The notes beneath the pieces were generated by a model. It was given only the letters and a program-made list of their open reading frames with translations, was not told the origin of the DNA and ran no database searches. Made by a program: the position numbers and the translations under genes. Source: a virus. Taken from it: a DNA stretch of 30,062 nucleotides. The DNA lies in IMG/VR virus record IMGVR_UViG_3300042385_000192, positions 1-30,062 of that record. One strand, written 5' to 3'. Shown in pieces: positions 1-30,062 of this stretch (the first letter of the stretch is position 1; each line of letters begins with the position of its first letter).

Positions 1-189
1 CTTCTGTAACTGCTGACAACTGCGTGTCACGTTCTGCTAGTTGATTCTTGATAGATGTCAACTGCTCATCCATTGCTGCGATAACCGCTGCGATGTCTGC
101 ACTCATTTCTTCTTCTGCTACTTCCGCCTCTTTCATTTCAGTAATGAAGCCGCCAACAGTAACTACAACACTACCGTTGTCAAGCGTAT
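1..189. repeat. Left copy of the near-identical terminal overlap (contig is circular)
   Basis: Bases 1-189 match 29874-30062 with four mismatches (position 128, and 170-172). This is the usual sign of a circular or circularly permuted phage genome assembled past its own end. It lies inside the scaffold-like gene, whose frame stays open across the join. The four differences are synonymous: a Glu codon GAG/GAA and a Ser codon AGT/TCA. They therefore look like real population variation and not sequencing error. The unique genome length would be about 29,873 bp. Confidence 0.93.
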
Positions 190-400
190 GCTCTCCATCT
201 GGTGCAGGTTGTGGGTTACCTTCAGCATCGATAACGTAAAGTTCTGCTCCTACTTCAAACGAGTCACTAGGTGTTGCTACCAAAGTACCATCTGTAAGAG
301 TTCCCTCCATCGACATCTTAACTTCAACTACTTCAGAAAGCGAAATGCCTTTGATGTTGTGCTTCTTCAAGATAGCACTCAATGTTTCTATTACTTTCAT
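1..400 (-). CDS. Capsid scaffold-like protein, N-terminal part (continues at the right end)
   Basis: This is the first 133 codons of a 194-residue protein; the rest is read from 29873 down to 29689 once the circle is closed. The ATG is at 400-398. Residues 1-88 form a small mixed or beta-rich region ending in GGFITE. From about residue 89 the protein is rich in Glu, Ala and Gln and looks coiled-coil. It lies directly upstream of the major capsid gene and downstream of the head protease, where a scaffold or capsid-assembly factor is expected. No catalytic motif is visible. Role is inferred from position, length and coiled-coil content, so another head-assembly role is possible. A terminator and a promoter-like sequence lie just upstream of the start. 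Confidence 0.7.
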   Translation of the reverse strand, partial: MKVIETLSAILKKHNIKGISLSEVVEVKMSMEGTLTDGTLVATPSDSFEVGAELYVIDAEGNPQPAPDGEHTLDNGSVVVTVGGFITEMKEAEVAEEEMSADIAAVIAAMDEQLTSIKNQLAERDTQLSAVTE

Positions 401-422
401 TTTGTATATTGATTTACACTGG

Positions 423-453
423 ATAATATATCGAGCGAAAACCATTAGACAAA
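423..453 (-). promoter_or_regulatory. Candidate promoter for the scaffold and capsid genes
   Basis: On the minus strand TTTG (453-450) is followed after exactly 19 bases by TATATTAT (430-423). The Bacteroidota pattern is TTTG-N19-21-TAnnTTTG, so the upstream box and spacing are exact but the last two bases of the -7 box differ. It sits between the terminator at 467-502 and the scaffold start at 400, where an independent promoter would be needed. Confidence 0.45.
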
Positions 454-466
454 TAGTTGTTAACAG

Positions 467-502
467 TAAAAGAAAAGCCCGTCACTCATTAGCAACGGGC
501 TT
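467..502 (-). terminator. Intrinsic terminator after the head protease gene
   Basis: An 8-bp stem is formed by 475-482 and 495-502 (AAGCCCGT/ACGGGCTT) with a 12-base loop. On the minus strand it is followed by TTTTCTTTT. It lies 53 bases past the protease stop codon and before the scaffold gene. It should separate the tail and protease transcript from the capsid transcript. The plus-strand side lacks a U-tract. Confidence 0.75.
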
Positions 503-554
503 CCCTAACCTTAACAAAAACACATTAACACAATGAACACAAAACACAATAATC

Positions 555-1139
555 TTATAGCGAAGATAGGTAGTTATCTATTTCGTTCGCCCAATTTTCT
601 CTTATTTCTCCTCGTGACATTTCAACACCCACTTCATTAAAGAATCCTTCAATCGAGAATCCTTTAATCTTACCCTCTTTCACCTGCTGCCACACTTCTT
701 CATTGTCAACTTTTACGCCAACGAACCACGTACCAACGGGTAGTTCAAAACCAAGTGCTACCGACTTGTCACTCTCACCTTCCTTCAACCAAGATTCAAC
801 AACTGTCAATCCAGTAACGGCAAAAGTATGTTCTACCGTGTGGTTGTGTTGCAGATTCTTTAGCAAGAAATTGTGCGCTACCTTCTCAATTAATTTAGAA
901 GTGAACTGTGCGTAGTATGGCGTTCCGTCACCGTCTTCTCTGTAGATCAATTTATCGGGAATCAATGCCGCACCGTACACCATCTTGCGCTCCTCTTGAA
1001 TATCAGATAGCTTTACTTTCTTCTCTTTGGATAGCGCGATAAAGTCTACTTCGATAGCAGGAAATTCAACTAGTGAAATTGCTTGGACACCCAAGAATCC
1101 TTCCTCGTCGATGTCGTATTGTCTTACTTCTTTTTTCAT
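555..1139 (-). CDS. Head maturation protease, XkdF/S78-like
   Basis: This 194-residue protein resembles the XkdF-type phage serine protease family that processes the prohead. The family signature runs from about residue 57 (AALIPDKLIYR) through the histidine cluster at 98-104 (HNHTVEH) and VESW at 114-117, to the serine motif GFSIEG at 160-165. Ser162 is the likely nucleophile and one of His98, His100 or His104 the likely base. The start is one base past the stop of the tape-measure gene, so the two are probably translationally coupled. The scaffold and capsid genes follow after a terminator. In many phages protease, scaffold and capsid are adjacent as here, but having the tape measure immediately upstream is unusual. 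Family assignment is from recognised motifs, not a search. Confidence 0.8.
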   Translation of the reverse strand: MKKEVRQYDIDEEGFLGVQAISLVEFPAIEVDFIALSKEKKVKLSDIQEERKMVYGAALIPDKLIYREDGDGTPYYAQFTSKLIEKVAHNFLLKNLQHNHTVEHTFAVTGLTVVESWLKEGESDKSVALGFELPVGTWFVGVKVDNEEVWQQVKEGKIKGFSIEGFFNEVGVEMSRGEIRENWANEIDNYLSSL

Positions 1140-1140
1140 A

Positions 1141-3009
1141 TTATAATACTGTTTGGTCTTTAACTTTTTGATTCGCTTCCATTGCAGATGACACGTTGCT
1201 ACTTAGCACGTATGCTTGTACTGCGCCCGTCTGCGCTGGTCTATTATTTAGGAATGATGTGTTGAGTGGATTGAAAGCAGGAGTTACGCTTGTCATTGAA
1301 CCGCCACCACCACCACTACCAAGTGAACCGCCACCGCCCGTACCACCACCGCCACCCGAACCACCTCCGTTGAATTGCGTCTTTGCAATCTTCGCCACGT
1401 TAGCAAGTCCACCTGCCACCGCAATACCTGCTGCTATTTGTGCGCGAACTATTGACGATGGGTCACCTGGTATTATTTGAGACGCATAAGCTTTTGTGGC
1501 TGATAAATATGTAGACATAACGGCTTGGGCAAGTGACACCGCTTTATTAACTGCAAATGCTTTCTTTGCTGACTTCTCTGAGCCGTTATTAAACACATCG
1601 GTAAGAGCAGTTATAATATTGAGCGAATCTTGAATTGCTTGAACCTTGAAGTCTTGAATTCCTTTAATCCTTGCCGCTTCTTTGTCTGCCGCTTCTTTAT
1701 CCTTATCCTCTTTCTCCTTTCTATATTTTTCTTCTATGTCAGCAATATCTTTTTTCTGCTGCTCTGCAAGTGCTTTTTCTATTTCAGCATTTCCATTCGC
1801 TAGTTCAAAACGTGCATCGTAGTCAGCTACCAGTGCATCGATTTCCATTTCTTTAGCATCAGTAACCAAAGACTGTTGAGCTTTATAATAGCCTTCTTGT
1901 ATTTTTAGTCTTGCCTCATTAGCTGCCACCTCAGCCGCTGCATCTTCGTTTTGCCATTCAAGTATCTGTGCGCTGATTTCTTCTTGTGCTTTAAGAAGCG
2001 CATCTGCTGCTGCCTTATCATCTGCTGCTGTTTTATCTCTTTTGGCTTTTGATTTGGCTGCATCTTCTTTATTATACTTGTCGGTGATTTGTCCTTTCTT
2101 GACAAAATACGCATCGTTTGCAGCTTCTAACGCTCGTTCGTTATCTCCTGCCATAGTCAACTGTTTGGCAAACCATTCGTCCAAACTTTGTAACTCAATT
2201 TCTCTCGCGCTTAACTTCGATTGATAAACAGTCTTTTCGTTTTCAAGAATCATTCGATTGAGATTCATCATCTCATTGACTGCTTGAATCTCATAATCTA
2301 CTCTCTGTTGAGAATACTTTTTTCTTAACTCATCAAGTTCTTTCTCTTGCTCCTCACTCAAGCCGTATGCTTGTCTTTCCATCCACATCAAGTTGTCAAT
2401 CTTATCCTTTGTGTCCTTGATGTCTTCCTTCATACTCTTGCGCTTCAAGTCGGATAACGCCTTTTCGTTACCTGCCGCCTCAGCCATTCTCAGCCTTTCA
2501 AGATTATGCCTTTGCTCGTTTGATGCGTCAATAGATTTGTTGGCTGCATCAACATCGTTGCGTTGGTCGTCAAGTAAAGCTTTAACCGCCATACCTATGG
2601 CAGCAATAGCAGCAACAAGTAAGAATATTGGATTGGTCAGCAATGCCGTACCAAGCGCTTTCAATGCACCGCCAAAATCTTTTATTCCGCTAATCGCGCC
2701 TTTGAAACTTACGTTACCCACCTGCCCTGCAAGTCCTTTTACAGAACTTGTGACACCTTCAAAGTCAAGATTGAAAAGCCTATCCTTTAATAGGTTGGCA
2801 TTATTGCTAAGACGCTCGAATGCAGAGCCTGCGTTGGCGTTCATAGCTTCCGAAGCATCGTTTATCTGGTCTTTAACTTGACCAGCTTGTAGTGCTAACT
2901 CTTGGAACTTTGCCGTGTTCGGGTCAAGCGTTGCAAGTTCTTGTTTTAACGCACGAAGTTGTTTCGTCAAACTTTCTATTGCCACACCTGCTGCTGCTGC
3001 TTCTGCCAT
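1141..3009 (-). CDS. Tail tape measure protein (short)
   Basis: This is a 622-residue, Ala/Lys/Glu-rich protein with long helical and coiled-coil stretches (roughly residues 1-75 and 165-450). A hydrophobic segment lies near residues 120-145 (ILLTNPIFLLVAAIAAIG-like), as is common in tape measures, which fix tail length and enter the host envelope. Near residues 545-570 there is a glycine-rich linker before a short C-terminal tail. At the usual ~1.5 angstrom per residue it predicts a tail of about 90 nm; that figure is inference. It starts inside the stop of the small membrane-protein gene (TAATG overlap). The frameshifting chaperone normally found just upstream is instead about 7.5 kb away, with fibre and tip genes between. 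Confidence 0.75.
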   Translation of the reverse strand: MAEAAAAGVAIESLTKQLRALKQELATLDPNTAKFQELALQAGQVKDQINDASEAMNANAGSAFERLSNNANLLKDRLFNLDFEGVTSSVKGLAGQVGNVSFKGAISGIKDFGGALKALGTALLTNPIFLLVAAIAAIGMAVKALLDDQRNDVDAANKSIDASNEQRHNLERLRMAEAAGNEKALSDLKRKSMKEDIKDTKDKIDNLMWMERQAYGLSEEQEKELDELRKKYSQQRVDYEIQAVNEMMNLNRMILENEKTVYQSKLSAREIELQSLDEWFAKQLTMAGDNERALEAANDAYFVKKGQITDKYNKEDAAKSKAKRDKTAADDKAAADALLKAQEEISAQILEWQNEDAAAEVAANEARLKIQEGYYKAQQSLVTDAKEMEIDALVADYDARFELANGNAEIEKALAEQQKKDIADIEEKYRKEKEDKDKEAADKEAARIKGIQDFKVQAIQDSLNIITALTDVFNNGSEKSAKKAFAVNKAVSLAQAVMSTYLSATKAYASQIIPGDPSSIVRAQIAAGIAVAGGLANVAKIAKTQFNGGGSGGGGGTGGGGSLGSGGGGGSMTSVTPAFNPLNTSFLNNRPAQTGAVQAYVLSSNVSSAMEANQKVKDQTVL

Positions 3010-3215
3010 TATATTACTGCTTTAATGATAATATAAACAATCACTAGAATTGGACAAAGTTGTAGTGTCCACTTAAGCGCATTGAACTTCGCTTTACTTT
3101 TTAGATGGTGCTTTCCTTCCGCTACTTTCGAGCAGTCAGTTTCTCCGCTTATGTTCTGCTTATGCATCTCAAACATAATGTTCAAGTTATCGTGCAGTTG
3201 GTCTATTCTTATCAT
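3009..3215 (-). CDS. Small single-pass membrane protein
   Basis: This is a 68-residue protein with a charged, helical N-terminal part and one C-terminal hydrophobic segment of about 20 residues (LQLCPILVIVYIIIKAVI). It should sit tail-anchored in the host inner membrane. Its start overlaps the stop of the upstream tail gene (ATGA), and its stop overlaps the tape-measure start, so it is part of the structural operon. I do not recognise a family. The topology would suit a minor lysis or injection accessory, but nothing in the sequence proves that. Confidence 0.65.
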   Translation of the reverse strand: MIRIDQLHDNLNIMFEMHKQNISGETDCSKVAEGKHHLKSKAKFNALKWTLQLCPILVIVYIIIKAVI

Positions 3216-6058
3216 TTGATTTGTGTGTATTTAAGTATTGCACTTATCTCAACAGTGTATGGATAACTAAGCAAAAGACCTCCAGTCATTCCGATTTGAA
3301 GTCTATGTTCTGCCGTGTTTGTTGATACATCAACTGAACCTGCAAGTGTATTCAAGCTTCCGATTTGCGTGATGGTAGTAATAGCACTAACCGCTGCCGT
3401 TGTATTTTTGTAGATGTGAAAAGAGAACACTGCGCTATGTTTGGTTGATGCGTTCTGCGACATTACAACCGACAGTTCACAAAGCCACATAGTGCCGTTG
3501 TCAAGATTCAATCTATCAACACCGTTCAACTTTATTTCAACCTTGTCACCCGTAGCAGCATACGTTCCTGCCCCACTAAATGACAATAGACCGCCTTGTG
3601 ATTTTCCGAGTGATGGGTTGACTCCAAAATGAACACCTCTATATTTTGCGTCCACACCTTGACCGACCACTAGTGAACCACTAGCAGCCGACACAACACG
3701 GTTGAAGTCACCCAATACCTGCGAGTCATTCACGCCAATCTCTACTACGTTCCCGTTACCTCTTACTGTCGGTTGGCTGACCGCTTCAAACGATCTGTTA
3801 CTTACCTGCGAAGGTCTGTCTCCACCACCAAAAGCGTAGCACTTGTCCACGTTTGCATTCCAAGTGTAACCATACAACTCGCAGCAAGATTGCGAACCAT
3901 CTAAGCCCGTATCAACACCATCAGTAAATAGTATTTGTCCATCTTCTGCGGAAGCATTGGGTGTGAATCCACAAGCCTCTGGTATGTCGATTATCTTAAT
4001 CAACTTGCACTTGCTGCTCACTCGCTGCCCAACGACATAATCACTAATCTCTAGCACTCTCCAATAGCTATCCTTAACAAATATCACATCGTTAAATTGG
4101 ATTGATTTATAGTCATTCAAATCAAGCGTGAAGTATGCCTCCATAATTCTTGACTGCTCGTCATAAATCTCGTTATAGTACCTGCGCCAAAAACGATTGA
4201 ATAGATTGTTTACGGGAAACGCCGTGTACGCTTGTAGGTAAGTTTCGGGAGCAAAATTCAAATCGTTATTGCTCACTTCTGGAATCAATCCTTCTGAATG
4301 ACTGAATGAATAGACTTGCGTCAACACTCCTTCATCTGCTACCTCGTCGTAAACTGCCACGTACGGGTCAGTGTCTGTAAAATATAAACACCTTGCACCC
4401 ACGTTCACGAATGCGCCTTGACTGTCCACAAACTTTGGAATGGGTAACGCAGTATTAGCAACCTCATTGAGTGGTGTGCTTGACAACCCCAACTCCATTA
4501 CTTCCTCTCCCGTTGCGAAGTCGTTGTTTGTTTGGTATAATTCATAATCGCCAAACACCCTCTTACCAATCGTCACAAATAGCTGAGATAAGTATTCATT
4601 ACCTGCCTTATATGTCCATCTAAATTTCTTTTTTTGCTCGTCAACTGGAGCGTACAAAACCACATCCTTTTCGTAGTCTAGTTTCTTTGTCCAATCAGCA
4701 GAACCGCCCGACTGCAAGTAGTCATCCATTGTCTCAATGATAACGTGAGTTGGATTGTTCTCGTCGGGAATGATAACAAGATTGTGCATCTTAACCATAT
4801 CGCGCACAAGTTCCGCTTGTCCATAATCAGGAGCGTTCAACGCACCGTCAAATGTGCCGCCTTGAAGAATTACCGCACTTGATGTCGCAAGTAGTTTGAA
4901 GCCCGTACCTAAGTCTACTATATGGTCATTGAACGTGTACCAATCGTCTGTCGCTTGGTCGTAGTACGTGTAGTCTTGCAGGGTAAATACCATTTCTATC
5001 TGCTGACCAAAACTCAAAAGAAGTGTTGGCGTAAAATAGTTTTCTGTCGGATACCAATATTCGGGAGCAGACGCAGTCCACAATATTTCGTTTGTTGACG
5101 CATCTCGAATTGATACAGAAAACGAATTGTTCCCAAATTGAAAAGTTGTCCAGTCGTTGAGATGAGTCTTTACTGTAACACCAAATTGATATGACGCAGA
5201 GAATGGAGCAGTAAAAACAAAAGCCGCACTCACGTTGCCGCCATTGTCAGCATACTCAACAGTTGGTAGTGCGTTCAGTTCAAACGTGCCACTAGCTAGG
5301 TTCGTCGCGTCATCTGCTGCCAAGAGAAAATATGCACTCTCATTTGTCTCAACCGTCTTGATGTCCTTACCCGTTACAAATGGCATATAATAGCCTTTAA
5401 TTAACCCAGTCAGCGAAGACGATTCGTAAGTGAATCCTGCATCACTGAATACTTCGTCAAACAACCACTTAATTTTTACAAATGGTGTAAGGTCACCAAC
5501 ATACAATGGGTTTGTAGTAGATGCTATTGGTCTGCCACCCAACGCCCAATCCGATTCAAGTTCGCTCCACTTTTGACCACGATCTGTAAGACCATAAAGT
5601 AGAACAGAACTCACAAATGGCTCAGGAACGTTCTCATATATCATTGAGTGATTTAACTCACTAATCTGAGTAAGTTCAGAAATCTTTTTACCACCAATAG
5701 CAGAAATCAAGTTTGGAACCGTTGAAAAAAAAACGATATCAGCCTCGTGCCATCTCTCCCCTTTGCTATAAACTTTCTTGACTTGGATATGACCTTGCGC
5801 GATAGGTATAGTATCAACACTCACAACCGCCTTCACTCTCGTCTTGAAATTGAAGCCTACCTCGTTTGGATTCCAGATGCTAGAAAAAAACTCACTATTA
5901 CGTGCAGTCATCGGAATGCGAAAGTCACGCGAGTATCCGCCCCTGGTAGTGAAGTCCGATATACTGCTAAACTGCTTATTGAGATAGATACTTTCCGCTT
6001 CATTCAAATCTAGAATGAATGGATTGTTTGAACTATCGTAGAGTGTTAAGTGAATCAT
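3212..6058 (-). CDS. Large tail tip / baseplate hub-like protein with beta-rich C-terminus
   Basis: This is a 948-residue protein. The N-terminal part begins with a short beta element (LTLYDSSNNPFILDL) and reads like the tail-tip proteins encoded next to tape measures in Bacteroidota siphoviruses. From about residue 760 there are short repeated G-x-x-N-x-V elements (around VRGNGNVVEIGVNDSQVLG), suggestive of a trimeric beta-helix or adhesin head. The last ~140 residues look like a beta-sandwich that could bind receptor or glycan. Its start overlaps the upstream tail gene by ATGA. Tail tip function is inferred from size, order and beta content; no enzymatic motif is visible. A T9 run at codons ~115-117 was considered for frameshifting and rejected. 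Confidence 0.6.
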   Translation of the reverse strand: MIHLTLYDSSNNPFILDLNEAESIYLNKQFSSISDFTTRGGYSRDFRIPMTARNSEFFSSIWNPNEVGFNFKTRVKAVVSVDTIPIAQGHIQVKKVYSKGERWHEADIVFFSTVPNLISAIGGKKISELTQISELNHSMIYENVPEPFVSSVLLYGLTDRGQKWSELESDWALGGRPIASTTNPLYVGDLTPFVKIKWLFDEVFSDAGFTYESSSLTGLIKGYYMPFVTGKDIKTVETNESAYFLLAADDATNLASGTFELNALPTVEYADNGGNVSAAFVFTAPFSASYQFGVTVKTHLNDWTTFQFGNNSFSVSIRDASTNEILWTASAPEYWYPTENYFTPTLLLSFGQQIEMVFTLQDYTYYDQATDDWYTFNDHIVDLGTGFKLLATSSAVILQGGTFDGALNAPDYGQAELVRDMVKMHNLVIIPDENNPTHVIIETMDDYLQSGGSADWTKKLDYEKDVVLYAPVDEQKKKFRWTYKAGNEYLSQLFVTIGKRVFGDYELYQTNNDFATGEEVMELGLSSTPLNEVANTALPIPKFVDSQGAFVNVGARCLYFTDTDPYVAVYDEVADEGVLTQVYSFSHSEGLIPEVSNNDLNFAPETYLQAYTAFPVNNLFNRFWRRYYNEIYDEQSRIMEAYFTLDLNDYKSIQFNDVIFVKDSYWRVLEISDYVVGQRVSSKCKLIKIIDIPEACGFTPNASAEDGQILFTDGVDTGLDGSQSCCELYGYTWNANVDKCYAFGGGDRPSQVSNRSFEAVSQPTVRGNGNVVEIGVNDSQVLGDFNRVVSAASGSLVVGQGVDAKYRGVHFGVNPSLGKSQGGLLSFSGAGTYAATGDKVEIKLNGVDRLNLDNGTMWLCELSVVMSQNASTKHSAVFSFHIYKNTTAAVSAITTITQIGSLNTLAGSVDVSTNTAEHRLQIGMTGGLLLSYPYTVEISAILKYTQIK

Positions 6059-7350
6059 AGGTCTTCGTTTGAATATCTAACTTTAATTGTCAGTTGGTAA
6101 AGTTTACCATCGCGTGTCCTACGCGAAGTAAAGTTATTTTCCTCAATCACTACGGGAAGAATTGTTGCATCATCATTGATGATATAAACACTTTTGCTTC
6201 TTATCATATTTTTGAGCAGGGCAAATTCATTCTCACGGATATAGTCACTTGCCATTGTGATGTAGGTCCGTGTTTCAATATCGCCCTCCATCAACCCTCT
6301 GTCGGCAGTATCGTAACCAAAACCACTACTAGCAGTTGAGTAGTTACCTACCACACGCTGCACTCTTTTTCTTTCAACCTCGATAGACTGCTCATTCTTT
6401 TTATCAAAGTTGAAGTAGTCGAACCCACCGCTTACCGGTGACCACCACGCGAGTCTCACATTGTCATAAATACACGGTTCATCGTATGGGTAAAAAATGT
6501 ATTCCGCACTCAGCTGAGTTGTGCCAGTGTCATTTGTGACCATCAACGAATAATATTTGAAGTTTGGATAGTCAGCAGGATTCAATAGCGTTGTAGTCGT
6601 CTCTAGTGTTTTCGGATATGCAGGAATCTTTACGAGTCCATTGTTACCTACTACAACTGTCTCGAAGATGTTACCACCACCACTCGGAACAAGCTTCATT
6701 CTGATTGCCGTCTCTGTTGATATGCCGCTATCCTTGTCACTCAATGTATCTGAATAGTCAGTGATGTAGTATAGGTAACCGCTATCCAAATTATTTGAAC
6801 GGATAGGAATGAACACGCGAGATGATGAAGCAGTCAAGCCAACTGGATAGACACGAGGCAAGTGGGTAGATGATGTCCTATCACCCATCAATAACTTTGT
6901 TGATCCATCAAGACCATATCTGTTGTCAGGGTTAGGTCGATACCCATCCATATGAGAATACGAACAAGGTAGCAGGTAGTGATACTCAGTTGTAGTTGTT
7001 GCATTGATAGTAAACACACCACCCACGATGTAACCCTCTTGAACAGTTATCTTATAAAGGTAGTACGGATAGGTATTTTCTTGGAAGTCAACACTCACAT
7101 CTGCCGTATCCAAATCAAGCTTTGCTTCCATTCTATGCTTAAGAATGGGTGACAAGTCTAGGACACCCTGCGGTGTTGCTTCGGGTGTTGGCTGAACGTA
7201 GATAGTCGATATCAAATTGGTAGTACCCTCGTATATCTTAAAGACGAATTTGAAGCCATCGTTTGCGACATTGGTAGATGTCACGCGATAGATTAATTTC
7301 TGACCAACCTTAGTCGCTGAGTAAGGTTTTTCTTGAATAGTTATAGCCAT
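6055..7350 (-). CDS. Tail protein, distal-tail-like, function not recognised
   Basis: This is a 431-residue protein predicted to be mainly beta-strand with no signal peptide or membrane segment. It starts with AITIQEKPYS and contains several Tyr/Ser/Thr-rich strands. It overlaps the upstream gp10-like gene by 10 bases and the downstream tip gene by ATGA, so it is tightly coupled to tail genes on both sides. The position between the tail-completion gene and the large tip protein would suit a distal-tail adaptor or minor tail protein. I cannot name a family with confidence; the structural role is from context. Confidence 0.55.
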   Translation of the reverse strand: MAITIQEKPYSATKVGQKLIYRVTSTNVANDGFKFVFKIYEGTTNLISTIYVQPTPEATPQGVLDLSPILKHRMEAKLDLDTADVSVDFQENTYPYYLYKITVQEGYIVGGVFTINATTTTEYHYLLPCSYSHMDGYRPNPDNRYGLDGSTKLLMGDRTSSTHLPRVYPVGLTASSSRVFIPIRSNNLDSGYLYYITDYSDTLSDKDSGISTETAIRMKLVPSGGGNIFETVVVGNNGLVKIPAYPKTLETTTTLLNPADYPNFKYYSLMVTNDTGTTQLSAEYIFYPYDEPCIYDNVRLAWWSPVSGGFDYFNFDKKNEQSIEVERKRVQRVVGNYSTASSGFGYDTADRGLMEGDIETRTYITMASDYIRENEFALLKNMIRSKSVYIINDDATILPVVIEENNFTSRRTRDGKLYQLTIKVRYSNEDL

Positions 7351-7880
7351 CCCTCGTTTATTTTTTTGACCACGTATTTTTGAATTGTATTCGCTATGTC
7401 TTTACCTCTAATCTGAAGTTCTGTTTCAATTGCTTCCTCCCAATAGTGAACCCCCTTGAAACCATCCTTTGCAATCTTGCGCCCTATGATGAAGGCTAAT
7501 CCTTTGCGCCAATTGTCAACATTGGCTACCTTAATAAATTTACCGTTGGCATCTCTTGGTTTAATTCCTTTCGCCTTTATCCAATCAATTAAAGAATCAG
7601 ATGGTGGTGGTTTTCTATTTGGTCTTCTGCCTTGTTCAATCACATCTGCGTACTGTTGCGCTCCCTTCGAATAAAACTTCATTTCGGGAACACCACCGCG
7701 ATTGATTATCCGATAACGAAGTGAGTCACGAAGTTTGCCCGTTGTGTTCGTTGCACTATTGTAGTTACCCGTGACACCTTGACGCTTTCTTTTTTTCATC
7801 AAGTTATCCTTTGCACGTTGCACAATGGATGCGGCAATATCATTCAACAAAGCTTCTATTTCATCGTCAATGTCTAGCAT
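7341..7880 (-). CDS. Tail completion / head-tail joining protein, HK97 gp10-like
   Basis: This is a 179-residue basic protein. The central part (about residues 75-115: YADVIEQGRRPNRKPP, then SLIDWIKAKGIKP) and the later FIIGRKIAKDGFKG are typical of the HK97 gp10-like family, which finishes the head-tail interface before the tail tube attaches. It lies between the fibre gene (8 bases upstream) and the tail gene, which it overlaps. In most siphoviruses this gene sits between the capsid and tail-tube genes, so its location here is another sign of a rearranged structural module. Confidence 0.7.
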   Translation of the reverse strand: MLDIDDEIEALLNDIAASIVQRAKDNLMKKRKRQGVTGNYNSATNTTGKLRDSLRYRIINRGGVPEMKFYSKGAQQYADVIEQGRRPNRKPPPSDSLIDWIKAKGIKPRDANGKFIKVANVDNWRKGLAFIIGRKIAKDGFKGVHYWEEAIETELQIRGKDIANTIQKYVVKKINEGWL

Positions 7881-7888
7881 AGTATCTA

Positions 7889-10453
7889 TTATTCGTAAAC
7901 ACTTTCTATCGAGTTAACGTTTGCACTTGTAGATGTTGCTGCGTTCACGATTGTGAAACCATAACTACCATTTGTCGCGCTCATATCAAATGTCGCTCCC
8001 GTGTACTCATAAATACCTGCGACACTTGAAGCGGCAATTACAAGAGATTGAGAACCGATTTCACTATTTGCAATATTGTAAAATTTTCTCATAATTGTTA
8101 ATGAACCTGATGCAGGTTGAGCAGTTGTGATAAGTACTCTGAATGTTGAAAATAGTTTTCGTGGCGCGATAGTTATCACAATACTAGTGTTAACACCTGC
8201 CAATCCTTCAGCCGCATAACGAGTTGAGGATGTAGGTATACCGCTACCCGTTCTAACCAATTCCAAATAAACGGGAGAAGGCAACGTTCTATTTTTCCAC
8301 AAGCCATCTGAAGCATAATATAGATAGTCATTCGTCGCAGGTGTTGTAATACTGACACCGTGAATATCATCTAACTCATAACCATTTTGAATCGCAATAA
8401 CCAAACGACCTTGCGTTGGATGCGCTCTTGCGATATATCCAATGAAGACAGTATGATTTGGTTCAGCTGGGGCAGTAGCCGTTATCGCCCCTGCCGTTGC
8501 CGCACTTAACCACACCGCATCTCCTGCCGTGAAAGCAGAAGTATCTAAGTTGTGAAGCGTACCACTTACCGCTACTTGACCATCTGCGTTGTTGGCAATG
8601 TTAGCCACTACTACTCCAATCGTCTTATCCGAACTTGCTTCTGTATTTGCTTGTGCAAGAACTGCGTTAGGTCGGTTGCCCGTTGCACCTGATAGATACA
8701 CTACCTGACCTTTAGTCAACGTGCTGCCCGTTGAATTGCGAACAACTATTTGCACTGTCTCAGCACTATCTACGATGCCGTCATTGTCTGTATCATAAAC
8801 CGATTTCAGCATATCACCACCACCTGCAATCGCAGCAGACCAAACCGCTGCACCGCCCGTGTTGTCAGTACACTTGTATAAGATTGAGTTAGTCGTGTCC
8901 CAAATTAATGAACCGACTACGAAAGCTTCATTGATGTCATCTGTTACTGTTGGCGTTCCTGCCTTTGTCCAAATTCTTTTCTTTAATACTTCTTGATCTA
9001 TGAGAGAACGCAGAACAAAATTAGCAGAGAAGTCATCGTTGTATTTTAGACCTTCAAACGTTGGTGCGTTTGTAACGTTGACAGTTGCAGTCGTTGGTGT
9101 AATTTCTAAATCAATACTATCCGTTCCATTGCTTGAAGCTATTTGAATTGCTTCTGGAGACAACTGAACATTGCTTGTACTTGTGCCATCGGTAACAGAA
9201 GATTCAACTGCCGTTTCTCTCACCGTCACTTGACCTACATTGCTTCCTAAAGAAGTTCTAATATAAGCTAATACACCTGCCTCCCATCCAACCTCGTGAA
9301 GCTTACCGCTATTCGTTTCGCTTATTGACCAATTTTCTACCGCAGGGTCAATGACAATATTACCAGTCACTAGATTTGTACCATCCGTTCCTGCTAAAGG
9401 AATATAAGGTGAGACTTCAATCTCCCATACCGCAGCGTCTACTGTCGCATCCGTGCAGATGTAAGATACACCATCGTCAAGAATCCATCGTGAACCAACA
9501 TAGAATCCGCTCGAACTATCGTCAGTCGCTGCTGGTGCTATGTTGAACTTGTGGTTAACGATACGGATAGTATCACCGTTACCGTTCATCACGTACTGAC
9601 TTCCTGCTTCCCACTTTAACTCGTAGCCAACACCACATATTTGAGCGATACCTTTTGAGCCGCCCGTGTTCGCATCGATAGTACCCTCTCGAAGTCTTGA
9701 ACCATTGTCTAACAACACACCACCACCAGCACCAAATTTCACTTCTGCTGCATCTATTAATTCAATGTCATTTGTTGTGGTGTTACCATTATCAGTTGTC
9801 TCTTGAAGCGTACCTGCCCCACCTCCACCACCACCCACAAGAGTGACCTCTATCTTGTTACCGTTAACAGTTACATTGAAGTCATCTGAGAAGTCAAGAA
9901 AGGAAGTGTAGCCAACAAATGCACCGTCATTATACACACCAATCTTGGTAAGAATTCCGCTGCCCGTATCTGGATTGTCAGTGATGTTTGGCGAATAGTC
10001 TGCAGGTATATCACAAGCTGACCAATTATAAGGTAGTCGAATGGTGACGTTAAGTTGGACACCCGTTAGAACGTGCGTGAACTCCTCAATAAATGGAATG
10101 ATGGTTGCTTGTTTATCTACTATCTCTGCATCCTCACCAAATAACACCTGCCCATTCTCAATCTCACTTATTAACGATAGAGCAAGACGCGACATATCAC
10201 TAATGATTTCCTTCTGATAGTCCGTCTTGATTTCTTTGTCCCTGCCAATGTCAGCAAAGCGAATCTCCAGAGCGTAGTCAAGAGTGCCTTCACTCGCACG
10301 AATGTCGACGGGTAGAACGTGCATCATTGGGTATCTAGGTTCTTTGTCTAGATCGGCAGCGTCTATCTGCCCGTGATAAAACTTCTGAATGATGTAGTGA
10401 CCGTCTGCGAACTGACGTAGCCTTTCTATGAGTGTCCTATAACTGTTTGACAT
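7889..10453 (-). CDS. Tail fibre with an N-terminal virion-attachment domain
   Basis: This 854-residue protein appears to have two parts. Residues 1-165 form a compact alpha/beta domain (IERLRQFADGHYIIQKFYHG near the start) that resembles tail-terminator or neck proteins in size and may anchor the fibre. After a poly-glycine linker near residues 205-213, about 640 residues of Thr/Asn/Gly-rich beta sequence follow. Within it are fibre modules of the kind seen in many phage fibres, with VVYLSGATGNRP near residue 588 and AGDAVWLSAATAGAI further on. The C-terminal ~120 residues are likely the receptor-binding end. Its start overlaps the frameshifted chaperone product by 17 bases. The split into domains is my reading; no search was done. 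Confidence 0.65.
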   Translation of the reverse strand: MSNSYRTLIERLRQFADGHYIIQKFYHGQIDAADLDKEPRYPMMHVLPVDIRASEGTLDYALEIRFADIGRDKEIKTDYQKEIISDMSRLALSLISEIENGQVLFGEDAEIVDKQATIIPFIEEFTHVLTGVQLNVTIRLPYNWSACDIPADYSPNITDNPDTGSGILTKIGVYNDGAFVGYTSFLDFSDDFNVTVNGNKIEVTLVGGGGGGAGTLQETTDNGNTTTNDIELIDAAEVKFGAGGGVLLDNGSRLREGTIDANTGGSKGIAQICGVGYELKWEAGSQYVMNGNGDTIRIVNHKFNIAPAATDDSSSGFYVGSRWILDDGVSYICTDATVDAAVWEIEVSPYIPLAGTDGTNLVTGNIVIDPAVENWSISETNSGKLHEVGWEAGVLAYIRTSLGSNVGQVTVRETAVESSVTDGTSTSNVQLSPEAIQIASSNGTDSIDLEITPTTATVNVTNAPTFEGLKYNDDFSANFVLRSLIDQEVLKKRIWTKAGTPTVTDDINEAFVVGSLIWDTTNSILYKCTDNTGGAAVWSAAIAGGGDMLKSVYDTDNDGIVDSAETVQIVVRNSTGSTLTKGQVVYLSGATGNRPNAVLAQANTEASSDKTIGVVVANIANNADGQVAVSGTLHNLDTSAFTAGDAVWLSAATAGAITATAPAEPNHTVFIGYIARAHPTQGRLVIAIQNGYELDDIHGVSITTPATNDYLYYASDGLWKNRTLPSPVYLELVRTGSGIPTSSTRYAAEGLAGVNTSIVITIAPRKLFSTFRVLITTAQPASGSLTIMRKFYNIANSEIGSQSLVIAASSVAGIYEYTGATFDMSATNGSYGFTIVNAATSTSANVNSIESVYE

Positions 10454-10703
10454 TTGATGCTCTTTTAATGTTTAATCTGTACATATAATTATACAGTAAC
10501 TCCTCCATTGGATAATATAGCAGCACCTTGAATTTCACCAAATCTTCATCGGCTAACTGCATAATGAAGTAGTACCACCCGAATTGCTCCGCTACCGTCT
10601 TTACTGCTCGTTCTTCAACTCCTGAACTGTCATCATCAACTCCTCCATCTTCTGCTCCAAAAATGTCAGGGAAGATTTCTGCAAGTCGTTTGCAACAATC
10701 GAA
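10437..10703 (-). CDS. Frameshifted C-terminal part of the tail assembly chaperone (-1 frame)
   Basis: This open frame has no good start of its own. It joins the upstream chaperone gene in the -1 frame at a run of nine T (10710-10702), read in the zero frame as GTT TTT TTT TCG. Slipping back one base gives TTT TTC GAT and 88 further codons ending at TAG 10439-10437. The extension has an acidic linker (AEDGGVDDDSSGVEE) and then a helical domain (QFGWYYFIMQLADEDLVKFK). The fusion would be 247 residues. This is the G/GT arrangement conserved in long-tailed phages, where the short and long chaperones coat the tape measure. It fills what would otherwise be a 147-base gap. Confidence 0.82.
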   Translation of the reverse strand, partial: FDCCKRLAEIFPDIFGAEDGGVDDDSSGVEERAVKTVAEQFGWYYFIMQLADEDLVKFKVLLYYPMEELLYNYMYRLNIKRASNVKQL

Positions 10704-11179
10704 AAAAAAACCAACGCACCTTGAACGATGTCCATTGGCATCATAAGCATCACTGCTTCATTGTCCATATGCTTGGTGCTATCATACACCTCGATGTCAT
10801 ATTTGTCCTCTAGCTTGGCGTTGATGGGTCTGTATAAGATGCACAACGCTTTCGCCAGGTTGTCAAAAATAGCAGCAGGTTTTGTGAACTCAACAAGGTC
10901 GACAAATTCAGCGGCTGAAATGTTCTTGAAATTGGGAATCAATCCGTAGTCCTTACCGCCCAATGTTACGATCGGTTTGAAAGTAGCCACTGATTCTTTC
11001 AACGCTTCCTCGAATAGTTCATTGCAGGTGTTGATGTCTTCGAGCTTCACCTTGCGCAACTGCTCCTCACTGATTCCGCTGATTGCTCGATACTTCATTA
11101 GGTCATTTGTGGCATTGTGCCACCCGACATAGTGGTGAACCTTTATGCTTGTGAATTTTGTTGGTACTGGGTGCATCAT
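10601..11179 (-). CDS. Tail assembly chaperone, short (G-like) form
   Basis: This is a 192-residue protein, mostly helical, with a C-terminal amphipathic helix (EQKMEELMMTVQELKNEQ). Its size, its slippery T9 run at codons 157-159, and the open -1 frame beyond its stop match the G protein of siphovirus G/GT pairs. The start overlaps the stop of the upstream gene (ATGATG/TGA). Normal termination gives this short form; -1 slippage gives the 247-residue long form. The assignment depends mainly on the frameshift architecture, because chaperone sequences diverge fast. Unlike most phages, the tape measure is not the next gene. Confidence 0.75.
   Translation of the reverse strand: MMHPVPTKFTSIKVHHYVGWHNATNDLMKYRAISGISEEQLRKVKLEDINTCNELFEEALKESVATFKPIVTLGGKDYGLIPNFKNISAAEFVDLVEFTKPAAIFDNLAKALCILYRPINAKLEDKYDIEVYDSTKHMDNEAVMLMMPMDIVQGALVFFSIVANDLQKSSLTFLEQKMEELMMTVQELKNEQ
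10702..10710 (-). promoter_or_regulatory. Slippery T9 site for -1 programmed ribosomal frameshifting
   Basis: The minus strand reads GG, nine T, then CG. In the zero frame the codons are GTT-TTT-TTT-TCG, so a perfect X-XXY-YYZ heptamer (T TTT TTT) is in the correct phase. The -1 frame stays open for 88 codons downstream. No strong pseudoknot was identified by eye; the site could also act through polymerase slippage on the homopolymer. Confidence 0.78.
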
Positions 11180-11466
11180 ATCTTATCGCTTATTGTAATT
11201 TGAACGGGGGCATCTTGCTCACCTGCGTGAACTGTCCTAGCTTGTTTTGGTTTGAAGTATTCGAGTATCTTCATATAGGCATCGACGAACTGCGCTTGTT
11301 CTTCCGGGTCATAACTCTCTGCCCATTGCTGAAGAATTGAATTAAACTTTTCAGCGTGAATGCCAACGATTGATTCGTGCAGTTCCTCCCACTGTTTAGT
11401 CTTCTCGTTCTTACTTCCAGACGGTCTGCCGTTCGGATTATTTGTTTGCCCTTTATGTAAGCCCAT
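11176..11466 (-). CDS. Small DNA-binding protein, candidate small terminase subunit
   Basis: This is a 96-residue protein. Its N-terminus (HKGQTNNPNGRPSGSKN) is the basic G-x-x-x-N-P-x-G-R-P-x-G-S-x-N element found at the start of DUF5681-type phage and mobile-element proteins, some of which are annotated as small terminases. GRP flanked by basic residues resembles an AT-hook. The rest is helical. It overlaps the chaperone gene by ATGA. A small terminase would normally be next to the large one, but TerL here is 8.5 kb away on the other strand, so the terminase role is only a candidate. Confidence 0.5.
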   Translation of the reverse strand: MGLHKGQTNNPNGRPSGSKNEKTKQWEELHESIVGIHAEKFNSILQQWAESYDPEEQAQFVDAYMKILEYFKPKQARTVHAGEQDAPVQITISDKI

Positions 11467-11487
11467 TTTTTTGTACTATTTTGATGA

Positions 11488-11841
11488 CTACAAAATTTTC
11501 GTTTTAAAATGCTCAATCACTCGCTCCATATGATGCTCGTAGTAAGTAGTAAAAGATTTGAAACCTTCTGAGTCCTGCTCATACAACTTGTAGAACACAC
11601 CGCGAAGTCTTTGCGATTGTGTTTTTGATCTATCGTCATAATCAACTTTCAAAGCACTCAACTTATCAATCTCATTTGGTTTGAAATCTTCATCTTTGAT
11701 GGCTAAGTAAACAAAATTGTTTACACCTCTAAATAGTTCAGTCATCACATTTGGAGATAGTTCGTTAGTGCCAAACGTAAGTTTAACGCTGCCATCCTTT
11801 CGGGTTGCTACTGATTCGAGTATTGATGGTATCGTTATCAT
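11488..11841 (-). CDS. Hypothetical phage protein
   Basis: This is a 117-residue soluble protein with an N-terminal beta-rich half (ITIPSILESVATRKDGSVKL) and a charged helical C-terminal half with His and Tyr residues (TTYYEHHMERVIEHFKTKIL). It begins immediately after the stop of the lipoprotein gene and precedes the small-terminase candidate by 21 bases, so it is in the same operon. I do not recognise a family. Its position before tail genes fits a small structural or regulatory protein, but no function is claimed. Confidence 0.6.
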   Translation of the reverse strand: MITIPSILESVATRKDGSVKLTFGTNELSPNVMTELFRGVNNFVYLAIKDEDFKPNEIDKLSALKVDYDDRSKTQSQRLRGVFYKLYEQDSEGFKSFTTYYEHHMERVIEHFKTKIL

Positions 11842-12108
11842 TTACCAAGCATCAAGTGTGTCACCCAAACAAATCGTTTTCATATCTGGAGAGAATGGTG
11901 TAGAGTTGTAGAAAGTTCTTGCCCTGCCCGTGCAGTTGTTGATAGCTACGACATAGTGATTGTTAAATAACTCATTCGGTATAGTACCAATTTCAACTAC
12001 CTCACCGCAATAACATTTAGTCATTGGCAGTTGTTCGCATTCGTGTTCTTCTTTCTTACACGCTAGTAGTGTCATTGACACCAGTAGGATTAATAATGTT
12101 TTTTTCAT
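11842..12108 (-). CDS. Phage-encoded lipoprotein
   Basis: This is an 88-residue protein starting at ATG 12108; an in-frame TTG three codons earlier is possible but less likely. The N-terminus is a type II signal peptide: KK, a hydrophobic run, then the lipobox L-L-A-C with the lipidated Cys at residue 17. The mature part starts CKKEEHECEQ and has further cysteines (CYC, NNC, IC) that may form disulphides in the periplasm. Phage lipoproteins are known as outer spanins or as superinfection-exclusion proteins, and either would fit. No partner inner spanin is adjacent. Its start overlaps the upstream gene by 53 bases. Confidence 0.75.
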   Translation of the reverse strand: MKKTLLILLVSMTLLACKKEEHECEQLPMTKCYCGEVVEIGTIPNELFNNHYVVAINNCTGRARTFYNSTPFSPDMKTICLGDTLDAW

Positions 12109-12415
12109 CGAGTTCAATGTTTAGATTAAGAATTGCGCTACCTTCATCGTTGGTAGTGATTGTTTTGATTATTTGAAATAAGAACCTTTTTTTCTTACTT
12201 CCAAGTTCAGTGTAATGGTAAGTTATCGTATTGCCTTCTGATGTCTTAAATAGGCGTTTACGGACAAATGCCGATAGTTGTCTTTCACTTCTAAAAGTAA
12301 TGTCTTTAGACTTTAAGATTTTAGCCAGTGCGTTCATCTCGAAGTCTGACACTTGGAGAGTGATGTCTGCTACCTGCTCCTGAGTTAATTCTGTTTGTGG
12401 TGTTTCTTCATTCAT
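12056..12415 (-). CDS. Hypothetical protein
   Basis: This is a 119-residue protein with an acidic Gln/Glu/Thr-rich N-terminus, a central basic helical part (FRSERQLSAFVRKRLFK), and beta strands toward the end. It overlaps the lipoprotein gene by 53 bases. A perfect -7 box (TACATTTG, 12428-12421) lies only six bases upstream of its ATG, so transcription starting there would give an almost leaderless message. No family is recognised; the basic helix could contact nucleic acid, which is speculation. Confidence 0.55.
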   Translation of the reverse strand: MNEETPQTELTQEQVADITLQVSDFEMNALAKILKSKDITFRSERQLSAFVRKRLFKTSEGNTITYHYTELGSKKKRFLFQIIKTITTNDEGSAILNLNIELDEKNIINPTGVNDTTSV

Positions 12416-12420
12416 AATGA

Positions 12421-12428
12421 CAAATGTA
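12421..12428 (-). promoter_or_regulatory. Isolated Bacteroidota -7 box (TACATTTG)
   Basis: The minus strand has TACATTTG, identical to the -7 box of the main plus-strand promoter at 14802-14809. No TTG or TTTG lies 19-21 bases upstream, so it would be weak or need an activator. The initiation point would fall close to the ATG at 12415. Confidence 0.35.
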
Positions 12429-12455
12429 GTTAATTATTTGATTGATAGACTGTCG

Positions 12456-12848
12456 TTAATAGTTTGCAATCAATTCTTTCAATTGATCTTCAATAAAGTC
12501 TCCCTGAATATGCCAAAGTAAAGACCTAATTTCTACAACATCTCGCAGGTTAAAATCAAACCATTCGCCAATCTTTCTTTTATGGGTAAAATGATTATGG
12601 ATAAAAGATTCAAGCCATTGTACATTTGCATCAATTCCATCTGCACATTCTAAATAAATAACTAAGTCTAATAAAACTCCATTTTGTGCAGACAACTGGT
12701 TAATTCTTGAATTGATATTATTTGTGATTCCAACCTTTGTAAGTTTTGTGTGTTTGTTGTGAATCAAATAAAGAAATGGAAATTTAGAAGTTGCCATTGG
12801 TACTTCATTTTCTACTTCAAGATAACTGTCTAAAATTCTTTTGATCAT
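12456..12848 (-). CDS. GIY-YIG-type nuclease domain protein (T5orf172/MUG113-like)
   Basis: This is a 130-residue protein with the core of a GIY-YIG-fold nuclease. It has LYLIH at 26-30 in place of GIY, then KVGIT (38-42), Arg48 in NSRINQL, Glu80 in WLESF, His84/His86, and GEWFDF (94-99). This order matches the T5orf172/MUG113 branch, common in phages as homing or DNA-modifying nucleases. It lies in an AT-rich stretch of small genes and shares an identical 19-base start region with the preceding small gene. It may be a selfish nuclease or a DNA-processing enzyme; its target cannot be read from the sequence. Confidence 0.75.
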   Translation of the reverse strand: MIKRILDSYLEVENEVPMATSKFPFLYLIHNKHTKLTKVGITNNINSRINQLSAQNGVLLDLVIYLECADGIDANVQWLESFIHNHFTHKRKIGEWFDFNLRDVVEIRSLLWHIQGDFIEDQLKELIANY

Positions 12849-12863
12849 TGTGTTTATTATTTA
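12845..12863 (-). repeat. 19-bp start-region repeat, copy 2
   Basis: TAAATAATAAACACAATGA on the minus strand is identical to the sequence at 13036-13018. Each copy ends on the ATG of a gene. It lacks a Shine-Dalgarno sequence and looks like an A-rich translation initiation element or the trace of a duplication. Confidence 0.8.
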
Positions 12864-13021
12864 CGTGTTGCCCTTCTTTTTGCGTTCTTCTTCTTGGTTG
12901 GTTTTTTCAACTTTTCTTTTAACTTTTCTTTTTCTTTATACTCAGCTATTTCTTTGAATAACTGCTCATCACTTTGCATTTCATTCTCTTGTTTTCGAGA
13001 GTAGAATCTTTTTTGTTTCAT
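12857..13021 (-). CDS. Small, highly basic protein
   Basis: This 54-residue gene runs from ATG 13021 to TAA 12857. The N-terminus is basic (KQKRFYSRKQ), the middle is a charged helix of alternating K and E, and the last 15 residues are almost all Lys/Arg (PTKKKNAKRRATRK). It probably binds nucleic acid or a nucleoprotein. It precedes the GIY-YIG gene by eight bases and is the first clear gene after the long spacer. No family is recognised. The start is supported by the repeated 19-base initiation region. Confidence 0.65.
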   Translation of the reverse strand: MKQKRFYSRKQENEMQSDEQLFKEIAEYKEKEKLKEKLKKPTKKKNAKRRATRK

Positions 13022-13036
13022 TGTGTTTATTATTTA
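13018..13036 (-). repeat. 19-bp start-region repeat, copy 1
   Basis: TAAATAATAAACACAATGA on the minus strand, ending on the start codon of the 54-residue gene, identical to 12863-12845. The same ACACAATG ending appears before 24165, and similar A/C-rich leaders precede several plus-strand genes. Confidence 0.8.
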
Positions 13037-13344
13037 GTTGTTTATAGTATGTTGTTCTTTATTCAACGGATAGATTCGAGATTGTTGGAAGGTGTAAAAG
13101 GTGTTACCCCCTTACCCCCTTACCTTCTAATCATTCACTCGGTGAGTTCTCGACCATCGGTTTTGGCTCAATGCGGATAGTGTTACGTCCAGCCATTGAT
13201 TTAAGTATTGGAAACTTTAATTGTGCAATATCCCCCTTAATTCTTGCACTCGTTCCATTCACGCTATTTCAAGTGAGTAAGTCGCTTTCATCCTCCTAGA
13301 CCGTCGAGGCAATGCTTATGTTTCTTTTGTTGTTCTATATATAT
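13022..13344. other. Intergenic spacer, possible late control region
   Basis: This stretch of over 300 bases between the early minus operon terminator and the structural operon has no strongly supported gene. It holds a tandem repeat with period eight (CCCCTTAC, 13107-13125), which is G-rich on the minus strand, and next to it GGTGTAAAAGGTGTTA. No exact TAnnTTTG box was found on the minus strand, so the structural operon promoter may depend on the phage's sigma-like protein. A weak 43-residue frame (13131-13262) lies inside. Confidence 0.5.
13131..13262 (-). CDS. Weak small open frame, possibly a decayed gene
   Basis: Starting from GTG at 13262, a 43-residue frame encodes a protein-like sequence with KGDIAQLKFPILKSMAGRN in its middle, ending at TGA 13131. 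Just upstream a 10-codon frame (ATG 13291, KATYSLEIA) ends in a GTGA overlap, so this may be one gene broken by a frameshift. No family is recognised. The GTG start, small size and lack of a clear promoter keep confidence low. Confidence 0.3.
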   Translation of the reverse strand: MNGTSARIKGDIAQLKFPILKSMAGRNTIRIEPKPMVENSPSE

Positions 13345-13380
13345 CAAAAAAATAGCCCCTAGTCGAGACTCTAGAGGCTA
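13345..13380 (-). terminator. Terminator of the early minus-strand operon
   Basis: TAGCC (13353-13357) and CTAG (13359-13362) pair with GGCTA (13376-13380) and CTAG (13371-13374), with one mismatch. On the minus strand the stem is followed by seven T. It lies about 100 bases past the zinc-ribbon gene stop and closes the VRR-NUC/sigma-like/zinc-ribbon operon. Confidence 0.75.
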
Positions 13381-13413
13381 AGGTCAAAAGCTTTCACTTT
13401 CGATTGCTTAACC

Positions 13414-13431
13414 TTGTTCGGTCTCGAACAA
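13414..13431 (-). other. Short RNA hairpin with loop complementary to the terminator loop
   Basis: TTGTTCG (13414-13420) pairs perfectly with CGAACAA (13425-13431). The four-base loop reads AGAC on the minus strand, complementary to GTCT in the eight-base loop of the terminator at 13353-13380. Both hairpins lie in the same minus transcript between a stop codon and the T-tract, so a kissing or antiterminator interaction is possible. Confidence 0.5.
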
Positions 13432-13478
13432 ACAAGGCAAAGCGTTTAATACACCACAAACATAAATTGATTTACTTA

Positions 13479-13892
13479 TCATTCAATATCGTTTCGCAAT
13501 TTCGTTAATAAGTCTTTGATACACGGGGAGCATTTAGTTGGCTCAATGTAATGTCCAGTAGCCTTCGAAGCATAATCATACAACTGTTTCAACTGCTCCT
13601 GCGAAACGTAGTCTGTATGGATGTCTTTCAAGAAAGTTCTTATCTCATCCTTTTCGTCAAGTGTTAGGTTACCTACGGATGTCCATTTGTCAAGTGGACA
13701 CTTTACATTTTTGAAAGCGGTCTTTAAAAACATATTGCAGCCGCACAACTTATGCTTCTTTTTCTTGTAGGTGACCTCGCCACCTAGTAATGGCTTACCA
13801 CACCACAAGACCTTTGCTTCTCGTTTGGAAAATTTACACGCAGAGCAGATAGCCCTACGTTCTTCAATTGTTTTTGCAGGTGCGAACCACAT
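13479..13892 (-). CDS. Cysteine-rich, zinc-ribbon-like protein
   Basis: This is a 137-residue protein with eight cysteines at 16, 19, 31, 50, 52, 65, 121 and 124. The first six form CSAC, WC, CGC and KC groups typical of a zinc-binding fold. The C-terminal half is helical and ends with a CSPC pair. It overlaps the sigma-like gene by 29 bases. The surrounding genes (nuclease, sigma-like) suggest a nucleic-acid or transcription role. I do not recognise the family. Confidence 0.65.
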   Translation of the reverse strand: MWFAPAKTIEERRAICSACKFSKREAKVLWCGKPLLGGEVTYKKKKHKLCGCNMFLKTAFKNVKCPLDKWTSVGNLTLDEKDEIRTFLKDIHTDYVSQEQLKQLYDYASKATGHYIEPTKCSPCIKDLLTKLRNDIE

Positions 13893-14358
13893 ATTTTTTG
13901 ATTTTACATTTGATATAGTTAATGTACTTATACATATACTCTACTGATACCCCTGCGATGTCTGCCCACTCTTTATAGTTGAAGTCATCCTCTAAGTAAG
14001 CTTCAAACAATATTCGCTCGTGGTCTGGAAGGCGAGAGAGCGCAATGTCAACATTCTCTATTCTGATTCTATCGTGCAGGTTGAATGATTCGAACTCTAT
14101 CAATGTCTCACTAAACTCAACAGTATCGAGTTTATACACCTGCCTGAATGCTGATGTCTTGCTATTCCATCCGAGCCACATAGCTCTATTCAGATAACTG
14201 AATAATTGATCGGGAGATAATTCGTCAATGCGATTCATTGAGTGGTCGAGAGCGTACTCTATTGTGAAATGTAGAAGTTCATCACCATCATAACTGTTTT
14301 TAGTCATCCGATTTGCAGATGATTTCAGCCGATTGTATATGATGGTTAGATTATTCAT
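13864..14358 (-). CDS. Sigma-70-like transcription factor
   Basis: This is a 164-residue protein with the layout of a small sigma factor. Residues 22-75 resemble region 2 (DGDELLHFTIEYALDH, then FSYLNRAMWLGW), and residues 103-155 resemble region 4 (DIALSRLPDHERILFEAYLE followed by an HTH, WADIAGVSVEYMYKYI). It overlaps the VRR-NUC gene by ATGA and is thus expressed early in the minus block. The long structural operon further down lacks an obvious consensus promoter, so this protein may direct late transcription there. A non-sigma HTH regulator of similar shape is the main alternative. Confidence 0.65.
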   Translation of the reverse strand: MNNLTIIYNRLKSSANRMTKNSYDGDELLHFTIEYALDHSMNRIDELSPDQLFSYLNRAMWLGWNSKTSAFRQVYKLDTVEFSETLIEFESFNLHDRIRIENVDIALSRLPDHERILFEAYLEDDFNYKEWADIAGVSVEYMYKYINYIKCKIKKYVVRTCKNN

Positions 14359-14729
14359 TTTAAGTACGCATCTATCACTTGAATGGCAGCATCAAAACCT
14401 TTGCATATGTGAGCAGAATAACCTCGTTCAATGAGCCGCTTATTCCATTCTTTCTGCTCAGGACTAGCAACACCTTTCAATGTCTTCAGTTCGATGGCTA
14501 GACCGTTGAAACCGTTACGCGACTCGTAGATGAATAGGTCGGGGAAGCCTTTGACATATCCAGTCTGCTTCATTTTAACCGCTTGTTTGTAGGAAGTCCG
14601 CACACCCCCTGCGGAAGCGCAGTAAAGTGTATTAGGATAAGCATACTTGAGATAGTTGATGACGGCTTTTTGCACCGAATCTTCATACTCAGTCGTTTTT
14701 TTTCCTATGGCTTTCTTATTTAGTATCAA
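14355..14729 (-). CDS. VRR-NUC family nuclease
   Basis: This is a 124-residue stand-alone VRR-NUC domain of the PD-(D/E)xK superfamily. The core motifs are GFPDLFI at 61-67 (Asp64), IELK at 79-82 (Glu80 and Lys82) and SPEQKEW at 89-95. Phages use such nucleases in recombination or resolution. The start is a TTG at 14729; there is an in-frame TAA 18 bases upstream and no ATG before residue 53, so TTG is the best choice. It is the first gene of the minus block, about 85 bases from the putative start of transcription. Confidence 0.8.
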   Translation of the reverse strand: MILNKKAIGKKTTEYEDSVQKAVINYLKYAYPNTLYCASAGGVRTSYKQAVKMKQTGYVKGFPDLFIYESRNGFNGLAIELKTLKGVASPEQKEWNKRLIERGYSAHICKGFDAAIQVIDAYLK

Positions 14730-14778
14730 GCAGTTATACAGATTTTAACTTTTTTTAACAATTCTTTATGCTCAAATA

Positions 14779-14809
14779 TTTGCGCAATCGGAAAGTTGTA
14801 GTACATTTG
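14779..14809 (+). promoter_or_regulatory. Main plus-strand promoter
   Basis: TTTG (14779-14782), 19 bases, then TACATTTG (14802-14809) is an exact match to the Bacteroidota vegetative pattern TTTG-N19-TAnnTTTG. It lies 41 bases upstream of the first plus-strand gene and should drive 14851-22284. Confidence 0.8.
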
Positions 14810-14819
14810 TCAAACAAAA

Positions 14820-14851
14820 CAAAGATACACAAATTAATAAACACACGACAA
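14820..14851 (-). promoter_or_regulatory. Opposing minus-strand promoter
   Basis: On the minus strand TTG (14851-14849), 21 bases, then TATCTTTG (14827-14820) fits TTG-N21-TAnnTTTG. It would drive the VRR-NUC operon with a leader of about 85 bases. Its elements lie downstream of the plus promoter, so the two face each other and share a start area near 14815. Confidence 0.6.
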
Positions 14852-15198
14852 TGAACACACCATTTCAACATTTCATCACACTTGCTCAGAGAGTATTTGA
14901 CAACGTAAGGGTTTATGAGCCAATGAGCAACCCAACTAAAACAATCAGTTGGATAAACACAAAGCAAACATCTAGCAGCCTATCATTTGGTAACTACCCA
15001 TACACCTGCACCATTCATTTAGTGCTATTGGATGGCGGAGACATTAACGCATCTTGCCAGTTCAGTTGTCCGCTTGACTCGGATGCCTCAGAGTTTGACA
15101 GACTATTTGAAGTTTGGGTAGCAGGTGTAGATCAATTTCTTGCATCTGATTCTCCACTATTAATCGATAACCAAATCAAAAAACACCTAAAAAAATGA
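14851..15198 (+). CDS. Hypothetical early protein
   Basis: This is the first gene of the plus block: a 115-residue soluble protein with a helical N-terminus (TPFQHFITLAQRVFDN), central beta strands (SLSFGNYPYTCTIHLVLL) and a helical C-terminus ending in KKHLKK. Its leader is A/C-rich (ACACGACAATG) without a Shine-Dalgarno sequence. As the promoter-proximal gene it may be an early host-takeover protein, but nothing in the sequence shows what it does. Confidence 0.65.
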   Translation: MNTPFQHFITLAQRVFDNVRVYEPMSNPTKTISWINTKQTSSSLSFGNYPYTCTIHLVLLDGGDINASCQFSCPLDSDASEFDRLFEVWVAGVDQFLASDSPLLIDNQIKKHLKK

Positions 15199-15350
15199 AA
15201 CAACGAAAATTTATCTGCGTTCAATCATCGCACACACCAGTTGACAGACTGAACTACAACGAGCAGTCGCAGTACATTGCGGAAGCTACCAAGTCAACAC
15301 GCTACGACAGACTAAAGAAATCAATAATTGAAACACTTAAAGAGATATGA
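15195..15350 (+). CDS. Small early protein
   Basis: This is a 51-residue gene whose ATG overlaps the stop of the previous gene (ATGA) and whose TGA overlaps the start of the next. The protein is hydrophilic and basic (KQRKFICVQSSHTPVDRL at the start, and YDRLKKSIIETLKEI at the end). The precise overlaps on both sides make it a likely real gene. No family is recognised. Confidence 0.6.
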   Translation: MKQRKFICVQSSHTPVDRLNYNEQSQYIAEATKSTRYDRLKKSIIETLKEI

Positions 15351-15589
15351 TAAACGACTTCACACCATACATAAACAAGGCAGAAATGCATGAAATTTCA
15401 AAACGCATCCGCGACATTTTCGCTGAAGCTTATGGAGACGATGTAACCTACTTAAAAGACCAACAGATAGATTACAACGGATGGGTAATTACATTCTCAG
15501 GAACAGTTGAAGACGGTGAAATAGATATCAGCGAACTAACCTTCTCACCTGCTTTCGCAGAACAAGCTAATCAAATTATTTACCTTTAA
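15347..15589 (+). CDS. Hypothetical early protein
   Basis: This is an 80-residue acidic protein. It has an N-terminal amphipathic helix (KAEMHEISKRIRDIFAEAYG) followed by two or three beta strands (GWVITFSGTVEDGEIDISEL). It overlaps the preceding gene by ATGA and is followed ten bases later by the next. No family is recognised. A small acidic early protein could be an inhibitor or DNA mimic, but that is only a thought from composition. Confidence 0.6.
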   Translation: MINDFTPYINKAEMHEISKRIRDIFAEAYGDDVTYLKDQQIDYNGWVITFSGTVEDGEIDISELTFSPAFAEQANQIIYL

Positions 15590-15599
15590 ACACAATACA

Positions 15600-15983
15600 A
15601 TGATAGACACACTATTCGACCTACAACAACAAGTGATAGACGGCAATGCCAACGCACTTGAAGCCTACATCAACCTTAAAAAACTAGAGAAGGCACTTGC
15701 ATCAATCATTACTAACGTGCAGCCCTACGCCTTAGATGAAGCATCCAGATACGGTGAGCGCACGTTTGATAAGTTTGGAGCAAAGGTTGAACTTAAAAAC
15801 GCTGCTTCGCGTTGGGATTATAGCGACTGCATCCAAGTCAATCACTTGTCAGCTAAACTCAAGACAATGCAGGAGTTAGCACAGTTAGCAGTCAACTCAA
15901 CGATGTACGACGAAGATGGTTTGCAGATTGAACCTGCAAAGAAATTAGAAGGAAAATCAACTATATCAGTAACAATTAAATAA
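15600..15983 (+). CDS. Hypothetical protein next to the ssDNA-binding candidate
   Basis: This is a 127-residue, largely helical protein starting DTLFDLQQQVIDGNANALEA. Such a protein is often found just upstream of the ssDNA-binding protein in phage recombination modules; here the probable SSB follows after ten bases. The middle has a GERTFDKFGAKVEL element suggesting beta structure. I do not recognise a family with certainty. Context suggests a role with replication or recombination proteins. Confidence 0.6.
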   Translation: MIDTLFDLQQQVIDGNANALEAYINLKKLEKALASIITNVQPYALDEASRYGERTFDKFGAKVELKNAASRWDYSDCIQVNHLSAKLKTMQELAQLAVNSTMYDEDGLQIEPAKKLEGKSTISVTIK

Positions 15984-15993
15984 ATAAATCAAA

Positions 15994-16653
15994 ATGGCAA
16001 TTTTAGCAGAAAACAATGGCGGTGGAAATTTCGAAAGAGAATTGATCCCTGCAGGACTTCAAGTGGCACGATGCTACTCAATGATTGAAATCGGTTCAGT
16101 CGCAGAAACGTGGGAAGGACAAAGTAAAGTGAGCAAGAAAGTTCGCTTGACCTTTGAACTACCAAACGAACTCAGAACTTTTAAGCCTGAGAACGGTGAG
16201 CAGCCTATGTCTATCAGTAAGACATTCACACTTTCAATGCACGAAAAGGCAGGACTTCGCAAGTTCTTGGAGAACTGGAGAGGAAAGACTTTCACAGAAG
16301 ATGAAGCGAAGCGGTTTGATGTGTCAAACCTTTTGGGTGCGGCAGGTATGATAACTGTCACTCATACCGAAAAGGAAGGCAAGACCTACTCAAACATTGC
16401 AGCGATTGCTCCCGTGATGAAAGGAATGACTTGTCCCGATCAATTCAACGCGAGTAAGATATTGTCTTACGATGACTTCAACTTTGAATTGTTTAATGAA
16501 CTACCAAAGTTCTTACAAGACCAAATGGCTGCTACTCCAGAGTATGGTAAGATTCAGGCAGAACTTGCTGCTAAGTCAAGAACAGTTCAACCTATTCAAC
16601 CTCCAGAATTAAGACCTAATGACGTTGAGGATTTTGAAAACTTACCGTTTTAA
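15994..16653 (+). CDS. Probable ssDNA-binding / OB-fold recombination protein
   Basis: This is a 219-residue protein. The region AGLQVARCYSMIEIGS, KKVRLTFELPNE, and then LRKFLENWRGKTFTEDEA and LLGAAGMITVTHTEKEGK matches a widespread phage family thought to have an OB fold and found beside recombinases and helicases. The C-terminal tail is acidic and ends EDFENLPF, the acidic plus aromatic tip that SSB-like proteins use to recruit partners. No recombinase is adjacent; the next gene is an HNH endonuclease that may have inserted here. Its final four codons (LPF stop) are duplicated just downstream. Function is by family resemblance. Confidence 0.62.
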   Translation: MAILAENNGGGNFERELIPAGLQVARCYSMIEIGSVAETWEGQSKVSKKVRLTFELPNELRTFKPENGEQPMSISKTFTLSMHEKAGLRKFLENWRGKTFTEDEAKRFDVSNLLGAAGMITVTHTEKEGKTYSNIAAIAPVMKGMTCPDQFNASKILSYDDFNFELFNELPKFLQDQMAATPEYGKIQAELAAKSRTVQPIQPPELRPNDVEDFENLPF

Positions 16654-16665
16654 CTTCCGTTTTAA
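16645..16665 (+). repeat. Duplicated end of the SSB-like gene (CCGTTTTAA x2)
   Basis: CCGTTTTAA occurs at 16645-16653 and 16657-16665, a 12-base period. The first copy encodes the gene's final PF-stop; the second, with CTT before it, would encode the same LPF-stop again. It may be a scar of insertion of the HNH gene, or an operator over its promoter. Confidence 0.6.
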
Positions 16666-16669
16666 TTCA

Positions 16670-16677
16670 TATCTTTG
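16670..16677 (+). promoter_or_regulatory. -7 box of the HNH endonuclease promoter (TATCTTTG)
   Basis: TATCTTTG is an exact TAnnTTTG match, 21 bases before the HNH start. The -33 element is weak (T-rich, no TTTG at 19 bases). The HNH gene appears to carry its own promoter within the early operon, as is common for homing genes. Confidence 0.55.
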
Positions 16678-16698
16678 TAGGATAAATACTTACCATAT

Positions 16699-17220
16699 AT
16701 GAAAAACTGTTTTAAGTGTAAAGAAGAAAAACCTTTAGATAAGTTCTACAAGCATCCTAATATGGGTGACGGCAGACTAAACAAGTGCATTGATTGTTGC
16801 GTCAAAGAATCAATAGAAAGAACAAATAAATTAAGACTTGACCCAGAATGGTTGGAAAAAGAAAGACAACGTGGAAGGGAAAAGTATTATCGTTTAAATT
16901 ATCGAAATAATAAAGTTGATTCGTTAAGTAAAAAAGCAGCTATGAAAAAGTACAATGAAAAGTTCCCTGAAAAGGAAGCGTGTAGAAAGTTATCATCTAA
17001 TCTTAAAGCGCCTAAAGGAATGCATAAACATCATTGGTCATACAACATTGAACACGCAAAAGATGTTGTTTTATTAGCACCTGCTGACCACGCAAAAGCA
17101 CATCGTTTTATTGTTTACGACCAAGAACAAATGATGTATCGCAGGATAGATAATATGGAACTTCTTTATTCTAAAGACGCTCACGTAAATTACATAAATG
17201 AAATAATAAACAAGTGCTAA
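16699..17220 (+). CDS. HNH homing-type endonuclease
   Basis: This is a 173-residue protein. The N-terminus has a zinc-finger-like group CFKCKEEKPLDKFY with Cys4, Cys7, Cys30 and Cys33. A charged helical linker follows, and then the HNH core: HKHHWSYN at 109-116 and LLAPADHAKAH at 125-135, with His111/His112, His131 and His135 as likely catalytic or metal ligands. It interrupts the early block between the SSB-like gene and the HTH gene. Its own -7 promoter box and a duplicated flanking sequence support a selfish insertion. Codon use looks more AT-rich than its neighbours by eye. Confidence 0.8.
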   Translation: MKNCFKCKEEKPLDKFYKHPNMGDGRLNKCIDCCVKESIERTNKLRLDPEWLEKERQRGREKYYRLNYRNNKVDSLSKKAAMKKYNEKFPEKEACRKLSSNLKAPKGMHKHHWSYNIEHAKDVVLLAPADHAKAHRFIVYDQEQMMYRRIDNMELLYSKDAHVNYINEIINKC

Positions 17221-17471
17221 AAACCCAACACCATTCTAAGTTTAGGGTGTTTGTGAAGCAAAACTTTAAGAGCGTGTCGAACTTCGGCACGTTTCTTAAA
17301 GTTTGCCGAAACACCGCCACGCACTACGCGAACCAACCCCAACAGATGTCAGCACTTCAGATAATGAAAGTCGCTGCTCACACTGGCACTAACATTAACG
17401 AACTAATACAATTAATTGAAAATGAGTATAGACATAAACACACTCCTTCCAATGGTGAAGGATGCGAATAA
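17214..17471 (+). CDS. Small helix-turn-helix protein
   Basis: This is an 85-residue protein with a Cro/XRE-like HTH across about residues 24-66 (SNFGTFLKVCRNTATHYAN, then MSALQIMKVAAHTGTNINEL). The start is GTG at 17214, overlapping the HNH stop by seven bases; a later GTG at 17247 is also possible. It is the only repressor-like HTH in the plus block and could regulate early transcription, for instance at the opposed promoters 2.4 kb upstream. It overlaps the next gene by 50 bases. No lysogeny genes accompany it. Confidence 0.6.
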   Translation: MLKTQHHSKFRVFVKQNFKSVSNFGTFLKVCRNTATHYANQPQQMSALQIMKVAAHTGTNINELIQLIENEYRHKHTPSNGEGCE

Positions 17472-17901
17472 GCAGGAGTTCATCGAGTTGATTATTGCTC
17501 AGAACAAGTCGCGCGACCATTCTACCGTAGACGATATCGAACTATCCAAGTTCATCTCCGCGATCTGTGAATGGTCACAATGCTACCACTCGATTGGAAT
17601 GAAAGAGATACAAAGTAAGAGTCGATTGCAGGACATCGTGTACATCCGTCACATTGCCCTCTATTGCATTCAAATGGAATTCAGTCAGCGAATGACCTTA
17701 ACAAGATTAGCTGCGATATTTAACCGCCACCACGCATCCGTAATCCACGCGAATAAGCGATGCGCCAACACTTTAGGCTATGACAAAAAGTTAAACCAAA
17801 TGTTAATTAGTCTAAATGAGTATCTCCAGTTGAGAGGTTTCAATACCTTAGCAAACGTTACCACAAAAATAAAAACACTTGATGCGATGAAGCATCACTA
17901 A
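17422..17901 (+). CDS. Stand-alone DnaA domain IV-like DNA-binding protein
   Basis: This is a 159-residue protein starting at ATG 17422 (TTG 17416 is less likely). Residues 65-135 match the C-terminal DNA-binding domain of DnaA. VYIRHIALYCIQMEF is followed by MTLTRLAAIFNRHHASVIHA, in which RHHASVIHA (102-110) mirrors the RDHTTVLHA box-recognition signature. There is no AAA+ ATPase domain. It probably binds DnaA boxes in the phage origin or competes with host DnaA. It sits among replication genes, just before a replisome-organiser-like gene. No cluster of good DnaA boxes was found by eye. Confidence 0.8.
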   Translation: MSIDINTLLPMVKDANKQEFIELIIAQNKSRDHSTVDDIELSKFISAICEWSQCYHSIGMKEIQSKSRLQDIVYIRHIALYCIQMEFSQRMTLTRLAAIFNRHHASVIHANKRCANTLGYDKKLNQMLISLNEYLQLRGFNTLANVTTKIKTLDAMKHH

Positions 17902-17902
17902 T

Positions 17903-18067
17903 ATGAAACAACACACACTGGCAGTACAATGCTGCATCAAAGAGATTCTTGACCGAAAGGAAATCGGAAAGCTTCACCCGTCTGCTGAACTCATTACAGA
18001 GGTCTGCGAAAAATATGGACTAAGTGAAGACTACATTATAAAGATTGGCGAATTTCCAAAACGATGA
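17903..18067 (+). CDS. Small hypothetical protein
   Basis: This is a 54-residue gene starting one base after the DnaA-like stop. It has a helical N-terminal half with a Cys-Cys pair (AVQCCIKEILDRKEIG) and a second helix-turn-helix-like half (SAELITEVCEKYGLSEDYII). The composition and tight spacing make it a credible gene. It may be a small DNA-binding or partner protein for its replication neighbours, though no family is recognised. Confidence 0.55.
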   Translation: MKQHTLAVQCCIKEILDRKEIGKLHPSAELITEVCEKYGLSEDYIIKIGEFPKR

Positions 18068-18104
18068 AGGAATAAAACATCAACAACAATAAAAACACAA
18101 CACA

Positions 18105-18494
18105 ATGACGGCAAAAGACTTCTTTTATAAAAACGCGAAAGCGACTTATCAGGACTGCATCTCACCTGATGAATGCATCAAACTAATGACTGAGTATCAC
18201 AAGCACATAGTTGGTGAGTTCGTTGCCCCATCTATGGAAGATGTGGTTTCATTCTTTCAGTCAAAGACGGGCGGCAGTCAATCGGATGGCATTACATTCG
18301 CATCCAAGTTCATCGCTCACTACGAGTTGAAAGATTGGAAGTACGGCAATAAGAAATTGAAAGACTGGAGACGAGCAGCCGTAGCAGCTTGGGATATGAG
18401 TAAATTTGTAACCACTAAAACAATTAACAATGGATCATTTGGAAAAGGTACAAGTAGCGAGGGGCTTCAATCACTCCTTGACCAATTTAAGTAA
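18105..18494 (+). CDS. Replisome-organiser-like C-terminal domain protein
   Basis: This is a 129-residue protein. Its central part, ASKFIAHYELKDWKYGNKKL followed by KDWRRAAVAAW, resembles the C-terminal motif of phage replication initiators, where conserved Trp residues help load the helicase or bind ssDNA. The usual N-terminal winged helix is missing, perhaps supplied by the DnaA-like protein encoded just before. The leader is AACACAACACAATG. It overlaps the next gene by 65 bases. Confidence 0.55.
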   Translation: MTAKDFFYKNAKATYQDCISPDECIKLMTEYHKHIVGEFVAPSMEDVVSFFQSKTGGSQSDGITFASKFIAHYELKDWKYGNKKLKDWRRAAVAAWDMSKFVTTKTINNGSFGKGTSSEGLQSLLDQFK

Positions 18495-19212
18495 GGTAGC
18501 AAACGTTGACTTCAGAAAGATAATTGCTGCCAAAGAAGCACCACTAATTGCATTGATTAGTGGTAAGGACTTCGCAGTTGAATACTACGCTCAGCTTGTC
18601 TTTCACGGCATACCGCAGCCTGATAGAATTGAACCTATCCAACAGTTGCACTCTTTTGTTTCTGATAACTTTTCTTGGTGTACAACGGTAGATTTCAAGT
18701 TAGCATTTGAGTTCAACGCAGCGAGTAAGTTGGCGAACAAGTTGACATCATTCAAATCATTTGATGCTACCTATGTCGGTAGTGTCTTGAGTGAATACTA
18801 CCAGCTTCGAATGGACGCTATGAAAAAATGGAATGAGGTAAACGTGAACTATATCGAACCTGCACGACAACTAGAATCAGCTAACGAGTCGCTTAATTGG
18901 TTTAATGATTCGTTAAAAAAGGACATTGAGAACGCGAGGAACGGTAACTTTATGGCAGCTGAATTGATGGGCTTTGTGATGTTGGAGAACTTGTACAAAA
19001 GTGGTCTAGTGACCGACGACTATTGGACGGATGACGAGTGGTTGAGTTTTAAGCAGAGAGCGAAAAGACTTGTTCACGATCAGCAGGAAATCGGCAAGAC
19101 AAAGCTTCAAAGAATATTAGCCAACCCAAGATTAAAAGAGCAGTACACGAATAGTATTGCGCGAGAGATGAAGGTTATGATGTACCTGAATTATTTAACA
19201 AAAAACAAATAG
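18430..19212 (+). CDS. Conserved-looking phage protein of unknown function
   Basis: This is a 260-residue helical protein. ATG 18430 lies 65 bases inside the upstream gene; TTG 18477 would nearly remove the overlap, so the start is uncertain. Segments such as APLIALISGKDFAVEYYAQL and VGSVLSEYYQLRMDAMKKW suggest a helical bundle, with a basic C-terminal end. No nucleotide-binding motif is present. Its place between replication genes and terminase suggests a replication or helicase-loading accessory, but that is contextual only. Confidence 0.6.
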   Translation: MDHLEKVQVARGFNHSLTNLSKVANVDFRKIIAAKEAPLIALISGKDFAVEYYAQLVFHGIPQPDRIEPIQQLHSFVSDNFSWCTTVDFKLAFEFNAASKLANKLTSFKSFDATYVGSVLSEYYQLRMDAMKKWNEVNVNYIEPARQLESANESLNWFNDSLKKDIENARNGNFMAAELMGFVMLENLYKSGLVTDDYWTDDEWLSFKQRAKRLVHDQQEIGKTKLQRILANPRLKEQYTNSIAREMKVMMYLNYLTKNK

Positions 19213-19216
19213 CAAA

Positions 19217-19924
19217 ATGAAAGCAACAGTAATCACCGTCTATGACAATGACGGAAACGAAATCAAGAACGTGTCAACTGAGATAGTTCTCAATGGCGAG
19301 ACTTATGTGAAAAAAGAAAGTCAAGTATCAACTACTAAACGGCATAACCCCGAATCACACTTAATTGGTATGTGGTATAAGTGTTATAGAGGCGATGAAG
19401 ATTTTGGTTTTGTAGAAGGTCTGTGGTACTATTTTTACGAACCCTCTGACAATGACGGTGTTAGTGTGTTGACTGAAAAACACAAGTTAACAACTGGATT
19501 CAAAGACCCGCAAAGATGGTTTGACCTGAGCAACCCTGCTCTAGACACCCAAACCAAACCAATTTGGGAAACGTGCCGTGAGACGATGTGGGGTTATGAT
19601 TCAGATACAAGCATAGTAACTAATTATAGCACTAGCACTAGCACTATGAATCAAGATGTTTCTTTGTACAGATTAAACAAACACCTCAACGCCCTAGCCT
19701 ACCTTAGTGAAGTTGCGCGACGATGCAACGGGGATAGGGTTGTGGATTGGCTAAATGGTGCGCAAGACAAGTTTATTATTGAACGCTATCGAAATAAATT
19801 ACAAACGGCTGAACGCTCTGTCACTTTCGAACAAACAACCTTCATTGACAAAGCAGCCCGTGACCATTCATTCGAAGTGGACAAGCACATTTGGAATGAC
19901 TACTACAACTTGCCAAATGAATAA
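19217..19924 (+). CDS. Hypothetical protein upstream of the large terminase
   Basis: This is a 235-residue protein. The N-terminal ~50 residues form beta strands (ATVITVYDNDGNEIKNVSTE). The middle is rich in Trp and Tyr (GMWYKCYRGDEDFGF, then LWYYFYEP), and the C-terminal half is helical. Residues near 136-142 form an STSTST run encoded by three AGCACT hexamers (19628-19645), a possible length-variable repeat. Small terminases usually precede TerL, but this protein lacks a recognisable HTH and does not resemble that family. Function unknown. Confidence 0.55.
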   Translation: MKATVITVYDNDGNEIKNVSTEIVLNGETYVKKESQVSTTKRHNPESHLIGMWYKCYRGDEDFGFVEGLWYYFYEPSDNDGVSVLTEKHKLTTGFKDPQRWFDLSNPALDTQTKPIWETCRETMWGYDSDTSIVTNYSTSTSTMNQDVSLYRLNKHLNALAYLSEVARRCNGDRVVDWLNGAQDKFIIERYRNKLQTAERSVTFEQTTFIDKAARDHSFEVDKHIWNDYYNLPNE

Positions 19925-19955
19925 CCAGTATAAAATTAATCACTAATTTTACCAA

Positions 19956-21257
19956 ATGTACACACCGTCCTACACTACTCGCCAAGATGAAGCATTGACT
20001 TTGTTATCTCCAAAAGATTTGACAACAGAAACGGTGTTATATGGCGGTAGTGCTGGTGGTGGTAAAACATTTCTTGGGTGTAGTTGGCAGATCAATAGAC
20101 GATTAAAATATGCAAACACCAGAGGATTAATCGGTCGTGCAGAATTAAAGCGACTTAGGCAGTCAACGATGGCTACATTTTGGAATATTGCAAATCAGAT
20201 GGGACTTCGCCCCGGTACGCACTACACCTACAACGGTCAAGACCACGTTATAAAATTCTACAACGGTTCGCAGATAGTCTTGATGGACTTAGGCTTTATG
20301 CCTAGTGACCCTGAATTTAGTAGACTTGGCTCGATTGAAATTACAGATTATTTTGTGGACGAGGTAGCAGAAGTTTCTCAACGAGCAATCGACATTCTAG
20401 ATTCTCGTGTGCGTTACAATCTCATCAACGGTGTTCCGAAAGGATTACTTTCCTGCAACCCAACGAAAGGATGGTTATACGCTGACTACTTCGATGCTGC
20501 ACGTAATGGCACACTGCGAGAAGACAGAGCATTCATCAAGGCACTACCGACAGACAATCCAAATCTCGAACCTGCCTACCTTGAAAAGCTTTCACGCCTT
20601 CCAGAGATAGACCGTAAACGCCTTTTAGATGGCGATTGGGACTACGACGAAAGCAATGACCGTCTATATTATTATGATGACTTACTACGTTGTTTTAGGA
20701 ATGAATTGATAGGCACTACCGCTTACATTACTGCCGACATCGCAGCACTTGGAAACGATAAAACAATCATTGGTCTGTGGAGTGGTATGTCATTGGTCGA
20801 TGTGTTTATGATGGAGCATAAGTATCCAAACGAGGTCGCAGAATTTATCCGTAATTTAGCCAAAGAAAGAAACGTGAAGTTGTCGAATATTGTGGTTGAT
20901 GCTGACGGATTGGGAATTGGTGTAGTTGGGATATTAAAGTGCCAATCATTCAACAATGGTGGTCGTGCGATAGATAGCGAGACCTATATGAACTTGAAGG
21001 CTGAGTGCTACTTTAAAATGGGCGAGTACATCAACGCAAACAAGTTGACTATTGCCGCTGATAAATACAAGACTGAGATTATAAAGCATTTGGAAGTTGT
21101 GAGAATTGCACATATTGATCGTGAGAGAAAGAAACAAGTGACCAGTAAGGAAGAAATCAAAAAAAAACACGGCTTCTCTCCCGACTTCGCAGATATGATG
21201 ATGATGCGTATGTATTTTGAACTGTATCCGAACTATGGCAGGTACGCTATAAGATAG
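19956..21257 (+). CDS. terL: Terminase large subunit (PBSX type)
   Basis: This 433-residue protein is the DNA-packaging motor. Walker A is GGSAGGGKT at 30-38, Walker B is YFVDEVAEV with Asp135-Glu136, and the coupling motif is SCNPT at 166-170. The RNase H-fold nuclease has Asp261 in ITADIAALG, Asp315 in VVDADG, and Asp410/Asp413 in FSPDFADMMM. All key residues are present and the length is normal. It is on the plus strand at the end of the replication block, opposite every structural gene, so it may be made early, or the block may be transcribed throughout infection. The mode of packaging cannot be read directly. Confidence 0.95.
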   Translation: MYTPSYTTRQDEALTLLSPKDLTTETVLYGGSAGGGKTFLGCSWQINRRLKYANTRGLIGRAELKRLRQSTMATFWNIANQMGLRPGTHYTYNGQDHVIKFYNGSQIVLMDLGFMPSDPEFSRLGSIEITDYFVDEVAEVSQRAIDILDSRVRYNLINGVPKGLLSCNPTKGWLYADYFDAARNGTLREDRAFIKALPTDNPNLEPAYLEKLSRLPEIDRKRLLDGDWDYDESNDRLYYYDDLLRCFRNELIGTTAYITADIAALGNDKTIIGLWSGMSLVDVFMMEHKYPNEVAEFIRNLAKERNVKLSNIVVDADGLGIGVVGILKCQSFNNGGRAIDSETYMNLKAECYFKMGEYINANKLTIAADKYKTEIIKHLEVVRIAHIDRERKKQVTSKEEIKKKHGFSPDFADMMMMRMYFELYPNYGRYAIR

Positions 21258-21282
21258 TAATTAATTAAACAAAAAAAACAAA

Positions 21283-22284
21283 ATGATTTTAGACAAAAGT
21301 ATCACGGGAATCCCCACTCAAATGTGGGATGAACTAAAGTATTTCGTTCTTGATGGGCGAAATGTCAACGAACTGAGATTAAACCGTCAGTTGGTAAAAG
21401 AAACTTTGAAAGTTCCTAACCCAAAATGGGCAGGTCGATATCTGACACAGACGAAATATGTTTGGAAGGATGGTTTCTTACCTACTTCAAACTTTGTGTT
21501 TTCACCTAGCTACCTGCTCAACCTTGTGTCAATGTACGTCAATGACTTTGGTTATGTCGTGACCGGTAAGAATGAGAATGGACACTGGCAGTTGTACCGG
21601 TCAGAACTTTCTTGGCAGTTGCCCGATGGGACAACTCACACCGAAAGCGAGAAGTTAATCACGATCGTGATAGATGGAACTGATGTTATGTTTGACGATT
21701 TCGAGAATAAGAATCAATGGTCGTTTGATTGGATTGTGAATGGCAAGAAAACAGTTTTGACCTATGATGTTGGCGAGATTGCTGACATTATGAAAGTGAA
21801 TGAGGACACCGTTCTAGCTTTCCAGAATGACTACTTTACGGGCGAATTTAAAACACCCGACACACACATCACTAACATCTTTCCTGCTTTAGAATGGGAC
21901 GGTAACTTGTTGAAAGGTTCATTCTTTGTCAACGAGACAGAATGGAGCGCGTTCAACTACTCACAACTACGCACCTGCTATGGTACTGCACAAGGAGATT
22001 TCAGAATTACTTGGACATTGTACAATGGATGTGACCGTCCTGCCAACGCTATTGATGCGGATAGTATGGGTAACTTTGGCGAGTGTTGGAAGTCTGCATA
22101 CTTGACAAAAGAAAATGCAGATTCGTTTGTGCTTGATGTCGATTCATTGGCTGACGTTGACTATTCGAAACCTGCACACATCAAGTTCACGATTCACTTT
22201 TTACCGCTTACTGGTAAGGAGTTCCGACTTGAAGCCTATGCTAATTTGAATACAAAGAAAATTAGTTTAACACCTTTCGCTTAA
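21283..22284 (+). CDS. Hypothetical protein after the terminase, last gene of the plus operon
   Basis: This is a 333-residue acidic, aromatic-rich protein, predicted mostly beta after a helical first 60 residues (TGIPTQMWDELKYFVLDGR). There is no signal peptide, membrane segment or catalytic motif that I recognise. The C-terminal half, with SQLRTCYGTAQGDFRITW and KIKFTIHF-like strands, suggests a beta-sandwich. It follows TerL after 25 bases with an A-rich leader and ends seven bases before a strong terminator. An intracellular accessory or a small virion protein are both possible. Confidence 0.6.
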   Translation: MILDKSITGIPTQMWDELKYFVLDGRNVNELRLNRQLVKETLKVPNPKWAGRYLTQTKYVWKDGFLPTSNFVFSPSYLLNLVSMYVNDFGYVVTGKNENGHWQLYRSELSWQLPDGTTHTESEKLITIVIDGTDVMFDDFENKNQWSFDWIVNGKKTVLTYDVGEIADIMKVNEDTVLAFQNDYFTGEFKTPDTHITNIFPALEWDGNLLKGSFFVNETEWSAFNYSQLRTCYGTAQGDFRITWTLYNGCDRPANAIDADSMGNFGECWKSAYLTKENADSFVLDVDSLADVDYSKPAHIKFTIHFLPLTGKEFRLEAYANLNTKKISLTPFA

Positions 22285-22291
22285 ATAATAG

Positions 22292-22324
22292 GTGGGCGTA
22301 ATTAAGTTTGCGCCCACTTTTTTT
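22292..22324 (+). terminator. Strong intrinsic terminator ending the plus operon
   Basis: GTGGGCG (22292-22298) pairs perfectly with CGCCCAC (22311-22317), with a 12-base loop, followed by seven T. It lies immediately after the 333-residue gene and before the spanin-like pair. Confidence 0.88.
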
Positions 22325-22335
22325 AACTTAACATA

Positions 22336-22701
22336 ATGAAACAAATTAACCAGACACACATAGTCATTTTCATCTCAGTAATCCTACTGACTATCTTTTT
22401 CATCTTGCTATCAAATCGAAAGCGTGAAGATTCGTCACCACTTCAAATTGAAATTGAGAAACTCCAAAAGAAAATAGATAAGCAAGATAGAATGATTCAC
22501 GATGCACTTATTGACATCAAAATGATGCGCGATACCGTCTACTTTTACGAATCCAAAAAGCCAATAATCACTAACAATTATTTCAAAAATGAGAAAGTTA
22601 TCCTTACTTCTAACGATAGTATTAATGCTATCATTCGTGAATCAAATCAGCGCGAGTTCGAGCGCAGATACTTTAAGGGTCGATACACTCCAATTAAATA
22701 A
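22336..22701 (+). CDS. Inner-spanin-like protein (N-terminal membrane anchor, coiled coil)
   Basis: This is a 121-residue protein with one N-terminal transmembrane segment (residues 8-25) followed by a basic stop-transfer NRKRE. A heptad-like charged coil comes next (QIEIEKLQKKIDKQDRMIHD), then a polar C-terminus. This is the topology of inner spanins such as Rz, which reach across the periplasm to fuse membranes at the last step of lysis. The next gene starts inside it in another frame (22589-22701), the nested arrangement typical of Rz/Rz1. It follows the plus-operon terminator, so it may depend on readthrough or a late promoter not recognised here. Confidence 0.6.
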   Translation: MKQINQTHIVIFISVILLTIFFILLSNRKREDSSPLQIEIEKLQKKIDKQDRMIHDALIDIKMMRDTVYFYESKKPIITNNYFKNEKVILTSNDSINAIIRESNQREFERRYFKGRYTPIK

Positions 22702-23011
22702 AGACCAAGCATTCAACCTTTGCTACTACTCCCTCGAATATTGGTGGGAGTACGCAAAGCTTCAGGATTCAATTATGATTCAGAAAGATTCAATGCTCAA
22801 GAAGTATGTTGATATCACTGGCATCCAAGCGCAGAAGCAGGACGATATCGAAAGCATCTACAACCTAAAGAAGCAGATTGAGATTGACGAGCAGAACAAG
22901 AAGATGAGTGATGAAATTGATCGTAAAAAGAAATGGCGAAAGCGGACATTTGTCGTGTCTGCAATCGCCATTCTGGAAGGTGTGATAATTTACCTGATAG
23001 TATCAATTTAA
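22589..23011 (+). CDS. Spanin partner candidate with signal peptide and C-terminal membrane segment
   Basis: This 140-residue gene overlaps the previous one by 113 bases in the +1 frame. Residues 1-22 look like a signal peptide (RKLSLLLTIVLMLSFVNQIS) but there is no lipobox cysteine. The middle is a long helical, coiled-coil-like part, and the final ~21 residues are a strong transmembrane segment after KKWRKR. That is unlike an outer spanin, which is lipid-anchored, and unlike a unimolecular spanin, which has a lipobox. It could be a novel envelope-disrupting partner or a membrane protein overlapping by chance. It ends convergently, overlapping the minus-strand 69-residue gene by nine bases. 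Confidence 0.6.
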   Translation: MRKLSLLLTIVLMLSFVNQISASSSADTLRVDTLQLNKDQAFNLCYYSLEYWWEYAKLQDSIMIQKDSMLKKYVDITGIQAQKQDDIESIYNLKKQIEIDEQNKKMSDEIDRKKKWRKRTFVVSAIAILEGVIIYLIVSI

Positions 23012-23212
23012 CCCCATCAACTGCTCATTCTCACTAATCAATTCAAAGTCGTAGAAATATGACTCACTACCTTCTAGTGATACGACATAGATAAGCATTC
23101 CCTTTCGCACAATGTACCCAGTTACAAAACGTAACCGAGTGTCTACATCGCTTCTCGAATAGACAATATCGCCAATGCGATACCTGACTTTGAGATTCAA
23201 ATCTATCATCAT
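23003..23212 (-). CDS. Small hypothetical protein after the metallophosphatase
   Basis: This is a 69-residue protein, mainly beta (VRYRIGDIVYSRSD, then RLRFVTGYIVRKGMLIYVV), reminiscent of small barrel folds such as SH3 or KOW, though I do not claim the family. Its start overlaps the metallophosphatase stop (ATGA), so the two are co-translated. It is the last gene of the minus block and meets the plus-strand spanin-like gene tail to tail. Confidence 0.6.
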   Translation of the reverse strand: MMIDLNLKVRYRIGDIVYSRSDVDTRLRFVTGYIVRKGMLIYVVSLEGSESYFYDFELISENEQLMGLN

Positions 23213-24165
23213 AGTATTTTGCCTTCGTGTATTCTGAAATTCTGCACGTTGAACCCGTCACTACCACGTTTTGTTATGATGGCAAAACCGTGATTGTATT
23301 TCGCAAATGGTGCGTATTCAGGTGTTAATTCACTCAAGCACCCAACACTCCAACACGTAGTCAACTTTCCATTAATATCCTTCTCTGTGTGTTCTGAAGT
23401 TTGGTGCGAATGACCACAAATAGCAGAGGATTTAGCCCTCATATAAAGACCTCGCGCCACGTTCACGGGTGAGAATGTTGACTTACCAAATTCGTGACCG
23501 TGTACCACCGCTAATGAGTTAATACGTGCCAACTGTTTGCCGTGTATAATATCGATTCCAAACTTGTCAAAGCCTAGTAGATTGCTCAACTCAAAATCTT
23601 CAATGCCATCTAGCGCACTTGCGTTCTTTCTGATGTATCTCTCGTAACGTTCCTCGTGGTTACCCATCTTCGCGTAGATTCTTGCTTTAGGAAATTTGAA
23701 ACGCAGGAAAGAAAAGAATTGTTTTGTCAACTGAATCTCTGATCTAAATGAACGCTTGGTTCTGTCTTTCTCAAAACTACTAATTTCATAACAATCGATG
23801 AAGTCACCGCCTAATAAAATAGTGTCGCAGTTCTGCTTCACTCCGTAGTCGATTGCCAGATGTAAAGCTTTAATATCGTGATATGGAATGTGAACATCGA
23901 ACAAGGCAAGAACTTTTCTACCCTCAATATCGATGATGTCTTTCGTTTTGGTATCTGACTTGGGCAAGTGATGCGCCACTGGTATTGATTCATCAAACTT
24001 CTTTGGATTGTTTTTGTTGGTTACGTGTCTGTGATACTTAGAAGCAATATTGCCAAAAGTAGTGTTGTACTTCTTGGCTATTCTTTTTTTAAAGTCAGTA
24101 ATCTTTTCGCCTTCAAGTTGGATTTCAATCTTGAAAACTTCTTCCCATTTTGGAGTGTTAGTCAT
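23209..24165 (-). CDS. Calcineurin-like metallophosphoesterase
   Basis: This 318-residue enzyme, starting at ATG 24165, has all the metal-binding motifs of the family: DVH (Asp90, His92), GGD (119-121), GNHEERYER (Asn169, His170), GHE (223-225) and GHSH (251-254). The first 75 residues form a helical, basic extension with HTH-like character (DFKKRIAKKYNTTFGNIASK). Phage members of this family may hydrolyse phosphodiesters or nucleotides; the substrate is unknown. An upstream ATG at 24207 is rejected because it lies in the terminator and AAGT-repeat region and would add an unrelated hydrophobic start. Its leader ends ACACAATG. Confidence 0.85.
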   Translation of the reverse strand: MTNTPKWEEVFKIEIQLEGEKITDFKKRIAKKYNTTFGNIASKYHRHVTNKNNPKKFDESIPVAHHLPKSDTKTKDIIDIEGRKVLALFDVHIPYHDIKALHLAIDYGVKQNCDTILLGGDFIDCYEISSFEKDRTKRSFRSEIQLTKQFFSFLRFKFPKARIYAKMGNHEERYERYIRKNASALDGIEDFELSNLLGFDKFGIDIIHGKQLARINSLAVVHGHEFGKSTFSPVNVARGLYMRAKSSAICGHSHQTSEHTEKDINGKLTTCWSVGCLSELTPEYAPFAKYNHGFAIITKRGSDGFNVQNFRIHEGKIL

Positions 24166-24196
24166 TGTGTATTTATTAAGTAAGTAAGTAAAAAAC

Positions 24197-24217
24197 AAAA
24201 GGGACAACTGCCCCTTT
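24197..24217 (-). terminator. Terminator overlapping the amidase stop codon
   Basis: AAAGGG (24198-24203) pairs with CCCTTT (24212-24217). On the minus strand TG and then six T follow. The stem contains the amidase stop codon. It separates the lysis genes from the metallophosphatase. Confidence 0.65.
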
Positions 24218-24626
24218 AGATATTTTTGTATTCCGTTTTCGCGTCAAATGAAGGACAAGCTTTAGCCACATTTGGAAAGTCTTTATGTCCTTGAATAATC
24301 GCATTTGGAAACATTGTCTTCAATGCTTTCAGTCTTGTCAGCAGTTGGCGTTTCTGCGCATCTGTTCTATTGTCTGCTGCCTTCCCTAACTTGTTCACGC
24401 CACCGATATAACACACGTTTATAATTGACTTGTTGAAACCTTTAACACCATTCGAAGGTTGAGCGATTGTTAGCAGTTGTGTCTCTTTGCCATCCGCTTC
24501 AATGATGTAATGATAACCAGGGGACTTCCAACCTAGATTCTGCTTCCAATATCTTTGGATTGCTTCGACTTTTGCATCTTGTCCCGTAGCACTGCAATGA
24601 ACTACTATGTGTGTTATTGTTCTCAT
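24216..24626 (-). CDS. Endolysin: N-acetylmuramoyl-L-alanine amidase (T7 lysozyme type)
   Basis: This 136-residue Amidase_2 enzyme cuts the bond between muramic acid and L-alanine in peptidoglycan. Zinc ligands are His10 (VVHCSAT), His114 (GHKDFP) and Cys124 (ACPSFD). Tyr38 (GYHYII) and Lys122 match the catalytic Tyr46 and Lys128 of T7 lysozyme. There is no signal peptide, so release depends on the holin, whose stop it overlaps (ATGA). The length is normal for the single-domain form without a cell-wall binding module, as usual for phages of diderm hosts. Confidence 0.92.
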   Translation of the reverse strand: MRTITHIVVHCSATGQDAKVEAIQRYWKQNLGWKSPGYHYIIEADGKETQLLTIAQPSNGVKGFNKSIINVCYIGGVNKLGKAADNRTDAQKRQLLTRLKALKTMFPNAIIQGHKDFPNVAKACPSFDAKTEYKNI

Positions 24627-25108
24627 TCGTTGTCTATTTGAAATTGTCCTTTTTCATCAAATGATTGTAACCTTTTCAGTATCCACTTGGGCAATAAGTC
24701 AGGTTTAATTGCTCCGATATTTTCAACGATACTAATTGCTTCACGAACTAAAAGAGCTGCATAGCATAGTTCTTCTACCCACAAAAATAGTGACTTAGTA
24801 ATTTCATTGGTACTGAAATTTGTGAGATTGTGAACAACTATCAAAAAGAAAGCATATAGTACACTTTTGATAATCATTCCACCAAACCTTGAACTGCTTA
24901 GAACACTATACTTCCAAGCCTTCCAAATGCCGAGCATAGTATCTATGGCAATCATTATGACCAGATAGATAAGGAAAGACCAATCATCAAAGAAATAAGT
25001 ATTGAAAAACGCTGCCAAACTAGACCAACTGATGGCAATCAATAGCGGCATTTTCATTTTAAGTAAATCAAGATATGGATAAAATATGGATAGCGAATCA
25101 TCTCTCAT
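24623..25108 (-). CDS. Holin (phage_holin_4 / TcdE-like family)
   Basis: This 161-residue membrane protein makes the inner-membrane lesion that frees the amidase. Hydrophobic segments lie at about residues 20-38, 46-64, 74-92 and 107-125. The motif IDTMLGIWKAWK, with Asp and Gly in the second segment, is characteristic of the phage_holin_4 family. The C-terminus is charged. It overlaps the amidase start by four bases, making a classic holin-endolysin pair. It lies five bases after a small basic gene. Confidence 0.82.
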   Translation of the reverse strand: MRDDSLSIFYPYLDLLKMKMPLLIAISWSSLAAFFNTYFFDDWSFLIYLVIMIAIDTMLGIWKAWKYSVLSSSRFGGMIIKSVLYAFFLIVVHNLTNFSTNEITKSLFLWVEELCYAALLVREAISIVENIGAIKPDLLPKWILKRLQSFDEKGQFQIDNE

Positions 25109-25114
25109 AACACG

Positions 25115-25228
25115 TCAATTTTTCTTTTTGTCTGCTATGAATTTTTTAAGTTTAGCTTCAACCTCCTTGCGGATAGCCTTGCCTCTTTTCTTTTTATCGC
25201 CACCACTTGCAGTCGTAGTTGTTATCAT
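25115..25228 (-). CDS. Small basic protein overlapping the connector gene
   Basis: This is a 37-residue frame from ATG 25228 overlapping the end of the connector gene by 35 bases. It encodes a Thr-rich start (ITTTTASGGDKKKRGK) and a very basic helix ending KKFIADKKKN. It is followed six bases later by the holin gene. Small lysine-rich proteins like this occur next to head genes in related phages and may bind DNA. Short length and overlap make it uncertain. Confidence 0.45.
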   Translation of the reverse strand: MITTTTASGGDKKKRGKAIRKEVEAKLKKFIADKKKN

Positions 25229-25769
25229 ATGGGAAGTTTTTTCTAGTAGATACTGAATTGCCAGTGCTGAATACCATCTTACCCCTGCCGTAAACATTCT
25301 TGACTGGAGTGGTATCGGGAAATGAATTGGATGAATATTCAGGGAATGAATTGTTATTGTGACAAAGATAGTCAACCATTTTCTTAGTGTAGTGCAAAGC
25401 CTTTCCACGCGCATCGTCTATTAATCTATCAAGTTCACTTTGTGCAATTACTTCTGAATCTTCACTTGTGCGTTTCACTAACGATCCATTATCTTGACGG
25501 TAGTACATAGCAGGTAAAAGTTCAACCATTACGAACCATACTAACGCTTTACGTATGTATTCATTTCGAAGTGTCAAGTACACACCCGTTATCGATGCAT
25601 CTGCGCTATCATCTTTGATTTTCTCCCACAAGTCAGTACCTAAATACTGCTCGATGTGTAAGTCCTGCGCTAGATAGATAGCCGCATAGATGCGATTAGA
25701 ATCAACCGCACCGTTTACGTTGGTGTACTTCTTTACGTAGTTCTCGTCTATGATACAAATCTCTGCCAT
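25194..25769 (-). CDS. Head-tail connector-like protein
   Basis: This is a 191-residue protein with a helical core (RIYAAIYLAQDLHIEQYLG, then EYIRKALVWFVMVELLPAMY) like gp6/gp15-type connectors and the DUF6712-type proteins found after portals in Bacteroidota phages. The last ~45 residues are Ser/Asn/Pro-rich and probably flexible. Its start overlaps the portal stop (TAATG). Adjacent to the portal, it most likely forms the ring that joins portal and tail. Assignment rests on position and helical pattern. Confidence 0.6.
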   Translation of the reverse strand: MAEICIIDENYVKKYTNVNGAVDSNRIYAAIYLAQDLHIEQYLGTDLWEKIKDDSADASITGVYLTLRNEYIRKALVWFVMVELLPAMYYRQDNGSLVKRTSEDSEVIAQSELDRLIDDARGKALHYTKKMVDYLCHNNNSFPEYSSNSFPDTTPVKNVYGRGKMVFSTGNSVSTRKNFPYDNNYDCKWWR

Positions 25770-27724
25770 TAGTCTATGTTTTTAAGTGAGCCGCGATTCG
25801 GTGTGTTTATTGGTCTTATTGATTCTTTGCCTTTAGGCTTCAAGAAATCAAGTCCGCTATCCTTTACACGCTCGTCGTTTTTAAGTCCGTTGTTTGGTAA
25901 AAATTTACCGTCTTTTCTTTTTCTAAAGTAGATTCTGCGAAGCCAAGAATGGTGACAGTATGCGCCACCTTTCCAAGTGAATATGTCGTATGTGCTTTGT
26001 CCTTCTGCTGCAAATTCTCCGTTCACTCCATTGCTACTCATATCTGCGATGTCCTCATATCTGAACACTCTACCTTTTGAACTATCACCTACCATCTGCT
26101 TACAGAATCTACGAGAGTTAGCACTGATATTTTCAGAGTATTTGTAACGTAACTTGTACAAACCACTATCTCCCCATTCACTCGCCTCATTCGCATTTGC
26201 ATATGAACCGTAAGCCATATTAACGTTCTTCAGTCCTTTGAAGTATTCGAGTTCGTCAGCACTTCCTCCTGCTTCTTCTTCGCTCATCAACTCCCATTCT
26301 TCTTCATCTACTATCTCACCAAGTTCACTCAACTTATTTAGCCACTTGTCTTCTTCTTCAACCGTGAACTCTGGTGCTTCCTTCGTGCAGCAAACTTCAG
26401 TTGCTACTTTTTTTTTTAGGTGAATCGATAACTCTGCCGCTATTGGATTGAAAAAAGATGTTACAACTTCACTCGGTAATCCTATAAATTCAGTTAAGAA
26501 GATAGATGCTTGTTGCTCTGTCAACTTGCCTTCCTGCACCTTTGCGATAATGTCAATAGCTGACATCATTTTAGCATTATCTACACCTATTTCAGCGTCT
26601 GTCTGTTCTTGATTGTTACCTACAATGATAACTGCGCTTGATGAGTTAGCCGCTTGTAGTATTTCTTCAACCGCATCTGTGATAAGTCGTTGAGATGGTT
26701 GGATAACTTGCTCATCAAATATCTTAAGAGCCGTTTCCATTTCATCTTTATTTGAACCCAGTCCACCGCCCTCACGAATACCAAAAAGAAGTGGAGAAGT
26801 GACACGATGCGCAATCATTATGTGACGAGTGCAAGTGTCCTCTAGATATTGATATTGTTTGTCTGCGTCTGTGATTGGAAATGGAGTGAATTCCGCTGCT
26901 CTATCTCTGTTCTCATTGAACATCAAGATAAACTTTCCTGCGTTGACTGCTCCGCTGATATTTCTTTCAATGTCATTGCGTACGATGTCCATTTCTTCTT
27001 GAGTCTCAGGTACTCCATTATTCATCGAAACAACCATAGACGGAAACAGTCCGTTCTGAATATTGTTAACGTGAAATAAAGCTATCTGTCTGCTCAACTC
27101 GATGTAGTTGAGTGACGAAATGTAGTCAGGCTTTCCGTAATAGTTAGCCGTCGAACTGTTCTTGAAACAGAAGTATGCTTGTCTTGGACTGTCTTTCTTG
27201 GTAGCTTCTGAATATAGCGGAATGAATCTAGGAGCGTTTCTTTTACGCTTCAAATTCGCCCAATCATTCGAATACCATACACCATTTATATCTCCATTCT
27301 CGCGGTTGATTCCGATTCTGCAATTCTCAAAAGGCAAATGTTCAACAGATGACAACTCACCGCCTAATGTCCACAACACCTGCCAAAAGAAACCACCGTG
27401 TAGTTCTAGATCAATAGAAGTATTGTCTGTCAACCTATCAAATCCAAGTGATTTAATGAGCGAAGCAGTACCAACATCTTTCGATGTGATACCTTTACCT
27501 GCAATCATTTGAGATATTGAACGTATTAACGAACCGTGTACTGGAGACTGGTCTGCTAACTCAATGCAGTATTGTGGAAATCCGTTTCTATCACCGTAGT
27601 CAACCCATCCTTTTGAGGATTCCTTTTCATCACTTGACACTTGCGTGTAGTTAGATGAAAGTTTGATTGATGTAGTGTTATTAATTAATGATGATATCAT
27701 TTGCTGATGTTGTTTCAACGACAT
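25769..27724 (-). CDS. Portal protein with an extra C-terminal domain
   Basis: This is a 651-residue protein. Residues 1-435 are a PBSX-type portal (QSPVHGSLIRSISQMIAGKG, later GGLGSNKDEMETALKIFDEQ), the dodecameric ring at the capsid vertex. After an A10 run at codons 436-439 come an acidic linker (TVEEEDKWLNKL) and a C-terminal domain, about 525-620, with FCKQMV, EDIADMSSNGVN and GGAYCHHSWLRRIY. The domain has conserved-looking Cys and His residues and is not part of ordinary portals, which end near 440-480 residues. It may be a minor head protein fused on. ATG 27724 overlaps the upstream gene by 44 bases; ATG 27700 is an alternative. Confidence 0.85.
   Translation of the reverse strand: MSLKQHQQMISSLINNTTSIKLSSNYTQVSSDEKESSKGWVDYGDRNGFPQYCIELADQSPVHGSLIRSISQMIAGKGITSKDVGTASLIKSLGFDRLTDNTSIDLELHGGFFWQVLWTLGGELSSVEHLPFENCRIGINRENGDINGVWYSNDWANLKRKRNAPRFIPLYSEATKKDSPRQAYFCFKNSSTANYYGKPDYISSLNYIELSRQIALFHVNNIQNGLFPSMVVSMNNGVPETQEEMDIVRNDIERNISGAVNAGKFILMFNENRDRAAEFTPFPITDADKQYQYLEDTCTRHIMIAHRVTSPLLFGIREGGGLGSNKDEMETALKIFDEQVIQPSQRLITDAVEEILQAANSSSAVIIVGNNQEQTDAEIGVDNAKMMSAIDIIAKVQEGKLTEQQASIFLTEFIGLPSEVVTSFFNPIAAELSIHLKKKVATEVCCTKEAPEFTVEEEDKWLNKLSELGEIVDEEEWELMSEEEAGGSADELEYFKGLKNVNMAYGSYANANEASEWGDSGLYKLRYKYSENISANSRRFCKQMVGDSSKGRVFRYEDIADMSSNGVNGEFAAEGQSTYDIFTWKGGAYCHHSWLRRIYFRKRKDGKFLPNNGLKNDERVKDSGLDFLKPKGKESIRPINTPNRGSLKNID
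26408..26417 (-). other. A10 run in the portal gene, possible slippage site
   Basis: On the minus strand CT is followed by ten A and GTAGC, encoding Leu436-Lys-Lys-Lys439. A slip of -1 reads AGT AGC AAC TGA, and +1 reads straight into TAG. Either would end translation at the boundary between the normal portal and the extra C-terminal domain. Confidence 0.4.
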
Positions 27725-28064
27725 CGAAGTATGTGCCGCCGTCTGTAAGTTCTAAATATCCAATCTCCACTATGCCTACTACGGAAGCATCTTCTTCATC
27801 TGTATTTGTGGACGAATTTTGTCCATAAACGATATACCTATATCTACCTGCTTGTGTAAGTGTGACTGTTGTAACTACGATTCGAGTGTATCCGCTGCCA
27901 TCTGTAACGATAGTGGGAACTTGATTCAACTTGTCTCCAGTCTCACTATTTTCCTCTCGAATAATTGAGAGCATATAATGCGTAAAGTCAGGCAATGTAT
28001 AACGCCCTTCGTAAAGTGACAGATACAATGTCTGACTTGCAGTATTCGGTAAAAGATATACCAT
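27681..28064 (-). CDS. Hypothetical structural protein
   Basis: This is a 127-residue beta-rich protein, probably an Ig-like sandwich (LYLSLYEGRYTLPDFTHYML, then RIVVTTVTLTQAGRYRYIVY). It lies between the tail-tube-like gene and the portal and overlaps the latter. An Ig-like decoration or head-tail interface protein would fit. No family is recognised, and its function is inferred only from neighbours. Confidence 0.55.
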   Translation of the reverse strand: MVYLLPNTASQTLYLSLYEGRYTLPDFTHYMLSIIREENSETGDKLNQVPTIVTDGSGYTRIVVTTVTLTQAGRYRYIVYGQNSSTNTDEEDASVVGIVEIGYLELTDGGTYFDVVETTSANDIIIN

Positions 28065-28080
28065 ATAAAAGACAATATAA

Positions 28081-28114
28081 AGTAGCGGATAAATCTCTCA
28101 ATTCATCCGCTACT
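28081..28114 (-). terminator. Terminator after the tail-tube-like gene
   Basis: AGTAGCGGAT (28081-28090) pairs perfectly with ATCCGCTACT (28105-28114), a 10-bp stem and 14-base loop. On the minus strand TTTATATTGTCTTTT follows, a moderate U-rich tail. It lies between the tail-tube-like gene and the next gene. Confidence 0.7.
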
Positions 28115-28124
28115 AATTTACGAA

Positions 28125-28664
28125 TTAATCTTCGATTGTGATAGTGCCGAATGTAGCATTATCGAAAGGAACAGTAGTATAATTCTCCAAACGTGGAGCG
28201 CGATATCTGTCCTCTGCTGAAAGAGTTAAAGTGTAACCGTTCAAGTCACCTTTTGCAGCACCCGTTGAACCGTTACCACCGCTAACAAGTACACCTTCCT
28301 GCGTACCAACCATCCAAATATTTCTGTTTGCATCTTCAACGAAAACAACCCAACGACCATAAGCCAAGTTTTGAAGTTCTTGCTGCGCAGTGTGAGAAAG
28401 TTCTTTCAATGAAGCAGAGATTGTAGATGTCCAAAACACAGAACCCGTATCAAGGTTTGCAGTTGTTTCTTCTACCCAATTTCCCGTGTTACGGTGTGGC
28501 ACGTATTTGTAGATAGTCATTGTAGGCAATACCTCAACTTGACCGCTAGTAGCATCGTAAGCAACACCTGCTACTACATCTTCCCAATCAGCAAAATAAA
28601 GAGCCTTTACCCCACCGATTGTATCATTACATCCAAGACCAAATCCTCTAGTTAAATTACACAT
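28125..28664 (-). CDS. Probable major tail (tube) protein
   Basis: This is a 179-residue beta-rich protein beginning CNLTRGFGLGCNDTIGGVKA, with ISASLKELSHTAQQELQNLA in the middle and GYTLTLSAEDRYRAPRLENY near the end. Size, beta pattern and location straight after the major capsid gene fit a tail-tube protein, which polymerises around the tape measure. The A10-containing leader (28671-28680) and flanking terminators suggest expression separate from its neighbours and at high level. Similar proteins are often annotated as structural in Bacteroidota phages; tube identity is probable, not proven. Confidence 0.6.
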   Translation of the reverse strand: MCNLTRGFGLGCNDTIGGVKALYFADWEDVVAGVAYDATSGQVEVLPTMTIYKYVPHRNTGNWVEETTANLDTGSVFWTSTISASLKELSHTAQQELQNLAYGRWVVFVEDANRNIWMVGTQEGVLVSGGNGSTGAAKGDLNGYTLTLSAEDRYRAPRLENYTTVPFDNATFGTITIED

Positions 28665-28680
28665 AGTATTTTTTTTTTAA

Positions 28681-28715
28681 TAAAAAAACGGATGGGTGTT
28701 TAACGCCCACCCGTT
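28681..28715 (-). terminator. Terminator after the major capsid gene
   Basis: AACGGATGGG (28687-28696) pairs with CCCACCCGTT (28706-28715) with one mismatch and a nine-base loop. On the minus strand seven T follow. It lies 20 bases past the capsid stop and should reduce readthrough into the tail tube. Confidence 0.8.
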
Positions 28716-28734
28716 CTTTAAGTTATTATTTCAA

Positions 28735-29682
28735 TTATGGATTAACGTATCCCAAAGAGATATCTGCACCGAATCCGATAGCAGTACCTGCACGGTAACG
28801 CATTGCAATACGCACGTTGTCTGAACCGTCAGTCATTGACATATCAATCACTTTCGCCTCGTTCAAGTCGCTCAATAGATCAGTACCGAAGAACAAATTG
28901 TCCACTTCAGAAGCGACCATTGTTGAGTCTGGAATACCCGGACAAACATAGATTTCATATCCATCAACTAGCACTGGTGCTTCGCCCGTTGCGTTGTATG
29001 TGAACTGATAACCAAGTGTATTGATTGCTTGACGGTAGAACTGAGCAGTTTTGCGGTTAACATAAAGCTTCACAGTGTCTGTCTTTCCAATCAATGTAGA
29101 TGGTAGAGCAGCAAGTACTGATTGCATCTGAGCGATAACTGTTGATGCAGAAGTAGCAGCAGAGAAGTCAACATCAGGAGTACCTGATTTCGCGTTGTCA
29201 ATCAATCTCAATAGACCAGTGAAAGCAGTGTATGTTGGTGTTGCATTTGAAGACGCAGCATCAAAGTTACCCTGCCACAAGTTGAACTCGATAGCCTCTC
29301 CAACTTTTGCAGCAATGTGAGCCAACATAAAGTCAGCGAACTCAACTGGCACTTGGTCATTGATGAAACCCGCACCCGTGTTGTATGCTTCCCAATCTTG
29401 AACGAATTGCTTTTTGCAAAGTTCAACATTAGTGTTCAAGTCAGTAGTTGTAAGTGTTGTCTCAGCTAGAGTAACAGAACCTGCGACTGTGAAATCACAA
29501 GTAGCAGCTACTACCAATCCACTTGAAGAAAGTTTCTTGATAACCGCTTTGTACTTTACGTTTTCTTTGATAGCGATATAGCCGTTAGCTAGAGTATCGC
29601 CAGATAGAATAGCAGCTTGGATGTATGGTAGTGCTAACGCACCTGCATACGAAGAACTGCTAATAGTTAATGATGTAGCCAT
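28735..29682 (-). CDS. Major capsid protein, HK97-type
   Basis: This is a 315-residue protein with the length and pattern of HK97-fold major capsids. It has an N-terminal Ser/Ala-rich arm, a central helix (VPVEFADFMLAHIAAKVGEA) like the spine helix, and a C-terminal part with DTVKLYVNRKTAQFY, GYEIYVCPGIPDS, and a final RYRAGTAIGFG resembling the P-domain and A-domain strands. It is flanked upstream by the scaffold-like gene (six bases) and the protease, and followed by a terminator. It should be the most abundant virion protein. Confidence 0.85.
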   Translation of the reverse strand: MATSLTISSSSYAGALALPYIQAAILSGDTLANGYIAIKENVKYKAVIKKLSSSGLVVAATCDFTVAGSVTLAETTLTTTDLNTNVELCKKQFVQDWEAYNTGAGFINDQVPVEFADFMLAHIAAKVGEAIEFNLWQGNFDAASSNATPTYTAFTGLLRLIDNAKSGTPDVDFSAATSASTVIAQMQSVLAALPSTLIGKTDTVKLYVNRKTAQFYRQAINTLGYQFTYNATGEAPVLVDGYEIYVCPGIPDSTMVASEVDNLFFGTDLLSDLNEAKVIDMSMTDGSDNVRIAMRYRAGTAIGFGADISLGYVNP

Positions 29683-29688
29683 TTCTTA

Positions 29689-30062
29689 TTATTTTTTTAG
29701 TGACATAATCTTGCTTAAGATTCTGTCGTTTTTAGTTTGTTTTTTTGAAAAATTTACTGCTGAGATTTCAGCCGCAGGTGTTTCACTTTTGATAGATACT
29801 GCCCCTGCTTTTTTTGACAATTCAGTAGCTTTAGCCGTTGCGATAGTTAAGTCAGTTTTTACTGCACTTAATTCTTCTGTAACTGCTGACAACTGCGTGT
29901 CACGTTCTGCTAGTTGATTCTTGATAGATGTCAACTGCTCATCCATTGCTGCGATAACCGCTGCGATGTCTGCACTCATTTCTTCTTCTGCTACTTCCGC
30001 TTCTTTCATTTCAGTAATGAAGCCGCCAACAGTAACTACAACTGAACCGTTGTCAAGCGTAT
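29689..30062 (-). CDS. Capsid scaffold-like protein, C-terminal part (start is at 400 across the join)
   Basis: These are the last codons of the 194-residue protein that starts at 400 and crosses the contig ends; 29874-30062 repeats 1-189. The region up to about 29760 is coiled-coil-like (EQLTSIKNQLAERDTQLSAV), followed by an Ala/Val/Ser stretch and a basic tail (FSKKQTKNDRILSKIMSLKK). A basic C-terminal tail is typical of scaffold proteins that bind the capsid protein. It ends six bases before the major capsid start. Confidence 0.7.
   Translation of the reverse strand, partial: TLDNGSVVVTVGGFITEMKEAEVAEEEMSADIAAVIAAMDEQLTSIKNQLAERDTQLSAVTEELSAVKTDLTIATAKATELSKKAGAVSIKSETPAAEISAVNFSKKQTKNDRILSKIMSLKK
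29874..30062. repeat. Right copy of the terminal overlap
   Basis: Same sequence as 1-189 apart from four mismatches (30001 and 30043-30045), all synonymous in the scaffold-like gene. It marks the point where the circular assembly was cut. Confidence 0.93.

Follow-up and report, generated by a model that had tools for sequence, protein, structure and literature searches.

The window, by which we mean the whole stretch of DNA analysed here (30,062 nucleotides), is a 30-kb IMG/VR virus record with two opposed gene blocks. Its genes diverge at a single place (14730-14850) and converge at a single place (about 23000). The plus-strand block (14851-23011) encodes an NGO0469-type replication initiation protein, a DnaA-C-terminal-domain protein, an XRE-like HTH protein and TerL, and all remaining genes lie in the minus-strand block: the nuclease, a sigma-like protein, tape measure, portal, head protease, amidase and holin. 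An initial annotation, made from the letters alone, had placed replication genes and TerL to the right of 14730-14850 and nuclease, sigma and structural genes to the left, and the gene order bears this out. Between the two opposed transcription units of this phage of about 30 kb lies their divergent promoter region, the 121-bp intergene 14730-14850, and the features in and around it are as follows.

13346..13453, minus strand: structured small RNA with kissing loops and a terminator (13380-13353), from the fold and loop complementarity
13457..13464, minus strand: small-RNA promoter TATGTTTG, with TTG at N19, from the sequence
13479..13892, minus strand: L3, third gene of the conserved nuclease-sigma-L3 operon, present in all groups of relatives
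13864..14358, minus strand: small sigma-70-like protein (phrog_1740, E 5e-8; TIGR02937, E 3.7e-8, below the TIGR02937 cut-off)
14355..14729, minus strand: first left-block gene, a VRR-NUC nuclease with a TTG start (PF08774, E 1.5e-8; phrog_824)
14733..14761, minus strand: rival leftward element TTGTTA-N17-TATAAC, adjoining the nuclease start, from the sequence and relatives
14779..14782, plus strand: rightward -33 TTTG (TTG at N18-21 in 13/14 independent upstream clusters)
14802..14809, plus strand: rightward -7 box TACATTTG (TAnnTTTG in 87/89 relatives)
14810..14819, no strand: 10-bp gap between the facing boxes, from the sequence
14820..14827, minus strand: leftward -7 box TATCTTTG of a probable promoter, conserved in groups A-D
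14849..14851, minus strand: leftward -33 TTG of the initial annotation, judged coincidental, inside the ACAATG start of ORF 14851
14851..15198, plus strand: first right-block gene, 115 aa, from the sequence and relatives
15994..16653, plus strand: phage replication initiation protein, NGO0469 family (NF046043, E 6.7e-61)
17214..17471, plus strand: XRE/Cro-CI-like HTH protein (AlphaFold2, Foldseek, profile search)
17416..17901, plus strand: DnaA C-terminal DNA-binding domain protein (PF08299, E 3e-11)
19956..21257, plus strand: terminase large subunit (phrog_979, phrog_2)

The promoter type, together with the TerL genes that come nearest among named records (Flavobacterium phage 11b, 43%, and two Flavobacteriaceae MAGs), points to Bacteroidota, probably Flavobacterium-like, as hosts. 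In the 14.6 kb of phage 11b that we viewed, all genes run in one direction, so there is no comparable divergent region there. A search of genome contigs for related loci returned two distant MAG loci and nothing else, and no usable work on phage promoters in Bacteroidota was found in the literature searched.

In order to follow the region through relatives, we collected 182 loci with the nuclease gene, which gave 108 distinct divergent regions. Group A is window-like; B is represented by L008, C by L010 and L015, E by L118, L122, L126, L127 and L136, and G by L016, L068 and L164. Group D, at about 65% nuclease identity, holds most loci, and in group F the nuclease is not divergent from the right block. 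Changes per box column were counted on a nuclease tree with 89 tips.

At the 3' side of nuclease-sigma-L3, groups A, B, D, E, F and G carry a short RNA that is structured and has a terminator, with C less clear. For the copy in the window, the fold has three hairpins (z = -5.3), and the loop of hairpin 1 is exactly complementary to that of hairpin 3 over 7 nt. Loop-loop pairing in A, B and G joins hairpin 1 to the terminator hairpin over 7-11 nt, without mismatch in 7/7 sequences with differing loops, and at most 5 nt paired when loops were swapped between unlike sequences; the loops covary in relatives L003, L005, L006, L008 and L016. Groups D and E have instead an H-type pseudoknot RNA of about 75 nt ending in a T-run (L009, L035, L051, L118, L172 and others). 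Its 19 pairs were intact in 20 distinct sequences (370/370 cells paired, none broken), 9 of the 19 had changed on both sides in a compensatory manner, and covariation was 0.352 vs 0.180 for shuffled and at most 0.118 for slid alignments. Rfam 15 gave no match for the kissing-loop RNA or the D/E pseudoknot RNA. This structured phage RNA seems to be new, and to exceed the promoter pair in novelty. At 13340-13022 on the minus strand, about 300-350 nt of further non-coding sequence look structured and differ between relatives, with a stretch of this kind at the same place in L003, L006, L008, L010 and L028. The L003 copy looks like a tRNA with one arm enlarged, but ARAGORN makes no call, and Rfam gave no match for the sources searched.

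Across the window, TAnnTTTG is not enriched (38 found vs 32.0 +/- 5.8 expected), nor is TAnnTTTG with TTG at N19-21 (4 found vs 2.8 +/- 1.6 expected), so the case for any promoter has to rest on position and conservation. For the rightward promoter this case is solid. We verified the letters of the plus-strand TTTG-N19-TACATTTG (14779-14809) proposed by the initial annotation, and both its -33 and its -7 element are conserved. On the nuclease tree the two free positions of the plus box changed 18 and 8 times, and its other positions 0-2 times; the variants of the box in the relatives' divergent regions are TATATTTG (60), TAGATTTG (11), TACATTTG (10) and others, and it has decayed to TACTTTCG in two relatives, L037 and L065. 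The right promoter thus has what marks Bacteroidota sigma-A promoters, a -7 TAnnTTTG and a TTG/TTTG near -33, and we regard a real rightward sigma-A promoter for the replication genes as near certain. It would be a strong host-sigma-A promoter with a start at about 14815, driving the replication genes and TerL rightward behind a 36-nt A/C-rich leader.

Behind this conserved leader the gene content shifts abruptly, with 35 unrelated small first-gene families in 89 relatives. In L002, L006, L007 and L008 the homologue of ORF 14851 is separated from the leader by an extra gene, and a AACACACAACAATG-like start context is repeated. The slot is a hypervariable gene site and looks like a swap site for early genes. 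Farther into the right block, an HNH-like ORF (16654-17220; recognized by eye, without a Pfam match) has its own TATCTTTG box at 16670-16677; it was found in only 3 loci and is probably a mobile insertion.

The initial annotation had also proposed a leftward promoter facing the first, TTG-N21-TATCTTTG on the minus strand (14851-14820). The letters are present and the -7 box is conserved, but the -33 TTG is at background. The box reads TATCTTTG or TATATTTG in 89/90 divergent regions of groups A-D (83 and 4, respectively, in the strict count), and shuffled leaders contained such a box in 8%. On the nuclease tree, 7/8 columns showed 0 changes vs 36-38 at offsets -9 and -11, an invariance that owes partly to row selection, L015 being the sole A-D row dropped. 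Among the intergenes on the side of the left block, the minus strand has no TAHHTTTG other than the one at 14820.

It could be argued that only the right promoter is real, and that CAAAGATA with its flanks is an element of the right-block mRNA leader, such as an A-rich translation enhancer or an RNA processing or stability site. The constraint does reach past the box, as A-N-CAAAGATA-NNN-AAA on the plus strand (A at -10; AAA three bases further), the start codon lies 6 nt after the box in 42/89 relatives, and Bacteroidota initiation uses A-rich leaders at -11 to -14 (PMC6847099). Clade E, moreover, keeps CAAAGA without the TA. However, the box is equally invariant in 39 relatives whose start codon is at least 15 nt away (15-25 nt), and among the ORF starts of 32 loci (602 in the right block, 433 in the left), CAAAGATA precedes only the start codon of the first right-block gene (27 matches) and never other genes of the same phages. 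These two observations indicate that the leftward element is specific to the promoter region, and a ribosome site in particular was ruled out in those relatives whose start codon lies farther off. Furthermore, the sole variable column of the box is the degenerate, free position of TAnnTTTG, and the gap to the plus box changes in helical steps. A leader element therefore appears doubtful to us, and a real leftward promoter at TATCTTTG probable.

The -33 element proposed for the left promoter fared differently. TTG at N18-21 occurs in 9/44 independent clusters, with a background of 9-16 further upstream, and it was rejected as a conserved element. Its letters are, on the plus strand, the CAA of ACAATG, the start of ORF 14851. 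As a start context ACAATG is not enriched in the window (6/37 gene starts vs 130/1007 ATGs), so what counts is that it recurs ahead of this one gene in relatives: it precedes the ORF 14851 homologue internally in L002, L006, L007 and L008, where the small gene intervenes. The missing leftward -33 is not fatal, and such an element is probably dispensable, because the small-RNA promoter has TTG at N18-21 in only 2/9 clusters and because the -33 motif is barely visible in the mapped promoters of F. johnsoniae (PMC6847099). By the features of Bacteroidota sigma-A promoters, then, the left promoter has the conserved -7 TAnnTTTG in groups A-D only, and no -33 TTG. Conservation in relatives, which the initial annotation had named as one check on both promoters, was found for the plus -33, the plus -7 and the minus -7, but not for the minus -33.

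The strict facing pair is present in 88/108 distinct divergent regions. Within A-D a facing pair is missing only from L015, with L037 and L065 counted as having a pair in which the plus box has decayed. A plus box kept with the minus box lost, the pattern that the initial annotation held would speak against the pair, occurs in clade E but not in the window's clade or the three nearest groups. Clade E retains the right promoter and the left operon, and the leader with its TA-less CAAAGA is hence without the box; in clade G both boxes are one base off consensus. At the nuclease start of clade E we observed a perfect or near-perfect inverted repeat, ATTTAGA-N5-TCTAAAT (L118, L122, L126, L127, L136), possibly the operator for a different left promoter.

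The left block might also start at the nuclease-adjacent TTGTTA-N17-TATAAC, through the phage's own or another sigma factor, with the facing box in a minor role. In the window this nuclease-start element (14761-14729, minus strand) reads TTGTTAAAAAAAGTTAAAATCTGTATAACTGCTTGATA, and relatives have AAAATAATTTnTAACTnATTGAAAATG, TAACTnnTTGA and flanks. AAAATAATTTnTAACTnATTGAAAATG or its variants are found once per genome and are kept in groups A-D and G, more widely than the minus box. Against this, the element sits at the start codon, so that its transcript would be nearly leaderless, and it may belong to the translation start. A similar element was not seen at other left-block gaps, and no late-promoter motif for a phage sigma was seen there by eye. 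As a sigma-70-like promoter it was rejected, its -35 part being conserved in groups A and B only. We consider a left-block start at this element rather unlikely. The apparent nuclease TTG start codon (14729) is kept in groups A, B and C, and group D has TTGAAAATG there.

We then examined the geometry of the facing pair. In F. johnsoniae, 4-5 nt separate the -7 element from the transcript start (PMC6847099), so the gap of 10 in the window predicts coincident starts, at 14814-14815. Coincidence near 14815, as the initial annotation had it, thus holds for the window as a prediction but is not conserved, since gaps of 10-12 occur in 27/89 relatives. The box-to-box gap is 10 (13 relatives), 11 (3), 12 (11), 20 (1), 21 (60) or 25 (1); 61/89 relatives have one more helical turn (gap 20-21), and in most relatives the predicted starts are 10-12 bp apart. 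Both main leader families, TCAAAC... and TACTC..., occur with the short and the long gap, and the nuclease tree requires 18 changes between gap forms, a number that recombination may inflate. The gap is stepped and the box-to-start-codon distance is not phased, which suggests that the two boxes are linked at the DNA level; the helical phasing is suggestive only, because gap classes may spread by recombination. With predicted starts separated by only 0-1 bp in the window, and by 10-12 bp in most relatives, a polymerase at one of the facing promoters should, from this geometry, exclude the other.

The initial annotation went further and saw here a possible early switch, with the HTH protein and the sigma-like protein as candidates to tip the balance between the two promoters. 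Both proteins are present, their genes are conserved beside the region, and the HTH protein (17214-17471) has an XRE-like predicted fold (AlphaFold2 pLDDT 83; Foldseek top matches C.BclI, HigA and TP901-1 CI/MOR, with probabilities reaching 0.99, although every E exceeds 0.1). However, we saw no sign of their action here. No operator-like repeat was noticed by eye in the intergene, nor any conserved dyad in the facing-promoter region other than the boxes themselves. Neither integrase, excisionase nor a second repressor occurred among about 34 proteins scanned, and a P2-like set of repressor, antirepressor or RDF, and integrase was absent from these proteins, although the window may lack part of the genome. 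A link between the facing pair and HTH gene presence was suggested by a first BLAST and removed by a profile search, in which the HTH and sigma genes appeared in all of the groups examined, also in E and G, which lack the consensus pair. The two genes therefore do not track the pair. The facing arrangement is real and conserved; the decision switch is unsupported, and we consider it highly improbable.

Collectively, our results are best explained by two facing promoters with probable mutual exclusion that is passive and needs no bistable switch, a reading to which we give, from sequence, a probability of about 0.6. The left promoter, a -33-less sigma-A promoter TATCTTTG with a start at about 14815, would read left through the elements of the right promoter into nuclease-sigma-L3 with an 86-nt leader. 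As for relative strength and timing, we infer that the stronger right promoter would dominate early, that exclusion is likely passive, and that left-block transcription would rise once the right promoter weakens or copy number grows; alternatively, the left block would be served later from other promoters by the phage sigma factor. We think it unlikely that the two host-type promoters, centred on a single start base pair or offset from it by a helical turn, form a single polymerase-sized site used in either direction, making replication and the left block strictly alternative per genome copy; were this so, the 10/21-bp helical step would be selected for exclusion. If the leftward start is confirmed, passive exclusion between facing promoters would represent a very compact, repressor-free competition of two phage blocks for one polymerase site. 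A more general lesson is that the Bacteroidota -7 box is strongly constrained and the -33 is not, and that a -33 match can be start-codon context.

In comparison with known systems, the region resembles P2-like phages (186 pR-pL, P2) in having facing promoters at the border of opposed blocks, the leftward one being only probable here, and in both cases the transcripts overlap, so that interference is expected. In the P2-like phages 40-60 bp separate the promoters, and operators lie in that space (PMC7498355), whereas here the predicted starts are the same or some 11 bp from each other, and neither an operator nor, among the proteins scanned, a lysogeny gene was found. As with the bidirectional sigma-70 promoters of Salmonella and E. 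coli, which share a symmetric -10, RNAs would arise from both strands of one short stretch. Starts of those promoters are usually 18 bp apart, their -10 elements overlap and their RNAs diverge (PMC10268837); the -7 boxes here are separate, 10 bp apart and facing, and the RNAs converge, which places the pair outside the shared -10 class with its overlapping -10 and diverging RNAs 7-25 bp apart. The region also resembles Bacteroidota sigma-A promoters, in that both boxes match TAHHTTTG and the right one also has TTG at N19, while the left box differs from them in having no conserved -33.
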